Assembly: GCF_900537175.1 (NCBI RefSeq)
Contig: NZ_LS999835.1
Coordinates: forward strand, 316,001 to 380,000
Origin: Lentilitoribacter sp. Alg239-R112
Lineage (GTDB): Bacteria > Pseudomonadota > Alphaproteobacteria > Rhizobiales > Rhizobiaceae
Reading direction: 5' to 3'
Length of the DNA: 64,000 nt
The notes under the pieces are model-generated. The model did no database searches, had not been told where the DNA came from, and was given only the letters and a program-made list of their open reading frames with translations. How positions within the stretch are numbered: the stretch's first letter is position 1; the number at the start of each line of letters is the position of its first letter. Below are positions 1 to 64,000 of the stretch, one piece after another. Position numbers and translations under genes: made by a program.

Positions 1-633
1 CTTGCAAAAGCAGAAAGAGGTCGCGTTGAAGTCGATGGGCAAGATGTTACCAGTTGGCCAGTTCATAAACGCTCGGCAATGTTATCGCGGGTATTCCAAG
101 ACCCAAAGATGGGAACTTGCGAGGATTTATCGATATTGGAAAACTTTGCATTAGCCTATGGCCGTACAAACCACCGCGGTATGCGGTTTGCTGTGACGCC
201 ACAGATGCGTGATGAAACGGTTGAAAAGGTCAAAGTGCTTGGTCTCGGGCTTGAAGATCGCCTTAATGATAAAGTTGGCCTGCTCTCCGGCGGACAGCGG
301 CAAGCGGTTAGTCTATTGATGGCGGCTACAGGTGATACAAAAGTTCTATTATTGGATGAACATACTGCGGCACTTGATCCCAAAACAGCTGACTTTGTGT
401 TGGATTTAACCCGTACCATTATTCATGATCTGGAATTAACAGCAGTTATGGTGACCCATTCCATGGCACAGGCATTGAACACGGGTGAACGTACGGTGAT
501 GTTCCACCAGGGGAAAATTATTTTTGATATTGCCGGAGTCGAACGAGACAAACTTGAAGTTAAGGACTTACTTGATTTGTTCCGAAAACAGCAGGGCGAA
601 GAACTCGCTGATGACTCACTTTTACTGGATTGA
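1..633 (+). CDS. ABC transporter ATP-binding protein, 3' part (5' end outside window)
   Basis: The reading frame is open from the first base, so the gene starts upstream of the window and the Walker A segment is missing. What remains is the C-terminal part of an ABC ATPase: the Q-loop region (VFQDPKMGTCEDLSI), the signature LSGGQRQ, a Walker B motif (VLLLDEHTAALDP) and the switch histidine in VMVTHS. The HTAALDPKTA stretch and the GEELADDSLLLD tail resemble the uncharacterised COG1101 family of ATPases, which pair with TrpX-like binding proteins; this family call is from memory of the motifs. The protein would power import from the cytoplasmic side of the membrane. The substrate cannot be told without the missing permease and binding protein. 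The gap to the next gene is 45 bases, so it may be co-transcribed with the two AhpD-like genes. Confidence 0.88.
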   Translation, partial: LAKAERGRVEVDGQDVTSWPVHKRSAMLSRVFQDPKMGTCEDLSILENFALAYGRTNHRGMRFAVTPQMRDETVEKVKVLGLGLEDRLNDKVGLLSGGQRQAVSLLMAATGDTKVLLLDEHTAALDPKTADFVLDLTRTIIHDLELTAVMVTHSMAQALNTGERTVMFHQGKIIFDIAGVERDKLEVKDLLDLFRKQQGEELADDSLLLD

Positions 634-678
634 ACCAAAAGACCGAGAAAACAACAAGATTTTAAAAGGAACCCACTC

Positions 679-1287
679 ATGCCTTGGATTGATACCATTC
701 CCTACGATGAGGCCGATGCAAAACTAAAACGGCTATATGATCGGGTTAAAGGGCCAGATAATAATGTCGATAACATCATGATGATGCATAGTTTGCGTCC
801 GCATTCGATGGAAGGGCATATGGCTATTTATAAATATGTTCTCCACCATTCAGGTAATACAATACCGAAGTGGTTTCTGGAATGCCTCGGGGTTTGGGTA
901 TCCTTTCTGAATGAATGCGATTATTGCGTTGAGCATCACTTTGGTGGCCTTAAACGATTGTTGAACGATGATGCAAAGTCTGCTGGTATTCGAGCGGCAA
1001 TTGAAGCCCGTACCATTGATCAGGCACCTCTTGATAAGGCCCAGAAAGTGGCAATGGAATATGCTCGCCAACTAACTCGTGATGCAGGCGGTATGAATGA
1101 AAACATCATCCACCGTCTCCGTGAAGTTGGGTATAGTGACGGCGAAATTCTCGAAATTAATCAGGTGAGTGCTTATTTTGGCTATGCCAATCGCACTGTT
1201 TTGGGACTGGGCTGTTCAACCAAGGGCGACATAATCGGTTTGTCGCCTAATAATTCCAACGATCCGGATGATTGGAACCATAGCTGA
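679..1287 (+). CDS. AhpD-like (carboxymuconolactone decarboxylase superfamily) peroxidase-related protein, copy 1
   Basis: A 202-residue cytoplasmic protein. It carries the AhpD-type redox motif CDYCVEHH (CxxCxxxH), preceded by a helix ending in WVSFLNE, and the C-terminal block GEILEINQVSAYFGYANRTVLGLG that marks the peroxidase-related enzymes of the AhpD/CMD superfamily. Family members reduce peroxides through the CxxC pair, but the substrate of this branch is not established. The ATG has a good Shine-Dalgarno sequence (AAAAGGA). It lies 33 bases before a paralogue with the same layout, so the two probably form one transcript, perhaps with the ABC ATPase gene upstream. Superfamily is certain; a role in peroxide detoxification is inferred. 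Confidence 0.87.
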   Translation: MPWIDTIPYDEADAKLKRLYDRVKGPDNNVDNIMMMHSLRPHSMEGHMAIYKYVLHHSGNTIPKWFLECLGVWVSFLNECDYCVEHHFGGLKRLLNDDAKSAGIRAAIEARTIDQAPLDKAQKVAMEYARQLTRDAGGMNENIIHRLREVGYSDGEILEINQVSAYFGYANRTVLGLGCSTKGDIIGLSPNNSNDPDDWNHS

Positions 1288-1320
1288 TTTTGCGCCTTTT
1301 TCGTACAAGGAAACCAGATA

Positions 1321-1887
1321 TTGACTTGGATAAAATATATTCCCTTTGAGGAGGCTACTGGTCGGCTTAAAGCTATTTATGATAAATACAAACGTGCAAA
1401 TGATACGATTGCAAATATCATTACAGCGCATTCGATACGACCCCATATGCTTGAAGGCCACATGGCATTCTACCGCTCGGTGATCGGACATGGCTCAAAT
1501 GAATTACCTTTGTGGTTTCTTGAAGCTGTTGGCGTTTATGTCAGCGCGATAAATAAATGCGGATATTGTATTGAGCATCATAGTCATTTTGGCGGCCTAG
1601 CCTATGATGGGACGGCTGAGAACTGGGCAAATATGACAGAAACATTACTGGATGATTGCCCAGAGAAGGCATTTGATGGCAAATACCTTGTGCTGTTGGG
1701 CTATGCAAAAGCACTGACTGTTGATCCATCTTTACTGAACGAAAACGATATCGCTAATCTCAGAGCTGCTGGTGCTGATGATGGCGAAATTCTGGAAGTA
1801 AATCAGGTCACCGGTTATTTTTCCTATGCCAATCGCACCGTTTTGGGGTTGGGTATTACGCTAGCTAACGAAGTACACGCTCATTGA
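1321..1887 (+). CDS. AhpD-like (carboxymuconolactone decarboxylase superfamily) peroxidase-related protein, copy 2
   Basis: A 188-residue paralogue of the preceding gene. It shares the N-terminal SIRPHMLEGHMAFY block, the redox motif CGYCIEHH and the C-terminal GEILEVNQVTGYFSYANRTV block, and is missing only the short charged tail of copy 1. The start is TTG, preceded by AAGGAA at suitable spacing. The tandem pair looks like an old duplication, because the two copies differ at many positions while the motif residues are kept. It converges on the reductive-dehalogenase-like gene with a 67-base gap. The precise reaction is unknown; the superfamily assignment is firm. Confidence 0.86.
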   Translation: MTWIKYIPFEEATGRLKAIYDKYKRANDTIANIITAHSIRPHMLEGHMAFYRSVIGHGSNELPLWFLEAVGVYVSAINKCGYCIEHHSHFGGLAYDGTAENWANMTETLLDDCPEKAFDGKYLVLLGYAKALTVDPSLLNENDIANLRAAGADDGEILEVNQVTGYFSYANRTVLGLGITLANEVHAH

Positions 1888-1954
1888 TTTTATGTAAGGG
1901 TTTAAAGAGAATTTCATAAATAAATCAATAGATTATAAGCAAGTCAGTTATTGC

Positions 1955-4900
1955 TCAAAGGTCGATTTCTATAGTGGTATCTGCTTTGGCCGCACGAGAT
2001 TGACATAAAATAATAGCGTCTTTTCGTTGTTTTTTTGACAGTACAAAATCTCTGTGCTCGACCTCTCCACTAATCAGGCCACATTTACAAACACCGCAAA
2101 TTCCGTCTGAACATTTCACATCCACATTTATGCCGTTCTGAGCAAGAATATCTGTTACAGATTTATCCGTCGGAATATCAAGTTCTCGCCCACTTTTTGC
2201 TAATTTTACCTTGAATGGATAGTTCTCATATTCTGGTAATTCGGGGACATTGAAATATTCAATATGCTGTTCTTCTTCATTAAAGCCAGCACGTTCTGCC
2301 GCCTCTATGACGGACTTCATATAAGGCTCAGGCCCGCAAGTATACACATGATCACCGGTTTGGTATCCACCCAAAATTTCATTCAGGTCTGCGCGAGTAT
2401 GTTCGTCGCTAAAGTGCAGTTTCACTTTCTCGTGCCAAGGAAATTGTGCAAGGTCTTCTAAGAAGCCAGCATTTGCGCGAGATGAACATGAATAATGCAC
2501 AGCGAAGTTTGCCCCAATGGTATGTAGACGATGAGCCATTGCGATCATCGGCGTGATGCCAATGCCGCCGCCCATTAAGAATGTTTTTCGAGCTGTTTCA
2601 TCAAGTGGAAAATGGTTGATGGGTTTTGAGATAAATATCTTGCGTCCTTTGGTGAAAATACGATGTAAAAGCTGTGAGCCACCTCGACCCTGGTCTTCTC
2701 GCAACACGCCAATTTGGTATTTGCTTCTATCAGTTGGGTCGCCCGACATGGAATATTGGCGCAGGAACTCTGGTGCGACCACGATGTCCAGATGTGCGCC
2801 TGCTTGCCATTCCGGAAGCGGTGATCCATCCAATGTTGAAAATTCGTACTTGGTGATACCTTGGCTCATTTGTACGGCTTTTGTGATCTCCACTCGGATT
2901 ACCGGTGCGTCCCCCTCAATTTTATATTCATGTGCCAAACCATACGTATCGCCTTGCGCAAGGCGCGTTTTATACTGCTTGGCGGTAATCATGGCTTGAT
3001 AGGCTTCTATCCCCTTTTCTCGATCCATTGGAAACGGAAATGGCCAAGGATGAGGGGCAAGATTAGCAGGATAGACTGCCAGTGTTTGATCTTTGAACTT
3101 GAGATCCAGATTCTTTTGAAGATCGCGCTCATTTACCTGATGTCGGGTGGGGCGATAGGCGCCATCATCCTGAATTTCGAGATCCCACCACCATTTTTTG
3201 ATTACATTGCGTTCACCATTACCCACGGCATCATCCAATTTTGCAAGCATGGGTGCAGCTTTTGGAATGTTCATTGCGGCCCAACGAAACGGAGCTTCAG
3301 CAAAAATACCTTCGAGGTTCCAGGGGCAGGTTTTCATGCAACGACCGCACATTGCCCCACCTAGGTTTGTGATGCGATAGGTCGTGCATTTTTGGCTATC
3401 GGATTTCCAAGTTTCATAACCATTGAACATCAATTTTGGCCCAGCGGTAATGGCCCCAGACGGGCATTCGCGCGCGCATTTGTTGCAGCTTTCGCAGAAC
3501 TGTTGCAACCCAAATGAAATTGGTTTGTCATGCGTCATTGGCATATTGGTGGTAACAACGCCTGACTTCAAACGTGGGCCAAGGAATGGATTGAGAATAA
3601 CTTCGCCAATCCGGCTAACTTCGCCAAGGCCGGAGAGTAGCAAAAGCGGCGGTTGGAGCACCTCTCCGTCCATAACTGTATGCGCTTTTGCTTTATAACC
3701 AAGGCGTCGAATTTGCTTGGCAACAATGCTGCCCAAAATAGAAAAACGCAAATAGGCACGCATTGATTGAGATACAGCGATCCAGTCATCTCCTGAGGCG
3801 CCCTCCATGGTCTCGTAGCCTTGATCAATAACCATTGAAATGGCTTGATCATGTGGTGGGGTGATTGGTTCACCCGTGGCATCGTGTGAATACCAGGTCC
3901 ATTCAGGACATCGCGAAATCCCTGTTGCATCAACACCTAAGAAATACGACATAGCTTTAATGTTTTCAGCATTGCGCAATGCATTGGCGGTTTCATTTGT
4001 TTGGGTGGGATTAGGTCGCCCGTCCTGAAGCAAAACAAACGCACCAAGTGCTCGCCGTTGTGCCATCGAGGGGGCTGATTTTCGCACATATTGCCCGTTG
4101 CGTGACGCGTTTTGATTGCGTTTTCCCATGTCGCCAAATAACGAGCGCGCAAACATATCGGTGCGTTTCGGGACGCGAGGAACACGGCTTTCGTCGATGT
4201 AGGTCGTAGGGTGTTCAACCCGCTTTAGCGTTTCAAATGGATGCGCACCATCCACAAAACGCCGTTTTGCATAGGGGTCAATATTTCGGGCGCTTTTGGC
4301 GGTGCCTACCCCCCATTGCCACGCAAAGCCATGTGTTTTGGATCTCGGTTGATCCTTTAAAGGGACCAGAGGTTTATCATGAGAAAACTCAAATTCTGTT
4401 GTTACCACTGCAATGGAAAAGTCTTGACCTAAATAGGGATTAACCAGTTCATCACCTTCAATTGTTGCAAGCCCTGAAGCGGCGGCTAAATGATGAAGAT
4501 CTATATCTGTTGTTGTATGGCTGTGCGCGCGCGCATCATAACCCAATAAGCGGATATATTGCGCAAGTACAACCGCAAGTTCCATGGCGCGCAATGCTGA
4601 ACGTGCTGGCCCTGCGCCCTTCAACCATGTGTTTCCCGGTTCCTCATCGCGAACTTCACGCGGATGTTCGACAACAAAAACAAGTGCATGTTTGTGACTA
4701 TCCATGCTTTTTGGTGGTGCATTCATCGCATCACGTAGGTCTGCCATAATGACATCAATACCCGATGCCAGAGACTTCGTTTGATCTGTACGTAATTTCT
4801 GCGCTAGAGCATCTATATCGGGATTGTGACACGAATTTTTCAACATCATTTGAGGTGTGAAAGCGCAAGTCGCAGACATCGCTACATCTGAAAAATATCC

Positions 4901-5170
4901 AAATGCTTTGAGATGATTGGCACGTTCATCAAGATCGTCGGGAACGGTCGCCTGGGCTTTGTTTATCAAGCCATCGCGAATGGCATCCAGCATGGCTTGC
5001 GCCTCGCCCATAGCATTGACAATATTTTCCGGATTTTTTTCATCCAGAAAGCGCATTTGCTCGAATTTGGGAAGGTTGGCTATGTTCGAAATATTGTTGG
5101 TACGTGATAGGCGCTCCAATGGGTAGGGGCCAAGGTGTACAGGACGTTTTTTATCAGAAAAATATTTCAA
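1955..5170 (-). CDS. Self-sufficient reductive-dehalogenase-like protein (RdhA domain fused to flavin/NAD/[2Fe-2S] reductase)
   Basis: A 1071-residue fusion. Residues 1 to about 550 are a corrinoid-binding reductive dehalogenase (RdhA) region starting with HLGPYPLERL. Two [4Fe-4S] sets follow: C559, C562, C565, C569 and C595, C608, C611, C615. From about 755 comes a phthalate-dioxygenase-reductase-type module: flavin motif RQYS (804-807), GGGIGITP (867-874), CGPEPYM (945-951), and a plant-type [2Fe-2S] site with C1020, C1025, C1028 and C1056. There is no twin-arginine signal and no RdhB anchor, so it is probably cytoplasmic. This is the architecture of BhbA of Comamonas sp. 7D-2, an NADPH-dependent debrominase of 3,5-dibromo-4-hydroxybenzoate; NpRdhA of Nitratireductor pacificus is a related catabolic enzyme. 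Expected reaction: reductive replacement of aromatic halogen by hydrogen, using NAD(P)H. The start is TTG with AGAGGA upstream. Tyr427 and Lys493/Lys495 are my guesses for catalytic residues. Substrate unproven. Confidence 0.9.
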   Translation of the reverse strand: MKYFSDKKRPVHLGPYPLERLSRTNNISNIANLPKFEQMRFLDEKNPENIVNAMGEAQAMLDAIRDGLINKAQATVPDDLDERANHLKAFGYFSDVAMSATCAFTPQMMLKNSCHNPDIDALAQKLRTDQTKSLASGIDVIMADLRDAMNAPPKSMDSHKHALVFVVEHPREVRDEEPGNTWLKGAGPARSALRAMELAVVLAQYIRLLGYDARAHSHTTTDIDLHHLAAASGLATIEGDELVNPYLGQDFSIAVVTTEFEFSHDKPLVPLKDQPRSKTHGFAWQWGVGTAKSARNIDPYAKRRFVDGAHPFETLKRVEHPTTYIDESRVPRVPKRTDMFARSLFGDMGKRNQNASRNGQYVRKSAPSMAQRRALGAFVLLQDGRPNPTQTNETANALRNAENIKAMSYFLGVDATGISRCPEWTWYSHDATGEPITPPHDQAISMVIDQGYETMEGASGDDWIAVSQSMRAYLRFSILGSIVAKQIRRLGYKAKAHTVMDGEVLQPPLLLLSGLGEVSRIGEVILNPFLGPRLKSGVVTTNMPMTHDKPISFGLQQFCESCNKCARECPSGAITAGPKLMFNGYETWKSDSQKCTTYRITNLGGAMCGRCMKTCPWNLEGIFAEAPFRWAAMNIPKAAPMLAKLDDAVGNGERNVIKKWWWDLEIQDDGAYRPTRHQVNERDLQKNLDLKFKDQTLAVYPANLAPHPWPFPFPMDREKGIEAYQAMITAKQYKTRLAQGDTYGLAHEYKIEGDAPVIRVEITKAVQMSQGITKYEFSTLDGSPLPEWQAGAHLDIVVAPEFLRQYSMSGDPTDRSKYQIGVLREDQGRGGSQLLHRIFTKGRKIFISKPINHFPLDETARKTFLMGGGIGITPMIAMAHRLHTIGANFAVHYSCSSRANAGFLEDLAQFPWHEKVKLHFSDEHTRADLNEILGGYQTGDHVYTCGPEPYMKSVIEAAERAGFNEEEQHIEYFNVPELPEYENYPFKVKLAKSGRELDIPTDKSVTDILAQNGINVDVKCSDGICGVCKCGLISGEVEHRDFVLSKKQRKDAIILCQSRAAKADTTIEIDL

Positions 5171-5198
5171 GTTCCAAATTCCTCTAGATGCTAATCAG

Positions 5199-5648
5199 TT
5201 ACAGACGCATCAGATTAACGTTTTCACCTTCTGTCATTTTGTCGATTGCCGCCATCAATATGTCAAAGGTTTCTGGGTCAAGTTTATCTGTAAAATGCCC
5301 GTTTAGTTCTCGGACCAATACATGGCATGTTTTCATTTTTTCAATGCCTAACTCTGTAAGTGTAACTTCAGTGAGCCGTTTGTCACCTTCAATACCGCTT
5401 CGTTCCACATATCCGCGTTTTTCCATATCCTTTAACAGACGCGATATGGCGGGCCTTGCTATGCATATATATTCGGCAAGGCCTGAAGGTGTGTTTACAT
5501 TTTCCATGCCTGCTCCGCGCAATACACACCACATTAAACGGGTAACACCATGTTGTGACAATTGTTTTTCAAGCCTTGCTTCCATAATTCGGGCTAAAAG
5601 TGTGACTTTAAAACCAACGCGATTATGCAATGTGAATTCTTCAGACAA
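5199..5648 (-). CDS. MarR-family transcriptional regulator
   Basis: A 149-residue winged-helix protein. The recognition-helix and wing region (ARPAISRLLKDMEKRGYVER, then GDKRLTEVTLTELG) is typical of MarR proteins, which bind palindromes as dimers and are usually released by small aromatic or carboxylic ligands. The start is TTG, placed 6 bases after GGAGGG. The stop lies 28 bases before the dehalogenase-like gene on the same strand, so marR and rdhA form a likely operon, while the TRAP operon diverges. A 26-base palindrome in the shared upstream region is the obvious operator candidate. Control of both operons by this protein is inferred from position. Confidence 0.9.
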   Translation of the reverse strand: MSEEFTLHNRVGFKVTLLARIMEARLEKQLSQHGVTRLMWCVLRGAGMENVNTPSGLAEYICIARPAISRLLKDMEKRGYVERSGIEGDKRLTEVTLTELGIEKMKTCHVLVRELNGHFTDKLDPETFDILMAAIDKMTEGENVNLMRL

Positions 5649-5669
5649 TACAGCCCTCCAGCAAATTAG

Positions 5670-5699
5670 TTGACTTACACCATAGCCTATAGTTTTATA
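5670..5699 (+). promoter_or_regulatory. Candidate sigma70 promoter of the TRAP operon
   Basis: TTGACT is followed after 18 bases by TTTATA, a fair match to the -35 and -10 consensus. The expected start of transcription would fall inside the palindrome just downstream. The minus-strand promoter of marR must lie in the same short region, where TATAAA-like stretches are also present. Predicted by eye only. Confidence 0.4.
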
Positions 5700-5702
5700 T
5701 AG

Positions 5703-5728
5703 TTAACATAGATAATTATCTTAGTTAA
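5703..5728. promoter_or_regulatory. Palindromic operator candidate between marR and the TRAP operon
   Basis: A 26-base near-perfect palindrome with outer arms TTAAC/GTTAA and core GATAATTATC; only two base pairs are mismatched. It sits between the divergent marR-rdhA and TRAP operons, just downstream of the plus-strand -10 candidate. That is where a MarR dimer would block transcription. The size suits MarR sites; binding itself is inferred. Confidence 0.6.
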
Positions 5729-5759
5729 GCGTTATTACGCACATTTGGAGGGAGAAAAT

Positions 5760-6779
5760 ATGCGACAGGAATTTAAAGGATTACGCAGTTTTGCAATTTC
5801 AGCTATATCGATGGCTGGTATCATTACAGGTGTTACATTTGCGAATGCAGCTGAGTTAAAAGTTGCTCATTTTATGCCGGCGACGCACCCAATGGACAAA
5901 GGTGTTATGACGCCATTAGCGGAACAATTGAATGAGGCAACAAACGGTGAGCTAACGATCCGAATTTTCCCGTCTGGTGAACTCGGAAAGGGACCAGCCC
6001 AACAATATAAACGTGTTGTGACAGGGGTAGCCGATATTGTTTTTGGTATACCTGAATATACGCCGAAGCGATTTAGTAAAACAGCGATGGTGCATTTACC
6101 TGGATTATTTCCAGGTGGTGAGGCAGCGACCAATGCACTTTGGGACAATATCGATCTTCTTGCAGATGAATACGAAAAAACAAAGCTGCTCGGTTTGTGG
6201 GCAAACAACCCATCTGTATTAATTACGCGCGATAGGGCTGTGCGTACAGTTGCAGACATGCAAGGAATGAAAATTCGAACGCCAAACCCTGTCATGGCAG
6301 ATTTAGTGAAAGCATGGGGTGGTATTCCCGTCTCAATGCCAACAATCGACACATATAACGCGATGAATACGGGTGTCATTGATGCTGTGATGATTGGCCC
6401 ATCAGGCATTCGTTCCTACAAACTTAATGAAACTGCAAAATATGTCACAACCAATATCCCCTCAGCGCTCGATAGTTTTTACCTGTTGATGAATAAATCA
6501 AGCTGGGAAAACCTGAGTGATGAACACAAAGCTGCGTTGGATGGTCTTACAGGTCGAGAATTAAGCTTACGTGGTGCAAAATCTTTCTTTGAAGCTGGAC
6601 AAGCAGGTCTAAAATTGGCGCAAGAAACTGGTTTGGAGCTAATTGAGATCGACGCAGAAGCAGACAAAGAATTCCGAACACAAATGCAAAAAGCATTGGA
6701 TGCATTTGTCGCCAACGTCGGTAGTGAGAAGAATATTGACGCAAGTGCATTAGTTGATGCATTGGCGGGCAAATCATAA
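5760..6779 (+). CDS. TRAP transporter substrate-binding protein (DctP family)
   Basis: A 339-residue periplasmic protein with a signal peptide (hydrophobic stretch, then probable cleavage after ANA at residues 28-30). The body is of the DctP type, with the block GMKIRTPN. Arg173 in this block corresponds to the arginine that clamps the substrate carboxylate in TRAP binding proteins, so a carboxylated ligand is expected. I place the start at the ATG that follows GGAGGGAG; an in-frame TTG 15 bases upstream lies within that Shine-Dalgarno sequence and is unlikely. It is the first gene of a P-Q-M operon divergent from marR-rdhA. A halogenated organic acid is the inferred ligand from context only. 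Confidence 0.93.
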   Translation: MRQEFKGLRSFAISAISMAGIITGVTFANAAELKVAHFMPATHPMDKGVMTPLAEQLNEATNGELTIRIFPSGELGKGPAQQYKRVVTGVADIVFGIPEYTPKRFSKTAMVHLPGLFPGGEAATNALWDNIDLLADEYEKTKLLGLWANNPSVLITRDRAVRTVADMQGMKIRTPNPVMADLVKAWGGIPVSMPTIDTYNAMNTGVIDAVMIGPSGIRSYKLNETAKYVTTNIPSALDSFYLLMNKSSWENLSDEHKAALDGLTGRELSLRGAKSFFEAGQAGLKLAQETGLELIEIDAEADKEFRTQMQKALDAFVANVGSEKNIDASALVDALAGKS

Positions 6780-7274
6780 GTGTCCGGTGAAAAATTAAGT
6801 TCAGCTGCTGAAGGAGTGGCTGGCTGGCGCAACTGGATCGAGGTGCCGTTGGTAATCGGCGGTGCCTTGATTGTATTTGGGCTTATGGGGCTATCCGTGA
6901 CAGATGCACTTTTGCGATCATTTCTCAACATGCCCATCTTCGGTGCGAATGATTACGCCCAAATACTTTTATCCTTTTTGGTTTCCATTAGTTTACCGCT
7001 GTGTGTCTTAGCTGGCCGACTAATTGCAATAGATACATTAAAAGCGATGGCCCCCGCAAAACTGCAAAAAACCTTGGACTGGATTATATCAATTTGCGGC
7101 TTCACGATGCTTAGTTATCTTGCGTGGCGTGCATTTTCCAATGCATTGGATGCCGCTGACTTTGGTGAAGCAACGCTCTTATTGCAGCTGCCCTTCGGTC
7201 CATCCTATTACGCTGTAGCAATTGGCTGCACTTTTGCAGCACTTATGCTTTTGCTAGAGAGATTATTGCCATGA
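6780..7274 (+). CDS. TRAP transporter small permease subunit (DctQ family)
   Basis: A 164-residue inner-membrane protein with four hydrophobic segments and the length usual for DctQ. It begins with GTG directly after the stop of the binding-protein gene, with no clear ribosome site of its own, which points to translational coupling. Its stop overlaps the start of the large permease gene (ATGA). DctQ supports DctM in sodium-driven secondary uptake. Sequence alone is weak for this family; position between P and M genes makes the call secure. Confidence 0.9.
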   Translation: MSGEKLSSAAEGVAGWRNWIEVPLVIGGALIVFGLMGLSVTDALLRSFLNMPIFGANDYAQILLSFLVSISLPLCVLAGRLIAIDTLKAMAPAKLQKTLDWIISICGFTMLSYLAWRAFSNALDAADFGEATLLLQLPFGPSYYAVAIGCTFAALMLLLERLLP

Positions 7275-8575
7275 GCCCGGAAATATATGGCATTCTAGGA
7301 TTTGCGGCCTTATTCATGTTTTTGGCTATAGGTGTGCCGGTTGCGGTGTCGTTGCTCATAGTGGGATTTGTTGGCACAATCTTTTTGTCGGGCTTTCAAG
7401 CTGCGGCATTCACGTTAAGTGGGCAAGCCTTTGCCACGGTTACAGTTTATCAATTGACCATCATTCCCCTTTTTATTCTTATGGGAAACCTTGCCTCCAC
7501 AGCTGGTCTTAGTCGGGATTTATTTGAAGCGGCACACAAAATTGTTGGGCACCTACGTGGTGGGTTAGCTGCAGCAACCATTGTAGGCTGTGCAGGATTT
7601 GCGGCGCTATCAGGCTCCTCTATCGCTTCAGCGATAACCATGGGTAAGGTTGCCTATCCAGAAATGAAGCGGTTTAATTATGGAGCGCGGCTTGCAACCG
7701 GTTCAATAGCTGCCGGCGGGACGCTCGGTATTCTCATTCCGCCATCTACGGGGTTTGTGATCTATGCTGTTCTCACAGAAGAATCCATTGGCCGACTCTT
7801 CATGGCAGGAGTCATTCCAGGTCTACTGCTGACAACAATGTTTCTCATTGCAATTGCAATTGTGACTTTTATCTGGCCTAGCGAAGGGCCACGTGGTCCA
7901 AATTTTACAATGAGGGAGAAGATACGAAGTTTATTCCGCGCTACAGGAATTGCTATCATTATCCTGATCACGATTGGTGGAATCTACACTGGGTTCTTCA
8001 CCCCAGTTGAAGCCGCAGGTGTTGGCGCATTCTTTGCTTTAATTATGCTTATTTTACGTGGGAAGTGTACATTTAAAAACCTCTACCATGTGAGTGCTGA
8101 GACACTTAAAACGACGGGTATGGCATTTTTTATTTTGGTCGGTGCAAATGTATTTGCCCCTTTTGTTGCTTTGTCTCACCTACCAACAACAATAGCTGGC
8201 ACAGTGACAGGTTTTGAACTTGGAACATATGGTACATTAGCCATCATTCTTTTTGGTTACATTATTTTGGGTATGTTCATTGAAGGCTTATCTTTATTGG
8301 TCATCACCCTCCCAATTGTGTTCCCGCTCGTGACGGGTATGGGTTTTGATCCGATTTGGCTCGGTGTTGTTATGGTCATTGTTTTGGAAATGGGACTTAT
8401 TTCACCGCCTGTGGGGGTAAATGTTTTCATTGTTAAAAGCGTTGTGCCTGACGTAAAAATTGAAACAATTTTTGCTGGCATCATGCCATTTTGGTTAGCT
8501 ATGATCGCGACATTAGCCCTCATAGTCGTATTTCCACAAATTGCGCTTCTACTGCCAAATGCGATGTATAACTAA
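7271..8575 (+). CDS. TRAP transporter large permease subunit (DctM family)
   Basis: A 434-residue inner-membrane protein with about twelve hydrophobic segments. Typical DctM blocks are present: AALSGSSIASAITMGKVAYPEM, GTLGILIPPST (about 157-167) and the late GLISPPVGVNVFIVK. It forms the ion-coupled channel of the TRAP system and acts with the binding protein and DctQ subunit encoded just upstream. It overlaps dctQ by four bases. The transporter set is complete, and no gene is broken. It is the last gene before a tRNA-Leu on the opposite strand; I see no clear terminator in the 23 bases between them. Confidence 0.95.
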   Translation: MSPEIYGILGFAALFMFLAIGVPVAVSLLIVGFVGTIFLSGFQAAAFTLSGQAFATVTVYQLTIIPLFILMGNLASTAGLSRDLFEAAHKIVGHLRGGLAAATIVGCAGFAALSGSSIASAITMGKVAYPEMKRFNYGARLATGSIAAGGTLGILIPPSTGFVIYAVLTEESIGRLFMAGVIPGLLLTTMFLIAIAIVTFIWPSEGPRGPNFTMREKIRSLFRATGIAIIILITIGGIYTGFFTPVEAAGVGAFFALIMLILRGKCTFKNLYHVSAETLKTTGMAFFILVGANVFAPFVALSHLPTTIAGTVTGFELGTYGTLAIILFGYIILGMFIEGLSLLVITLPIVFPLVTGMGFDPIWLGVVMVIVLEMGLISPPVGVNVFIVKSVVPDVKIETIFAGIMPFWLAMIATLALIVVFPQIALLLPNAMYN

Positions 8576-8598
8576 CTTGGTATTTCTAGATAAGATTT

Positions 8599-8683
8599 TG
8601 GTACCTCCCGCCGGAATCGAACCGGCACTCCGTGAGGAATTGGATTTTGAATCCAACGCGTCTACCAGTTCCGCCAGGGAGGC
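8599..8683 (-). tRNA. tRNA-Leu (anticodon CAA)
   Basis: An 85-base class II tRNA with encoded CCA. The acceptor arms are GCCTCCC and GGGAGGT with one G-U pair, followed by discriminator A. The anticodon stem TTGGA/TCCAA encloses the loop TTCAAAA, giving anticodon CAA, which reads UUG. A variable arm (CTC/GAG) and the T arm GGTTCGATTCC are visible. Its 3' end faces the TRAP operon. Confidence 0.96.
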
Positions 8684-8773
8684 CCGAGGAGCGACATACT
8701 ATATGCATTTGAGTTAGGCAAGTCTGAAAAAGAATAAAGCAAATTAAAAAAATAGCACTCATTCTTGTATGAT

Positions 8774-9043
8774 CTATTTTGTAGGTTGCAACATAATCAA
8801 AATTTCTTTTGCCCATTCGCCGATAATTGGGATGAAATCTATTGTTGATAGAAAGTAAACCAAAACGGAAACAAGTACTGTTGCACCAACAACTGAACCT
8901 AGGCCGAATGCCAATCCTCGCATGAATTGAAACCCAAGCATTCGCGGCATTGAATTGTGAACTTTGATATAACGATGATTATTAATTTTGCTCAATTCAT
9001 CGCGCAGCGAAGAAATTTGTATCTCGAGGTTCTGATCTGACAT
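8774..9043 (-). CDS. DUF5665 family small membrane protein
   Basis: An 89-residue protein. The N-terminal half is charged and predicted helical, then comes the block MRGLAFGLGSVVGATVLVSV with one or two membrane segments and the ending PIIGEWAKEIL. This pattern matches DUF5665, a short family of unknown function common in alphaproteobacteria. It is transcribed away from the DedA-like gene and toward the tRNA gene. No partner or role can be read from the context. Confidence 0.8.
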   Translation of the reverse strand: MSDQNLEIQISSLRDELSKINNHRYIKVHNSMPRMLGFQFMRGLAFGLGSVVGATVLVSVLVYFLSTIDFIPIIGEWAKEILIMLQPTK

Positions 9044-9142
9044 AAATGGCCTTTTGAAGCAGTAATCTTCTTTAGATTTTAGTTTACAAATTTGTATATA
9101 GAGCTACAAGAACCATATCCCAAGATAATACTGGATTACCAA

Positions 9143-9724
9143 ATGATCAGACGCCTTTATGATTGGACCATGTCACTTGCTGCGACACGTCATGCTGAAA
9201 AAGGTTTGGCCAGTGTATCATTTCTAGAAAGTTCAGTCTTCCCAATTCCGCCGGATGTTTTGCTGATCCCAATGGTGATTGCAAATCGCGATAAATGGGT
9301 CCGCATTGCGCTTATTTGCACATTATTTTCTGTTCTCGGTGCGTTTTTGGGATATTTTATCGGTGCGTTTTTGTATGAAACGATCGGTAAAGCTGTTTTG
9401 GAGTTCTATGGAAAAGCAGATTCGTTTGATAAGATTTCACAATGGTATAATACTCACGGTGGTTGGGGAGTACTTTTTGCTGCGGTCACGCCGTTTCCCT
9501 ATAAGGTTTTAACGATTTTTTCCGGTGCAACTGGCTTGAATCTAGTAACGTTTGCGATAGTAAGCATTATTGGTCGAGCGGCGCGTTTTTTCCTAGTGGC
9601 ATATTTGCTTCGCAAATTTGGTGAGCCAATTAGATTGTTTATAGAAAAATATCTTGGCCTCCTTTTTGCCCTATTTTTGATATTGCTTATTGGTGGGTTT
9701 TATGCGGTGCGTTACGTTTTTTAG
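9143..9724 (+). CDS. YqaA/DedA-family membrane protein (SNARE-associated superfamily)
   Basis: A membrane protein of about 193 residues with four to five hydrophobic segments. The N-terminal block FLESSVFPIPPDVLLIPM, the region GYFIGAFLYETIG and the segment VTPFPYKVLTIFSGATGL are typical of the YqaA branch of the DedA superfamily, whose members act in lipid flipping and envelope homeostasis. I chose the internal ATG because the protein then starts MIRRLYDWTMSLA, as relatives do; an in-frame TTG at 9092 would add 17 residues. It lies a few bases before dsbB and is probably co-transcribed with it. Confidence 0.85.
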   Translation: MIRRLYDWTMSLAATRHAEKGLASVSFLESSVFPIPPDVLLIPMVIANRDKWVRIALICTLFSVLGAFLGYFIGAFLYETIGKAVLEFYGKADSFDKISQWYNTHGGWGVLFAAVTPFPYKVLTIFSGATGLNLVTFAIVSIIGRAARFFLVAYLLRKFGEPIRLFIEKYLGLLFALFLILLIGGFYAVRYVF

Positions 9725-9733
9725 GGGTTGATA

Positions 9734-10270
9734 TTGTCTAACGAAAATTCGTTGCTGGATTCATTAAAATCACCAACATCCAATGACCATAAAGAGGTAT
9801 CATTTTATCTCGCAATTGCCATGGCAATTGTTGTGGGCTCTGCGCTCGCGTTCGAACATATCGGTGGCTATATTCCTTGTGCATTATGTCTTGAACAACG
9901 TACTCCTTATTATGTAGGCGCTCCGATTTTGGTGTTAGCTGCGTTGTCAAAAATCATCACGGTGCCAGCTATTATTACACGATTGCTGATTTTAATCGCA
10001 GGCCTAATTATGCTTTATGGCATGGGGCTTGCTGCATTTCATTCCGGCGTTGAGTGGCTATGGTGGCCGGGGCCTGAATCATGTGGTGCTGCTGCTGACG
10101 GGCTATCTGGCAATGCAGGCGACTTGCTTGCTGATTTGAATGCAAAGCGCCCTCCTTCATGTGACAAAGCAGCATTACGCGTCTTTGGATTATCATTTGC
10201 GGGCTGGAATGTATTTACAAGCGCTGTCTTGGCATTTTTCACACTGCGATTGGCTGTCAGAAAAGCTTAA
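9734..10270 (+). CDS. dsbB: Disulfide bond formation protein DsbB
   Basis: An inner-membrane protein of about 178 residues with four hydrophobic segments. It has the first redox pair C49-A-L-C52 after the first membrane helix and the second periplasmic pair C117 and C143. DsbB reoxidises DsbA and passes electrons to quinone. The TTG at 9734 follows AGGGG at six bases and is preferred to a TTG at 9728 that directly abuts that ribosome site. It follows the YqaA-like gene by nine bases. Its last four bases overlap the convergent HNH gene. DsbA is not encoded in the window. Confidence 0.9.
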   Translation: MSNENSLLDSLKSPTSNDHKEVSFYLAIAMAIVVGSALAFEHIGGYIPCALCLEQRTPYYVGAPILVLAALSKIITVPAIITRLLILIAGLIMLYGMGLAAFHSGVEWLWWPGPESCGAAADGLSGNAGDLLADLNAKRPPSCDKAALRVFGLSFAGWNVFTSAVLAFFTLRLAVRKA

Positions 10271-10830
10271 GGCTGTAGTTCTGAATCCCAATAAAGATAA
10301 TCAAGCCAGCTTTCATGTAAGTGGTTTGGCGGGAATAGCCGGCCATTTTTGTGTAGATCATGAATAGTTGGTTGGTAGGGTGTTTGTCTTGGAAACATTT
10401 TAGCTTGTTGAGGAAGCTTGCCGCCTTTTTTCAAATTGCACGGCGAGCAGGCAGCTACAATATTTTCCCACGTTGTTTCTCCACCGCAACGGCGGGGGAT
10501 AACATGGTCAAACGTTAAATCTTCTTTGGAATAGCAATATTGGCATTCAAATTTATCACGCAGGAAGACATTAAATCGTGTGAAAGATGGATGTTCTGGA
10601 GGTTTGACATAGCTCTTTAAACAAACCACGCTTGGAAGTTTCATTGAAAAACTTGGTGATGAAACTTCATGTTCGTATTCTGAAATAATATCCACGCGAT
10701 CTAAAAACACAGCTTTGACCGCATCCTGCCATGACCAAAGCGACAGCGGATAATAACTCAGGGGCCTATAGTCCGCATTTAATACAAGTGCGGGCAGAGA
10801 CTCAGGCGACACAGCAATCGTCAAGTTCAT
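10267..10830 (-). CDS. HNH endonuclease family protein
   Basis: A 187-residue protein. The HNH region lies at about residues 100-145: a zinc-ribbon CQYC, then LTFDHVIPRRCGG, then ENIVAACSPCNLKKG with the second cysteine pair. The N-terminal block ALVLNADYRPLSYYPLSLW is conserved in an alphaproteobacterial HNH family that is chromosomal and of unknown role, so this is probably not a restriction or homing enzyme. The ATG directly abuts AGGAG; a TTG two codons later (10824) has better spacing and gives the N-terminus MTIAVSPE, which may be the true start. Confidence 0.88.
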   Translation of the reverse strand: MNLTIAVSPESLPALVLNADYRPLSYYPLSLWSWQDAVKAVFLDRVDIISEYEHEVSSPSFSMKLPSVVCLKSYVKPPEHPSFTRFNVFLRDKFECQYCYSKEDLTFDHVIPRRCGGETTWENIVAACSPCNLKKGGKLPQQAKMFPRQTPYQPTIHDLHKNGRLFPPNHLHESWLDYLYWDSELQP

Positions 10831-10919
10831 CTCCTGATCGATACAACGTTCTCAGTTACGTATACTACGCATCATATGACGTTCTTGTGAAATGAAATCA
10901 GATAATTTTCCAAAGAAAA

Positions 10920-11564
10920 TCAAATTGGGTTTTTGTCGAAGTTTTTAATATCTGCGTAATATGCCCAAAGAATTCGGGCTGCAACGCTACGCCATGGCGC
11001 CCATCGTTTTGAATATTCCCGCAGGTCTTTTTGATCAGGTTGCACACCATCAAAAAAAGCATGCCCCGATGCCGTGCGTAGAGCAATATCCCCTGCGGGA
11101 AATATATCCGGGTGACCGCAGCATGATAAAAGATAAACTTCGGCAGTCCACGGCCCGATACCCTTCAAAGATATCAACTCTTTCAATGCTTTATCAGGGT
11201 TGTGTTGTTCTAGCAAAGTGAGAAATTCCGGGCTATCAATCAGCTTATTAGCCACGCCTAAAAGTGTAGTCGCTTTGGCGCCCGATAAGCCAAGGTTCCT
11301 TAGTTTTTGTTCGGTCGATTGGGCAATGTTTTGCGGTGTTAGAAAGCCAAAATATGCCTTCTGTTTCTCCCAAATGGCATCCGCTGCTGCACGTGATATC
11401 AGCTGTGATGTGATGATGTTTGCGAGGCTTTCAAAACCTGTTTCTGCTCGGCGTAATGGAATGTGATTAAGTTTCTCAATAATGGGAACGAGCAGAGGGT
11501 CCCGTTTTTTGAGGTCTGAAACCGCCAATAAGATATCGGCTTGCGAATCGATTCGTTTATTCAT
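10920..11564 (-). CDS. DNA-3-methyladenine glycosylase II-like (HhH-GPD, AlkA family)
   Basis: A base-excision repair glycosylase of about 214 residues. The helix-hairpin-helix LISLKGIGPWTAEVYLLSC is followed by the catalytic aspartate in FPAGDIAL, as in AlkA-type enzymes that remove alkylated purines. No iron-sulfur cysteine loop is present. I chose the ATG giving MNKRIDSQADILL because it fits relatives and leaves room for a promoter; an in-frame ATG at 11612 would leave only 14 bases to the divergent gluQ. Neither start has a strong ribosome site. Confidence 0.88.
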   Translation of the reverse strand: MNKRIDSQADILLAVSDLKKRDPLLVPIIEKLNHIPLRRAETGFESLANIITSQLISRAAADAIWEKQKAYFGFLTPQNIAQSTEQKLRNLGLSGAKATTLLGVANKLIDSPEFLTLLEQHNPDKALKELISLKGIGPWTAEVYLLSCCGHPDIFPAGDIALRTASGHAFFDGVQPDQKDLREYSKRWAPWRSVAARILWAYYADIKNFDKNPI

Positions 11565-11626
11565 CTTAAGGATATATCGTAAAATCTTCGGATGACGAAA
11601 ATGGTTTCTCATGCAATAGATGTGAT

Positions 11627-12508
11627 ATGATTACGGATATTGGAAAATGCGTCCGCTTTGCGCCAAGCTCAAATGGGTATTTACACCGTGGCCACGCTTA
11701 CTCGGCGCTTCTCAATTGGCAATTTTCGCAAGACTATGATGCTGAGTTTCTTCTGCGGATGGAAGATATAGATATCACGCGATCGAAACCTGAATTTGTG
11801 GATGCAATTTTTGAAGATTTAAGATGGCTTGGGCTAGATTGGCCTGAACCAGTATTATTTCAATCCTCTCGTTTTGAAGCATATCAAGCAACTCTGCAAA
11901 ATTTGATAGAACGTGATTTGGTGTATCCGGCCTTCCTCTCAAGGAAGGACATTAACAGTCTCATCGCGATCTATGAAAATGATGGTATTCATTGGCCGAT
12001 AGACCCCGATGGCAGTCCTCATTATCCGGGTAAATGCAAAGAGCTATCACGCCAGGAACGTAAATTACGAATTTTAAATGGTGAGGCGCATAATTGGCGG
12101 CTGGATATGAGAGCTGTCCTCGATCAGCTTGGACAAGATGTGACTTGGGTGGAGTTTAATGCTGAGCTGAAACCAACTAAGATAGAAGCTAGCCCTGAGG
12201 CTTGGGGTGATGTTGTTATAGCACGACGTGATATTCCGACGAGTTATCATTTGTCTGTTGTTCTAGATGACGCTGAGCAGGGTGTGGATTTTGTTATTCG
12301 TGGGAAAGATCTGTATCATTCGACGTCAATCCACCGTGTTCTGCAAATTCTGCTAAATTTGCCAGCGCCCAATTATCGACATCATGATCTTATTATGGCT
12401 GACGAACATTTTAAATTATCAAAAAGTGATGGTTCGCAATCACTCAAAGATTTGCGTGAAAAAAAGAACCTCACGCGAACTCAACTTCTGAAACTCATTC
12501 ATCTTTAG
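11627..12508 (+). CDS. gluQ: Glutamyl-Q tRNA(Asp) synthetase
   Basis: A 293-residue truncated paralogue of glutamyl-tRNA synthetase that glutamylates the queuosine of tRNA-Asp. The class I motifs are clear: HRGH (residues 20-23) in place of HIGH and KLSKS near the C-terminus in place of KMSKS. The anticodon-binding domain is absent, as expected. Oddly, the cysteine pair that starts the zinc site in many relatives is replaced (VYPAFLSRK), and only one cysteine (YPGKC) remains in that region, so the zinc site looks lost. A queuosine-precursor transporter gene (yhhQ) lies 12 kb away. The end overlaps convergent tusA by 14 bases. Confidence 0.92.
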   Translation: MITDIGKCVRFAPSSNGYLHRGHAYSALLNWQFSQDYDAEFLLRMEDIDITRSKPEFVDAIFEDLRWLGLDWPEPVLFQSSRFEAYQATLQNLIERDLVYPAFLSRKDINSLIAIYENDGIHWPIDPDGSPHYPGKCKELSRQERKLRILNGEAHNWRLDMRAVLDQLGQDVTWVEFNAELKPTKIEASPEAWGDVVIARRDIPTSYHLSVVLDDAEQGVDFVIRGKDLYHSTSIHRVLQILLNLPAPNYRHHDLIMADEHFKLSKSDGSQSLKDLREKKNLTRTQLLKLIHL

Positions 12509-12737
12509 TTGTGTCGGTTAACTTCTCAACGATGAAGACATGACCATCTTTATCAACAGAAGAAGAGATGAGTTTTTGGTTAAACTCATTGCAAAAATGG
12601 GGGATATCGAGCTGCGCCATTGGATCGGTTGTCATAACCTCGATCTGTTCTCCAATCTTAGCATGATCACGCAAATAGCGTCTCAGCCGCAAAACGGGTA
12701 AAGGGCATTTTAAACCTTTAAGATCAAGTGTTTTCAT
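12495..12737 (-). CDS. tusA: TusA-family sulfurtransferase
   Basis: An 80-residue cytoplasmic protein. The N-terminal CPLPVLR has the CPxP sulfur-carrying motif at about residues 10-13. TusA-like proteins accept persulfide sulfur and relay it in tRNA thiolation or other sulfur transfer. I start at the ATG giving MKTLDLKGLKCPLP; a longer frame upstream does not fit the family. It follows the L,D-transpeptidase gene by 14 bases on the same strand and overlaps gluQ tail to tail. The exact relay partner is unknown. Confidence 0.9.
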   Translation of the reverse strand: MKTLDLKGLKCPLPVLRLRRYLRDHAKIGEQIEVMTTDPMAQLDIPHFCNEFNQKLISSSVDKDGHVFIVEKLTDTTKDE

Positions 12738-12751
12738 GAGGCGGCTATACG

Positions 12752-13966
12752 CTAACCATCTGAGTTGGATTTTCGTTTCCAAAACTTCCAGCGAGGTGTT
12801 TTTTCCTCAATCGTTGCGTTAGCGGCAGTAGGAACGGGCACATCCGCTGCATTAATTTCCTGCGGTGCTATGGATGTATTCGCTTCAGAATGGGTGGTCG
12901 GGTCGGGCTGAGTTACTTGGTTTGTTTTGTAAAGATTGGCAGCCAAACCAGTATTTCTTGGTGCGTCGCTGTTTTGCTTCCGTGAGAAAATTGATGCAAC
13001 CGGTGAGAAAGCTTGTGTGAGTTGTTCATTGCGTTTTTCTGCAATTTCGGCCCGTTCTGCAGCGCGGGCTTGAGCTGCGATTTTTGCAACTTCAGCCTGT
13101 TGTTCCTTTGCAGCGGTTTTATCCAACTTGGCAACTGCTTCTGCGAAATCTTTCTCATATTTCTTCTGAAAATTTGCATGCGCAAATTGCAGCGACTGTG
13201 GTTGAGACATTTGTGGGCAAGCGGCGCTTGCGCGGAAACGCCCATTATCTTCTGCAATTTGATTGAAGACATATTGACGTCCGCAGACTTCTACCTTCGG
13301 TGGTTGTTTCGTAATTTCGAAATGATCGTAACCTTCTTTGAGCATGTTCCAAAATTTAAAACTTTTATGATCGCGATGCCGTGCCATATTCTCAGCGGTC
13401 AGGCGAAAAGGATAGGCTTGAACTTGAAAGTATTTTTGCCCGCCTTTAAATGCATCTCTTGCAAAACCAAAGATTTCTAAAACTTGCTCATCGGTCATAG
13501 AATAGCAGCCAGCTGATGAGCATGCGCCATGTACCATTAAATTGGATCCTGTACGCCCATGGGATCGGTCATAACGGTTTGGAAAACCCATATTGAAGGA
13601 TAAATAATAGCTTGAGTTCGGGTTCATTTGGTGAGGATGGATCCGGTAGAAACCTTCAGGCGCTTGGCGATCGCCTTCTTTGAATTTGGGGCCCAAGGTT
13701 CCAGACCATTTGCAGATGGCGTAATTTGTTACGATCTCGTATCGGCCATTTGGCTTTTGTTTCCAGACTTCGAGCGTGCCTTCTTCTTTAAAAATGCGCA
13801 TCATAATAGGTGAGCGGGTGCTCATACCTTGCGCTTTCATTTGGCTTACAAGTTTTTTCGGAAGCGGGTGTTCTGCCTTGTTGGCGACGGATGTAAGTGT
13901 GTCATTACATCCAGCTAAAGCTAAACAGCCTGCCAAAACGACCCATTTCGTATCTAAAAAAGCCAT
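12752..13966 (-). CDS. L,D-transpeptidase (YkuD domain) lipoprotein
   Basis: A 404-residue envelope protein. It starts with a lipoprotein signal ending in LALAGC (lipid cysteine at residue 20). The YkuD catalytic site reads H146-G-A-C-S-S-A-G-C154, with the nucleophile Cys154. Residues from about 280 are alanine- and glutamine-rich and probably disordered or coiled, and the tail is basic. Such enzymes make 3-3 peptidoglycan cross-links or attach proteins to peptidoglycan. The start is the ATG after GAGCGG. It is transcribed with tusA downstream. Confidence 0.9.
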   Translation of the reverse strand: MAFLDTKWVVLAGCLALAGCNDTLTSVANKAEHPLPKKLVSQMKAQGMSTRSPIMMRIFKEEGTLEVWKQKPNGRYEIVTNYAICKWSGTLGPKFKEGDRQAPEGFYRIHPHQMNPNSSYYLSFNMGFPNRYDRSHGRTGSNLMVHGACSSAGCYSMTDEQVLEIFGFARDAFKGGQKYFQVQAYPFRLTAENMARHRDHKSFKFWNMLKEGYDHFEITKQPPKVEVCGRQYVFNQIAEDNGRFRASAACPQMSQPQSLQFAHANFQKKYEKDFAEAVAKLDKTAAKEQQAEVAKIAAQARAAERAEIAEKRNEQLTQAFSPVASIFSRKQNSDAPRNTGLAANLYKTNQVTQPDPTTHSEANTSIAPQEINAADVPVPTAANATIEEKTPRWKFWKRKSNSDG

Positions 13967-14136
13967 ATACCGCTCGTCTAATATCAAACCAAATCAAATT
14001 CAAAACTACGTCAGAAGTTCTACCACCCTTATGGTTGTCGAAAACTTACCATGGGCGTTAAAAAAAAGCAGATAAACAGATTGTGATCGAAATAATCCCA
14101 TCGAATATTATGTTCATATGGGATCTAAATATCAAA

Positions 14137-15093
14137 TTAGCCTAAATTACGGCCTATTGCCAAGAATTTCTCTCGGCGCTCTTTGCGAATATCATCGCCG
14201 GATTTATCTGCAAACTCAGCGAGTGATGATGCGATGACATCACGCACACCAGAAATTACTGTTTCTGGCTCACGGTGCGCACCGCCAACAGGTTCGGCAA
14301 TAATGCCATCAATGACGCCTAGGCCTTGTAAATCTTGTGCTGTAATCTTCATGCCTGTTGCCGCATCTTTGGCTCGCGCGGAATCACGCCAAAGAATGGA
14401 TGCTGCGCCTTCTGGTGATATTACACTGTAGATCGAATGTTCGAGCATAAAGACTTTATTGCCAACTGCGATTGCGATTGCTCCGCCAGAGCCGCCTTCG
14501 CCAATAATGATTGAAATGATTGGAACGCGTACGTTCAGACACATTTCAGTTGAGCGTGCAATAGCTTCGGCCTGGCCGCGTTCTTCTGCGCCAACACCAG
14601 GATATGCGCCGGCTGTATCAACCAGCGTAATGATGGGCATATTAAAACGATCAGCCATTTCCATCACGCGAATGGCTTTCCGATAACCTTCAGGACGTGC
14701 ACTACCAAAATTGTGTTTAATGCGCGTTTCTGTGTCACCACCTTTTTCTTGCCCTAAAACAGCAACAGCTTGACCATTAAATCGCGCGAGACCTGCCTGA
14801 ATAGCTTCATCATTTGCAAATTTACGGTCGCCAGCTAGCGGTGTAAACTCTGTAAACAGTTTTGCCGCATAGTCCACAAAATGCGGGCGCGCTGGATGAC
14901 GGGCAACCTGCGTTTTCTGCCACGGATTTAACCGACCATAAATTTCTGCAGTTGCTTCGCTTGCCTTAACTTCAAGGCGTTCTACCTCTTCAGATGTATT
15001 GATGCCTTCATCGTCACCTGAAAGTGTTTTTAACTCACGAATTTTACCCTCAAGGTCGGAAATAGGTTTTTCGAAATCTAGATAATGCTGCAT
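14137..15093 (-). CDS. accA: Acetyl-CoA carboxylase carboxyltransferase subunit alpha
   Basis: A 318-residue subunit of the carboxyltransferase that makes malonyl-CoA with AccD, the first step of fatty acid synthesis. The N-terminal helical region (DFEKPISDLEGKIRELK) and the glycine-rich carboxyltransferase blocks (VDTAGAYPGVGAEERGQAEA, EGGSGGAIAI, ISPEGAASILWRD) are complete. The start is the ATG giving MQHYLDFEKP, as in relatives. It lies 115 bases downstream of xerD on the same strand. Length is normal for the family. Confidence 0.97.
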   Translation of the reverse strand: MQHYLDFEKPISDLEGKIRELKTLSGDDEGINTSEEVERLEVKASEATAEIYGRLNPWQKTQVARHPARPHFVDYAAKLFTEFTPLAGDRKFANDEAIQAGLARFNGQAVAVLGQEKGGDTETRIKHNFGSARPEGYRKAIRVMEMADRFNMPIITLVDTAGAYPGVGAEERGQAEAIARSTEMCLNVRVPIISIIIGEGGSGGAIAIAVGNKVFMLEHSIYSVISPEGAASILWRDSARAKDAATGMKITAQDLQGLGVIDGIIAEPVGGAHREPETVISGVRDVIASSLAEFADKSGDDIRKERREKFLAIGRNLG

Positions 15094-15208
15094 AATACTC
15101 AAGGTGCCCAGGTTTATACTTTTTGGGTTTAAATTATTTTGAACCGCAATAAAGCATTCTCTTCTCAAAAGATAGGTGGTTTGGGCGCGGTTTCAATGTG
15201 CAGTAGCT

Positions 15209-16174
15209 CTAATCGGGTTTTTTATCTAGTTTTGCAAGAGGGTGATGCTCATTGACCAGTTTTTTCAATCGTTCATCGAGTACATGGGTGTAGATTTGTG
15301 TGGTTGAAATATCAGAATGTCCCAGTAACTCCTGTACAGCACGTAAATCAGCACCATTGGCTAACAAATGGCTTGCAAAAGCATGCCTCAAAACATGTGG
15401 TGAGATTTTTTCGATATTAAGACCTGCAGATTGGGCTGTATCTTTGAGTTGCCGGGCAAATACTTGACGCGCCAAATGACCCGTTTTGGATGATGCAGGG
15501 AAAAGAAATGAGCTGTCGTCGGGCTTTTTTGTTGCCTGGTGATGTTTTTTATGAAGATCGATATATGTTTCAAGCGCACGTCTTGCAGCTCCAGAAATTG
15601 GTACAAGACGTTCTTTATTGCCTTTGCCGGTAATGAGAAGAAACGGCTCGTTACGCTTGAGTACGTTTTTTGGCAGAGCAACTAGTTCGCTGACCCGCAT
15701 ACCTGTTGCATATAAAAGTTCTAAAAGTGCATGAAAGCGAACATGTTGTAGTTTTGTAGATAGGCTTTGTGTTGGGTCGTTGGCTTTATCATCTGCCGTT
15801 TTTAGTAGCAGGTCAACATCACTTTCAGACAGTGTTTTGGGCAAGGTAACTTGTGATTTAGGTGCATCAATAATGCCGGTAGGGTCGTTATCCCTTAGGC
15901 CTTCGTCATGTAGAAAACGAAAAAATTGCTTCAATGATGATAGATGCCTGCTTTGCGATGTGGCGGCAAATCCTTGATCTGCCATATGGCTCAAGTAGGC
16001 ACGAATATGATCTGAGGATGCTTCAGTTAATTTGATATTTTTCGTTTGCAGGAAACCTCTCGCGTCATCGAGATCACGGGTGTAAGATTCAACCGTATTG
16101 TTAGCTGCACCACGTTCAGCAATCATCATCTCCAGGAAAGCTTCAACATGGGCTGCGCTGAGATCTTGTTTCAT
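15209..16174 (-). CDS. xerD: Tyrosine recombinase XerD
   Basis: A 321-residue site-specific recombinase that resolves chromosome dimers at dif with XerC. It has the N-terminal SAM-like DNA-binding domain (about 1-95) and the catalytic residues R160, K184 or K187, H260, R263, H286 and Tyr295. The HVLRHAFASHLLANGADLR and LGHSDISTTQIYTHV blocks are those of Xer rather than phage integrases. Its ATG overlaps the stop of a 49-codon membrane-protein gene (ATGA), so it is translationally coupled to it. The housekeeping context argues against a mobile-element integrase. Confidence 0.95.
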   Translation of the reverse strand: MKQDLSAAHVEAFLEMMIAERGAANNTVESYTRDLDDARGFLQTKNIKLTEASSDHIRAYLSHMADQGFAATSQSRHLSSLKQFFRFLHDEGLRDNDPTGIIDAPKSQVTLPKTLSESDVDLLLKTADDKANDPTQSLSTKLQHVRFHALLELLYATGMRVSELVALPKNVLKRNEPFLLITGKGNKERLVPISGAARRALETYIDLHKKHHQATKKPDDSSFLFPASSKTGHLARQVFARQLKDTAQSAGLNIEKISPHVLRHAFASHLLANGADLRAVQELLGHSDISTTQIYTHVLDERLKKLVNEHHPLAKLDKKPD

Positions 16175-16320
16175 TGGTCGCGATAAAGTTGTTCTGAGGG
16201 CACTCGGATCGTTATCTCTCGATCTTTCGGCTCGACATAATTGACCAGTGCAAACATGATCCCATAGCCAATCCCGACAATGATGCCGATAACAAACAGC
16301 AATCTGAATAATGATGGCAT
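16171..16320 (-). CDS. Small single-pass membrane protein upstream of xerD
   Basis: A 49-residue reading frame that is easy to miss. It begins MPSLFRLLFVIGIIVGIGYG, continues with one membrane helix to about residue 27 (IMFALVNYVE), then has a charged tail ending in PSEQLYRDQ. The stop overlaps the xerD start by four bases (ATGA), which is strong evidence that it is translated. Short proteins of this kind occur between aroK and xerD in related Hyphomicrobiales, as far as I recall. The function is unknown. The aroK gene diverges from it. Confidence 0.75.
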   Translation of the reverse strand: MPSLFRLLFVIGIIVGIGYGIMFALVNYVEPKDREITIRVPSEQLYRDQ

Positions 16321-16489
16321 TTAGCTCTTTGAATCCTTTGAAAAAACAACTTCTTTTTATGAAGATTTTCGTAAACTCGCAACTAATATCTTAAGTTGGC
16401 AAGTTTGAGCGGTTTTATAAACTCGGGCTTTCCCCTTGACCTAGGCGGGCTGTTGCCCGATAGGGATAGGGAAATCTGGAGTTTGATAA

Positions 16490-17098
16490 TTGTCCGCACA
16501 GGATGAAAATGATTTGGCAGAAATTGGGCGGTTGGCGCGCGAAGCGTTGGGCGACACTAATCTCGTGCTTATTGGTCTTATGGGCGCAGGAAAGTCAGTG
16601 ATTGGTCGAATGCTTGCTCAACTTATGGAGCTGCCGTTTGTAGACACAGATGATGAGATTGTCGCTGCTGCACAAATGCCGATTACGGAAATATTTGAAG
16701 CTTATGGCGAACCAGAATTTCGCGCTTTGGAAACACGCGTTGTTAAACGGGTTTTGCAAACTGGTCCGCAAATTGTTTCTACTGGCGGCGGGGCTTTTAT
16801 GAATGAAGAAACACGGCAAAATGTTCTTTCGAGTTCCGTAACCTTATGGCTCAAGGCTGATTTTGATGTGTTGTGGCAAAGGGTTTCAAAGCGATCGACG
16901 AGGCCACTACTTCAACAACCCAACCCGCAGAAAATCCTTCGTGATTTGATGGATGCCCGTTATCCGATTTATGCGCAGGCTGATTTGGTTGTCCAATCAC
17001 GTAATGCGCCAAAAACTACAGTGGTGAATGATGCGGCAAAAGTGATCGCCGGAGCAGCCGAAATAGCACAAAGCAAATTATCTGAGATGGAAAACTAA
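16490..17098 (+). CDS. aroK: Shikimate kinase
   Basis: A 202-residue cytoplasmic enzyme that phosphorylates shikimate at the 3-hydroxyl with ATP. The Walker A motif GLMGAGKS (Lys35), the shikimate-binding DTDDEI, the GGGAFMNEETR block and the lid RPLL are present. The start is TTG, nine bases after GGAG; the region ahead holds a TTGACC -35 candidate at 16436. The stop overlaps the ATG of aroB (TAATG). With aroB it supplies steps of the chorismate pathway, and hisC-tyrC, later in the window, act downstream of it. Confidence 0.95.
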   Translation: MSAQDENDLAEIGRLAREALGDTNLVLIGLMGAGKSVIGRMLAQLMELPFVDTDDEIVAAAQMPITEIFEAYGEPEFRALETRVVKRVLQTGPQIVSTGGGAFMNEETRQNVLSSSVTLWLKADFDVLWQRVSKRSTRPLLQQPNPQKILRDLMDARYPIYAQADLVVQSRNAPKTTVVNDAAKVIAGAAEIAQSKLSEMEN

Positions 17099-18234
17099 TG
17101 TCCCAGACACCTCATGATTTAACACAAGAATGCGTTAAAGTATCATTGGGAAATAGATCCTATGATATTCTTATCGGTAGAGACCTGATGAAAAAGGCAG
17201 GGCAGGAAATTACATCGCGTTTGCCAAATGCCCGCGCCACAATTATTACCGATGAGAATGTGGCTGAACATTATTTGAAGCCATTATCGGCCAGTTTGAA
17301 AGAGCACGGTATTGATGTTGAGCCACTTATCTTAAGTGCTGGTGAGAAAACCAAGAATTATGAAAACATGGCACGTGTTTGTGACCATATTTTGGAGTGT
17401 AAGTTGGAGCGCGGTGATGCCGTAATTGCTCTGGGTGGTGGTGTCATAGGTGATTTGACCGGATTTGCAGCAGGCATCGTACGACGGGGCATGAAGTTTA
17501 TACAGGTGCCAACGAGCTTGTTGGCGCAGGTGGATTCATCTGTTGGTGGTAAGACAGGGATTAATACCGGAGCAGGCAAAAACCTTGTCGGTGTATTCCA
17601 TCAGCCGCAATTGGTGCTGGTGGATACGAATACGCTGGATACTTTGAGCGACCGCGAAATGCGGGCGGGTTATGCAGAAGTTGCAAAATATGGCTTGATT
17701 GATCGGCCGGATTTTTTCGAGTGGTTAGAGAAAAGCTGGCAAGGTATTTTCTCAGGTGGTCCTGAACGTATTCAGGCAATTGCTACAAGTTGTCAGGCTA
17801 AAGCTGATGTTGTCGCTGCCGATGAGGAGGAGCATGGGTGCCGCGCACTTCTTAATCTTGGCCACACATTTGGTCATGCGCTTGAAGCTGCGACCAAATA
17901 TGATAGCACTAGGTTAGTTCATGGCGAAGGTGTTTCGATTGGAATGGTGCTTGCATATAAGTTTTCTGCTCGAATGAATCTTGCCAGTCCCGATGATGCG
18001 GTGCGTGTTGAACAGCATTTGAAACAGGTTGGTTTACCAATTTCGCTAAATGACATTGACGGAGAGCTTCCGCCAACCGATATATTAATGGAACATATTG
18101 CGCAGGATAAGAAAGTCTCACGCGGAGATTTAACCTTTATTTTGACAAAGGGCATTGGACAGTCCTTTATAGCAAACAATGTGCCTGCCGATGAAGTGCG
18201 GCGCTTTATTGAAGAAACACGGAATAATAGATGA
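17098..18234 (+). CDS. aroB: 3-dehydroquinate synthase
   Basis: A 378-residue enzyme that cyclises DAHP to 3-dehydroquinate using NAD and a divalent metal. Diagnostic blocks are GGGVIGDLTGFAAGIVRRG, the PTSLLAQVDSSVGGKTGIN substrate site, and the metal-ligand regions LNLGHTFGHALE and VHGEGVSIGM. The gene overlaps aroK by one base and the next gene by four, which gives a tight three-gene operon. Length and order are normal for Hyphomicrobiales. Confidence 0.97.
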   Translation: MSQTPHDLTQECVKVSLGNRSYDILIGRDLMKKAGQEITSRLPNARATIITDENVAEHYLKPLSASLKEHGIDVEPLILSAGEKTKNYENMARVCDHILECKLERGDAVIALGGGVIGDLTGFAAGIVRRGMKFIQVPTSLLAQVDSSVGGKTGINTGAGKNLVGVFHQPQLVLVDTNTLDTLSDREMRAGYAEVAKYGLIDRPDFFEWLEKSWQGIFSGGPERIQAIATSCQAKADVVAADEEEHGCRALLNLGHTFGHALEAATKYDSTRLVHGEGVSIGMVLAYKFSARMNLASPDDAVRVEQHLKQVGLPISLNDIDGELPPTDILMEHIAQDKKVSRGDLTFILTKGIGQSFIANNVPADEVRRFIEETRNNR

Positions 18235-19517
18235 TCGAAGCTTTTTTGCTATTTGTTGCCGCTCATTGGGTGACACTTGTTGCGATTTTATTTCTGATTG
18301 GGTTTTCTGCTTTTTTTTCTGGCTCTGAAACAGCGCTAACTGCGGTGTCGCGTGCGCGAATGCATTCGTTGGAAAATAACGGAGAAACACGAGCGGGGAT
18401 GGTGAGTAACCTGATTGAACGCCGCGATAGGCTTATTGGCACGCTTCTTATCGGCAATAATTTGGTCAACATTTTGGCTTCATCGTTGGCGACAAGTCTA
18501 CTTTTGTCAATTTTCGGCGAATCGGGTGTTGTTTGGGCCACGCTTGTAATGACGGTCATGCTTGTTGTGTTTGCGGAGGTGTTGCCAAAAAGCTGGGCGA
18601 TCTCCGCGCCAGATAAATTTGCCCTCACGGTCGCTCCCATTATTCGTCCTTTTGTGTTGATTATTGGGCCTCTTTCAAGCCTTGTGAACTGGGTTGTTCG
18701 AGGGATCTTGAGTATCTTTGGGGTAAGCTTGGCGTCTGGCGATTTTATGCTGTCTCCGCAAGAAGAAATACGTGGCGCGGTGGATTTGCTTCATAAAGAA
18801 GGTTCGGTGATCAAAGCGGATCGTGATCGCCTCGGTGGCGTTCTTGATTTGGGTGAATTGGAAGTTTCAGATGTTATGGTTCACCGCACATCCATGACAA
18901 TACTCAATGCCGATGATGCGCCGGCTGATAATGTGAAGCTTATTCTCGAAAGTCCTTACACACGGATGCCAATTTGGCGCGATGAAGCGGATAATATTAT
19001 AGGCGTCATCCATGCAAAGGACGTGTTGCGGGCTTTGGCCACTTCTGGTCAGAAGGCTAGTGACATCGATTTAATGAAAATTGCGCAGAAACCTTGGTTT
19101 GTGCCAGATGCAACAAATCTTAAAGACCAGCTCAATGCCTTCCTCCGACGTAAAGCTCATCTTGCCATCGTGGTTGACGAATATGGTGAAGTTGAAGGCA
19201 TGGTTACACTTGAAGATATCCTGGAAGAAATCGTCGGTGATATTGCCGATGAACACGATCTTGATGTTCAAGGTGTAAAACAACAAGCTGATGGCTCGGT
19301 TATTGTGGATGGGTCTGTGCCGGTTCGTGATCTAAACCGAGCATTTGATTGGTCGCTACCGGATGAAGATGCGACAACGATTGCAGGTCTTGTTATTCAT
19401 GAATCACAGATTATTCCTGAGGAAAAACAAGCGTTTACCTTCCATAATATGCGGTTTATTGTGCTTAAAAGATCAAAGAACCGGATCACCAAATTGAGTT
19501 TACGTCCTATCGAGTAG
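18231..19517 (+). CDS. CorC/HlyC-family CNNM transmembrane protein with CBS pair
   Basis: A 428-residue inner-membrane protein. An N-terminal CNNM (DUF21) domain with about four membrane helices (residues 1-170; FSGSETALTAVSRARM) is followed by a CBS pair (about 210-330) and a C-terminal CorC/HlyC domain (EDATTIAGLVIHESQ). The family is annotated as hemolysin C but is better linked to magnesium or cobalt efflux. A link to cobalt handling near cobST is possible but not shown. It overlaps aroB by ATGA and converges on bolA. Confidence 0.92.
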   Translation: MIEAFLLFVAAHWVTLVAILFLIGFSAFFSGSETALTAVSRARMHSLENNGETRAGMVSNLIERRDRLIGTLLIGNNLVNILASSLATSLLLSIFGESGVVWATLVMTVMLVVFAEVLPKSWAISAPDKFALTVAPIIRPFVLIIGPLSSLVNWVVRGILSIFGVSLASGDFMLSPQEEIRGAVDLLHKEGSVIKADRDRLGGVLDLGELEVSDVMVHRTSMTILNADDAPADNVKLILESPYTRMPIWRDEADNIIGVIHAKDVLRALATSGQKASDIDLMKIAQKPWFVPDATNLKDQLNAFLRRKAHLAIVVDEYGEVEGMVTLEDILEEIVGDIADEHDLDVQGVKQQADGSVIVDGSVPVRDLNRAFDWSLPDEDATTIAGLVIHESQIIPEEKQAFTFHNMRFIVLKRSKNRITKLSLRPIE

Positions 19518-19526
19518 TCCGGCGAC

Positions 19527-19811
19527 CTACCAGTTTTTTGCTTCACTGGGTGCGGCTAAATCCAGCGCAAGTGCATGTAAACCACCATCAAATGCGCTTT
19601 GCATTGCCTCGTTCACTGCACGATGGCGGGCAACTCGAGATAGTCCAACGAAGCTTGCAGATACCATTTGAATTCGGAAATGAGATTCACCTTTGCCATC
19701 AAATCCTGGTTGATGTCCGGCATGTAAATGACTTTCATTAATAACGTTTAATTCTACTGGATCGAAAATTGACTTCAAATTAGCAGTAATTGTGTCTTGC
19801 AACGTCATCAT
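19527..19811 (-). CDS. BolA family protein
   Basis: A 94-residue BolA-type protein. The helix-turn-strand region has the conserved HLHAGHQPG and the C-terminal block LSRVARHRAVNEAM. BolA proteins pair with monothiol glutaredoxins in iron-sulfur and iron homeostasis; a monothiol glutaredoxin is not in the window. The start has AAGGAG upstream; the second of two adjacent ATGs (19808) has better spacing. It diverges from the J-domain gene and converges tightly on the CNNM gene. Confidence 0.92.
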   Translation of the reverse strand: MMTLQDTITANLKSIFDPVELNVINESHLHAGHQPGFDGKGESHFRIQMVSASFVGLSRVARHRAVNEAMQSAFDGGLHALALDLAAPSEAKNW

Positions 19812-19974
19812 GTTCTCCTTATTACTCTTCTAGTGTCATTGCCCTGAAAAATGCCATTCGTCTAGATATATTTTAATGGCCTTGGGTAATAGACAATTTC
19901 GTGACCCGATCATGTGGAATTTTGATTACCTTGTTTCGCATGGTCCTATTTCAAAAAGTGCTGATGAATTAAAT

Positions 19975-20607
19975 ATGAAACTTAATTCCAAATATTTCGA
20001 TTCGATTAGAACCAAGCCGAAGGGCACAAAAAAAGGTTCAGTCAAGAAGGATGCTGAGCAATCTGAGTGTCAATGGGACGGGTGCGAGAAAAAAGGCGAG
20101 CATAAAGCGCCAGTAGGTCGCAATGCCGAAGGTAAGTATTTCAAGTTTTGTGCCGATCATGTTCGTCAGTACAACAAAGGTTACAATTATTTTGAAGGCT
20201 TGTCTGATGGTGAGGTTGCTCGGTATCAGAAAGAAGCTTTGACAGGCCATCGCCCGACATGGGGCATGGGTGTCAATAAGAAGGTCAAGCATACACCGTT
20301 GAAAGATCCTGGTCCATCGGGCAGTGCAGGCTCGCGTGCGCGTATGAATGATACATTTGGTTTCTTTGAGCAGTCCGAGCGTCAAGCGCCAGAACCGAGA
20401 ATGAGAAAACTTAAGGCGCTTGAGACCAAAGCTTTTGATACGTTAGGGCTCCCGGCTGCCGCGTCGTCCGATGATATTAAGGCTCGCTATAAAGAACTGG
20501 TAAAAAAGCATCACCCTGATGCAAATGGTGGCGATCGTGGTTCTGAAGAACGTTTTAGAGAAGTTATCCAAGCCTACCAGATGCTAAAATCGGCTGGTTT
20601 TTGCTAA
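19975..20607 (+). CDS. J-domain (DnaJ-like) protein with zinc-like N-terminal region
   Basis: A protein of about 210 residues. The C-terminal J-domain (about 150-208) has the HPD motif in KKHHPDANGG and ends YQMLKSAGF. The N-terminal half carries CQWDGCEKKGEHKAPVGR and FCADHVRQYN, with two cysteines and conserved histidines that look metal-binding. Such proteins sit beside cobS and bolA in many Hyphomicrobiales. J-domains stimulate Hsp70; the client is unknown. I start at MKLNSKYFDSIR, which relatives share; in-frame ATGs at 19876 and 19912 are possible and no ribosome site settles it. Confidence 0.85.
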   Translation: MKLNSKYFDSIRTKPKGTKKGSVKKDAEQSECQWDGCEKKGEHKAPVGRNAEGKYFKFCADHVRQYNKGYNYFEGLSDGEVARYQKEALTGHRPTWGMGVNKKVKHTPLKDPGPSGSAGSRARMNDTFGFFEQSERQAPEPRMRKLKALETKAFDTLGLPAAASSDDIKARYKELVKKHHPDANGGDRGSEERFREVIQAYQMLKSAGFC

Positions 20608-20645
20608 ACAATTTTAAAAATTTTTCCCAAAAATGAGATTAAAAC

Positions 20646-21632
20646 ATGAGCGCTATACAAACAAATACGCCTGACATCGAAATATCAGTCAGAGATACGT
20701 TTGGAATCGATCTTGATATGAAGGTTCCTGCATATTCAGAAGCTTCTGGACAAGTGCCTGAGATAGATCCTGATTATATTTTTGATGAGGATACGACACT
20801 TGCGATTTTAGCAGGGTTTTCACACAATCGTCGTGTGATGGTGAGCGGTTATCATGGTACGGGTAAATCAACTCATATTGAACAAGTTGCTGCGCGCCTC
20901 AACTGGCCATGTGTACGTATCAATCTTGATAGCCATGTCAGCCGGATTGACTTGATAGGTAAGGATGCGATTATTGTTAAAGATGGTCAGCAAGTAACCG
21001 AATTTAAAGATGGTATCCTGCCTTGGGCCTATCAAAATAATGTTGCGCTTGTGTTTGATGAGTATGATGCTGGCCGTCCAGATGTGATGTTTGTGATCCA
21101 ACGGATTTTGGAAACATCAGGCCGTTTAACGCTGCTTGATCAGAGCCGCGTTATTCATCCGCATCCTGCGTTTAGACTGTTTGCTACAGCCAACACTGTT
21201 GGTTTGGGTGATACAACTGGTCTTTATCATGGTACTCAACAGATTAACCAAGCACAGATGGACCGTTGGTCAATTGTAACGACATTGAATTATCTGCCAC
21301 ATGACAATGAAGTTGATATCATCATGGCGAAGGTTAAGTCCTTTAAAGGTGTTGAGGGGCGTGACACTGTCTCTCGTATGGTCCGTCTTGCGGATATGAC
21401 ACGCCAATCATTTATCGCTGGTGATTTGTCGACTGTTATGAGCCCAAGAACTGTGATCACATGGGCTGAAAATGCTGAGATTTTTGGTGACCTTGCCGTT
21501 GCTTTCCGTCTTACATTTGTTAATAAATGTGATGAGCTTGAGCGTTCTTTGGTTGCTGAGCATTATCAGCGTGCATTTAACGAAGAGCTTAAGGAAAGCT
21601 CTGCCCATGTCATTATGAGCGCGGCGGGTTAG
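20646..21632 (+). CDS. cobS: Cobaltochelatase subunit CobS (AAA+ ATPase)
   Basis: A 328-residue AAA+ ATPase of the CobNST complex, which inserts cobalt into hydrogenobyrinic acid a,c-diamide in the aerobic cobalamin pathway. The Walker A motif is GYHGTGKST (68-76) and Walker B is ALVFDEYD (134-141); a sensor region [18 protein letters not shown] follows. The N-terminal block [16 protein letters not shown] is CobS-specific. cobT follows after 12 bases. CobN is not in the window. The presence of cobST matters here because the reductive-dehalogenase-like protein needs a corrinoid. Confidence 0.96.
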
Positions 21633-21644
21633 TAGAGGCACCTC

Positions 21645-23552
21645 ATGGCAGCTGGTCGCGGTGATAACCGGAAAAATAATCCCCCAGGTCAGATAGACGC
21701 TGAGCCAATCAAGCGGTCTATTGCTGGCTGCGTTCGTGCGCTTTCTGGAGATAAAGAGCTTGAGGTGATTTTTACAAAAGACCCTCCGGGCACTGCTGTA
21801 GGCACCATTCGGTTGCCTGAATTGCCAAAGCGTCCCAGTCTTAAGGATTTATCGATCGTTCGGGGGCTTGGGGATTCTTTTGCGCTTAAGCAAGCCTGCC
21901 ATAATGAAAAAGTGCATATGAAAATGACGCCTGAAGGCGCCGATGCACGGGCAATTTTTGATGCTGTTGAGCGGGCGCGGGTTGATGCCATCGGCTCAAC
22001 AAAATATTCTGGTGTTGCGAAAAACCTTACTGCAATGCTTGAAGACAGGTATGAGAAGCAAAATTACACCACTATCCAAAATCGTGAAAGTGCGCCGCTT
22101 GAAGAAGCTTTGGCACTTATTGTCCGCGAACGATTAACTGGTGCTAAACCACCTGCAAGTGCTGGTCCTGTTGCTGACCTTTGGCGTGATTGGGTTGAAG
22201 AAAAAGCTGGTGGGCAGCTTGATCAACTTATTGAGAATATGGATGAACAATCTGATTTTGCGCATGTTGTGCGTGATATGCTCGTCTCTATGGATGTTGC
22301 CGAAGAATATGAAGGTGACGATGCGCCGCCGGAAGATAATGAGAGTTCATCTGAAGAAGAGCAGCCTCGCTCCGAAGAAGAAACATCAGAAGAGATGGAA
22401 GAAGATGCAGGTTCTGAATCGGCACCCGCAGAAGATAGTGAATCTGCTGATGATCAGATGGATGAAGGCGAACAGGATGGCGCTGAACTTTCCGATGATG
22501 ACTTCACTGACGATGGTGATGAAGAAGCAGAAACACCGGGCGAAACCAAACAACCTGATATACCATTTGCAGCACTGAATGAAAAACTGGATTATCGCAT
22601 TTTCACGCCTGAGTTCGATGAAGTTATCAAAGCAGAAGAACTTTGCGATGAAGAAGAACTTGATCGGTTACGCGGTTTTCTTGACAAACAGCTGGCAAAT
22701 TTATCCGGTGCTGTGAGCCGATTGGCAAACCGCTTGCAACGTCGCTTAATGGCGCAGCAAAATCGTGCCTGGGATTTTGATCTTGAGGAAGGCCATTTGG
22801 ATACGGCGCGCTTACCTCGCATTGTTATCGATCCGACACAATCTTTGTCATTTAAACGCGAGCGCGATACGAAATTCCGCGATACGGTGGTTACGCTTCT
22901 TATCGATAATTCAGGTTCTATGCGCGGGCGCCCCATCACAGTTGCTGCTACATGTGCTGATATTCTTGCGAGAACACTTGAGCGCAGCGGTGTGAAAGTT
23001 GAAATTCTAGGCTTTACAACAAAAGCCTGGAAGGGCGGTCAAGCACGTGAAAAATGGCTCGGCGATGGCAAACAGCCAGACCCTGGTCGTTTGAATGATC
23101 TCCGCCATATCATTTATAAATCCGGTGATGTGCCATTGCGTCGTGCGCGGCGAAACCTTGGTTTAATGATGCGTGAAGGCTTACTTAAAGAAAATATCGA
23201 TGGTGAAGCTCTTATATGGGCTCATAACCGTCTTCTCGCACGTAGTGAGCAGCGTCGTATCATGATGGTGATATCTGATGGTGCTCCGGTGGATGATTCA
23301 ACGCTTTCCGTGAATAGTGGAAACTATCTAGAGCGTCATTTGCGCGGTGTTATTGAAGAGATTGAAACAAAGTCTCCAGTTGAACTTCTAGCGATCGGTA
23401 TTGGCCACGATGTGACCCGTTACTATCGTCGCGCTGTAACGATTGTTGACGCGGAAGAATTAGCTGGTGCTATGACTGACCAATTGGCTGAACTGTTTGC
23501 GGAAGAACCTAATTTGGGTCGTCGTTCTGGCCGTGTTATGAGAGCAAGCTAG
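21645..23552 (+). CDS. cobT: Cobaltochelatase subunit CobT
   Basis: A 635-residue partner of CobS. Residues about 220-300 form a very acidic, low-complexity linker rich in Glu, Asp and Ser. The C-terminal half is a von Willebrand A domain with the metal-site motif DNSGS (421-425) and the late [12 protein letters not shown]. CobT and CobS form the chaperone-like ATPase that drives the CobN chelatase. The architecture is complete and the length usual. It is co-transcribed with cobS and followed without a gap by the phytase-like gene. Confidence 0.96.
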
Positions 23553-24551
23553 ATGCGGATGAGGCGACTAGCGGCACCCATTCTTTTGTCTTTCTTTTGT
23601 CTTATTCCCTGCGCCAATGCCGATATTGTGAAGGTCGACGTGAATACGCGTTTGATCGAAAACTTCAAAGTCGGTTCAGATGAAGATGTCTTTGGTCATT
23701 TGCAATTTCTTGGTGGTCTTGAGTTGTCTTCTGATAATGATTTGCTTGGTGCCATGTCAGCTATTCGATTAACCGCTGATCGCTCAACCTTCATCGGCGT
23801 AGCGGATACTGGTCATTGGTATGGTGGTAACATTAAACGCGATGATAATGGTCGATTGTCAGGTATAGCTTCGTTTGAAATAGCACCCATGCTTAATGAA
23901 GAAGGGAAATATTCAACCGCGAAGTGGAACCTTGATGCCGAAGGCTTAGTTATAAAGGATGAGTATATTTATGTTAGTTTTGAACGTAACTCGCGGATTG
24001 AAGGCTACAAGCTAGCAAACCCAATGCAATCGGCTGCTGTTAAGTCTTTGCCTGTGCAAATACCGAAACGAGAATTCAGAAGAAATGGCGGACTAGAGGC
24101 CATTGCGAAATCACAAGTTGATAGCCCGCTAGAAGGTGCTATCGTTGCGTTTTCTGAGCGGAGTGTGAATACTGAAGGTGATCTATTTGCTGCCATTATT
24201 GATGGTACTGAGCCGGGTGTGTTCTTTGTGAAACGAAACCCACCCTATAATATCACAGATGCTGATTTCTTACCTAATGGTGACCTACTTCTGCTTGAAC
24301 GTCGATTTAGCATCGCTCGCGGTATAGGTATGCGTATTCGCCGAATTGATGTATCGACAATCAAAAAAGACGCGACAGTTGACGGGGATATACTAATCGA
24401 TGTTGGTTCTGGTTATCAGATTGACAATATGGAGGGAATGTCTGTAACGACGAATGATCAAGGTGAGGTTTTTATCACCCTGATTTCAGACGACAATCAT
24501 TCGTTCCTGCAGCGAAACCTAATGCTTGAGTTTAAGCTTCTACAGCAATAA
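23553..24551 (+). CDS. Exported esterase-like/phytase-like domain protein
   Basis: A 332-residue protein with a clear signal peptide (cleavage probably after CANA, about residue 23). The blocks FLGGLELSSDNDLLGAMSAI, FIGVADTGHWYGG and LDAEGLVIKDEYIYVSFERN belong to the beta-propeller family annotated as esterase-like activity of phytase. The substrate is not known for this family. The ATG follows the cobT stop directly, so it is read on the same transcript. That placement recurs in related genomes as far as I recall, but no cobalamin role is established. Confidence 0.85.
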   Translation: MRMRRLAAPILLSFFCLIPCANADIVKVDVNTRLIENFKVGSDEDVFGHLQFLGGLELSSDNDLLGAMSAIRLTADRSTFIGVADTGHWYGGNIKRDDNGRLSGIASFEIAPMLNEEGKYSTAKWNLDAEGLVIKDEYIYVSFERNSRIEGYKLANPMQSAAVKSLPVQIPKREFRRNGGLEAIAKSQVDSPLEGAIVAFSERSVNTEGDLFAAIIDGTEPGVFFVKRNPPYNITDADFLPNGDLLLLERRFSIARGIGMRIRRIDVSTIKKDATVDGDILIDVGSGYQIDNMEGMSVTTNDQGEVFITLISDDNHSFLQRNLMLEFKLLQQ

Positions 24552-24555
24552 TAAA

Positions 24556-25191
24556 TTACGCGGCAGCGGTTGTTTTGCCACCAGTTAAATAAGGTAGTGC
24601 TGCACCATAAGGGATTAGCATTACTAAGCCCACAATCAGTTTCACACCAAGGTCACCCATTGCCCACGAAATCCAACGTGGAGCCTCCATAGCAAAAAGA
24701 CCTAAGAGTGGTGCATTTTCTAGAACAAATGTATCTTCAAATCCTAAGAAACCAAATCCAGCTGAAAATGCGATAGCAAAGAATAGAACCGTGTCGATAA
24801 TCGAGCCGATGATGGAAGATATAAGCGGTGCGTGCCACCAAGTTGATTTACGAAGGCTATTGAAAATTGAAACATCAAGTAGTTGAGCAATTAAAAAAGC
24901 AGAACCTGATGCAATAGCGATACGCGGTGTCGCAAGCCAGATTGAAAGGCCAACAGCAATTAGAAAACCAACGGCAACAACTATACGAGCAGATTTGGTA
25001 CCAAATTTCCGATTGGTCATATCTGTGATCAAAAAGGCTATTGGGTAGGTAAATGCGCCCCATGTCAGAAGATCAGCTAGGTTATAATCACTGATAGTGT
25101 AATTGACTGGAAATTGGACGAGATAATTTGAGGCAACAATGATGAATGCCATCAAAAAAATAAACGGAGAAATAGATTTTACATTTAGCAT
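24556..25191 (-). CDS. yhhQ: Queuosine precursor transporter (YhhQ/VUT family)
   Basis: A 211-residue inner-membrane protein with six or so hydrophobic segments. The blocks LTWGAFTYPIAFLITDMTNR and FLIAQLLDVSIFNSLR are diagnostic of the YhhQ family, which imports queuosine precursors such as preQ0 or preQ1. This fits with gluQ, which acts on queuosine-modified tRNA-Asp. It is preceded by the rpmB terminator, so it likely has its own promoter or depends on read-through. I looked for a preQ1 riboswitch in the short leader and found none convincing. Confidence 0.9.
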   Translation of the reverse strand: MLNVKSISPFIFLMAFIIVASNYLVQFPVNYTISDYNLADLLTWGAFTYPIAFLITDMTNRKFGTKSARIVVAVGFLIAVGLSIWLATPRIAIASGSAFLIAQLLDVSIFNSLRKSTWWHAPLISSIIGSIIDTVLFFAIAFSAGFGFLGFEDTFVLENAPLLGLFAMEAPRWISWAMGDLGVKLIVGLVMLIPYGAALPYLTGGKTTAAA

Positions 25192-25223
25192 TTTTTTATC
25201 CTGGGTGATGCCACCAGTTAAAA

Positions 25224-25250
25224 TAAAGGCAGGCCTTGAAGGAGCCTGCC
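25224..25250 (-). terminator. Rho-independent terminator of rpmB
   Basis: On the minus strand a 7-base-pair GC-rich stem (GGCAGGC with GCCTGCC) with a 9-10 base loop is followed by TTTATTTT. It lies just after the rpmB stop and ahead of yhhQ. Confidence 0.85.
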
Positions 25251-25275
25251 CAGCGAAACTGAATTTGAAGCTAGA

Positions 25276-25569
25276 CTAAGCTGCAGCTTCAGCTAGTTTT
25301 TTTGAAAGTTGCTTTTTGATCAAACGTGCACGTGTTGATAAATCACGGTCGTTTGCTTTCGCCAAAAATGCATCCAAACCACCACGATGCTCAACAGAGC
25401 GAAGCGCGTTAGCAGAAATACGCATACGAAAGCGCTGATTTAGAGCTTCTGACATCAAAGTCACGTTGCAAAGATTTGGCAAAAACTTGCGCTTTGATTT
25501 ATTGTTGGCGTGGCTAACATTGTTACCAGATTGAACGCCTTTTGCAGTTAGTTCGCATGTACGAGACAT
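25276..25569 (-). CDS. rpmB: 50S ribosomal protein L28
   Basis: A 97-residue ribosomal protein. It begins [20 protein letters not shown] and has [15 protein letters not shown] and the [19 protein letters not shown] block typical of alphaproteobacterial L28, which has an extended C-terminus (KLAEAAA). It is a single-gene unit with its own terminator. The leader contains a short CGCGC/GCGCG hairpin about 40 bases before the start, whose role is unknown. The DUF3108 gene diverges from it, a common neighbour in Hyphomicrobiales. Confidence 0.97.
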
Positions 25570-25823
25570 TATAACACCTATTTATACTAGGCCATTCCCA
25601 CGTAGAAAATCGCGCGATTTGCGCGCCTAACCAGTAGAGACCTTTTGGAAAGTTGCGGTTTCATAGTCATAATCTGAGAAAACGTCAAGTAATTTGATGG
25701 CGTCAGACTGACGAAATGTTACAATGTGACTAATAATAGACATAATCTTACAATATCACAATTTTGTTGGGACTTTCCAATCGGTTTTCCGGCCAGCCAG
25801 TTTTCCGATTTGGACTTTAAGAA

Positions 25824-26624
25824 ATGAAGAAAATGAAATTAAAGAACCTTTTCGTTTTTACGGCGCTTTCATGCGTATTCACGACTGCTGCGTTACCAAG
25901 TGTTGCTGCAGCTAAAACCGCAAACTCGTCTTATAAGCTTGTTATTCATGGAATTACGCTGGCAAAGCTAAATTTCAAAACCGAAATTAGTGGTGAGACA
26001 TTCAAAACATCTGGCAGCATAAAATCGTCATCGTTAGCCGATATTGTAGCAAAAATTCGAGGTGAAACGACCGTTACTGGTAAAGTTACGCCGCATATGT
26101 TTCGCGCTGATCAATATAAAATAAACTATACATCAGGTGATGAGAAGCGCGCTTTCGATGTGCTTTACAATGAAAATGGTAAAGTCACACAAAGTAAAAT
26201 TTCACCTGAACCCAAAAGCCGCCCTTCTGACTGGGTAAAGCTTAAGGATGCTGATCTTCTGTCTGTGGTGGATCCAATTACGAGCCTAACTTTGCCTTAT
26301 AAAGGGCCTAAATCACCAGTTTGCGGTCGTACAGTTTCGATATTTGACGGCGAAACTCTTGTTGATCTTAAATTGAAGTTCATTGGCCATGCTCGTTATA
26401 AAACAAAGGGTTTTAGGGGGCGTGTGGTTAAATGTCAGGTTACATTTACGCCTAAAGGTGGCTATCGGGCCAATCATGATTCGGTTAAATATTTGCAACA
26501 GGCAAAAGGTATGGAAGTTTGGTTTGGGGTTAATAAGCACATGAATGCTCATGTTCCAATGTTTGCAAAAATTCCAACAAAAATCGGTGATGTTCGTGTG
26601 TCTGCTACCGAAATCGGTTCTTAA
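25824..26624 (+). CDS. DUF3108 domain exported protein
   Basis: A 266-residue protein with a signal peptide (hydrophobic core, probable cleavage after VAAA near residue 30). The body fits DUF3108: YKLVIHGITLAKLNFKTEI, then the VTGKVTPHMFRADQYKI block and DPITSLTLPY. The fold is thought to be a beta-barrel-like or lipocalin-like envelope protein; its role is unknown. Two cysteines (PVCGRT and VVKCQV) could pair in the periplasm. The gene diverges from rpmB and ends at a terminator inside the convergent cupin gene. Confidence 0.86.
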   Translation: MKKMKLKNLFVFTALSCVFTTAALPSVAAAKTANSSYKLVIHGITLAKLNFKTEISGETFKTSGSIKSSSLADIVAKIRGETTVTGKVTPHMFRADQYKINYTSGDEKRAFDVLYNENGKVTQSKISPEPKSRPSDWVKLKDADLLSVVDPITSLTLPYKGPKSPVCGRTVSIFDGETLVDLKLKFIGHARYKTKGFRGRVVKCQVTFTPKGGYRANHDSVKYLQQAKGMEVWFGVNKHMNAHVPMFAKIPTKIGDVRVSATEIGS

Positions 26625-26630
26625 AGGAAA

Positions 26631-27074
26631 CTAAATCTGAGATGGCGCCCAATTTGGTTCTGCCATCTCAAATTTTTCAAACTCAAATCCTGGCGCTACT
26701 GTGCAGCTAACCAACGCCCATTTGCCAAGTGGCTTGGCGCTTTGCCATTCGTTCGCCTCAACAATTGCTTGTGGGCGCTCGCCATTTATTAGATCAAGCC
26801 CCAATTGAAACACTTTTTTAGTTCGCCCATCTTTGGAGATTGAGAGTTCCATTGGTGCACCGCCATGCCACAGCCAAACCTCAGTTGCATCGATAACTCT
26901 ATGCCAGTGCGATCGCTGACCCTCTTCGAGTAGATAATAGATTGCTGTTGAATGGCCTCTGGTCCCTCCATCACTATCTCTAAAGGTCTGAACGTACCAT
27001 CCTCCCTCAGGATGGGGTTCCATAGCTAAAATATCGATAATGTCACGTGGTTTAAGATTGTTATTTAAGTTCAT
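26631..27074 (-). CDS. Cupin-fold protein, DUF985 family
   Basis: A 147-residue single-domain cupin. The block PHPEGGWYVQTFRD near the N-terminus, then STAIYYLLEEGQRSHWHRV and VWLWHGGAPMEL, is typical of the DUF985 (YML079w-like) cupins. Histidines in SHWHR could hold a metal, but no activity is established for this family. I chose the ATG at 27074; an in-frame TTG four codons upstream is less likely. It diverges from the methyltransferase-like gene by 52 bases. Confidence 0.85.
   Translation of the reverse strand: MNLNNNLKPRDIIDILAMEPHPEGGWYVQTFRDSDGGTRGHSTAIYYLLEEGQRSHWHRVIDATEVWLWHGGAPMELSISKDGRTKKVFQLGLDLINGERPQAIVEANEWQSAKPLGKWALVSCTVAPGFEFEKFEMAEPNWAPSQI
26638..26677 (+). terminator. 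Rho-independent terminator of the DUF3108 gene, inside the convergent cupin gene
   Basis: Nine-base arms TGAGATGGC and GCCATCTCA enclose a 15-base loop and are followed by AATTTTT on the plus strand. The structure lies 13 bases after the DUF3108 stop and within the last codons of the opposite-strand cupin gene. Confidence 0.6.
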
Positions 27075-27126
27075 GAGGTGGTCCAACCTACTTGCGAAAT
27101 TGACGTTTCAATCCTAAATCTAAGGA

Positions 27127-27879
27127 ATGAATACAGATATTGTCGATTTGCGAGAATTTTACAACTCACGACTTGGACGCCGCGCGAGAGATAAAATCGC
27201 GATGGCACTGTCGGCGGTATGGTCGGCAAGTGGCAATGAGCGACTTTTAGGGCTAGGTTATACCTTGCCATATCTTGATCGATTTCGTTCGGATGCAGAA
27301 CATACAATTGCATTTATGCCGGCAAAGCAGGGTGCTATAGCTTGGCCACGGCATGAACCGTGTGCAGTATCATTGGTTTTTGACGAAGAATTACCATTGG
27401 CGGACAGTTCCATTGACCGCATATTAATGGTGCATTCGCTCGAATTTACTGAAGACCCAGCGGAAACGTTAAAAGAGATCTGGCGCGTTTTATCCCCCAA
27501 TGGAAGTGTAATTGTGGTTGTGCCGAATAGACGAGGTGTATGGTGCCGATTTGAACATACGCCATTTGGTGCGGGGCAGCCCTATTCACGAGGACAACTC
27601 GCCCAACTTCTCAGAGCTGCTAATTTTACACCACGTGGAAGTTCAGAAGCATTGTTTTTTCCACCAACAGATCGCGCACCAGTGCTGCAAGCTTCCCCCA
27701 TGTGGGAAAGGCTTGGGCGGAGGTTTTGGCCCCTGTTTTCTGGCGTGATCGTCATGGAAGCTCAAAAGAAATTATATCAGGGACTTCCCGTTGCAGAGCG
27801 TTCTTCACGGCGTATTTTCGTGCCAGTACTTTCCCCACAACCGTCGTCTCTTGGTCGTAACAAAAGAGAAAGTGACTAG
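27127..27879 (+). CDS. Class I SAM-dependent methyltransferase-like protein
   Basis: A 250-residue protein of the methyltransferase type 11 fold. The late motifs are clear: PLADSSIDRILMVHSLEFTED and LKEIWRVLSPNGSVIVVVPNR. The glycine-rich SAM loop near residue 40 (LLGLGYTLPYLDRF) is degenerate compared with the usual E/DxGxGxG, so activity is uncertain. The C-terminal third has a QKKLYQGLP stretch seen in alphaproteobacterial relatives. The substrate is unknown. It ends three bases from the convergent metW. Confidence 0.82.
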   Translation: MNTDIVDLREFYNSRLGRRARDKIAMALSAVWSASGNERLLGLGYTLPYLDRFRSDAEHTIAFMPAKQGAIAWPRHEPCAVSLVFDEELPLADSSIDRILMVHSLEFTEDPAETLKEIWRVLSPNGSVIVVVPNRRGVWCRFEHTPFGAGQPYSRGQLAQLLRAANFTPRGSSEALFFPPTDRAPVLQASPMWERLGRRFWPLFSGVIVMEAQKKLYQGLPVAERSSRRIFVPVLSPQPSSLGRNKRESD

Positions 27880-27881
27880 TT

Positions 27882-28502
27882 TTAGGTTTCGTCTGTGAGC
27901 AGGAATACGGCCTGCTGTGCTAAAATATTCCATAGGTAATGCGGGACAGTTTTCGTCATGTCACGTCCTGTGTCCGTCACGGGTGTGACATGCTCAATAT
28001 TCGCATTCACATCATGGCAAAGCTGGCTAAAGTCATAAAGGGTACAGAAGTGAATATTGGGCGTATCATACCACGAATAAGGAAGTTTTTTGGTAACGGG
28101 CATTCTGCCTTGTAGAAGCAATTGTAAGCGCATACGCCAATGACCAAAATTGGGTGCAGAGACGATGCAATATTTGCCGATACGTAATAACTCTTCCAAG
28201 ACCTTTTTTGGACTATGAGTTGCTTGAATGGTTTGAGACAGGATTACAAAATCAAAGCTTTTGTCAGGGTAATGCACAAGATCACGATCTGCATCACCTT
28301 GAATGACAGATAAGCCGCGTGCGACGCAATCATTCACACCCTTTTGCGATAATTCAATACCGCGTCCATCGACGGATTTTTGATCTTTTAAGATGCTTAA
28401 AAGTGTTCCATCACCACAACCAATATCTAGCACTTTTGCATTTGGTGTCACATGTTTGGCAATGACTGTGAGATCAAAACGTCTTTTTTCAGCTTCGGTC
28501 AT
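27882..28502 (-). CDS. metW: Methionine biosynthesis protein MetW
   Basis: A 206-residue methyltransferase-fold protein. The SAM loop VLDIGCGDGTLLSIL and the block DFVILSQTIQATHSPKKVLEELLRIG mark MetW, which works with MetX in homoserine O-acetylation for methionine synthesis. It directly follows metX on the same strand: metW ATG and metX stop abut. Its own enzymatic reaction is not settled; it is thought to support or regulate MetX. Confidence 0.93.
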   Translation of the reverse strand: MTEAEKRRFDLTVIAKHVTPNAKVLDIGCGDGTLLSILKDQKSVDGRGIELSQKGVNDCVARGLSVIQGDADRDLVHYPDKSFDFVILSQTIQATHSPKKVLEELLRIGKYCIVSAPNFGHWRMRLQLLLQGRMPVTKKLPYSWYDTPNIHFCTLYDFSQLCHDVNANIEHVTPVTDTGRDMTKTVPHYLWNILAQQAVFLLTDET

Positions 28503-29672
28503 TTAAATCCCCCTTGCTTCTGCTGCGGAATTTAAAAACCCGGTGACAGTGCTGATCATAACAGGTTCATTGAGTAAAAATGCGTCGTGCCCCTTGTCTG
28601 ATTCTATCTCGACAAATGATACAGATGCACCTGTAGCATTTAATGCATGAACAACATCGCGACTTTCTGATGTGGGGAAAAGCCAGTCGCTTGTAAATGA
28701 CATGAGACAAAACCGAGTGCTGGTGCCGGAAAATGCATTTGCCAATTTCCCGTCATTGTCAGCAGCCAAATCAAAATAATCCATGGCACGTGTCATGTAG
28801 AGATAGGAATTTGCATCAAATCTGTCGACAAAACTTGAACCTTGATGGCGCAGGTAACTTTCAATCTGAAAATCTGCGCCAAAACCAAAGCTCACATTAT
28901 CTCGGTTTTGCAATTGCCGACCAAATTTCCGTTGAAGCGCCGGTTCTGAGAGATAAGTTATGTGAGCAGTCATCCGCGCAACAGCCAATCCTTTTGAGGG
29001 AATATCATTTGTTGCCGCATAATTACCGCCATGCCAGTTCGGATCAGCCATGATGGCCTGTCTGCCAACTTCATGGAACGCAATGTTTTGCGAAGTGTGT
29101 TTTGCACCTGTTGCCATTGGAATAGCTGAGAATAATCGAGATGGGTAAGATGATGCCCACTGCAGAACCTGCATGCCGCCCATGGAGCCGCCAATGGCGC
29201 TGAACAAGGTATCAATACCCAGATAATCGATAAGCATGGCTTGTGCGCGAACCATATCGGCAATTGTTAAAACCGGGAAATTCAAACCATAGGGTAATCC
29301 TGTTTTTTCATCAATGGATGCGGGACCCGTTGTGCCAAGGCAGCCGCCGAGTACGTTTGAGCAGATAACAAAATATCTTTCGGTGTCTATTGGTTTTCCC
29401 GGGCCAATAAGTGTTTCCCACCAACCTGGTTTTTTTGTAACAGGTTGCTCACTTGCGCAATATTGGTCGCCCGTTAGGGCATGGCAAATCAGTATTGCAT
29501 TTGATTTATCTACGTTCAATTCGCCATGCGTTTCGTAGGCAATTTGAAATGGCGATAGCGATACACCTGCATCAAGTTGGAGGGGGTTATCTTCGCCAAA
29601 ATGCGCAACTTTGCTTGACGGAAATAAAGCTTCTGAGTTTGCTTTTGTTGCAGTTGTGCTTTTCGTTGCCAT
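28503..29672 (-). CDS. metX: Homoserine O-acetyltransferase
   Basis: A 389-residue alpha/beta-hydrolase-fold enzyme. The nucleophile elbow [10 protein letters not shown] holds Ser163; the acid and base lie in FTSDWLFP and in DKGHDAFLL. It transfers acetyl from acetyl-CoA to homoserine, the first committed step to methionine. The first 15 residues are Ala/Thr/Lys-rich and not conserved. The 207-base region shared with hisC must carry both promoters; I saw no SAM-II riboswitch there. Confidence 0.95.
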
Positions 29673-29879
29673 TTAATCGGGTTTTCAGTGCTAAATTAGG
29701 GTTAAATTGATAATAGCCAGGATTTTCATTTTATTTGAGACAATACAGGTAAGATTTGACGGCACTCACGTCAATCTTTTCTTATCAGAAAACTTTTGTC
29801 TGCTCGACAATATGCTCATAAGCGTATAATCGAACACCATAAAATATGGATTTTATTGTTTAAACTGTTGGAGAGCGTG

Positions 29880-30983
29880 ATGGCGGACAAACAAACCCCT
29901 GAACCGAATTCTAGTATTCTGGAAATTGCTGCTTATGTGCCTGGCAAGAGCAAAGCAACAGGTGCGACTAAAATCCATAAACTTTCTTCAAACGAAACAC
30001 CGCTTGGAGCAAGTCCACGTGTGCAAGAAGCGATTAGAAATACGCTCGAGGAATTGGAACTATATCCTGAAGGCTCATCTTTGGTTCTGCGTGAAGCAAT
30101 CGCATCGGTGCACGGTTTAAATGCTGATAATATTTTGTGTGGCAATGGTTCAGATGAGCTTCTTGGTTTATTGAGCCGGACATATCTCTCTCAGGGTGAT
30201 GAGGCAATTTACTCAGAGCATGGTTTTCTTGTTTATAAAATTGAAATCCTTGCCAGCGGTGCAACGCCTGTCGTCGTTAAGGAAAAAAACCTCACTGTTG
30301 ATGTGGACGCCGTGCTTGCGGCGATAACACCCCGAACCAAGATGGTGTTTTTAGCAAATCCAAATAATCCGACAGGTACTTATCTGCCCAGCAGTGAATT
30401 GCGACGGCTCCATGATGGACTGCCAAAACATGTCATTCTTGTTTTGGATGCAGCATATGCTGAATATGTCCGTAAAAATGACTTTGAAGCGGGCATTGAG
30501 ATGGTATCTGCAAATGAAAACGTAGTTATGACACGTACATTTTCCAAGATTTATGGTCTTGCTGGCTTGCGGATTGGCTGGATTTACGCACCGTTGAAAA
30601 TTATTGATGCGCTTAATCGTGTACGCGGGCCATTTAACGTCAATGCTGTGGCAATTGCTGCGGGCGCTGCTGCGGTGGCCGATAAGAAGCATATTGAAGA
30701 TGCTATTGATCACAATCTGATTTGGCTTGAGAAGGTGACACAGGGCCTGACGAAAATCGGTCTTGATGTAACACCATCGGTTGGCAATTTTGTGTTGATC
30801 ACGTTTCCTCAAGATGGTGTACATACTGCCGCAAAGGCAAATGATTATCTTTTATCCAAGGGGTTTATCTTGCGCGCTGTTGGTGGTTATGGGCTTCCAA
30901 ATTCATTGCGAATGACAATTGGAGGTGATGAGGCGAATGAAGGTGTTATTGCCGCGCTGCAAGATTTTATGGGTAGATCATAA
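29880..30983 (+). CDS. hisC: Histidinol-phosphate / aromatic aminotransferase (HisC family)
   Basis: A 367-residue PLP enzyme of fold type I. The active-site lysine is K223 in [10 protein letters not shown], with Arg231 of RIGW nearby and the [10 protein letters not shown] block at about 160-169. The start is the ATG eight bases after GGAG; a longer frame upstream is not supported. The overlap with tyrC (TAATG) suggests this copy serves tyrosine and phenylalanine synthesis more than histidine synthesis. That is inference from context, since the family acts on both substrates. Confidence 0.93.
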
Positions 30984-31954
30984 TGGGTGATATTCATTTT
31001 AATAAAATAGCGCTTATTGGTATTGGCCTTATTGGATCATCTCTTGCAAGGGTGATAAGAGAAAAGAAACTTGCCGAAACAATTGCAATTATGACGCGTT
31101 CTCAAACAACGCTTGATGAGGCTCGTGCGCTTGATTTGGGTGATGAGTATTCTACTGACTATGCAGATATTGTCCGGCATGCGGATTTGATCATTGTGTC
31201 TGTGCCGGTTGGCGCGTCTGGTGCAGTTGCGAAGGATATTGCTTTTCATTTAAAACCAGGTGCTATCGTCACCGATGTTGGATCGACTAAAACGTCGGTT
31301 ATTGAACAGATGGTTCCTCATATTCCAGATGGCGTGCATTTTATACCAGGTCACCCAATTGCGGGTACCGAGCGTTCAGGTCCTGATGCTGGATTTTCCG
31401 AGTTGTTTGAAGGGCGTTGGTGTATTTTAACCCCGCTTGAAAATACTGATCCGGATGCGCAAGATAAACTCTCACAATTTTGGCGCGCTTGCGGCTCTAA
31501 TATAGATGTCATGGAACATGAACATCATGATCGCGTTCTTGCAATTGTTTCTCATTTACCTCAGTTGATTTCATACAATATTGTTGGAACAGCGAGTGAT
31601 ATGGAAACAGTCACGGATTCTGAAGTAATTAAGTATTCAGCTTCAGGTTTTCGTGATTTTACACGCCTTGCAGCGTCAGACCCGACAATGTGGCGTGATG
31701 TTTGTTTGCACAATAAAGATGCTATTCTTGAGATGCTTGCACGGTTTTCTGAAGATTTATCCTCATTACAGAAGGCAATTCGTTGGGGCAAGGGTGACGA
31801 ATTGTTTGATTTATTTTCACGCACTCGCGCGGTTCGACGCTCAATTATTGAGGCCGGACAAGATGTTGATGTTCCGGATTTTGGACGTCATCTCTCTACA
31901 GATGCACCCTTAGATTCCCAATCAGATGGCGGGAATAAAACCGAGCGGGAATAA
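30983..31954 (+). CDS. tyrC: Prephenate/arogenate dehydrogenase
   Basis: A 323-residue NAD(P)-dependent enzyme of tyrosine synthesis. The Rossmann motif GIGLIGSSLAR lies at about 11-21, followed by DVGSTKTSVIEQM and the substrate block GHPIAGTERSGPDAG. The C-terminal helical domain is complete, with SGFRDFTRLAASDPTMWRD. It overlaps hisC by one base. Its last 33 bases overlap the convergent DUF2125 gene, and a strong GC hairpin spans its stop codon. Confidence 0.94.
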   Translation: MGDIHFNKIALIGIGLIGSSLARVIREKKLAETIAIMTRSQTTLDEARALDLGDEYSTDYADIVRHADLIIVSVPVGASGAVAKDIAFHLKPGAIVTDVGSTKTSVIEQMVPHIPDGVHFIPGHPIAGTERSGPDAGFSELFEGRWCILTPLENTDPDAQDKLSQFWRACGSNIDVMEHEHHDRVLAIVSHLPQLISYNIVGTASDMETVTDSEVIKYSASGFRDFTRLAASDPTMWRDVCLHNKDAILEMLARFSEDLSSLQKAIRWGKGDELFDLFSRTRAVRRSIIEAGQDVDVPDFGRHLSTDAPLDSQSDGGNKTERE

Positions 31955-32911
31955 TCCCGCTTGCACAAAACCGTCTCTGAGTGTGAGTTTGAATTGGATA
32001 TCGCCATTTGCCCTATTTTGAAACATTGGGAGTAGGGCATTGATCTGTGCAATGTTTTGGCTAAGTTCTGGATAGTTCTTTTGCGCGATTTGTAGAAAGT
32101 CCGACGCGTTGTTTATGATCAGATTTAATTCTCCACTTAGTAATCCCTTTGCCGAAATATTAAGAGGACCATCTGCAGAAATTTTCGCACCGTTTTCACT
32201 TATGAAATTGAAGTGCTCAAGATTGATATTTGAACTTCGGATATCAAAATCTTCGCCTGAACGTGTATGTTCTAATGCGTTTGCCCCATCTATAAGCTTT
32301 GCAACCATGAAAAACTCAGAAGCGGGCAGTATTGTTTTGGTCCCCTTGGTTTGAGCGATTAATTTGTCCGCACTTGCGGCAACATCAAGATCATTCTCAT
32401 TCTGTCGCAGATGAATTTGTAAATCGTCAGCTAGTAGGGAACCAAGATCTTTAAAGATTGTGTTTTTGAAATCCACGCGAAGGTTTGATGCTTCCACGGA
32501 GGTGCGATTGATATTTGTGAGATCAATACTGGCGCTTGCTTTTAGGTTTTGCCAATTGATTTCCAATTGATTGCTCTTGTCAGATAAAAGCATGGGGCCA
32601 TCAAGTTCAGCGATGATTTTGCCAGGTTTGTATATTTGGGCGGCTGTTCGTAATGCACCTGCGGATAATCCAAACCGTCGTCTATTGTCATCAAATGCTG
32701 TGTGCGAACAACGAAGTCCCAACCGGAATGGAAAGCCTTCAACATCTAAGTTGTTACACGTGATAGTTTTGCCATCTGATGAAAACTCAGCGAGTTTATC
32801 ACTAACACGCACTTTCATTTCATCTGCGGTCCAATTCCAACCTAGATATACTGCAACAACAACAAAGACGATGCTAATGCCCAACCATAATATCTTCGTG
32901 CGCGGTTGCAT
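31922..32911 (-). CDS. DUF2125 domain membrane-anchored protein
   Basis: A 329-residue protein. One N-terminal membrane helix (about residues 8-28, KILWLGISIVFVVVAVYLGW) anchors a large domain outside the cytoplasm. The block LDVEGFPFRLGLRCSHTAF and the final GFVQAGLFPLGFIPAI are typical of DUF2125, a family of AsmA-like envelope proteins of unknown role in alphaproteobacteria. I start at MQPRTKILWLG, after AGCAGG; the longer frame adds 24 unsupported residues. Confidence 0.87.
   Translation of the reverse strand: MQPRTKILWLGISIVFVVVAVYLGWNWTADEMKVRVSDKLAEFSSDGKTITCNNLDVEGFPFRLGLRCSHTAFDDNRRRFGLSAGALRTAAQIYKPGKIIAELDGPMLLSDKSNQLEINWQNLKASASIDLTNINRTSVEASNLRVDFKNTIFKDLGSLLADDLQIHLRQNENDLDVAASADKLIAQTKGTKTILPASEFFMVAKLIDGANALEHTRSGEDFDIRSSNINLEHFNFISENGAKISADGPLNISAKGLLSGELNLIINNASDFLQIAQKNYPELSQNIAQINALLPMFQNRANGDIQFKLTLRDGFVQAGLFPLGFIPAI
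31944..31961 (+). terminator. GC-rich hairpin across the tyrC stop, possible terminator
   Basis: AGCGGGA and TCCCGCT form a 7-base-pair stem with a tetraloop ATAA. It covers the tyrC stop and lies within the last codons of the opposite DUF2125 gene. There is no T-run on the plus strand; on the minus strand CGGTTTTATT follows. So it may pause or end tyrC transcription, but it is not a standard terminator. Confidence 0.35.
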
Positions 32912-32996
32912 GCCTGCTGATTTAGTAGAATTGATCACTTGATTTGCTTTCCTATGTTGTGCATTGCATGGTGTGAAGTTCACCTTATTGGAATCA

Positions 32997-33527
32997 ATGG
33001 CATATAATATGGACGATTTTTGGGTCTTCGGTTACGGATCGCTTATGTGGCGGCCAGGGTTTGAGTTTATAGAGCAACACAGAGCACATTTATATGGCTA
33101 TCGACGGTCTTTATGTGTTCATTCCCATGTTCATCGTGGAACGCCGGAGAAACCGGGTCTGGTTTTGGGGTTAGATACCGGGGGATCATGCAGTGGAATT
33201 GCGTTTAAAGTTTCTCGCAATATTCATGATGAGGTTATGGAATATCTTCATGGGCGTGAACTGGTGACAAATGTTTACATTGAGCGCGTTTGTAATCTTA
33301 AGCTACATGACAAGCGTCGTGTACCTGCTTACTGTTACATTGTTGACAGGCAACATAAGCAATATGCAAGCGGTTTGTCGGCTGAAACTGCCGCGCATGT
33401 TGTTCAGTCTGCAAAAGGTCAATCGGGGCATAATGTTGACTATGTACGAAGTACAGTAGAGCATCTCCGCGAAATGAAGCTGCGCGATGCCTGGCTTGAA
33501 GACGTTGATAGAAGGCTTAAACCGTAG
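32997..33527 (+). CDS. Gamma-glutamylcyclotransferase, ChaC family
   Basis: A protein of about 176 residues. The YGSL motif (FGYGSLMW) near the N-terminus binds the glutamyl group, and the catalytic glutamate lies in YLHGRELVTNVY. ChaC enzymes cleave glutathione to 5-oxoproline and Cys-Gly. Two in-frame ATGs are possible: 32997, with GGAA upstream, and 33009, which gives MDDFWVFGYGSL as in relatives. It diverges from the DUF2125 gene and overlaps plsC tail to tail by 11 bases. Confidence 0.9.
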   Translation: MAYNMDDFWVFGYGSLMWRPGFEFIEQHRAHLYGYRRSLCVHSHVHRGTPEKPGLVLGLDTGGSCSGIAFKVSRNIHDEVMEYLHGRELVTNVYIERVCNLKLHDKRRVPAYCYIVDRQHKQYASGLSAETAAHVVQSAKGQSGHNVDYVRSTVEHLREMKLRDAWLEDVDRRLKP

Positions 33528-34314
33528 CGGATGATTTAATATCTTCCAGTCTTTGCACTACAAGCGGTGGCAAGGGTAGATTTGGATTGTTTTCCACTGC
33601 ATCCAGCAACAGTTCATCCGAAGCTTCCTGTGTGACGTTGGTCAGTTTTTCCAGTGCATCTCTAATGGATAGGCCAGGTTCGATTGGGGGTAATATTCGT
33701 GCCTTGAAATGACCTGGTTGACGTAAGAATGAATGGCGTGGCCAGTACAGACCAGATACGAGCGCGATTGGAACAAGCGGCACGTCAATGCCACTATAGA
33801 TGCGTGCGGCTCCGAATTTATAGTCAAGTGGTGCACCCACTGGGCTGCGGGTACCTTCCGGAAATATAAATAATTGACGACCGTTTTGACCTATTTCTCG
33901 TTTGGCACCGACCATAACGCTTGCCATAGCTTTGCCTTTGGCTCCACGGTCGACAGAAATCATTTTAAGCTTCGTAAGGCATCTGCCGAACAATGGTATT
34001 CGTAGTAGTTCTTGTTTGAAAATGAAAACGGGACTGTCAATATATTGAAAAAACGCAAATGTATCCCAAAAAGATTGATGTTGGGCGGCAACTATGAAGC
34101 CTCTGTCTTTGGGTAAGTTCTCTAAACCCTCTATTTCGACTTTGGTGCCTGCAATAATCTCCTGCAACTTAATAGATGATTGGCCCCATGCTTTTGCTTG
34201 TGCGAGTACTGTTTCTTTACTGCCGAAATAAAGCCAAGGGAGCATGATGATCAACCGGCCAATCGTGTTGATGTAAAATGCAATATTAAAAAGGGCAGAG
34301 CGGATGAACAGCAT
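33517..34314 (-). CDS. plsC: 1-acyl-sn-glycerol-3-phosphate acyltransferase
   Basis: A 265-residue membrane-associated enzyme. The HX4D motif reads H79-QSFW-D84 and the second substrate motif is FPEGTRSP. An N-terminal hydrophobic helix anchors it to the inner membrane. It adds the second acyl chain to make phosphatidic acid. The VPIALVSGLYWPRHSF block places it in the usual alphaproteobacterial PlsC group. The upstream GNAT gene, 71 bases away on the same strand, is probably a separate unit. Confidence 0.92.
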   Translation of the reverse strand: MLFIRSALFNIAFYINTIGRLIIMLPWLYFGSKETVLAQAKAWGQSSIKLQEIIAGTKVEIEGLENLPKDRGFIVAAQHQSFWDTFAFFQYIDSPVFIFKQELLRIPLFGRCLTKLKMISVDRGAKGKAMASVMVGAKREIGQNGRQLFIFPEGTRSPVGAPLDYKFGAARIYSGIDVPLVPIALVSGLYWPRHSFLRQPGHFKARILPPIEPGLSIRDALEKLTNVTQEASDELLLDAVENNPNLPLPPLVVQRLEDIKSSATV

Positions 34315-34385
34315 GAATAAGATCTCAAATTAGTTTTGTGACTGCTTACACGAACTTTATTGCTGCACAAAGCACCTTTTATGAT

Positions 34386-35654
34386 TTAGAATTTGTTCTT
34401 AGCTATCGCGCGTACTTTATCACGTATATTTTTCGCCAAATTCTTAGAGCTTCTGTAAATATCCAATTGTTTGGTAACTTGGCGAACGTCTTTATCACTA
34501 TTGGGGCTGGTGCCCACGATAATTGTTCCCATCTCGCAACGCTCTTTCCAAAAACGTGACATGATCGGGTGGTCTGGAACGGCACAAGAATCAGTTCGAA
34601 TAGTATTGAAGTCATCAAGTTGCCATTCAGTTGTCTGTTGCATGAGTAATTTACCAACAGAAAGCGTCGAGTAATCTTCATCAAATGTTGTTTTCCAAGT
34701 GTAACTTTCACCACCCATAACAAACACAATAAGTGAGGCAATTACTTTACCGTCAAGCTGCAACGAGTGGATGCGAACACGGTCTAGCTCAGCGAGGTTT
34801 TGTACGGCTTCTCTTGCAAATGCTGCACGGTGTCGGTCTGCAACAAGAGATGTCTTTTTCTGGCCTTTCCAGCCCTTGTTTTCCAAATGTAAAAACTCAT
34901 CAAGTGCAACACGGATGTCACCGGGCTGTCTGGCAATAACAAATTCCAGTTCACCCATTTCTGCAAGCCGGCGTCGTTGGCGCTCTAGATCGCGTAAATG
35001 ATGTTTGGAGATGGCGCTTGAAATATAGTCCGGTGAATCAATTTCACTTTCAAGCATTGGCCTTTCAAACTTATTTGTTATCGCGAGTGGCAGATTTTTG
35101 CTTAATGCGATACCGCTCATCATCCGCGCAAAGGAGCTGTCTAGACGAATATCGGGAAAAACTAAAACATTTGGAAGTTTCATCTCATCTCGAGATACGC
35201 CTTCCATAAAGTCATCCAAGCTTTGAAGAGCATTTTCGCTATCAATAAGCGGGGTTCCTAATGGACCATATTCATTGGACCAGATCCGCATAATTGGAAC
35301 GCCAATACCCAAGTTTGGTTTTTCAACTGAAAAAGGTAATAGCAATCGTATACGACTGCGCTGCGCGTTTACATCTCGCATGACGCATAATTGGACGGTT
35401 CGATTGTCGAGGCGCGGCATAGCAGGTGCTAGAAAGCCACTGGTGAAAAAGATGTTTGGCTCAAGCGCTCTGTTGGAGATAAATTCCAATTCTCGCTCTA
35501 GCTCATAGCCGGATCGAGCGGGATAGATAGCCAGTTCACGTCCCTCTGTCCCGATGCGGATCATTCGATCAGGCTCAATAGCCAGTTCGTTGTGCGTCGC
35601 AGTTGTTTGCAGGCTAGAGGCTGCTTTTGACATCATGTCTTGCTCATCAATCAT
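34386..35654 (-). CDS. GNAT-fold acyltransferase of the CelD/BcsL type
   Basis: A 422-residue cytoplasmic protein. The C-terminal half (about 225-390) has the Acetyltransf_6 pattern: KHHLRDLERQRRRLAEMG, then YTWKTTFDEDYSTLSVGKLL and FWKERCEMG. This family (COG5653, named after CelD/BcsL) modifies exopolysaccharides or cell-surface glycans in several bacteria. Its ATG overlaps the stop of the flippase gene upstream (ATGA), so the two are coupled. The acceptor molecule is unknown. The N-terminal 100 residues give no clear motif. Confidence 0.82.
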   Translation of the reverse strand: MIDEQDMMSKAASSLQTTATHNELAIEPDRMIRIGTEGRELAIYPARSGYELERELEFISNRALEPNIFFTSGFLAPAMPRLDNRTVQLCVMRDVNAQRSRIRLLLPFSVEKPNLGIGVPIMRIWSNEYGPLGTPLIDSENALQSLDDFMEGVSRDEMKLPNVLVFPDIRLDSSFARMMSGIALSKNLPLAITNKFERPMLESEIDSPDYISSAISKHHLRDLERQRRRLAEMGELEFVIARQPGDIRVALDEFLHLENKGWKGQKKTSLVADRHRAAFAREAVQNLAELDRVRIHSLQLDGKVIASLIVFVMGGESYTWKTTFDEDYSTLSVGKLLMQQTTEWQLDDFNTIRTDSCAVPDHPIMSRFWKERCEMGTIIVGTSPNSDKDVRQVTKQLDIYRSSKNLAKNIRDKVRAIAKNKF

Positions 35655-37105
35655 GACGTAGACTTTCTATTAGTTTGGACAGTGTAGTTAGGAACATTTT
35701 GTTTTGTCGCGGGACTAAATACAAACATCATGATATCCATTTTTTTGTAGATCACGATGAAAAGTAAGATTGCTTCGATAAACATAGCACCCGCGGTAGC
35801 CATCGCGGCGCCCATTATCCCAAACAGCGGGATTAGAGCAAAGTTTAAGCTAAGATTGGCACTTAGAGTGACTGCATAGATAATCGTGCAGATTTTTTGA
35901 TGGCCTGCCATAAATAGTAGCACTTCGCCAGGACCAATGCAGGCCTTTGCAAGGATGCCAATGAGCAGGATTGCCATAACGGTGTAGCCTTCTATAAAAC
36001 TTTCACCAAACATGGACAATATAAATTGGCCAAATACTATAACAAATGCGCCCATGGCAATTGTTGGGAAAAATGTCCAACGGGCTGTTTGTTTTACAAA
36101 TTTATTAAGTGCATCCATGTCGCCAGATGCATACAATGCTGAGAAGCGTGGGGCGGCACCAGCTTTTACTGCAAAATATATAAAGTGAACCAATGCCATT
36201 GTTTTTGCAGCGGCAAAATAAATTGCAACGCGTTCAGGAGACAAGAAAAACCCTACAATGATCACATCCGCATTTGTTAAAAGATAGTAGAAACCCTCGA
36301 TAAAAAAAATGGGTATAGAAACGCCAACCCATTGTTTGATCTCCCATTCATAATGACCTTTTTGAAAACGATTTCCTAACTTGTAAGTCACGGTTATGAA
36401 TTGCGCTAATGTTGTTATGTATGTTGATGCGAGTGCGCACAGCAGCGCAAGTCTTGCATTTGCTTCATACCCTATCAAAATTGCCCCCAGCACAAATAGA
36501 ATAATGAGGCCTGGACGAATTATAAAAGTTGGACTTAGCGCAACAATTGGCCAATTGTTCGCGCGGGATGTTCCATCCAATACGTCGCCTAATGCGATCA
36601 TGGGAATGGCGCATCCACCTAAAATAATAGGAACGAGATAATAGTCTGGGATGGAGTTTTCGAAAAAGAAAACAGCACCAACACCGATTAACGCGAAGAT
36701 GGAAGCGATGATGATTGCAAAAACACGAGATATAAACGTTAGGCCCCGAATGTGAGAGTTTTGACCTGTTGTTTCATATTGGGGTAGGAACTTAATAACC
36801 GTTGTATGAAGGCCAAGGCAGGATAGATTTCCGGCAATAATGACAAACACCCAGATGAATACGAAAATTCCGTATTCGAAACCTCCCATGCTTCTGGCAA
36901 GAATAATTTGAGACAAAAATGCAACGGCTGCCGAGAGGATACGAATAGCAAAAGCAAGTAATGCTGTACGTTCCGCATTTCTCGTACCGTCTGTGTTTTC
37001 CAGAATTGCAAAAATCTGAGCAAGCCTCGGCAGAGCCAACCGACTAAGTCGACTGGGCATAAGTCTTTGCAATACTGACAAAATTACGTCTGGCACACTC
37101 ACCAC
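35651..37105 (-). CDS. Oligosaccharide flippase / lipopolysaccharide biosynthesis membrane protein (MOP/Wzx-like)
   Basis: A 484-residue inner-membrane protein with about twelve to fourteen hydrophobic segments, of the polysaccharide-transporter branch of the MOP superfamily. Typical features are ARSMGGFEYGIFVFIW early on and VGFFLSPERVAIYFAAAKTM in the middle. It would move a lipid-linked saccharide across the membrane. It is coupled to the GNAT gene, with no glycosyltransferase nearby. The start is GTG; a downstream ATG (37060, MPSRLSRLALP) is also possible and neither has a strong ribosome site. Confidence 0.85.
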   Translation of the reverse strand: MVSVPDVILSVLQRLMPSRLSRLALPRLAQIFAILENTDGTRNAERTALLAFAIRILSAAVAFLSQIILARSMGGFEYGIFVFIWVFVIIAGNLSCLGLHTTVIKFLPQYETTGQNSHIRGLTFISRVFAIIIASIFALIGVGAVFFFENSIPDYYLVPIILGGCAIPMIALGDVLDGTSRANNWPIVALSPTFIIRPGLIILFVLGAILIGYEANARLALLCALASTYITTLAQFITVTYKLGNRFQKGHYEWEIKQWVGVSIPIFFIEGFYYLLTNADVIIVGFFLSPERVAIYFAAAKTMALVHFIYFAVKAGAAPRFSALYASGDMDALNKFVKQTARWTFFPTIAMGAFVIVFGQFILSMFGESFIEGYTVMAILLIGILAKACIGPGEVLLFMAGHQKICTIIYAVTLSANLSLNFALIPLFGIMGAAMATAGAMFIEAILLFIVIYKKMDIMMFVFSPATKQNVPNYTVQTNRKSTS

Positions 37106-37187
37106 ATATTTGCATTTAAAGTTTGTGCAAATTGTAGTGAAACAGCGTTAACAAAGTGTATTGATTAAAGCAAAGTCAATGTTTTAC

Positions 37188-39920
37188 TCAAATGTTCTCA
37201 GGTGCAAACGAGCCATGGCAATGCTTATATTTCTTACCACTGCCACAAGGACAAGCTTCATTTCTACCAACTTTGCCCCAAGTTGTTTGGTCATTCGGGT
37301 CACGATCTTCTGGAGCTACAATTTGGTTAGACATGGTTTGCGTTTGAAATGACGCTCCGTCAGCTTCGCTGTCGCCAGCGCTTGCATGACTTGCTTCCAT
37401 AACCTCTGGGGGCTGTGGAGCAGGTTCTTCTGCTTGTTGGGCTAATTCTACGCGCATAAGCTGAGATGTAACAACCTGACGTAGATTTGCGAGCAATGCC
37501 TGGAAAAGCTCAAAGCCTTCCGATTTATATTCTTGCAATGGATCGCGTTGTGCATAGCCTCGTAATCCTACGACAGAACGGAGTGATTCAAGGTTGACGA
37601 GATGTTCTCGCCACAATTGGTCAAGTGTTTGAAGAACAACAGATTTTTGTACATATGTGTTGATTTCAGGGCCGAAGCGTTCTGCTTTTTCTTTAGCAAT
37701 ATTTTCGACAATTTCGGTTAGTCGCTCATGGATATTATCTTCGGCAATACCTTCTTCTTCTGCCCACTCGTCAACTGGAACATCGACATTGAGATAAGTT
37801 TGGATGTCTTCTCTAAGTTGAGCCGTTGACCATTGCGCAGGATATGCATTTTCTGGAATATGTTGGCTGATGAGATCATCAATAACATCCTGGCGCATTT
37901 CAGCGACAGTTTCTGAAATATCTTCAGCATCCATAAGTTCTAGACGCTGTTCAAAAATAACCGTTCGTTGATCATTCATTACATCATCAAATTTCAGCAA
38001 GTTTTTTCGAACATCAAAGTTGCGCGCTTCGACTTTTTTCTGAGCGCGTTCAAGTGCCTTGTTGATCCATGGGTGAACAATTGCTTCACCTTCTTCGAGA
38101 CCAAGCTTTTGCAACATTCCATCCATACGTTCGGAACCAAATATACGCATAAGGTCATCTTGCAATGATAAGAAGAAGATTGAACGACCCGGATCGCCCT
38201 GACGGCCTGAACGACCGCGCAACTGGTTATCGATGCGGCGACTTTCGTGACGCTCTGTAGCCAGAACAAACAAACCGCCAGCATCGAGCGCTTCTTTTTT
38301 GAGCTTTTCGACGTCAGCCTTGATCTCGGCTTCTTTTTTTGTTCGTTCCGGACCTTCTTCCATTTCACCAAGCTCAAGTGCAACTCGCATATCAAGATTG
38401 CCACCAAGCTGAATATCTGTCCCGCGACCAGCCATGTTGGTCGCAATGGTTACAGCCCCCGGTACACCAGCTTGTGAGACGATAGCAGCTTCCTGTTCGT
38501 GGTAGCGAGCGTTGAGGACATTAAACCCTTCGACACCTGCATTTTTTAATAATTCAGCTAGTTGCTCAGATTTTTCAATCGAAGTTGTACCAACAAGAAC
38601 TGGTTGTTTTTTATCGGAAGCGGCTTTGATCTCTTTGATAATAGCCTGATATTTTTCTTCGACAGTGCGGTAGACTTCGTCGTCGTCGTCGATACGGGAG
38701 ATTGGAACATTGGTTGGAACTTCAACCACGCCAAGACCATAAATATTAGCAAACTCTTCTGCTTCGGTAGAGGCTGTGCCTGTCATACCACCAAGTTTGT
38801 CATACATGCGGAAGTAGTTTTGGAAGGTTACTGAGGCCAGAGTTTGATTTTCTGGTTGAATAGTAACCTTTTCCTTTGCTTCGAGCGCTTGGTGTTGACC
38901 TTCGCCATAACGACGACCTGGCATCATTCGACCAGTAAATTCATCAATAATAACAATTTCACCGTTGCGAACGATATAATCCTTGTCACGTGTAAACAAT
39001 TTATGCGCACGTAAGGCATTGTTGATATGATGTACGATAGAAACATTTTCGACATCATAAAGTGATTCACCTTTTAATAGGTCTGCCTCTGTGAGAAGTT
39101 TTTCCAGCTTCTCCGTACCTTCTTCAGTAAAGTTGGCTGAGCGTTGCTTTTCATCAAGCTCATAATCGCTGTCATCCAATAGAGGGATAAATGTATCAAC
39201 GCTGGTGTAAAGGTCGGACTTGTCTTCAAGTGGCCCAGAGATTACTAGCGGTGTTCTTGCTTCATCGATAAGAATTGAATCAACCTCATCGACAATTGCA
39301 AAATGATGTCCGCGCTGCACCATTTGTGAACGCTCGTATTTCATATTATCGCGCAAATAATCAAAGCCAAGTTCGTTATTTGTGCCATATGTGACATCAC
39401 ATGCGTATGCAGCACGGCGTTCGTCATCTTCAAGTCCATGAACGATGGTTGCTGTTGTCATACCAAGAAAACTAAAGAGTTTGCCCATCCATTCAGAATC
39501 GCGTGTTGCAAGATAATCGTTTACTGTGACGACGTGAACGCCTTTGCCTGAAAGGGCATTGAGATAGGTTGGTAGCGTTGCTACGAGAGTTTTACCTTCA
39601 CCCGTTTTCATCTCAGAAATTGCATTTTCATGCAAAATCATGCCACCAATTAGTTGCACGTCAAAAGGTCGTAAACCTAAAACGCGCTTTGACGCTTCAC
39701 GTACCGTTGCAAATGCAGGCACCAAAATATCATCGACTGACTTACCGCCTGCCAATTCAGCCCTCAACTTATCGGTTTGTGCTTTCAGTTCATCATCGGA
39801 AAGGGCTGCAATTTCTGCTTCCATTGCATTGATGGCATCGACTTTTGGTTTATAGCCGCGAATGCGGCGCTCATTTGAGGAGCCGAAGATTTTTTGTGCG
39901 ATTGCGCCGAAGCTGACCAT
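37188..39920 (-). CDS. secA: Preprotein translocase ATPase SecA
   Basis: A 910-residue motor protein of Sec export. The first nucleotide-binding site is MKTGEGKT (104-111), with [16 protein letters not shown] as the DEAD-type motif. The helical scaffold and the C-terminal zinc site [14 protein letters not shown], which binds SecB, are complete. The ATG follows AAAGGA. It diverges from the parvulin gene across 217 bases. Length matches other alphaproteobacterial SecA proteins. Confidence 0.98.
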
Positions 39921-40137
39921 GGAAATGGTCCTTTCTGGTTTGCTGCCTCACTTGCTCGATTTTTGACGCGAGGCGGATACTTGAACTTTCATGCCGTAAA
40001 ACGGTTGTTATTTCGTTTAAGCGTACGTAAAAGAATGAAATAATACGCCGCTTTGCCTGACAGATAAGAGTGAGTTTAAGCGATGTCAACAGGATCAGGC
40101 TTATCAGCTGCCGTGCTTTTATAAAAAGGGATATTCA

Positions 40138-40983
40138 ATGAGTTATTTAAAATTCGCTGCAGGTGTTGCAACAGCAGTTGCTTTAACACTCTCACCACTC
40201 ACTTCAAATGCACAAGATAGTGATGCATTGATTGCTAAAATTGATGGTGTTGAAATTAAACAAAGTGACTTTGATCTGTTTCAAACACTTGATCAATCAT
40301 TTGCGCAGCTACAAGGTGAACAGAAGCGTCTTGCGGTTTTGTCGGCAATTATTGATGTAAAATCATTGGCAAAGAAGGCCGAAGCTGAGAAATTTGCAGA
40401 TGGTGATGACTTCAAAAAACGTATGCAGCTTCTAAGAGAACGAACATTGCACAATGCGTATTTTCAAAAGAAGGTTATTACATCAGTTACCGAAGAAGAT
40501 GCAAAAGCTCGTTTTGATAAAGAGCTTGCGGCTGCAACTCCAGAAGTTGAAGTTCGAGCACGTCACATTCTTGTCAAAACATTAGAGGAAGCGAAAGCCG
40601 TTATCACACAGTTGGATGAAGGTACTGATTTCGTAGAGCTTGCGAAGGAAAAATCCACAGGTCCAAGTGGCCCCAATGGTGGTGATCTCGGTTTCTTTGG
40701 ATCAGGACAAATGGTTCCTGAATTTGAAACGGCAGCTTTTGCACTTGAGGCTGGTGCTTATACAAAGGAGCCTGTTAAAACACAATTTGGTTTTCATGTT
40801 ATCAAACTAGAAGAAAAACGTGATCGCCCATTCCCTAAATTTGAAGAAGTAAGTGATAATATGCGTCAAGTATTGCTGCGTGAGCGTTATCTTGAACTTG
40901 TAAAAACTGCCCGTGCGGAGGTTGAAATTGAGATTTTGGATGAAGGTTTGAAAACTGCCTACGAACAAAATGCTCCAAAGTAG
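40138..40983 (+). CDS. Periplasmic parvulin-type peptidyl-prolyl isomerase
   Basis: A 281-residue exported protein. The signal peptide ends near SNAQ (about residue 22). A SurA-like N-terminal helical region is followed by a rotamase domain at about 137-230, with RARHILVKTLEEAKAV and STGPSGPNGGDLGFFGSGQMVPEFE. It assists folding of secreted and outer-membrane proteins. It faces secA, which fits the export theme. A strong AAAAAGGG ribosome site precedes the ATG. argJ follows after 11 bases. Confidence 0.93.
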   Translation: MSYLKFAAGVATAVALTLSPLTSNAQDSDALIAKIDGVEIKQSDFDLFQTLDQSFAQLQGEQKRLAVLSAIIDVKSLAKKAEAEKFADGDDFKKRMQLLRERTLHNAYFQKKVITSVTEEDAKARFDKELAAATPEVEVRARHILVKTLEEAKAVITQLDEGTDFVELAKEKSTGPSGPNGGDLGFFGSGQMVPEFETAAFALEAGAYTKEPVKTQFGFHVIKLEEKRDRPFPKFEEVSDNMRQVLLRERYLELVKTARAEVEIEILDEGLKTAYEQNAPK

Positions 40984-40994
40984 GGCCTGACTAA

Positions 40995-42218
40995 ATGAAA
41001 GTATCACCTTTAGCGCCCAAAAAATTTGCGGAGTTGCCGCCAATTGCTGGTGTTAAAATGCAAACCATTGAGGCTGGAATTAAATATTCTGGCCGCGATG
41101 ACGTTTTGTTGATGACATTTGACACTCCAGCATCGGTTGCTGGCGTATTTACCAAATCAAAATGTGCGAGTGCTCCCGTTGATTTTTGCCAGAGGAACCT
41201 TTCCAAAGGTGTAGCGAAGGCGCTTGTTGTCAACTCAGGTAATGCTAACGCTTTTACAGGCGTTAAGGGTGCAGACGCGACACGTGATACGGCACAAATG
41301 GCTGCAAACGCGATTGGATGTACCGAGGATGAGATCTATCTTGCATCAACAGGTGTTATTGGCGAGCCGCTTGATGCTGGAAAATTTGCTGGTGTGATGG
41401 ATGAACTCGTGGCAGGGGGCATAGAAGATAATTGGCTTAGTGCTGCCAAGGCTATTATGACGACTGATACCTATCCTAAAGTTGCCACTATCACGACGAG
41501 TATAAATGGCGAACCAGTTACTATTAATGGTATTGCCAAGGGCTCGGGCATGATTATGCCTGATATGGCAACTATGCTTTCCTTTATTGTGACAGATGCA
41601 AATATTCCATCAGATGTTTTGCAAAGCCTTTTGTCCATTCATGTTGATACAAGTTTTAATGCCATAACAGTGGATAGCGACACATCCACTTCTGATACAG
41701 TGCTTTTATTCGCCACGGGTGCAAAGGGCGATAAAGTTGAGCGTGTAGATGATACGGCTCTGGAATCTTTCTCCCAGGCTCTTCGAGCACTTATGCATGA
41801 TCTATCGATGCAAATTGTTCGTGATGGAGAAGGTGCGACCAAACATGTGGAAATACATGTTACTGGTGCGTCATCGGACCAATCGGCAAAGGTCGTTGGA
41901 TTATCCATTGCAAATTCACCATTGGTAAAAACTGCAATCGCGGGTGAAGATGCCAATTGGGGCCGTGTCGTTATGGCTGTTGGCAAAGCGGGTGAAGAAG
42001 CTGATCGTGATAGAATCGCAATTTGGTTTGGTGATGTTCGCGTTGCTGTTGCTGGCGAACGTGATCCCGATTATTCTGAAGATGAAGCGTCACTTCAAAT
42101 GAAGGGTGATGAAATTTATCTTAAAGTTGATCTTGGAATTGGCTCTGGTCAAGCCAAGGTTTGGACGTGTGATTTAACAAAAGAATATGTGGCAATTAAT
42201 GGCGATTATCGATCTTAA
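40995..42218 (+). CDS. argJ: Bifunctional ornithine acetyltransferase / N-acetylglutamate synthase
   Basis: A 407-residue precursor. It cleaves itself between Ala192 and Thr193 in MPDMATML; Thr193 becomes the nucleophile of the beta chain. It recycles acetyl groups between N-acetylornithine and glutamate in arginine synthesis. The block [12 protein letters not shown] and the C-terminal [11 protein letters not shown] tail are diagnostic. It lies between the parvulin gene and a GNAT gene in a likely five-gene run. Whether it also makes N-acetylglutamate from acetyl-CoA cannot be told from sequence. Confidence 0.96.
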
Positions 42219-42233
42219 CAGTGTGGCGTTGAT

Positions 42234-42998
42234 ATGTTGAAACATGCAATTGTTAGGCGACTAGAAGCACTGGCTTTTCGTGCGTGGCCAGCTGCATCAA
42301 CATTTTATGATGGCAGCTGGTTGATAAGACAAACAGCAGGCCATCCGTCCAAGCGATTGAACTCGGTTAACCCGCTTGATCCATCAGATCATCATCAGAT
42401 CGAAGAGCGCATTGAGCGAGCAACACGAAGGTTCGAATCCTATAATCGACCACTTGTTTTTCGCCAATCACCGCTGGCGCCTCCGCAATTGGATAGTTTT
42501 CTTGATGCGCGTGGTTGGGTAAGATTTGATGAATCTATCGTGTTAATGGTGGATATAGATGCAATTAACCTTGATGATGCGGTTGATATGGTGCCAGTTC
42601 AGGATGTAGGCCTTTATGTCGACGCTGCCGTTAAAATCCGAGAGAGGGATCGTGATTTTAAAGCTGGCCTCACAGAGATTGTTACTTCGATTAAACCGAA
42701 GACAGGATTTTTTCTGTTAAAAGATGAAGAAGGCGGCGTGGTATCATCTGCACTTTGTGTGCACGATGATGAATATGCGGGCCTCTTGGATGTTGGAACA
42801 AGCAAACAATGTCAGCGTGCGGGGCACGCGCGCGCAATTTTAAAGTCAGCGATTTTGTGGGCTCGCTATAATGGTTCGAAACGAGTTTGGCTGCAGGTTG
42901 AAAAAGCGAATGCGCCCGCGCGCGCACTTTATGATCAAATTGGTTTTAAAGAGATCTATCGATACAGCTATCGCAAACAACCGGATCATGCATTGTAA
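42234..42998 (+). CDS. GNAT family N-acetyltransferase
   Basis: A 254-residue protein. The C-terminal GNAT domain has the acetyl-CoA loop QCQRAGHARAILKSA and the late NAPARALYDQIGFKEIYRYSY pattern. The N-terminal part (WPAASTFYDGSWLIRQTAGHPSKR) is conserved in alphaproteobacterial relatives that follow argJ. The acceptor is unknown. The stop overlaps the mutT start (TAATG), so the two are translationally coupled. Confidence 0.9.
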   Translation: MLKHAIVRRLEALAFRAWPAASTFYDGSWLIRQTAGHPSKRLNSVNPLDPSDHHQIEERIERATRRFESYNRPLVFRQSPLAPPQLDSFLDARGWVRFDESIVLMVDIDAINLDDAVDMVPVQDVGLYVDAAVKIRERDRDFKAGLTEIVTSIKPKTGFFLLKDEEGGVVSSALCVHDDEYAGLLDVGTSKQCQRAGHARAILKSAILWARYNGSKRVWLQVEKANAPARALYDQIGFKEIYRYSYRKQPDHAL

Positions 42999-43408
42999 TG
43001 CCAGATGAAACTAAAATTGTCTGCGTGGTTGCTTGCGCGTTGGTTGATGCGGACAACCGCATATTAATTGCCCAGCGTCCGGTGGGGAAATCTATGGCTG
43101 GCTTGTGGGAATTTCCTGGCGGCAAAATTGAAAATGGTGAGACGCCGGAAAGTGCTCTTATTCGTGAGCTAGAAGAAGAATTGGGTATTGAAACTAAAGA
43201 AAGTTGTCTAGCTCCCCTAACATTTGCGTCTCATTCCTATGACGCATTTCATCTATTAATGCCATTATTTATATGCCGCCGGTTTTGGGGAACACCTCAG
43301 CCGAGGGAAGGTCAGGCATTAAAATGGGTGCGTGCTAAACAGCTGAGAGACTACGATATGCCCCCAGCGGATGAGCCTCTTATATCACATTTGCTCGATT
43401 ACCTTTAA
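42998..43408 (+). CDS. mutT: Nudix hydrolase MutT (8-oxo-dGTP diphosphatase type)
   Basis: A 136-residue enzyme. The Nudix box runs from GGKIENGETPESAL to RELEEELGIE and keeps all catalytic glutamates. MutT removes oxidised dGTP from the nucleotide pool. The C-terminal ALKWVRAKQLRDYDMPPAD is typical of the MutT branch. It is the last gene of the parvulin-argJ-GNAT-mutT run; the 115 bases that follow contain no clear terminator. Confidence 0.92.
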   Translation: MPDETKIVCVVACALVDADNRILIAQRPVGKSMAGLWEFPGGKIENGETPESALIRELEEELGIETKESCLAPLTFASHSYDAFHLLMPLFICRRFWGTPQPREGQALKWVRAKQLRDYDMPPADEPLISHLLDYL

Positions 43409-43523
43409 TCACATAACTATTTCTAGCCATTGATATTAGCAGAAAACAATGCGCTTTTGTTAAGTTAACGTTTATCACATTATGCAATCCTTGTTTTGTA
43501 ACTCGTATAAGTGGATTAGTGTA

Positions 43524-43886
43524 ATGGCAAATGAAGAGCTTTGGACCTCATCAGGTGATGATGTTTTTGAGACGAAAAGTAGTGGTACCAGTGCGCTACG
43601 CATCTCGGTATTATTTGCTTGCGGCGCTGTCGCACTAGCACTTGTTGTTACGCCGATGGTAGCAGGTGATACTTCATCCAAGAATGATGCCTACGATAAT
43701 CTAATAACGAGTTCAGTTGGCGGTGGTAATGTCTCGAGATCTAAGGTCATTCAGGCTTTTCCGAAGAGCCTTAATAATCAAGGCTCTGGTTCGAATGTTT
43801 ATACTATCCGGCGTTCAATCACGCAAACGTCGAACGAAACCTGCATTATTTATGATAACGGTTTGAAGACAGATGGTTGCGAGTAG
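43524..43886 (+). CDS. Small exported or membrane-anchored protein of unknown function
   Basis: A 120-residue protein that I do not recognise beyond its form. A polar N-terminus (MANEELWTSSGDDVFETK) is followed by one hydrophobic helix (about 29-48) and a Ser/Asn-rich outer domain with two cysteines (ETCIIYD and the last TDGCE) that could form a disulfide. I prefer the internal ATG to one 42 bases upstream. It ends four bases before a Flp pilin gene and is likely co-expressed with it. A pilus or envelope role is only a guess. Confidence 0.7.
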   Translation: MANEELWTSSGDDVFETKSSGTSALRISVLFACGAVALALVVTPMVAGDTSSKNDAYDNLITSSVGGGNVSRSKVIQAFPKSLNNQGSGSNVYTIRRSITQTSNETCIIYDNGLKTDGCE

Positions 43887-43890
43887 CTAA

Positions 43891-44094
43891 ATGGTGGATG
43901 AAATGCTCAATCTAGTCAGAAAATTTTGGAGTAATAACAGTGGTGCAACTGCCATTGAGTATGGACTTATTGGTGCATTAGTATCGATATCGGTAATTGC
44001 AGGTGCGTCTCAAATGGGAAATACATTGGATGACCTGTACCAAGATAACACTAACTCAGTGCGTGACATGAACATTAAAAATGCCTCCAAATAG
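43891..44094 (+). CDS. Flp family type IVb pilin
   Basis: A 67-residue prepilin. The short leader ends in SNNSG, and the mature part begins ATAIEYGLIGALVSIS, with the glutamate at position 5 after cleavage, as in Flp/Fap pilins. The hydrophobic helix continues to about residue 45. Tad machinery genes (cpaA-F, tadB/C, TadV peptidase) are absent nearby, so this is an orphan pilin that would need a Tad system encoded elsewhere. It converges on the methyltransferase gene with a five-base gap. Confidence 0.9.
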   Translation: MVDEMLNLVRKFWSNNSGATAIEYGLIGALVSISVIAGASQMGNTLDDLYQDNTNSVRDMNIKNASK

Positions 44095-44098
44095 TTGA

Positions 44099-44977
44099 CT
44101 ATTTTTGAACTTTAATCTCATCCACATTAAGAGCATCGGCTAAGCGTTGTTTTGCTGAGCCTGGCTTTAAAGGCTTTTGCTGGCTGTCATGTGCCTTCCA
44201 TCCGTTTAGATAGATGATGTTAAAACTCGCGCGTATGCGGCCATCATGATCGGAAAATCGCTCAAGGTAGATTTCATTTGCCCGCTTAAACAAAGTTCTT
44301 GAGGTAGGTTTCTTTGAACGGTCGGTTAATGAATTTGTCATTCCCATAGCTCTTAAATCTTTCATCAAAGCAAAGAGACTGTCATATCGTACTGTCAGGC
44401 CTTCGCTATCAATGACGGGAAGGGTAAAGCCTGCTCTTTGAAGAAGCCCGCCAAAATCTCTTATATCTGCAAATGGTAGAACGCGGGCGCTTGCACCGCC
44501 AAATAATTCAGTTTCTGCAACCAAAAGGCACTCTCTTAGTTCTTGCAATGTGCCAGCTCCCAGCACGGCTCCAGAAAATAAACCATCAGGGGACAATGCT
44601 TTGTTGATTTGCATGAACATGCCGGGCGTATCGTTGGTTAGGTGCAGCGAAAGCGGTGATACAATGAGATCGGCTTTTGATGATAAGTCTGGAAATTTTT
44701 CCAAACTTGTAACTAATGTAGCGTCATCGTGGTTTTGCTGAAACCAATCGATGAGTTGAAAATGATCTGCCTGACCACGTTGGCGTATGCGATCCGCTAG
44801 ATCACCAGTATAACCGTGCAGCTGTATTGCTGTTTTAAATTTTCTTTCAATTACCGAAAGCCGTTCATCTAATTCCTGATTTACATATTTTAGCAAAAAA
44901 TCTGCACCTTTTACGCTAGCTTTTTCGGCGCGTATTCTTCTTTTCAGAAGGGTTTCATGATCAATAATGAGTTTCAT
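44099..44977 (-). CDS. SAM-dependent methyltransferase-fold protein, NDUFAF5/BioC-like
   Basis: A 292-residue protein. Class I methyltransferase features include DLIVSPLSLHLTNDTPGMF and KALSPDGLFSGAVLGAGTL, while the N-terminal SAM loop is weak. The later part (TELFGGASARVLPFADIRDF and LLQRAGFTLPVIDSEGLTVR) resembles NDUFAF5, the mitochondrial complex I assembly factor that hydroxylates an arginine of a complex I subunit. By analogy it may serve the bacterial NADH dehydrogenase. The comF gene diverges from it, an order common in alphaproteobacteria. Confidence 0.85.
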   Translation of the reverse strand: MKLIIDHETLLKRRIRAEKASVKGADFLLKYVNQELDERLSVIERKFKTAIQLHGYTGDLADRIRQRGQADHFQLIDWFQQNHDDATLVTSLEKFPDLSSKADLIVSPLSLHLTNDTPGMFMQINKALSPDGLFSGAVLGAGTLQELRECLLVAETELFGGASARVLPFADIRDFGGLLQRAGFTLPVIDSEGLTVRYDSLFALMKDLRAMGMTNSLTDRSKKPTSRTLFKRANEIYLERFSDHDGRIRASFNIIYLNGWKAHDSQQKPLKPGSAKQRLADALNVDEIKVQK

Positions 44978-45048
44978 GGCTGACTTAGGCTTCTTAAAAT
45001 GAAATTATATCCTCGCTTAACAAGTAATCTGGGGTTAATGTCAAGCAA

Positions 45049-45807
45049 ATGAAACATAATCTATCATTTGCATATCTGATTGCGAGGCGATTAGCTACAT
45101 CAGTTGATCAGCTACTTTACCCACCGATATGTGCGAATTGTGGTGTGTTTTCAAGTCACCATAACGCTTTATGTGCACAATGCTGGAAAGATGTGAAATT
45201 TATTGAAAAACCTTACTGTGAGGTGTCCGGCCATCCGTTTGCATTTGATTTAGGTGAGGGGATAGTTTCCGCAGATGTAATTGCAAACCCTCCTCCCTAT
45301 AAACGGGCAAGAGCTGCGGTTGTGTATGATGGTGCTGCGAGAAAAATAGTTCACTTGATGAAGTATAAGGATCGACAGGAACTATCAAATCTCATGGTCA
45401 ACTGGATGGTAAGAGCAGCGCGGGATTGCCTTGTAGATGTAGATATAATCGTCCCTGTACCTTTGCATCGATGGCGTCTTCTGAGCCGGCGGTTCAATCA
45501 GTCAGCTGAACTGGCGCGTAATTTAGCGCGAAAAACTGATAAAAATTATTTGACGTCTGCGTTGGTACGTAAAAAATCCACACTTCCCCAGGTCGGATTG
45601 CCAGCAATAGCAAGACAAAATAATGTTAGGGGTGCATTTATCGTGCAGGAAGATAAAAAGCCTGACATTTTGGGTAAGCGGATTATTCTTGTTGATGATG
45701 TTTATACAACGGGAGCTACGGTGGATGCTGCCAGTCGAGCATTGTTGCAAGCTGGAGCGGATGAGGTGTCAGTTGTAACCTTTGCGCGGGTCGTGAATGA
45801 GCATTGA
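45049..45807 (+). CDS. comF: ComF family phosphoribosyltransferase-like protein
   Basis: A 252-residue protein. A zinc-ribbon N-terminus has C28, C31, C42 and C45, and the C-terminal PRTase domain has the PRPP loop IILVDDVYTTGATVDAA. ComF proteins take part in DNA uptake in competent bacteria; in most alphaproteobacteria the actual role is untested. The RFNQSAELARNLAR block is also conserved. It is followed by grxC after 47 bases on the same strand. No other competence gene is in the window. Confidence 0.92.
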   Translation: MKHNLSFAYLIARRLATSVDQLLYPPICANCGVFSSHHNALCAQCWKDVKFIEKPYCEVSGHPFAFDLGEGIVSADVIANPPPYKRARAAVVYDGAARKIVHLMKYKDRQELSNLMVNWMVRAARDCLVDVDIIVPVPLHRWRLLSRRFNQSAELARNLARKTDKNYLTSALVRKKSTLPQVGLPAIARQNNVRGAFIVQEDKKPDILGKRIILVDDVYTTGATVDAASRALLQAGADEVSVVTFARVVNEH

Positions 45808-45854
45808 TATCAAACCATTAGATCACTATATATCCTCATAACTTAATAGCTTTA

Positions 45855-46136
45855 ATGGTATTTGAACTGGATCATAACTTGAAAGACGTAACGATATATA
45901 CACGACAGTTTTGTGGATTTTGCACCGCGGCAAAGCGACTTTTGTCTAAAAAAGGAGTTGCTTTTACCGAACATGACGCAACATTTAATCCAGCCTTAAA
46001 GAAAGAGATGATTGCTAAATCACAAGGTGGAACAACTTTCCCGCAAATTTTTATTGGCAAGGAACATGTTGGTGGTTGCGACGATCTTTTTGCGCTTGAG
46101 AATAGCGGTGCGCTCAACGTTATGCTCGAAGACTAA
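45855..46136 (+). CDS. grxC: Glutaredoxin 3
   Basis: A 93-residue dithiol glutaredoxin. The active site reads C20-G-F-C23 rather than the usual CPYC, and the glutathione-binding TTFPQIFIG (cis-proline) and GGCDDLFAL blocks are normal. It reduces disulfides with glutathione. Loss of the active-site proline may shift its redox potential. The comF-grxC-nitrilase-DUF1178 order is typical of Hyphomicrobiales. Confidence 0.93.
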   Translation: MVFELDHNLKDVTIYTRQFCGFCTAAKRLLSKKGVAFTEHDATFNPALKKEMIAKSQGGTTFPQIFIGKEHVGGCDDLFALENSGALNVMLED

Positions 46137-46154
46137 TTCAGGTTCATTGTTATT

Positions 46155-46976
46155 ATGATCAAAGCAGCAGTTGTGCAGATGCGCTCGAGTAAGGATCCGT
46201 TAGAGATGGCGCTTCAGCTTGAGCAGGTCATACATGCTGCTGCCATCAAGGGTGTTGAATATATTCAAACGCCTGAAATGACCGGATGCATCCACAGTAC
46301 CAGAGATGAGTTATATGCTGTGATTTTCAACGACGATGATGATCCGATAGTCAAAATGGCGTCCCGTCTATCTGCGGAACATAATATCATAATTCATATT
46401 GGATCGACCGCTATTGCGCTCGATAATGGTAAAGTTGCTAACCGTGCATTCTTTTTTCAGAACGGAAATCTGAAAGCGAGATACGACAAGTTACATATGT
46501 TCGACGTTGATCTTGATTATGGTGAGAGTTGGCGTGAAAGTTCAACTTACCAAGCTGGCCGAGAGGCTGTGATAGTAGAAGCATCTGGGGCCAAATTTGG
46601 ATTGGGTATCTGTTATGATGTTCGCTTTCCCAATTTGTTCAGAGACCAAGCCATCGCGGGTGCGCAGATTCTAACTGCACCGGCGGCGTTTACCGAGCAA
46701 ACTGGACAGGCTCATTGGCATGTATTGCAACGTGCTCGCGCGATAGAAAATGGCGCTTTTATGATTTCTGCTGCACAAGGTGGAACACATGAAGATGGTC
46801 GTAAGACCTATGGACATTCGCTGATTGTGAGCCCTTGGGGTGATGTTTTGGCCGAAGTTAAAGGCAATGAAACTGGAATTGCTATTGCCGACATTGATGT
46901 GCAGGTGAGTGCAAAAGCGCGCGCAAAGATACCAAACCTTAAGAATAACAGTGATTATACAGTCAATTCGGTCTAA
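46155..46976 (+). CDS. Carbon-nitrogen hydrolase (nitrilase superfamily)
   Basis: A 273-residue enzyme with the catalytic triad E41 (QTPEMTG), K112 (RYDKLHMFD) and C153 (GICYDVRFP). The sequence is of the Nit1/omega-amidase-like branch, members of which hydrolyse deaminated glutathione or alpha-keto amides. Its place after the glutaredoxin gene suits repair of deaminated glutathione; that is inference. It is co-directional with grxC and the DUF1178 gene, with gaps under 20 bases. Confidence 0.93.
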   Translation: MIKAAVVQMRSSKDPLEMALQLEQVIHAAAIKGVEYIQTPEMTGCIHSTRDELYAVIFNDDDDPIVKMASRLSAEHNIIIHIGSTAIALDNGKVANRAFFFQNGNLKARYDKLHMFDVDLDYGESWRESSTYQAGREAVIVEASGAKFGLGICYDVRFPNLFRDQAIAGAQILTAPAAFTEQTGQAHWHVLQRARAIENGAFMISAAQGGTHEDGRKTYGHSLIVSPWGDVLAEVKGNETGIAIADIDVQVSAKARAKIPNLKNNSDYTVNSV

Positions 46977-46985
46977 TGTAATAAT

Positions 46986-47414
46986 ATGATAAAATTCAAT
47001 CTCATCTGCAACAAGCATCATGACTTCGAGGCTTGGTTCTCATCGAGTACCGATTTTGATGATCAGAAAGATGCGGGCTTTGTATCTTGTCCTATCTGTG
47101 GTTCGTCTGTGGTCGAAAAAGCACTTATGGTTCCAGCTGTTGCGACATCTCGGTCTAAAGACAAAAAGCAGCAGATGATGAAGAATACCGCGCAGAAAGA
47201 GGCTATGAAAGCCATTCAGAAAATGGTGACTGACGTTAAAGAAAATAGCGAAAATGTTGGCGATCAGTTTCCAGAGGAAGCTCGCAAAATGCATTATGGT
47301 GAGAGTGATAGTCGTGGCATTTATGGCAAGGCTTCTCTAGATGAAGTGCGCGAGTTAGTGGACGAGGGGATTAATGTGACCTCTTTGCCTGACCTTCCAG
47401 ATAAACAAAATTAA
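46986..47414 (+). CDS. DUF1178 family protein
   Basis: A 142-residue protein. An N-terminal zinc-ribbon-like region has C8 (LICNKHHDFEAWF) and the pair CPIC, and the C-terminal KMHYGESDSRGIYGKAS is conserved in DUF1178. The middle is basic and Met/Lys-rich, probably flexible. The family is found across alphaproteobacteria next to nitrilase-like genes, with no known function. It closes the comF-grxC run. Confidence 0.88.
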   Translation: MIKFNLICNKHHDFEAWFSSSTDFDDQKDAGFVSCPICGSSVVEKALMVPAVATSRSKDKKQQMMKNTAQKEAMKAIQKMVTDVKENSENVGDQFPEEARKMHYGESDSRGIYGKASLDEVRELVDEGINVTSLPDLPDKQN

Positions 47415-47473
47415 ACTGTCATATTCTGATGATATTCAATTAGCCTGTAATCGTTATTCAAGAATGATATGAA

Positions 47474-48751
47474 ATGAAAATTCCTGGACTTGATGAAACG
47501 ATAAGAACTTTCGGACGGATCGGATTTCTTTCTTTTGGTGGTCCCGCGGCGCAAATTGCACTCATGCACAATGTGCTTGTCGATGAAAAAAAGTGGCTGA
47601 ATGAGCAGCAGTTCCTAAATGCATTGAGTTTTTGTATGTTGTTGCCTGGTCCGGAAGCTATGCAGCTTGCGACTTATTCTGGCTGGCGGTTACACGGTGT
47701 CATAGGCGGTTTAATTGCCGGGCTTTTGTTTGTGCTTCCTGGCGCGGTTGTAATACTGTCTCTTGCTACGATTTATGCTTACTTTGGTGATGTTGAACTT
47801 GTTGATGCGTTGTTTTTGGGTGTAAAAGCGACCGTCTTGATTATCGTTATTGAAGCATTGCTGAAAGTTTCGAGAAGGGCATTAAAACTCCGAGCTCATT
47901 GGGTTCTAGCTGCACTTGCATTTGTCGGTATATTCTTCTTTGCAGCGCCGTTTCCTATTATTATATTTTGCGCGGCGATTTATGGGTTTTTCTTTACCGG
48001 GCATGCGCAAGAAGCGGAGAATGTTGATGATATTAAGGCTGTTAACGTCAGTATACTTGATACGTTCAAAACGATATTCATCTGGCTTTCCATTTGGGTT
48101 TTTCCGGTTATTATTATTGGTTATTACCTTGATTGTGAATTATTCAACTCGATTGCCAGTTTCTTTTCAAAGCTTGCGGTGGTGACATTTGGCGGTGCAT
48201 ATGCCGTTCTCGCCTACATGGCGCAAGACGTTGTTACACAATTTGGATGGCTAACCGCTGGTGAGATGATGGATGGTTTGGGTTTGGCTGAGACCACTCC
48301 GGGGCCATTGATTTTAGTTACGGAGTTTGTTGGTTTTTTAGCTGCGTTTCGTGAAGGCGGTTTTTGGTTTGGTGTTGTCGGCGCAGTGCTGACACTTTGG
48401 GTTACATTTGTTCCATGTTTTCTATGGATTTTTGCCGGTGCTCCCTATATCGAACAAATATCAGCCCAGCCTAAGCTTAAGGGTGCTTTATCAGCCATCA
48501 CTGCTGCTGTTGTGGGTGTGATTCTTAATCTATCGATTTGGTTTGGCTTGCATGTCTTGTTTAGCAATGTGACACAAAAATCGACAGGCATTCTCACACT
48601 CTGGCAACCAGAGCTTTTATCTATCGACTGGAGAGTGTTGATACTTCTGATTGTTTCGGGTTTGCTTCTGTTTCGGTTTAAGATAGGTCTTATGAAAATG
48701 CTTGGCATATCGGCAGGGCTTGGCTGGTTTATGGCCAGTTTCCTAACTTGA
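47474..48751 (+). CDS. chrA: Chromate transporter ChrA
   Basis: A 425-residue membrane protein with two homologous halves. The first half has GRIGFLSFGGPAAQIALMH and LPGPEAMQLATYSGW; the second has VTFGGAYAVLAYMAQDV and TTPGPLILVTEFVGF. This is the long-chain CHR family, which exports chromate driven by the proton gradient and gives chromate resistance. No chrB regulator accompanies it. It begins a stretch that looks inserted between the DUF1178 gene and ubiG. A bidirectional terminator follows. Confidence 0.93.
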   Translation: MKIPGLDETIRTFGRIGFLSFGGPAAQIALMHNVLVDEKKWLNEQQFLNALSFCMLLPGPEAMQLATYSGWRLHGVIGGLIAGLLFVLPGAVVILSLATIYAYFGDVELVDALFLGVKATVLIIVIEALLKVSRRALKLRAHWVLAALAFVGIFFFAAPFPIIIFCAAIYGFFFTGHAQEAENVDDIKAVNVSILDTFKTIFIWLSIWVFPVIIIGYYLDCELFNSIASFFSKLAVVTFGGAYAVLAYMAQDVVTQFGWLTAGEMMDGLGLAETTPGPLILVTEFVGFLAAFREGGFWFGVVGAVLTLWVTFVPCFLWIFAGAPYIEQISAQPKLKGALSAITAAVVGVILNLSIWFGLHVLFSNVTQKSTGILTLWQPELLSIDWRVLILLIVSGLLLFRFKIGLMKMLGISAGLGWFMASFLT

Positions 48752-48765
48752 CTTACCTCTTGGAA

Positions 48766-48793
48766 ACTCCGCCCAATTTCATGAGGGCGGAGT
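48766..48793. terminator. Bidirectional terminator between chrA and the DUF1761 gene
   Basis: A perfect 9-base-pair stem, ACTCCGCCC with GGGCGGAGT, encloses a 10-base loop. On the plus strand it is followed by AATTATTT. The two converging genes end 15 and 7 bases from its edges. Confidence 0.75.
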
Positions 48794-48799
48794 AATTAT

Positions 48800-49201
48800 T
48801 TATGCCAATAGCTTACGGAAAATTCCATTGCAGATAATCATGATAATCAGACTGACGATCCAATAACCCGCATTTACATTTCTTACATAAGTATTTTGTT
48901 TTGCAAACATACCGCCAGAATAGGCAAGCGCGGTAAATGCAAGAGTTGCCAGAATAACTGTCAAAAGCGCTTCTGAAACAGCTGTTACCGCAACGAACCA
49001 GCTCATAAGTAATAGTCCGATGATTTGAGCAATCATGGCACCGGCTGGCATATCATTTGCTGTGCCAAGCTCTAATCCTAAACCTTCTGCCCATTTACGT
49101 CCGAAAAGCAGCGGCGAATACCATAGCCAGCCTAATAAAAACGATGCAATCGCGCCAACGACGACTGCTGTCCAAGATACGTCTGTTGTTAATTCACTCA
49201 T
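48800..49201 (-). CDS. DUF1761 family membrane protein
   Basis: A 133-residue inner-membrane protein with four hydrophobic segments. The block ASFLLGWLWYSPLLFGRKWAE near the N-terminus defines DUF1761, a family of unknown function. The start is the ATG after GGAGAGA. It lies two bases after the SRPBCC gene on the same strand, so the two are a unit under the shared ArsR-flanked promoter region. DUF1761 and SRPBCC genes co-occur in other bacteria, as I recall. Confidence 0.88.
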   Translation of the reverse strand: MSELTTDVSWTAVVVGAIASFLLGWLWYSPLLFGRKWAEGLGLELGTANDMPAGAMIAQIIGLLLMSWFVAVTAVSEALLTVILATLAFTALAYSGGMFAKQNTYVRNVNAGYWIVSLIIMIICNGIFRKLLA

Positions 49202-49203
49202 CT

Positions 49204-49587
49204 TTATCTCTCCATTTTGTTCATTGGTTCCCAATACATTTTATGCCAACCGGCATCTAGATGCGCTTCTGCCTCTTCAGGATGTCCGGTTTGTGTGAAG
49301 TGAATTGTAGTATTGGCGCCGTTTTGGTCAAGTTCGAAGCGTATGAGTGAGTATTGTCCTTCGGGCCAGTCTTTAACGCGCCATGCTTGAACAATACGTT
49401 TATTTTGTACCAGTTCAATATTTCTAGCTTCAATCATTCCATCAAACAATGATAGCGCGCCGCCGGATTTTGCTTCAATGTTCGCTGTTTTTCCACCCGT
49501 CATAGCGCTAAATTTTTCTGAGCTGAGTAGGATCTCATAGATCTGCTCTTTTGTAGCATGGATATCTACATTTTGTTGGATTGTCAT
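49204..49587 (-). CDS. SRPBCC (AHSA1-like) domain protein, copy A
   Basis: A 127-residue single-domain protein of the START/SRPBCC fold, which has a deep ligand pocket. Visible features are IHATKEQIYEILLSSEKFSAM, the GGALSLFDG strand region, and the C-terminal HLDAGWHKMYWEPMNKM. The ligand is unknown. The start is the ATG after AGGAAAG. It diverges from an ArsR gene that is itself followed by a second SRPBCC gene. Confidence 0.9.
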   Translation of the reverse strand: MTIQQNVDIHATKEQIYEILLSSEKFSAMTGGKTANIEAKSGGALSLFDGMIEARNIELVQNKRIVQAWRVKDWPEGQYSLIRFELDQNGANTTIHFTQTGHPEEAEAHLDAGWHKMYWEPMNKMER

Positions 49588-49600
49588 GTTCTTTCCTATC

Positions 49601-49626
49601 AATATTCAACTTTATGGTTGAATATT
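49601..49626. promoter_or_regulatory. ArsR operator candidate, site 1
   Basis: A perfect inverted repeat with 10-base arms AATATTCAAC and GTTGAATATT around a 6-base spacer. It lies between the divergent SRPBCC-DUF1761 and arsR-SRPBCC units. The size and symmetry fit an ArsR-type dimer site. Confidence 0.65.
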
Positions 49627-49645
49627 GACTATGTTATATATTTTC

Positions 49646-49671
49646 TATTGTCAACTGGTTGGTTGAATAAT
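49646..49671. promoter_or_regulatory. ArsR operator candidate, site 2
   Basis: A second, less perfect copy of site 1: TCAAC, a 6-base spacer, then GTTGAATA, with the right half-site identical over eight bases. It lies 45 bases from site 1 center to center and just ahead of the arsR start. A TTGACA element on the minus strand (49649-49654) overlaps it and may be the -35 box of the leftward unit. Confidence 0.5.
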
Positions 49672-49682
49672 ATATAAGAGCA

Positions 49683-50036
49683 ATGAATAAAGAAATTTCC
49701 CAAGATGAAGAGCGGCTTGATGTTGTGTTCCATGCATTGTCTAATCGCACGCGCCGCTCGCTATTGAAGCAAATGCAAGATGGACCAATGATGGTAACCG
49801 AGCTTGCCCAAAACTATGATATGTCGCTCAATGCAGTTTCAAAACATTTGATAGTTCTGGAAAAAGCAGGGCTTATTGACCGCTCAATAGATGGGCGAAA
49901 TCATTCATGCCAACTGCAATCTGGCCCACTAGCGGACGCGGATATGTGGATTGAGCAATATCGTACATTTTGGGAAGAAAACCTTGATCAGTTTGCTGCT
50001 TATGTCGAAAATTTGAATAATGTGGAGAAGAAGTAA
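49683..50036 (+). CDS. ArsR-family transcriptional regulator
   Basis: A 117-residue winged-helix repressor. The helix-turn-helix reads MVTELAQNYDMSLNAVSKHL, followed by the wing LIDRSIDGRNHSCQL. There is no CxC or other metal-site cysteine pattern, so it is probably one of the non-metal ArsR proteins that are paired with SRPBCC genes. The next gene, five bases away, is an SRPBCC protein. Two inverted repeats upstream suggest autoregulation. Confidence 0.93.
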   Translation: MNKEISQDEERLDVVFHALSNRTRRSLLKQMQDGPMMVTELAQNYDMSLNAVSKHLIVLEKAGLIDRSIDGRNHSCQLQSGPLADADMWIEQYRTFWEENLDQFAAYVENLNNVEKK

Positions 50037-50041
50037 TAGTG

Positions 50042-50461
50042 ATGGCCGAGCTTACTTTAACAAAAATTATCAAAGCACCGCGTGAGGTGGTGTTTGATGC
50101 GTGGACGAAGCCCGAACATCTAAAAAATTGGTGGGGTCCGGGGAAAGTCTATTGTCCGGAAGCGCATGTTGATCTGCAAGTGGGCGGCAAATACCGTATC
50201 GCTAACAAAATTGAAGATGGCTCAATTCTATGGTTTTCAGGAAAGTTTGAAGAAGTTATGCCGCCTGAGAAGCTTGTTTACGATTGGTATGTTGGTGAGA
50301 ACGATAATGCGCCAAGCCTGGTCACGGTGTTATTTAGAGAGCATGATGATGGAACAGAACTTGTCGTTTGGCATGCGCGAATTGGTGATGAAGCAACTCG
50401 CGATATGCACCGCAAGGGCTGGCTTGGTTGTCTTGAAAAACTTGATGAAATGTTTGCGTGA
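50042..50461 (+). CDS. SRPBCC (AHSA1-like) domain protein, copy B
   Basis: A 139-residue AHSA1-type protein. It has the diagnostic VVFDAWTKPEHLKNWWGP, then FSGKFEEVMPPEKLVYDW and the C-terminal RKGWLGCLEKLDEM. Such proteins often form a unit with an ArsR regulator, but their ligand and role are unknown. I take the ATG as start; a GTG lies one codon ahead. It differs clearly from copy A and ends six bases from the convergent ubiG. Confidence 0.92.
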   Translation: MAELTLTKIIKAPREVVFDAWTKPEHLKNWWGPGKVYCPEAHVDLQVGGKYRIANKIEDGSILWFSGKFEEVMPPEKLVYDWYVGENDNAPSLVTVLFREHDDGTELVVWHARIGDEATRDMHRKGWLGCLEKLDEMFA

Positions 50462-50467
50462 GGTGAT

Positions 50468-51214
50468 TTACTTCTTACGCTCAAAGACCATCATGTAATT
50501 AACATTCATATCAGGGCTTAAGTTCCAGCGATCTTGCAAAGGGCTATAGAAAACACCGGATTGGTCAACAAATGATAAGCCGCTTGATGTTAGAGGGGAT
50601 GAAATTTCTTCTGGCCGCACTAGTTTTTCGTATTGGTGTGTGCCGCGAGGTAGCCAACGCAAGACATATTCTGCGCCAAAGATGGCGAGCGCCTTGGCTT
50701 TCATCGTTCTGTTTATCGTTGCAACAAACATAAGTCCACCAGGTTTGAGCATGTCTGCGCACGAGGTTAGGAAAAGATCAACATTGGCGACGTGTTCAAC
50801 AACTTCCATGTTTAGAATGATATCAAACTTTTCGCCATTGGCTGCCAGTTTCTCTGACGTATCTGCGCGATAATCGATTTCAAGGCCGCTTTGTTCAGCG
50901 TGAATTTTGGCGATTTCGATGTTTATTTCAGATGCATCTGCGCCTGTTACTTTTGCTCCCAACCGGGCCATGGGTTCGCAAAGCAAGCCACCACCGCACC
51001 CGATGTCAAGGAGACGTAACCCTTCAAATGGTCGGCTATTTTGACCTTCTCGTTCAAAGTGCGTAGATGCTCTGTTGCGAATGTAACTCAGACGAACAGG
51101 ATTGAACTTATGTAGCGGGCGAAATTTCCCCGTTGGGTTCCACCATTCGGCTGCCATTTTTGAGAAGCGCTCAACTTCCACTGCATCAATCGTTGTTTTT
51201 TGCGCGCTTTCCAT
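50468..51214 (-). CDS. ubiG: Ubiquinone biosynthesis O-methyltransferase UbiG
   Basis: A 248-residue SAM-dependent enzyme that carries out both O-methylations of ubiquinone synthesis. The SAM site is [20 protein letters not shown]. The N-terminal [26 protein letters not shown] and the [12 protein letters not shown] block are specific to UbiG. It acts at the inner membrane. It is usually the neighbour of lysC in this order; here a DUF899 gene lies between them. Confidence 0.96.
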
Positions 51215-51303
51215 TTAATTTGGCCTTGTTTGATACGTTTGGTGTCTCGTATGAAACAGAAGTTAAGAAGACAAGTCAAAGAGAAATAGTATGATCTTTG
51301 CCG

Positions 51304-52008
51304 TTAATCTTCATATCGGTCATGATGCCGCAGCCATTCCATACTATAAGATAGATCCCGCTCGTTTCTCCCTTTTGGTGTTAGGTCTATATAATTATAA
51401 GCACCATTTAGAAGATCAAGACCACGACCGAATGTAGAATAGGTGTGAAAAATATCCCGGTTTGAGTTCTTTGTAAGTACGCTTACACCAACTAACTCAT
51501 CCATCTCAGATGTCATAGGCCTATAATTATAAGTCGCGTTGCCGGATTTTATATCTTCGGGGTCAAAGGAAACATTAAAGTCTCTATTAAAGTTGGAAGG
51601 AGCCGATGAAACCCAGTTGAAGTCCCAACCCATACGTGACTTAAAAGAGTTTATCTTAGAGAGGCTTGCGCGAGAAATTGCAAGAAAACTGATGTCTCTA
51701 TGGGCAAGGTGAACATCTATACCGTTGAAGTTATCTGCCCAAAATGAACAACTTTTACACCCCTCCTTCCAGTCATCACCGATCATGAAATGATAAATGA
51801 TTAACTGGCTATGTTTTCCGAAAAGTTCATTTAGGGTTTTAACTCCCTCATTGGTATCGAATATATATTCATCTTCAATAGCGACCCACGGCAATTCTCG
51901 TCGTGCGGCACTTAATTTGTCTCTTTGCTTGCTGAAATCCTTCTCTTGGAGGAGCAAAGCTTTGCGAGCTTCTAACCATTCGTTACGTGTAACAATTTGA
52001 TGTTTCAT
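51304..52008 (-). CDS. DUF899 family thioredoxin-like protein
   Basis: A 234-residue protein of the DUF899 family. The blocks RRELPWVAIEDEYIFDT, EGCKSCSFWADNF (a CxxC) and AHRDISFLAISRASLSKI are typical, and the C-terminal YIDLTPKGRNE is conserved. The fold is thioredoxin-like; the function is unknown. The ATG follows AGGA. It is flanked upstream by a 40-base inverted repeat and seems to be inserted between ubiG and lysC, so it may be a late acquisition. Confidence 0.9.
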   Translation of the reverse strand: MKHQIVTRNEWLEARKALLLQEKDFSKQRDKLSAARRELPWVAIEDEYIFDTNEGVKTLNELFGKHSQLIIYHFMIGDDWKEGCKSCSFWADNFNGIDVHLAHRDISFLAISRASLSKINSFKSRMGWDFNWVSSAPSNFNRDFNVSFDPEDIKSGNATYNYRPMTSEMDELVGVSVLTKNSNRDIFHTYSTFGRGLDLLNGAYNYIDLTPKGRNERDLSYSMEWLRHHDRYED

Positions 52009-52024
52009 TACATGGTTCCTGACA

Positions 52025-52064
52025 TTAATTAGCATAATAATTAATTAACTTTTATGCTAATTAA
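52025..52064. promoter_or_regulatory. Long perfect inverted repeat at the promoter of the DUF899 gene
   Basis: Two exact 13-base arms, TTAATTAGCATAA and TTATGCTAATTAA, are separated by 14 bases. A TTGACT -35 candidate on the minus strand lies at 52072-52077, so the repeat would cover the -10 and start region. It looks like a repressor operator, but no regulator gene is adjacent. It has no T-run and is not a terminator. Confidence 0.6.
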
Positions 52065-52254
52065 ATTGTAGAGTCAAACAGCCAAAGTTAATTGAGTTTA
52101 AATTTGGCAAACTACTGTGGTCTCACAGTTGCAGTTTGGGAGTTTTTTAGATAAGACACACCCACTTTGTCCCAAATGGTTGGTGTTCATATCGGGCTGG
52201 CGATGCCGGACGAAGATGGTTTTTTAGGTTAATTGCGACAGGACAACGCATTCT

Positions 52255-53502
52255 ATGGCGCGAATAGTAATGAAATTTGGTGGAACGTCTGTTGCCGATT
52301 TAGACCGGATCAGAAATGTGGCTCGCCATGTAAAGCGTGAAGTAGATAACGGTCATGAAGTTGCCGTTGTTGTTTCCGCAATGTCAGGTAAAACAAACGA
52401 GCTTGTTGGATGGACCCGTGAAGCATCGCCCATGCATGATGCGCGTGAGTATGATATCGTTGTATCATCTGGCGAGCAGGTTACTTCAGGCCTGTTAGCA
52501 ATTACGTTGCAATCTATGGGGGTGAATGCGCGATCCTGGCAGGGATGGCAAATTCCTATACGTACTAGTGGTACCCATGGCGCAGCGCGGATTGAAGATA
52601 TTGATGGTAGTGATCTGGTTCGCCGTTTTGGTGAAGGACAAGTTGCCGTTGTTGCAGGCTTCCAAGGAATTGGACCTGACAATCGTGTAGCGACGCTCGG
52701 GCGAGGTGGTTCCGATACAAGTGCAGTGGCAATTGCAGCCGCGGTCAAGGCCGATCGCTGCGATATTTATACAGATGTTGACGGTGTTTATACAACAGAT
52801 CCACGTATCGAACCGAAGGCAAAACGTCTTGAAAAAGTAGCGTTTGAAGAAATGTTGGAAATGGCGTCTCTGGGTGCAAAAGTACTGCAAGTTCGTTCTG
52901 TTGAGCTTGCAATGGTTCATAAAGTTAGAACCTTTGTGCGTTCAAGTTTTGAAGACCCCGACGCTCCTGGGATGGGGGATTTTGACAACCCACCAGGAAC
53001 CCTAATTTGCGATGAGGATGAAATTTTGGAACAGGAAGTAGTAACTGGTATCGCGTATGCCAAAGATGAAGCTCAAATTTCATTGAGACGTCTGTCTGAT
53101 AAACCTGGCGTATCTGCTGCGATTTTTGGACCGCTTGCTGATGAGCACATCAATGTAGATATGATTGTGCAGAACATTTCAGAAGATGGTAAGCACACAG
53201 ATATGACCTTCACATTACCTTCTGGTGATGTCGAGAAGGCCGTCAACGTGCTTGAAGCTAAGAAGGATGATATCGGATTTGATGTTGTTCAAAGCGAAAC
53301 TAACCTTGTTAAAGTGTCTGTTATTGGTATTGGTATGCGTAGCCATACAGGTGTGGCTGCAACAGCATTTAATACAATGGCCGAAAAAGGCATAAATATT
53401 AAGGCCATCACAACGTCTGAGATCAAAATTTCAATTTTGATTGATAGTGAATATGCCGAACTAGCAGTACGGGCATTACATGCGGCTTATAAATTAGATT
53501 GA
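52255..53502 (+). CDS. lysC: Aspartate kinase
   Basis: A 415-residue enzyme that phosphorylates aspartate, the entry to lysine, threonine and methionine synthesis. The kinase motif KFGGTSV is at the N-terminus, TLGRGGSDTSAVAIAAA in the catalytic domain, and two ACT domains (about 270-410) form the feedback site. It makes the precursor for homoserine, the substrate of MetX in this window. The 246-base region ahead holds its promoter. ptsP follows after about 58 bases. Confidence 0.97.
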   Translation: MARIVMKFGGTSVADLDRIRNVARHVKREVDNGHEVAVVVSAMSGKTNELVGWTREASPMHDAREYDIVVSSGEQVTSGLLAITLQSMGVNARSWQGWQIPIRTSGTHGAARIEDIDGSDLVRRFGEGQVAVVAGFQGIGPDNRVATLGRGGSDTSAVAIAAAVKADRCDIYTDVDGVYTTDPRIEPKAKRLEKVAFEEMLEMASLGAKVLQVRSVELAMVHKVRTFVRSSFEDPDAPGMGDFDNPPGTLICDEDEILEQEVVTGIAYAKDEAQISLRRLSDKPGVSAAIFGPLADEHINVDMIVQNISEDGKHTDMTFTLPSGDVEKAVNVLEAKKDDIGFDVVQSETNLVKVSVIGIGMRSHTGVAATAFNTMAEKGINIKAITTSEIKISILIDSEYAELAVRALHAAYKLD

Positions 53503-53560
53503 ATGTAGAATTTGCGCTTTATATACGAAACGAGACTATATTTCATGAGGATTGTTTTCA

Positions 53561-55828
53561 TTGATTAGTCAGCCTTTGGGGCCACGCACAATGCTTAAAA
53601 GGCTTCGAGAACTCATGGCAGAAGTACTTGAGCCGCAAGAGCGGCTTGATCGTGTTGTTGCACAAATTGCAACCAGCATGGTGTCTGAGGTTTGTTCATT
53701 TTATGTCTTGCGTGCTGATGGTGTGCTTGAACTTTATGCCACTCATGGTTTGAAAAAAGGTGCCGTCCACCAAGCACAGCTGAAAATGGGACAAGGTCTG
53801 GTCGGTTCCATTGCTGCGACCGCTGATCCACTTAATTTGTCTGATGCACAATCGCATCCAGCGTTTCGATTTTTGCCGGAAACGGGCGAGGAAAAATATC
53901 ACTCTTTCCTGGGTGTTCCGATCCTGCGTGCGGGTCGTTCATTAGGTGTTTTGGTTGTTCAAAGCAAAAAAGAGCGTATTTACGCTGAAGATGATGTTGA
54001 AGCTATGGAAACAACCTCCATGGTTCTTGCAGAAATGATCGCAACGGGTGAATTGAAGAAAGTGACGCGTCCTGGTCTAGAACTAGACATGACACGTCCA
54101 ATTTCGATTGATGCGGATGGTTATGGCGGCGGTGTAGGACTTGGCTATGTGGTTCTTCATGAACCGCGTGTTGTTGTAACCGATTTATTGGCAGAAGATA
54201 TTGATGCCGAATTAGACAGACTTAATATTGCGGTTAAATCCTTACGCGTCTCTATTGATGATATGCTTTCGCGGCGCGATGTGCCACTGGAAGGCGAGCA
54301 TCGTGAAGTACTTGAGGCTTATCGCATGTTTGCTAATGACCGCGGATGGCGGCGGAAAATGCAAGAAGCGGTTCGTAATGGTTTAACGGCAGAAGCCGCT
54401 GTTGAGAAAGTTCAAAGTGATACGCGCGGGCGCATGATCAATTTATCTGATCCTTATCTACGTGAGCGCCTGTCTGATTTTGATGATTTAGCAAATAGAT
54501 TGTTACGTCAACTAACAGGTTTTACACCAAGTGCAATTGCTACTGGCTTGCCTGAAGCTGCTATTATTGTTGCTCGTAACATGGGTGCAGCAGAGCTGTT
54601 GGACTATCCTCGCGAGTGTATTAGAGGGTTGGTTCTTGAAGAGGGAGCGGTTACCAGCCATGTTGTTATTGTCGCAAAAGCAATTGGTGTACCTGTTGTT
54701 TCTCAGGCCACTGGAATTGCATCACTAGCAGAAAATGGCGACTCGATTGTCATTGATGGCGATGACAATATTGTTCACCTCCGCCCTGCGACAGATTTGC
54801 AAGATGCTTACGCTGATAAAGTTCGTTTTCAAGCAAAGCGGCAGGAAGAATTTTCTGCACTGCGAGATGTAGAACCGATCAGTAAAGATGGTGTTGCCTG
54901 CAATTTATTGATGAATGCTGGTCTTGTCGTAGATTTGCCGCAACTGCGGGCTTCTGGTGCTGCTGGAATTGGTCTTTTTCGTACCGAGTTGCAGTTCATG
55001 ATCTCGTCAAAAATGCCAAAGGCAAAAGAGCAAGAGACATTTTATCGTCAGGTTCTTTCGCAGGCTGGGAACTTGCCGGTTACATTTCGAATTGTTGATA
55101 TTGGTGGTGATAAAGTCGTCCCTTATTTACGGTCAGCTGAAGAAGAAAACCCGGCCTTAGGTTGGCGAGCTATTCGCTTTTCATTGGATCGACCCGGTCT
55201 TTTAAAAACTCAAATTCGAGCACTTTTGCGCGCCAGTAGTGGTACTGAACTGCGTATCATGATCCCGATGGTGACAGAGGTTTCCGAGCTTGAGAAAACG
55301 CGCAAACTCATTGATCATGAAGTTGAGTTTTTGTCGGGCCACGGTTATAAAATGCCAAGTAAAATAAGCTTTGGAGCAATGCTTGAAGTACCAAGTCTGC
55401 TTTGGCAATTGGATGAATTAATGGCTGCAGTTGATTTTATTTCAGTTGGCTCAAACGACCTGTTTCAATTTATAACAGCGACGGATCGAGGTAATGCTCG
55501 CGTTTCAGATAGATTTAGCCCGCTTGATGCACCCTTCCTACGTGTTTTGCGGACAATTGTTGAGAAAGCAAGTGAAACAAACACACCTTTGACCTTGTGT
55601 GGAGAATTGGCCGGCAATCCTTTGACTGCTATGGCTCTTTTAGGTCTTGGTTTTCGTTCGATTTCCATGTCACCTGCTGCAATCGGACCGGTTAAAGCCA
55701 TGTTATTATCTTTGGATATAGGAAAGTTGCAAACCGAGTTACTGAGATCATTGCGGGATACAAAATCAGGTCACTCAACCAAAGAATTTCTCATAAATTT
55801 TGCAAATGAGAATAATATTTCTTTATAA
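53561..55828 (+). CDS. ptsP: Nitrogen-related PTS enzyme I (EI-Ntr)
   Basis: A protein of about 755 residues. An N-terminal GAF domain (about 25-165) that senses glutamine or another ligand is followed by the PEP-utilising domains. The phospho-histidine is about H367 in [15 protein letters not shown]. The C-terminal TIM-barrel has [12 protein letters not shown] and the [10 protein letters not shown] cysteine. It passes phosphate from PEP to NPr in a regulatory chain. The TTG at 53561 is ten bases after GAGG; a TTG at 53552 is too close to it. Confidence 0.96.
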
Positions 55829-55860
55829 GTAAATCGCAAATAACTCGAAGCGAAAAATTA

Positions 55861-56943
55861 ATGGCAACTTTACCAATTCAGAAAATGCAGGAACTCGAAC
55901 GTCGCTTTGGCGAGATCGAAGCTCGCATGGCAACAGGTCCAGATTCCGATACATATGTTAAATTGGCATCTGAGTACTCTGAACTTGAACCTGTCGTGAA
56001 GGCCATTCGAGAATATAATGGATATTTGAGTGAGATTGACGGCCTTGCTGAGATGCTAGGTGATAAAACCATTGATGCAGAGATGCGTGAAATGGCAGAA
56101 ATGGAACTGCCAGAACTAAAAGAGAAGATCGATGCACTTGGTGAAGAGATGCAAATTATTCTTCTGCCGAAGGATGCTGCTGATAGCAAAAACGTTATTT
56201 TGGAAATTAGGGGTGGAACAGGCGGCTCTGAAGCTGCGCTTTTTGCCGGTGACTTGTTCCGTATGTATGAGCGTTATGCATCTTCGCAAGGCTGGAAAGT
56301 TGAAGTGATATCATCCAGTGATGGAGATGTTGGCGGCTTTAAAGAAATTTCTGCAACAATTTCTGGACGGGGTGCTTTTGCCCGCTTGAAATTTGAGTCC
56401 GGCGTTCACCGGGTACAGCGTGTGCCCGAAACTGAATCTGGTGGTCGAATTCATACATCGGCCGCAACAGTGGCTGTTTTGCCGGAAGCTGAAGATGTTG
56501 ATATTGAAGTTCGCAATGAGGACATTCGCATTGATACGATGCGTGCGTCAGGCGCTGGTGGTCAGCACGTGAATACAACCGATTCGGCTGTTCGTATAAC
56601 GCATATGCCTAGCGGTATTGTTGTTACTTCATCTGAGAAGTCGCAACATCAGAACAGAGCGCGAGCTATGCAGGTATTAAAAGCGCGTCTTTATGATATG
56701 GAACGTCAAAAAGTAGATGATGAACGTTCAGCAGATCGCAAAAGCCAAGTTGGTTCGGGTGACCGCTCGGAGCGTATTCGTACATATAATTTCCCGCAAG
56801 GTCGTGTAACAGACCACAGGATAAATCTAACGCTTTATAAATTGGATAAAATGCTCGTCGGTGAGATTGATGAGATGATTGACGCACTGGTCGCCGATCA
56901 TCAAGCTACACAATTGGCCGCTCTTGGCCAACAGACTCACTAA
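55861..56943 (+). CDS. prfA: Peptide chain release factor 1
   Basis: A 360-residue release factor for UAA and UAG. The GGQ motif is at 233-235 in SGAGGQHVN; Gln235 is the target of PrmC. The codon-recognition region is [14 protein letters not shown] (188-201), the RF1 form. The late [13 protein letters not shown] block is complete. It is followed by prmC with a four-base gap, so modifier and target are made together. Length is normal. Confidence 0.97.
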
Positions 56944-56947
56944 GTAA

Positions 56948-57814
56948 ATGGCACTGTCACTATCAGACGCTTTGTTGAAAATGCGGATGGCATTTGATGC
57001 CTCTGGCATTGAAGATGCCGGGTTTGAAGCTAAAGCTTTGTTAACCGGCTTACTGGAGTTTTCCACTTTAGATATTGCAATCAGAGCCGATCTGATTTTG
57101 AAAGATGAGCAAGTTGTCCTCATTAATAAGGCAATTCGAGAGCGTCTTTCAGGTAAACCAGTTTATCGCATATTGGGATGGCGTGAATTTTACGGCCTAA
57201 AGTTTGAGTTATCCGAAGAAACATTGGAACCTCGTTCCGATACAGAAACTTTAGTTGATGCAATTCTACCCATTTCTCAAAAGATTATCGAGGAAAGAGG
57301 CTCGTGCTCTATTCTTGACTTGGGAACAGGGACCGGTGCTATTGCTCTTTCAATTTTACACAATTGTGAAGGTGCGACGGCAGTTGGTGTTGATGTTTCA
57401 GATGACGCACTAAAGACTGCTCGCCAGAACTCCAAGCAGCTTGGACTCGCCGATAGGTTCACAGCCCTAAGAAGCAATTGGTTTTCAAACGTGGATGGTA
57501 TGTTTGATATTGTTGTATCGAATCCACCGTATATTTCGGTCAAAGCAATGGGTGAATTATCGATCGAAGTTGGAGAGCATGACCCGCATCTGGCACTTCA
57601 TGGGGGGGATGATGGATTGGATGCATATCGCTTGCTGGCAGAACAAAGTGTTGGTTATTTGAAAGCTGGCGGAACTATAGGGCTTGAGATTGGTTTTGAT
57701 CAAAATGATTCGGTTAAGAGGCTGTTTTTGGATCAAGACCTTGTGTTAACTGGAGAATACAAGGATTTAGGTGGCAGAGATCGTGTTTTATTGTTTGGAA
57801 GCTGCGGAAAATGA
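56948..57814 (+). CDS. prmC: Release factor glutamine methyltransferase PrmC
   Basis: A 288-residue enzyme that methylates the glutamine of the GGQ motif in release factors. The SAM site is ILDLGTGTGAIALSIL (122-137) and the catalytic NPPY motif lies at 192-195. An N-terminal helical domain that binds the release factor is present (1-80). It shares a transcript with prfA. No strong terminator follows. Confidence 0.96.
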   Translation: MALSLSDALLKMRMAFDASGIEDAGFEAKALLTGLLEFSTLDIAIRADLILKDEQVVLINKAIRERLSGKPVYRILGWREFYGLKFELSEETLEPRSDTETLVDAILPISQKIIEERGSCSILDLGTGTGAIALSILHNCEGATAVGVDVSDDALKTARQNSKQLGLADRFTALRSNWFSNVDGMFDIVVSNPPYISVKAMGELSIEVGEHDPHLALHGGDDGLDAYRLLAEQSVGYLKAGGTIGLEIGFDQNDSVKRLFLDQDLVLTGEYKDLGGRDRVLLFGSCGK

Positions 57815-58129
57815 GACTTTTTGTTACTTGTGCGTAAAAAAATGAATTATGGTAAGAAAAGACTTGGAATTGCATCAAAACCTGTCTAAAGTCTTCTTGA
57901 AAATGGTAGTGGTGGCGCTAAAGCCAATAAGCTGTAATGAAGCTTTTACCGCTCTTTCAAAGAAATCTTTTAGGGTTAAGATTTGCGGGCATTGCCAGTG
58001 AAAGTATTTGATATAATTACAATGTATAAGCTTTGCTTCATATAATCATGATATTTGGGCAACATCATTTGTTCTGCAATCTGGCAATGAACATTGGGCA
58101 TCACAACCAAAAATTTAGGTGAGTTTTTT
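57815..58129. other. Intergenic region between prmC and the DUF4167 gene
   Basis: I see no protein or RNA gene in these 315 AT-rich bases. A TATAAT box at 58012-58017 is a likely -10 element for the DUF4167 gene; the best -35 box (TTGCCA) is too close to be sure. A weak inverted repeat, AAGACTT and AAGTCTT, follows prmC at a distance of about 50 bases but lacks a T-run. Confidence 0.45.
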
Positions 58130-58807
58130 ATGAGAACTGGACAACAGAATAAGCGCGGACGTGGGCGTAATAATAACAATAATAATCGTAAGAACTCTAA
58201 TCCGCTCTCCCGTTCTTATGATAGCACAGGACCGGATGTAAAAGTTCGTGGTACTGCCCAGCATGTAGCCGAAAAATATATGACCCTTGCAAGAGATGCT
58301 CAAAGCTCTGGCGATAGGGTTATGGCCGAGAATTATCTCCAGCACGCCGAGCATTATAATCGGATTATTGCCGTTGGTCAGGCACAAATGCAGGAACGTC
58401 AACAACGCGATGAAGCTGCACGGGAGCAGCAGCAACAGCAACAACAAGAACGTGATGCTGAGAATGAAGCTAATACTGATGCAAAACAAGCAGTAGAAGC
58501 GCAAGATGCCACACAAGGGGATAAGGCTGATGGATCGGGCGATGATGATCGCGCTAATCGTAAACCGCAGCCACGTCGTAGAAATAATTCTCGCCCTCGT
58601 CGACCACGTGTTCAAGAGGCGGCTCCAACCGATGCGACTGGTGATGTAACTCCGACTGCAACAACATCTGCAGCTCCAACACAAGCCGCTCCTGCAACTC
58701 CAATTCCCGCACCTGAAGTTTCAACTCCTGAAGCTCCAGTATCTGAAAAATCTGAAGCTCCTGTTGAGGCAGTTAAGCCTGTTGAGGAGACAACGCCTGC
58801 GGAATAA
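58130..58807 (+). CDS. DUF4167 domain protein with low-complexity tail
   Basis: A 225-residue protein. The N-terminal DUF4167 region has the basic, Asn-rich start RTGQQNKRGRGRNN, then GTAQHVAEKYMTLARDAQSS and the helical GDRVMAENYLQHAEHY. A run of seven glutamines at about residue 105, a basic RRRNNSRPRRPRV patch and a long Pro/Ala/Thr/Glu-rich tail follow. This composition suggests RNA binding and disorder, but the family has no proven role. It sits between prmC and clpB as in other Hyphomicrobiales. The ATG follows AGGTGAG. Confidence 0.88.
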   Translation: MRTGQQNKRGRGRNNNNNNRKNSNPLSRSYDSTGPDVKVRGTAQHVAEKYMTLARDAQSSGDRVMAENYLQHAEHYNRIIAVGQAQMQERQQRDEAAREQQQQQQQERDAENEANTDAKQAVEAQDATQGDKADGSGDDDRANRKPQPRRRNNSRPRRPRVQEAAPTDATGDVTPTATTSAAPTQAAPATPIPAPEVSTPEAPVSEKSEAPVEAVKPVEETTPAE

Positions 58808-58863
58808 TTTTGCGCTGAGTAAAGATTTAATTTCAGTACATCTTAAATTTGGTCAGCTTTAAA

Positions 58864-58893
58864 CCTTTTCATTACGTCACCGAATACCCATAT
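58864..58893 (+). promoter_or_regulatory. Candidate RpoH (heat-shock) promoter of clpB
   Basis: CCTTTTCA and ACCCATAT are separated by 14 bases. The second box matches the heat-shock -10 consensus (CCCCATNT) at seven of eight positions, and the first is a weak fit to CTTGAAA. It lies 91 bases before the clpB start, and clpB is a standard RpoH target. Confidence 0.45.
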
Positions 58894-58984
58894 AAATTCT
58901 GTAGACGGCTTGCCACTTAATGGGAGCCTTTTCCGAAGCATTGTTTCCGCGCCACATTGGGCGGATCGTGATATGGAGTTAGAT

Positions 58985-61588
58985 ATGAATTTGGAAAAAT
59001 ATTCAGAACGCGTGCGCGGCTTTATTCAATCAGCGCAGGGTTATGCCCTTGGTGAAAATCATCAACAATTTACACCAGAACATTTGTTGAAAGTTTTGCT
59101 TGATGATGAGCAAGGCATGGCTTCGTCGCTGATCGAACGATCTGGCGGGAGTGCAAAAGATGCAGGTCTGGCTACACAAGTTGCACTTGGTAAGTTACCT
59201 AAAGTAACTGGTGGTAGTGGACAGATATATCTCGCACCTGAATTGGCGAAACTATTCACAACAGCTGAGAAGTTAGCAGACAAAGCTAGTGATAGTTTTG
59301 TAACGGTTGAGCGTTTATTGCTAGCTATGGTAACCGATAAATCCACCAATGTTGGTAAAATTCTGAGCAACGCAGGATTAACAGCGCAAAACCTTAATCA
59401 GACTATAAATTCAATTCGAAAAGGCAGAACCGCTGATAGTGCTAATGCCGAACAAGGTTTTGATGCACTTAAGAAATATGCGCGTGATCTTACAGAAGAT
59501 GCGCGTGAAGGACGTCTTGATCCGGTTATTGGACGAGATGATGAAATCAGGCGTGCCATTCAGGTTTTATCACGCCGCACAAAAAACAATCCTGTTCTTA
59601 TCGGTGAACCTGGTGTCGGGAAAACAGCGATCGCGGAAGGTCTTGCTTTACGTATCATCAATGGTGATGTGCCAGAATCTTTGAAAGATAAAAAATTAAT
59701 GGCACTTGATATGGGTTCTCTTATTGCGGGCGCGAAATATCGTGGTGAATTTGAAGAGCGTTTGAAGGCTGTGCTGAATGAAGTGCAGGCTGAAAGTGGT
59801 GAGATCATTCTATTCATTGACGAAATGCATACACTTGTCGGCGCTGGAAAATCGGAAGGTGCAATGGATGCGTCCAATCTTTTGAAGCCTGCCTTGGCTC
59901 GTGGTGAATTACATTGTGTCGGTGCAACAACGCTCGATGAATATCGTAAACATGTTGAAAAAGATGCAGCGCTCGCGCGGCGGTTCCAGCAAGTCTTGAT
60001 TAATGAGCCGAATGTCGAAGACACGGTTTCTATTTTGCGTGGGCTAAAGGAGAAATATGAGCAGCATCACAAAGTTCGCTTGAGCGACAGGTCCCTTGTT
60101 GCCGCTGCGACTTTATCCAATCGCTATATTACCGATCGGTTTTTGCCGGACAAAGCAATTGATCTTATTGATGAAGCGGCAGCGCGGTTGCGTATGCAGG
60201 TGGATTCCAAGCCAGAGGAGCTTGATGAGTTGGATCGCAAAATTATCCAACTTAAGATTGAGCGTGAAGCTTTAAAAAAAGAAGATGATAAAGCAACGAA
60301 GGATCGACTTGTCGATCTAGAGGCGGAGTTGTCTGACATTGAAGAACAATCAACTGGCTTAACTGCAAAATGGCAAGCTGAGAAACAAAAACTTGGTCTT
60401 GCAGCGGATATAAAGCAGAAACTCGAACAGGCTCGAAATCAGCTGGAAATTGCGCAGAGAAATGGCGAGTTTCAAAAAGCTGGGGAATTGACCTATGGTG
60501 AAATTCCGGCGCTTGAGAAGCAGCTTTTAGAATCTGAGAACCGTGAGAATCAAGCTGGCGCAAGCATGGTTGAAGAGGTTGTTACACCAGACCATATTGC
60601 TCATATTGTATCGCGTTGGACGGGTGTTCCCGTTGATAAGATGTTGGAAGGTGAACGAGATAAGCTTCTTCGTATGGAAGATGAAATTGCCAAACGCGTT
60701 ATTGGTCAAGGCGAAGCTGTTCAGGCTGTTTCGCGAGCCGTTCGTCGTGCAAGGGCTGGGTTGCAAGATCCAAATCGTCCAATTGGTTCATTTATGTTTC
60801 TTGGACCAACCGGTGTTGGTAAAACTGAGCTGACCAAGGCGCTTGCTGAGTTTTTGTTTGATGATGAAACAGCTATGGTTCGCCTTGATATGTCGGAATA
60901 TATGGAGAAACACTCCGTTGCGCGCCTTATTGGTGCACCTCCGGGGTACGTCGGTTACGATGAAGGTGGAGCTTTGACAGAAGCGGTTCGTCGTCGTCCA
61001 TATCAAGTTGTTTTGTTTGATGAAATTGAGAAAGCGCATAGCGATGTTTTTAATGTTTTACTGCAGGTGCTTGATGATGGTCGATTGACAGACGGGCAGG
61101 GACGAACTGTAGATTTTCGAAATGTTCTCATTATCATGACCTCTAATATGGGTGCTGAATTCCTCGTCAATCTGTCGGAAGATCAAGATGCAGAAGATGC
61201 ACGTGAGGATGTCATGTCCGTTGTTCGGGCGTCGTTCCGGCCTGAGTTTTTGAATAGGTTGGATGAAACGATTCTTTTTCATCGATTGCGACGTAGTGAG
61301 ATGGGCGCAATTGTTGATATTCAGATGCAACGTTTACTCAAATTGCTCGCAGAGCGGAAGATCAGCATAGATCTTAAAGACGATGCGAGGGAATGGTTGG
61401 CGAATAAGGGATATGACCCTGCATTTGGTGCAAGACCGCTTAAACGGGTTATTCAAAAATACTTGCAAGATCCTTTGGCGGAGAAAATCCTTGCTGGCAA
61501 TATAAGTGATGGTGCAAATATTGTGGTGAACAACGGATCAGATCGGTTGAATTTTTATGTAAAAGACAACCAGAAGGATGCGGCTTAA
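58985..61588 (+). CDS. clpB: ATP-dependent disaggregase ClpB
   Basis: An 867-residue AAA+ hexamer that extracts proteins from aggregates with DnaK. It has the N-domain ([18 protein letters not shown]), the first ATPase site GEPGVGKTA with Walker [13 protein letters not shown], the coiled-coil middle domain (about 400-520), and the second site [10 protein letters not shown] choose the ATG six bases after GGAG; upstream in-frame starts would include that ribosome site. The length fits ClpB, not ClpA. A terminator follows at 31 bases. Confidence 0.97.
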
Positions 61589-61619
61589 ATATTTGAATGT
61601 AAGTTTGCAAGATAGATTT

Positions 61620-61645
61620 GGGCAGGCTTTGACCTGCCCATTTTG
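61620..61645 (+). terminator. Rho-independent terminator of clpB
   Basis: A perfect 7-base-pair stem, GGGCAGG with CCTGCCC, has a 6-base loop (CTTTGA) and is followed by ATTTT. It lies 31 bases after the clpB stop. Confidence 0.8.
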
Positions 61646-61666
61646 CTGAAATTGTGGGGGAGCGGA

Positions 61667-62032
61667 ATGACGTACGATGAGTTTGATGAGTTTTGTGGCT
61701 CGCTACCTGCAACGACTTATGTCAATCAGTGGGGTGGATCTCATGTTTGGAAAGTTGGCGGTAAAGTTTTTGCAATTGGCGGATGGCATGATGATCCCAA
61801 TTGGCCGCGAATTACATTTAAAACTTCGGACCTTGCTTTTGATATATTAAAGGAGCAACCGGGTCTTCGACCTGCGCCTTATCTTGCGCCTCGTGGTGGC
61901 AAGTGGATTCAACATTCTGAGGCCCCAGGCCTAGATGATGATGCATTGAAAGATTACCTTAGAGAATCGCATCGTTTAATTAGCTTAAAGCTTACGAAGA
62001 AATTGCAGCGCGAGCTTAAACTTAATCAGTAA
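61667..62032 (+). CDS. MmcQ/YjbR family DNA-binding-like protein
   Basis: A 121-residue protein of the YjbR fold. It has the motifs LPATTYVNQWGGSHVWKVGGK, then GLRPAPYLAPRGGKWIQ and a C-terminal helix DYLRESHRLI. The family is named after a DNA-binding-like structure but has no established role. The ATG has GGGGGAGCGG upstream. Its end converges on the M23 peptidase gene with a gap of six bases. Confidence 0.9.
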   Translation: MTYDEFDEFCGSLPATTYVNQWGGSHVWKVGGKVFAIGGWHDDPNWPRITFKTSDLAFDILKEQPGLRPAPYLAPRGGKWIQHSEAPGLDDDALKDYLRESHRLISLKLTKKLQRELKLNQ

Positions 62033-62038
62033 TGCAAT

Positions 62039-63994
62039 CTAATTACTGGCGAGTGTCGTTGTATCTTCAATACCTAGCAGCGTGTTGATTTTTAGGCGAT
62101 TTTGGTGAAATGTCGCTAAGACATCACCTTTTAAAGCCTTGCTGTCAGGCAGCCGTACCCGCAGAGGGTCAACTTTAGTTCCATTTACAATCAGTTCATA
62201 ATGTAGATGTGGGCCAGTGGATAAGCCTGTGGAGCCTATAAGTCCAATGATTTGACCTTGTTTTACGCGTGCTCCTGGCACAACACCATTGCTGATTTTT
62301 GATTGGTGCGAGTAGGATGACACATAACCATTGGCGTGTTTTATCTTAGTTTGGCGACCATAACCGCCGGAATGCCATCCTGCTTCAAGAACGACACCAT
62401 CACCTGACGCTAGAATTGGAGTGCCGCGTGGAGCAGCCCAATCAACACCTGAATGCATTCTGGTTCGGCCAGTTATAGGATGTCGACGGATACCAAAGGG
62501 TGAGCGAAAGATGCCAGTTGGAGCCGGGTTGCGAAGTAAAAACTGTCTCCCGCTGCGGCCATCTTTATTGTAAAAGTCAACTGTACCATCGTCAGGATGA
62601 GTAAATTTGTAGAAACTTAAAGTGGTGTCACCAAAATTGGCTGAGATGTACAAGAGATCTGAATCTTTATTGGCATTGGAGCTTTCATCTTCTACTGAGA
62701 AAAAGGCTTCCAATTTATCGGTTGGTCTAATTTTGGCTCTGAAATCGACATTTGCTGCCATCAATTGAACAAGCTGTTTGATCATATCCTGCGTCATACC
62801 GTAGTAAAGGCCAGCCCTATAAATAGCATCATAGGTCGTTGGTAAATCCGTTACCTGTGGAACTTGGTTTGGTGTGTCTTCTAGAAGTGCGGCCAGATTT
62901 GGAGAATAAATTGGCTCATCTGCTATCACGTATCGACCCTTGTCATTGAGTGCGGCAGTAATAATATGATTGTTTTTTTCATAGATTGAGATCCGAACAA
63001 TCTCCGTAAATAATTCATCTTGCTCAATGCCAAGGCGAATAGACGTACCTGCATTCAAATTTTCGACATCGATTTCCTGGGAAAGAATATCAACGTATTT
63101 TGTGATTTGGCTCTCTTGGTGTCCGGTTTCAGTTAATATGTCACTCAGACTGGCCGCTGTTCGTATTGTTTGAACATCCTCAAAAAACTCTATCTCTTTA
63201 GTGTTCTTAGGCGCGTAACTGGCTACAGATATATTTTCAGCAACAACACGTGCATTGTTTTGAATGTTTGCTGTGAAATCAAAGATAGCAGTTTGTGCAT
63301 TTCCAAAGCGGCGAGGGTCAACATAATGGAGCGCCGCAATCTGGCTATCCTGTCCAATCAATATTGACCCATTGGTTCGAACAGTTTCTTCTGCTTCATC
63401 AAGGTTCATTCTTGCAGCATATCTGAGGCTGTCATCACCATATGGATAATCATATGTTTTAAGTGCGATTTCAGAATCAACTTTCGCGCCGTAAATTGCG
63501 CCAGAATCAAATGAGGCGTTAAGTTCAGGTTTCGTTGTTGAGAATATTTGTAACGGATTAAACTTTGGATATTCTTCCACATCCTGATAGTTTGAAGCCA
63601 ATGGCATGGAGACATGCACAAAAGGGCGCGTCCGTACGATCTGTTGATCACCTTCATTAATAAGGGTCGGAACATCCATAACGAGTTTGTCCGGCTCTCG
63701 ATTTGTTATGATGCTGGAACGGATACGGTGTTGTTTTTCACCTTTTGCCAAGGATGCAATAACAAGCAACGGGTCTGTGGCATTTAAAGCTACAGCAGGA
63801 GACGTTAGTTGTTCTTTACCCTCAAGCGCAACAAACAGTGCAATGCCCATCAATGAAATAGACGTAATGCCTGTCATAAAGGTGCCCGATAGCCACCTTA
63901 AAGAAACCTCTCTTCTATCCGGAGCGCGGGTGCCTCCAGCTAAGATGGGCGGTTCATCACCCATTCCATCTGCTCTATCGGTTCGAGATAGCAT
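62039..63994 (-). CDS. M23 family metallopeptidase (LytM domain), possibly incomplete at the window edge
   Basis: At least 651 residues. A cytoplasmic N-terminus and one membrane helix (about 36-57) precede a long periplasmic region with a LysM-like/opacity-type part, then the LytM zinc peptidase with ligands H514, D518 and H598 (HSGVDWAAPRGTP and HLHYE) and catalytic H563. It would cut peptidoglycan cross-bridges during growth or division. The frame stays open to the end of the window, so the true start may lie upstream of this ATG. Length and layout match alphaproteobacterial relatives. Confidence 0.92.
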   Translation of the reverse strand: MLSRTDRADGMGDEPPILAGGTRAPDRREVSLRWLSGTFMTGITSISLMGIALFVALEGKEQLTSPAVALNATDPLLVIASLAKGEKQHRIRSSIITNREPDKLVMDVPTLINEGDQQIVRTRPFVHVSMPLASNYQDVEEYPKFNPLQIFSTTKPELNASFDSGAIYGAKVDSEIALKTYDYPYGDDSLRYAARMNLDEAEETVRTNGSILIGQDSQIAALHYVDPRRFGNAQTAIFDFTANIQNNARVVAENISVASYAPKNTKEIEFFEDVQTIRTAASLSDILTETGHQESQITKYVDILSQEIDVENLNAGTSIRLGIEQDELFTEIVRISIYEKNNHIITAALNDKGRYVIADEPIYSPNLAALLEDTPNQVPQVTDLPTTYDAIYRAGLYYGMTQDMIKQLVQLMAANVDFRAKIRPTDKLEAFFSVEDESSNANKDSDLLYISANFGDTTLSFYKFTHPDDGTVDFYNKDGRSGRQFLLRNPAPTGIFRSPFGIRRHPITGRTRMHSGVDWAAPRGTPILASGDGVVLEAGWHSGGYGRQTKIKHANGYVSSYSHQSKISNGVVPGARVKQGQIIGLIGSTGLSTGPHLHYELIVNGTKVDPLRVRLPDSKALKGDVLATFHQNRLKINTLLGIEDTTTLASN

Positions 63995-64000
63995 CTTTAT

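Follow-up and report, generated by a model that had tools for sequence, protein, structure and literature searches.

The sea is rich in bromophenolic compounds, and fused RdhAs occur widely among marine bacteria; to our knowledge, the natural substrates of these marine enzymes are not known. The fused enzyme BhbA of Comamonas sp. 7D-2, encoded on plasmid pBHB, is associated with anchoring by BhbB. Putative bhbA homologues have been noted across the Roseobacter clade (PMC13101508). JtRdhA, from Jhaorihella thermophila, is active under aerobic conditions and accepts ortho-phenols that are brominated or iodinated but not chlorinated; its best substrate is 3,5-dibromo-4-hydroxybenzoate, 3-bromo-4-hydroxyphenylacetate is converted at 99% of the best rate and 2-iodophenol is also a substrate (PMC10463259). 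In NpRdhA, K488, R552 and S422 lie at the substrate hydroxyl and Y426 is placed for proton donation (PMC7565698).

We analysed a locus of Lentilitoribacter sp. Alg239-R112, contained in a stretch of 64,000 nucleotides (hereafter the window), in which genes for an RdhA and a MarR-family regulator face a TRAP transporter operon (Table 1). All five genes, rdhA, marR and dctPQM, were found where the first-pass annotation had placed them, and this gene content is far beyond chance. MarR, DctP, DctQ and DctM each exceeded their Pfam cut-offs. The rdhA start codon is TTG, with AGAGGA 5' of it. A protein fusion of marR and rdhA is ruled out, since these are two separate genes on the same strand with 28 bp between them, marR being upstream; the words 'marR-rdhA fusion' in the title of that annotation were an error, and the true fusion is that of RdhA with a reductase. 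Two AhpD-like, peroxidase-related proteins are encoded on the forward strand (679-1287 and 1321-1887), tail to tail with rdhA, and a homologue 77% identical to the first of them lies downstream of the RdhA on an Aminobacter plasmid (L057). Our preferred reading, to which we assign a probability of roughly 0.7, is that the locus is an import-and-dehalogenate cassette for a halogenated hydroxyaromatic carboxylate.

Table 1. Features of the candidate import-and-dehalogenate locus, in window positions.
Feature	Position	Strand	Remarks
rdhA (RdhA fused to FMN/NAD(P)H/[2Fe-2S] reductase domain, self-sufficient catabolic type)	1955..5170	-	1071 aa
marR (MarR-family regulator)	5199..5648	-	Pfam match over cut-off
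Possible dctPQM promoter, TTGACT-N17-TTTTAT	5670..5698	+	read by eye
28-bp imperfect palindrome	5702..5729		22/28 positions symmetric; marR/dctP divergent gap
dctP (TRAP substrate-binding protein, TarP-like, aromatic acids predicted)	5745..6779	+	
dctQ (TRAP small permease)	6780..7274	+	
dctM (TRAP large permease)	7271..8575	+	
tRNA-Leu(caa)	8599-8683	-	24 bp after dctM

RdhA residues 157-739 matched the NpRdhA structure 4ras (E 5.6e-160 for the whole protein) and residues 758-1068 matched phthalate dioxygenase reductase 2pia (E 1.6e-55), while TIGR02486 scored 190.4 bits against a cut-off of 160.35. Three sets of cluster cysteines are present (C559/C562/C565/C569, C595/C608/C611/C615 and C1020/C1025/C1028/C1056). 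These matches and the 12 cysteines bear out the earlier description of a corrinoid region with two [4Fe-4S] sets, fused to a C-terminal flavin/NAD/[2Fe-2S] reductase. In an alignment to NpRdhA, residues F291, S422, M423, Y426, K488 and R552 of that enzyme correspond to F340, S469, M470, Y473, K535 and R599. Together with the 12 cluster cysteines, these six residues are conserved in all 59 fused rows (58 distinct sequences, as the window was entered twice); the four fused rows that are short or broken (L035, L039, L040 and L060) were excluded. No twin-arginine motif was seen on inspection of the N-terminus by eye, as the first-pass annotation had also maintained for a TAT signal, and among ORFs of at least 90 aa none fit to be RdhB directly adjoins rdhA. 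The non-respiratory, catabolic architecture is supported, with its active-site residues conserved. Oxygen tolerance of this RdhA is plausible by analogy, since JtRdhA works aerobically (PMC10463259). It could be argued that the protein is a corrinoid reductase of the family acting on a non-halogenated substrate: the substrate is not legible from sequence, TIGR00276 gave 26 bits on RdhA against 200, and the wider class includes the epoxyqueuosine reductases, which do not dehalogenate (PMC10463259). The complete set of NpRdhA phenol-binding and proton-donor residues and the close kinship to tested ortho-halophenol dehalogenases make this highly improbable.

The protein search identified 3396 RdhA relatives among 8000 candidates scored, and the best 120 of these were 68-98% identical and nearly all full length. 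A scan of genome contigs yielded 42 loci, each 60-77% identical in its best segment; these were mostly alphaproteobacterial records, with four Granulosicoccaceae records, one Granulosicoccus record and one Acidimicrobiales MAG. An RdhA tree was built from 60 rows after removal of 5 short ones and 3 duplicates, with BhbA included and JtRdhA not. In it the window RdhA fell inside the fused catabolic clade, in which BhbA and pOM-1 were sister to the rest; the tree that the earlier annotation had called for thus places it among the catabolic enzymes. The enzyme belongs to a known class and is unremarkable within it. The Granulosicoccaceae RdhAs (L012, L020, L032 and L042) took separate positions among alphaproteobacterial RdhAs, a pattern suggestive of horizontal transfer or of mixed MAG bins.

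Gene neighbourhoods were compared at 62 fused-RdhA loci (68 loci minus 3 duplicates and the 3 non-fused loci L069-L071). In 10 of these 62, rdhA has beside it a TRAP of the window type (DctM identity of 55% or more); among loci with more than 2.2 kb upstream the count is 10/56. Six loci (the window, L002, L003, L057, L068 and L110) have layout A, with marR followed by rdhA and the TRAP divergent; the other four (L004, L012, L032 and L060) have layout B, in which the TRAP precedes a co-oriented rdhA; the gap to rdhA is 15, 93 and 18 bp in L004, L012 and L032, and the gap to the match is about 16 bp in L060. The RdhA of L060 (8938-12205, Yoonia plasmid pSS15unnamed1) is unannotated and lies in two ORFs, owing to a broken gene or a sequencing error. 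The first-pass annotation had proposed that the pairing with TRAP and MarR genes may define a locus type. The pairing does recur, but at this frequency it represents one locus type among several. Weaker TRAP relatives (23-39%) occur near rdhA in six further loci (L001, L016, L025, L034, L063 and L114). Upstream of rdhA in L063 and L114, 86-169 bp away and in the same orientation, a gene encodes a distant DctP-like protein (27%), which may represent an additional type of RdhA-linked importer. We found no description of an import-regulation-dehalogenation cassette in our searches of the open-licence PMC literature; what is new is that an enzyme of a known kind is recurrently paired with an importer and a regulator.

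Layout-A flanks were compared over 2.5-9 kb on each side, as far as the contigs extend (blastp E 1e-15). They have in common the first AhpD-like protein (window and L057) and ABC ATPases (~26-29%), and the remaining common ORFs listed are antisense to or overlap the cassette. The flanks are otherwise unlike, with histidine-utilisation genes in L110, an efflux adaptor in L002 and a phosphoesterase and a NUDIX protein in L068, the flank genes of these three loci being named only in part. No gene for product use beyond the five cassette genes was common to the layout-A flanks at this threshold.

On the DctM tree the layout-A sequences form one clade (support 89/87) that branches into L057 plus L068, then L110, then L002, L003 and the window. 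The RdhA tree resembles this branching in outline, with L057 and L068 basal and apart from the other four layout-A loci and with many TRAP-less loci interspersed among the layout-A RdhAs. Layout A is not one clade on the RdhA tree, where it takes 2 changes, a number equally low in 139 of 500 shuffles. Among the layout-B TRAPs, those of L004, L012 and L060 cluster with TRAPs found away from RdhA, and that of L032 is sister to layout A. A single origin for the RdhA-linked TRAPs, with layouts A, B and pOM-1 as one clade, was rejected (p-AU 0.0002). Judging from these sequence trees, TRAPs have been joined to RdhA more than once.

The absence of a TRAP of this type from 52 of the 62 fused-RdhA loci counts against the cassette reading. 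Together with the lack of a common catabolic gene, the AhpD-like, peroxidase-related genes that adjoin the cassette (two here, one in L057) and the acceptance of 2-iodophenol by JtRdhA (PMC10463259), it would suit an RdhA that detoxifies diffusing neutral halophenols beside a TRAP for a plain aromatic acid, both under the control of one regulator. We regard such a division of labour as decidedly unlikely: the repeated joining of TRAP and RdhA and the close spacing of layout B, in which 15-93 bp separate the TRAP from a co-oriented rdhA, argue for a common substrate.

The TRAP of the locus looks like an aromatic-acid importer, which narrows the earlier claim of uptake. The structure model of DctP (pLDDT 89.6) has the TRAP binding-protein fold, and 10 of its 11 best structural matches by Z are titled TarP or aromatic-acid binding proteins, although the fold alone shows no ligand. 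DctP R178, invariant in 34 aligned sequences, aligns with an Arg in 4p56, 5im2 and 7nr2, and we take it to be the conserved carboxylate-binding arginine of TRAP binding proteins. Five of the seven TRAP relatives inspected away from RdhA are close to aromatic-acid catabolic genes. Among 297 genomes of the order, RdhA was detected at 1e-100 or better in 22 and DctP relatives at 1e-40 or better in 51; DctP of at least 50% identity occurred in two (G000 and G315), adjoining RdhA in both. Ten of 120 DctP clusters share a contig with an RdhA cluster (matched by length of the longest contig; offset control 0.15), a count that is evidence of a common contig and not of adjacency.

MarR carries a winged-helix domain (PF01047 and PF12802 over cut-off), and the palindrome is the likely MarR operator. 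The palindrome pattern, which was derived from these sites, has its sole match in the window there, with 0 expected. With a leave-one-out matrix the gap site ranked first in 4/4 close loci (the window, L002, L003 and L110) at 27.4-31.4 bits, and the next non-overlapping sites in those loci were below 9 bits. Elsewhere the matrix gave 21.5 bits in L117, 17.0 in L040, 16.7 in L057 and 8.2 in L068. The L040 match lies inside an ORF and was taken as chance; the palindrome is weak in L068 and also in L057, at a level similar to that chance match. The L117 match falls within a called ORF, immediately ahead of the position at which marR presumably starts. The spacing of the possible dctPQM promoter is kept in L002 and L003 and not in L110, and a promoter consensus scan selected a different weak pair (5674-5703) that was no better than shuffles.

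In a narrower version of this reading, the substrate might be a brominated 4-hydroxybenzoate, as for BhbA, with 4-hydroxybenzoate as the product; we consider this possible, if on the unlikely side. BhbA and the pOM-1 RdhA (47-49% identical) are found together with ring-cleavage genes, and pOM-1 also has pobA and a related TRAP close by. In L031, L064 and L066 the distance from RdhA to PobA-like genes is at most about 9 kb, and JtRdhA prefers 3,5-dibromo-4-hydroxybenzoate (PMC10463259). As a product, however, 4-hydroxybenzoate fits the content of this genome poorly: PobA gave weak matches only (best 34.3 bits against a cut-off of 538.7), and PcaH and LigB had no match. HppD, HmgA and an aromatic transaminase are over cut-off on the cassette contig; PaaA, PaaK and PaaZ of this genome likewise exceed their NCBIfam cut-offs, and PaaE falls just short. 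HppD, HmgA and the phenylacetyl-CoA genes suit an acid of the hydroxyphenylacetate or tyrosine type no less well, and the 99% relative rate of JtRdhA on 3-bromo-4-hydroxyphenylacetate points the same way (PMC10463259). The pocket-wall residues, which are unlike those of NpRdhA, BhbA and pOM-1, do not decide the matter. They were rejected as a substrate guide, since L031, L064 and L066, near their pobA-like genes, have the commonest pocket pattern (27 rows) and the pocket therefore does not separate substrates.

A phenylacetyl-CoA degradation cluster lies left of the window on the same contig, C3 (L081 7949-17841 and L062 68-4787), 5-20 kb from rdhA; its paa names other than PaaA, PaaK and PaaZ were assigned by eye. 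A tie between the cassette and these genes was rejected: over the 2.5-9 kb of flank compared they are not shared at blastp E 1e-15 by the other five layout-A loci, and their proximity is therefore taken as incidental. Tyrosine/homogentisate genes (L147 5332-11991, C3:255332-261991) are about 56 kb from rdhA, the transaminase, hppD and hmgA being over cut-off and fahA and maiA named by eye. On contig C1 (L144 7552-15008) a second TRAP occurs together with a FAD monooxygenase (NF006002 over cut-off) and a possible VOC-type dioxygenase, perhaps another aromatic cluster. CobN is present in the genome. PF13486 had no match in this genome nor in the controls, and is hence uninformative.

The tRNA-Leu gene is a synteny breakpoint relative to three congeners. 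DNA similarity with G002 begins at the tRNA end (window 8597), where the G001 and G003 contigs start; C3:290001-309000 has one 57-base match across the three congeners, and the left flank of G002 has no match to C3:250001-380000 except the tRNA end. RdhA searches of the congeners gave only reductase-type or weak matches, two of these genomes being 82 and 87% complete. From this comparison, the cassette lies in strain-variable DNA. An integrative element with a duplicated tRNA end was rejected, the 20-base tRNA 3' end being single in the genome with 2 mismatches allowed; this genome search found no att repeat.

In the preferred import-and-dehalogenate reading, MarR bound to the palindrome would control the divergent dctPQM and marR-rdhA units. 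Periplasmic DctP would capture a halogenated hydroxyaromatic carboxylate for import by DctQM. In the cytoplasm, electrons from NAD(P)H would pass through FMN and the [2Fe-2S] cluster of the C-terminal domain to the two [4Fe-4S] clusters and on to cobalamin, which would remove bromide or iodide ortho to the phenolic OH; S469, K535 and R599 would hold the phenol, with Y473 and K535 as proton donors. The dehalogenated acid would enter whatever aromatic pathway the host has. More tentatively, and at somewhat less than even odds, the locus may be a mobile, self-contained five-gene cassette that adds use of halogenated acids to users of the plain acids, its TRAP being a TarP-like sub-clade that has specialised in halogenated hydroxyaromatic acids and serves as a dedicated organohalide importer under its own MarR operator; as TRAPs appear to have been recruited more than once, part of marine aerobic dehalogenation could then be organised around uptake. 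A nameable importer, regulator and operator offer three independent routes to the natural RdhA substrate, and the cassette would be a compact genetic unit for halogen removal under air.

Compared with known systems, the RdhA of this locus resembles JtRdhA, likewise an RdhA-reductase fusion, which is described as self-sufficient and NADPH-driven and in which F291, S422, M423, Y426, K488 and R552 (NpRdhA numbering) are also conserved (PMC10463259). NpRdhA of Nitratireductor pacificus (4ras, 6zxu and 6zy0) has the same corrinoid and [4Fe-4S] core and catalytic residues, but it is without the fused reductase and its pocket walls differ at 290, 310, 311, 419 and 452. BhbA has the full-length fused architecture at 47.2% identity, but belongs to a separate lineage together with pOM-1. 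The genes around it encode LigA, an extradiol dioxygenase and a binding protein of the tripartite-tricarboxylate type, and no TRAP or MarR is listed in the stretch shown, in PLSDB gene tables that are incomplete. The TarP structures 7nr2, 7nra, 7nrr, 7nsw, 7ntd and 7nqg are 21-27% identical to DctP; coumarate, cinnamate, caffeate, ferulate and 4-hydroxyphenylacetate are the ligands, and the titles name no halogenated one. That DctP shares only 21-28% identity with TarP structures counts against the cassette reading. On the regulatory side, BhbR2 is, like the regulator here, a MarR protein, in its case for a 3-bromo-4-hydroxybenzoate operon; it activates and binds TTGATT-N5-AATCAA, from which the palindrome of this locus differs (PMC12016517). 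Rdh2R is likewise a MarR regulator, in its case of rdh genes (PMC6299228).
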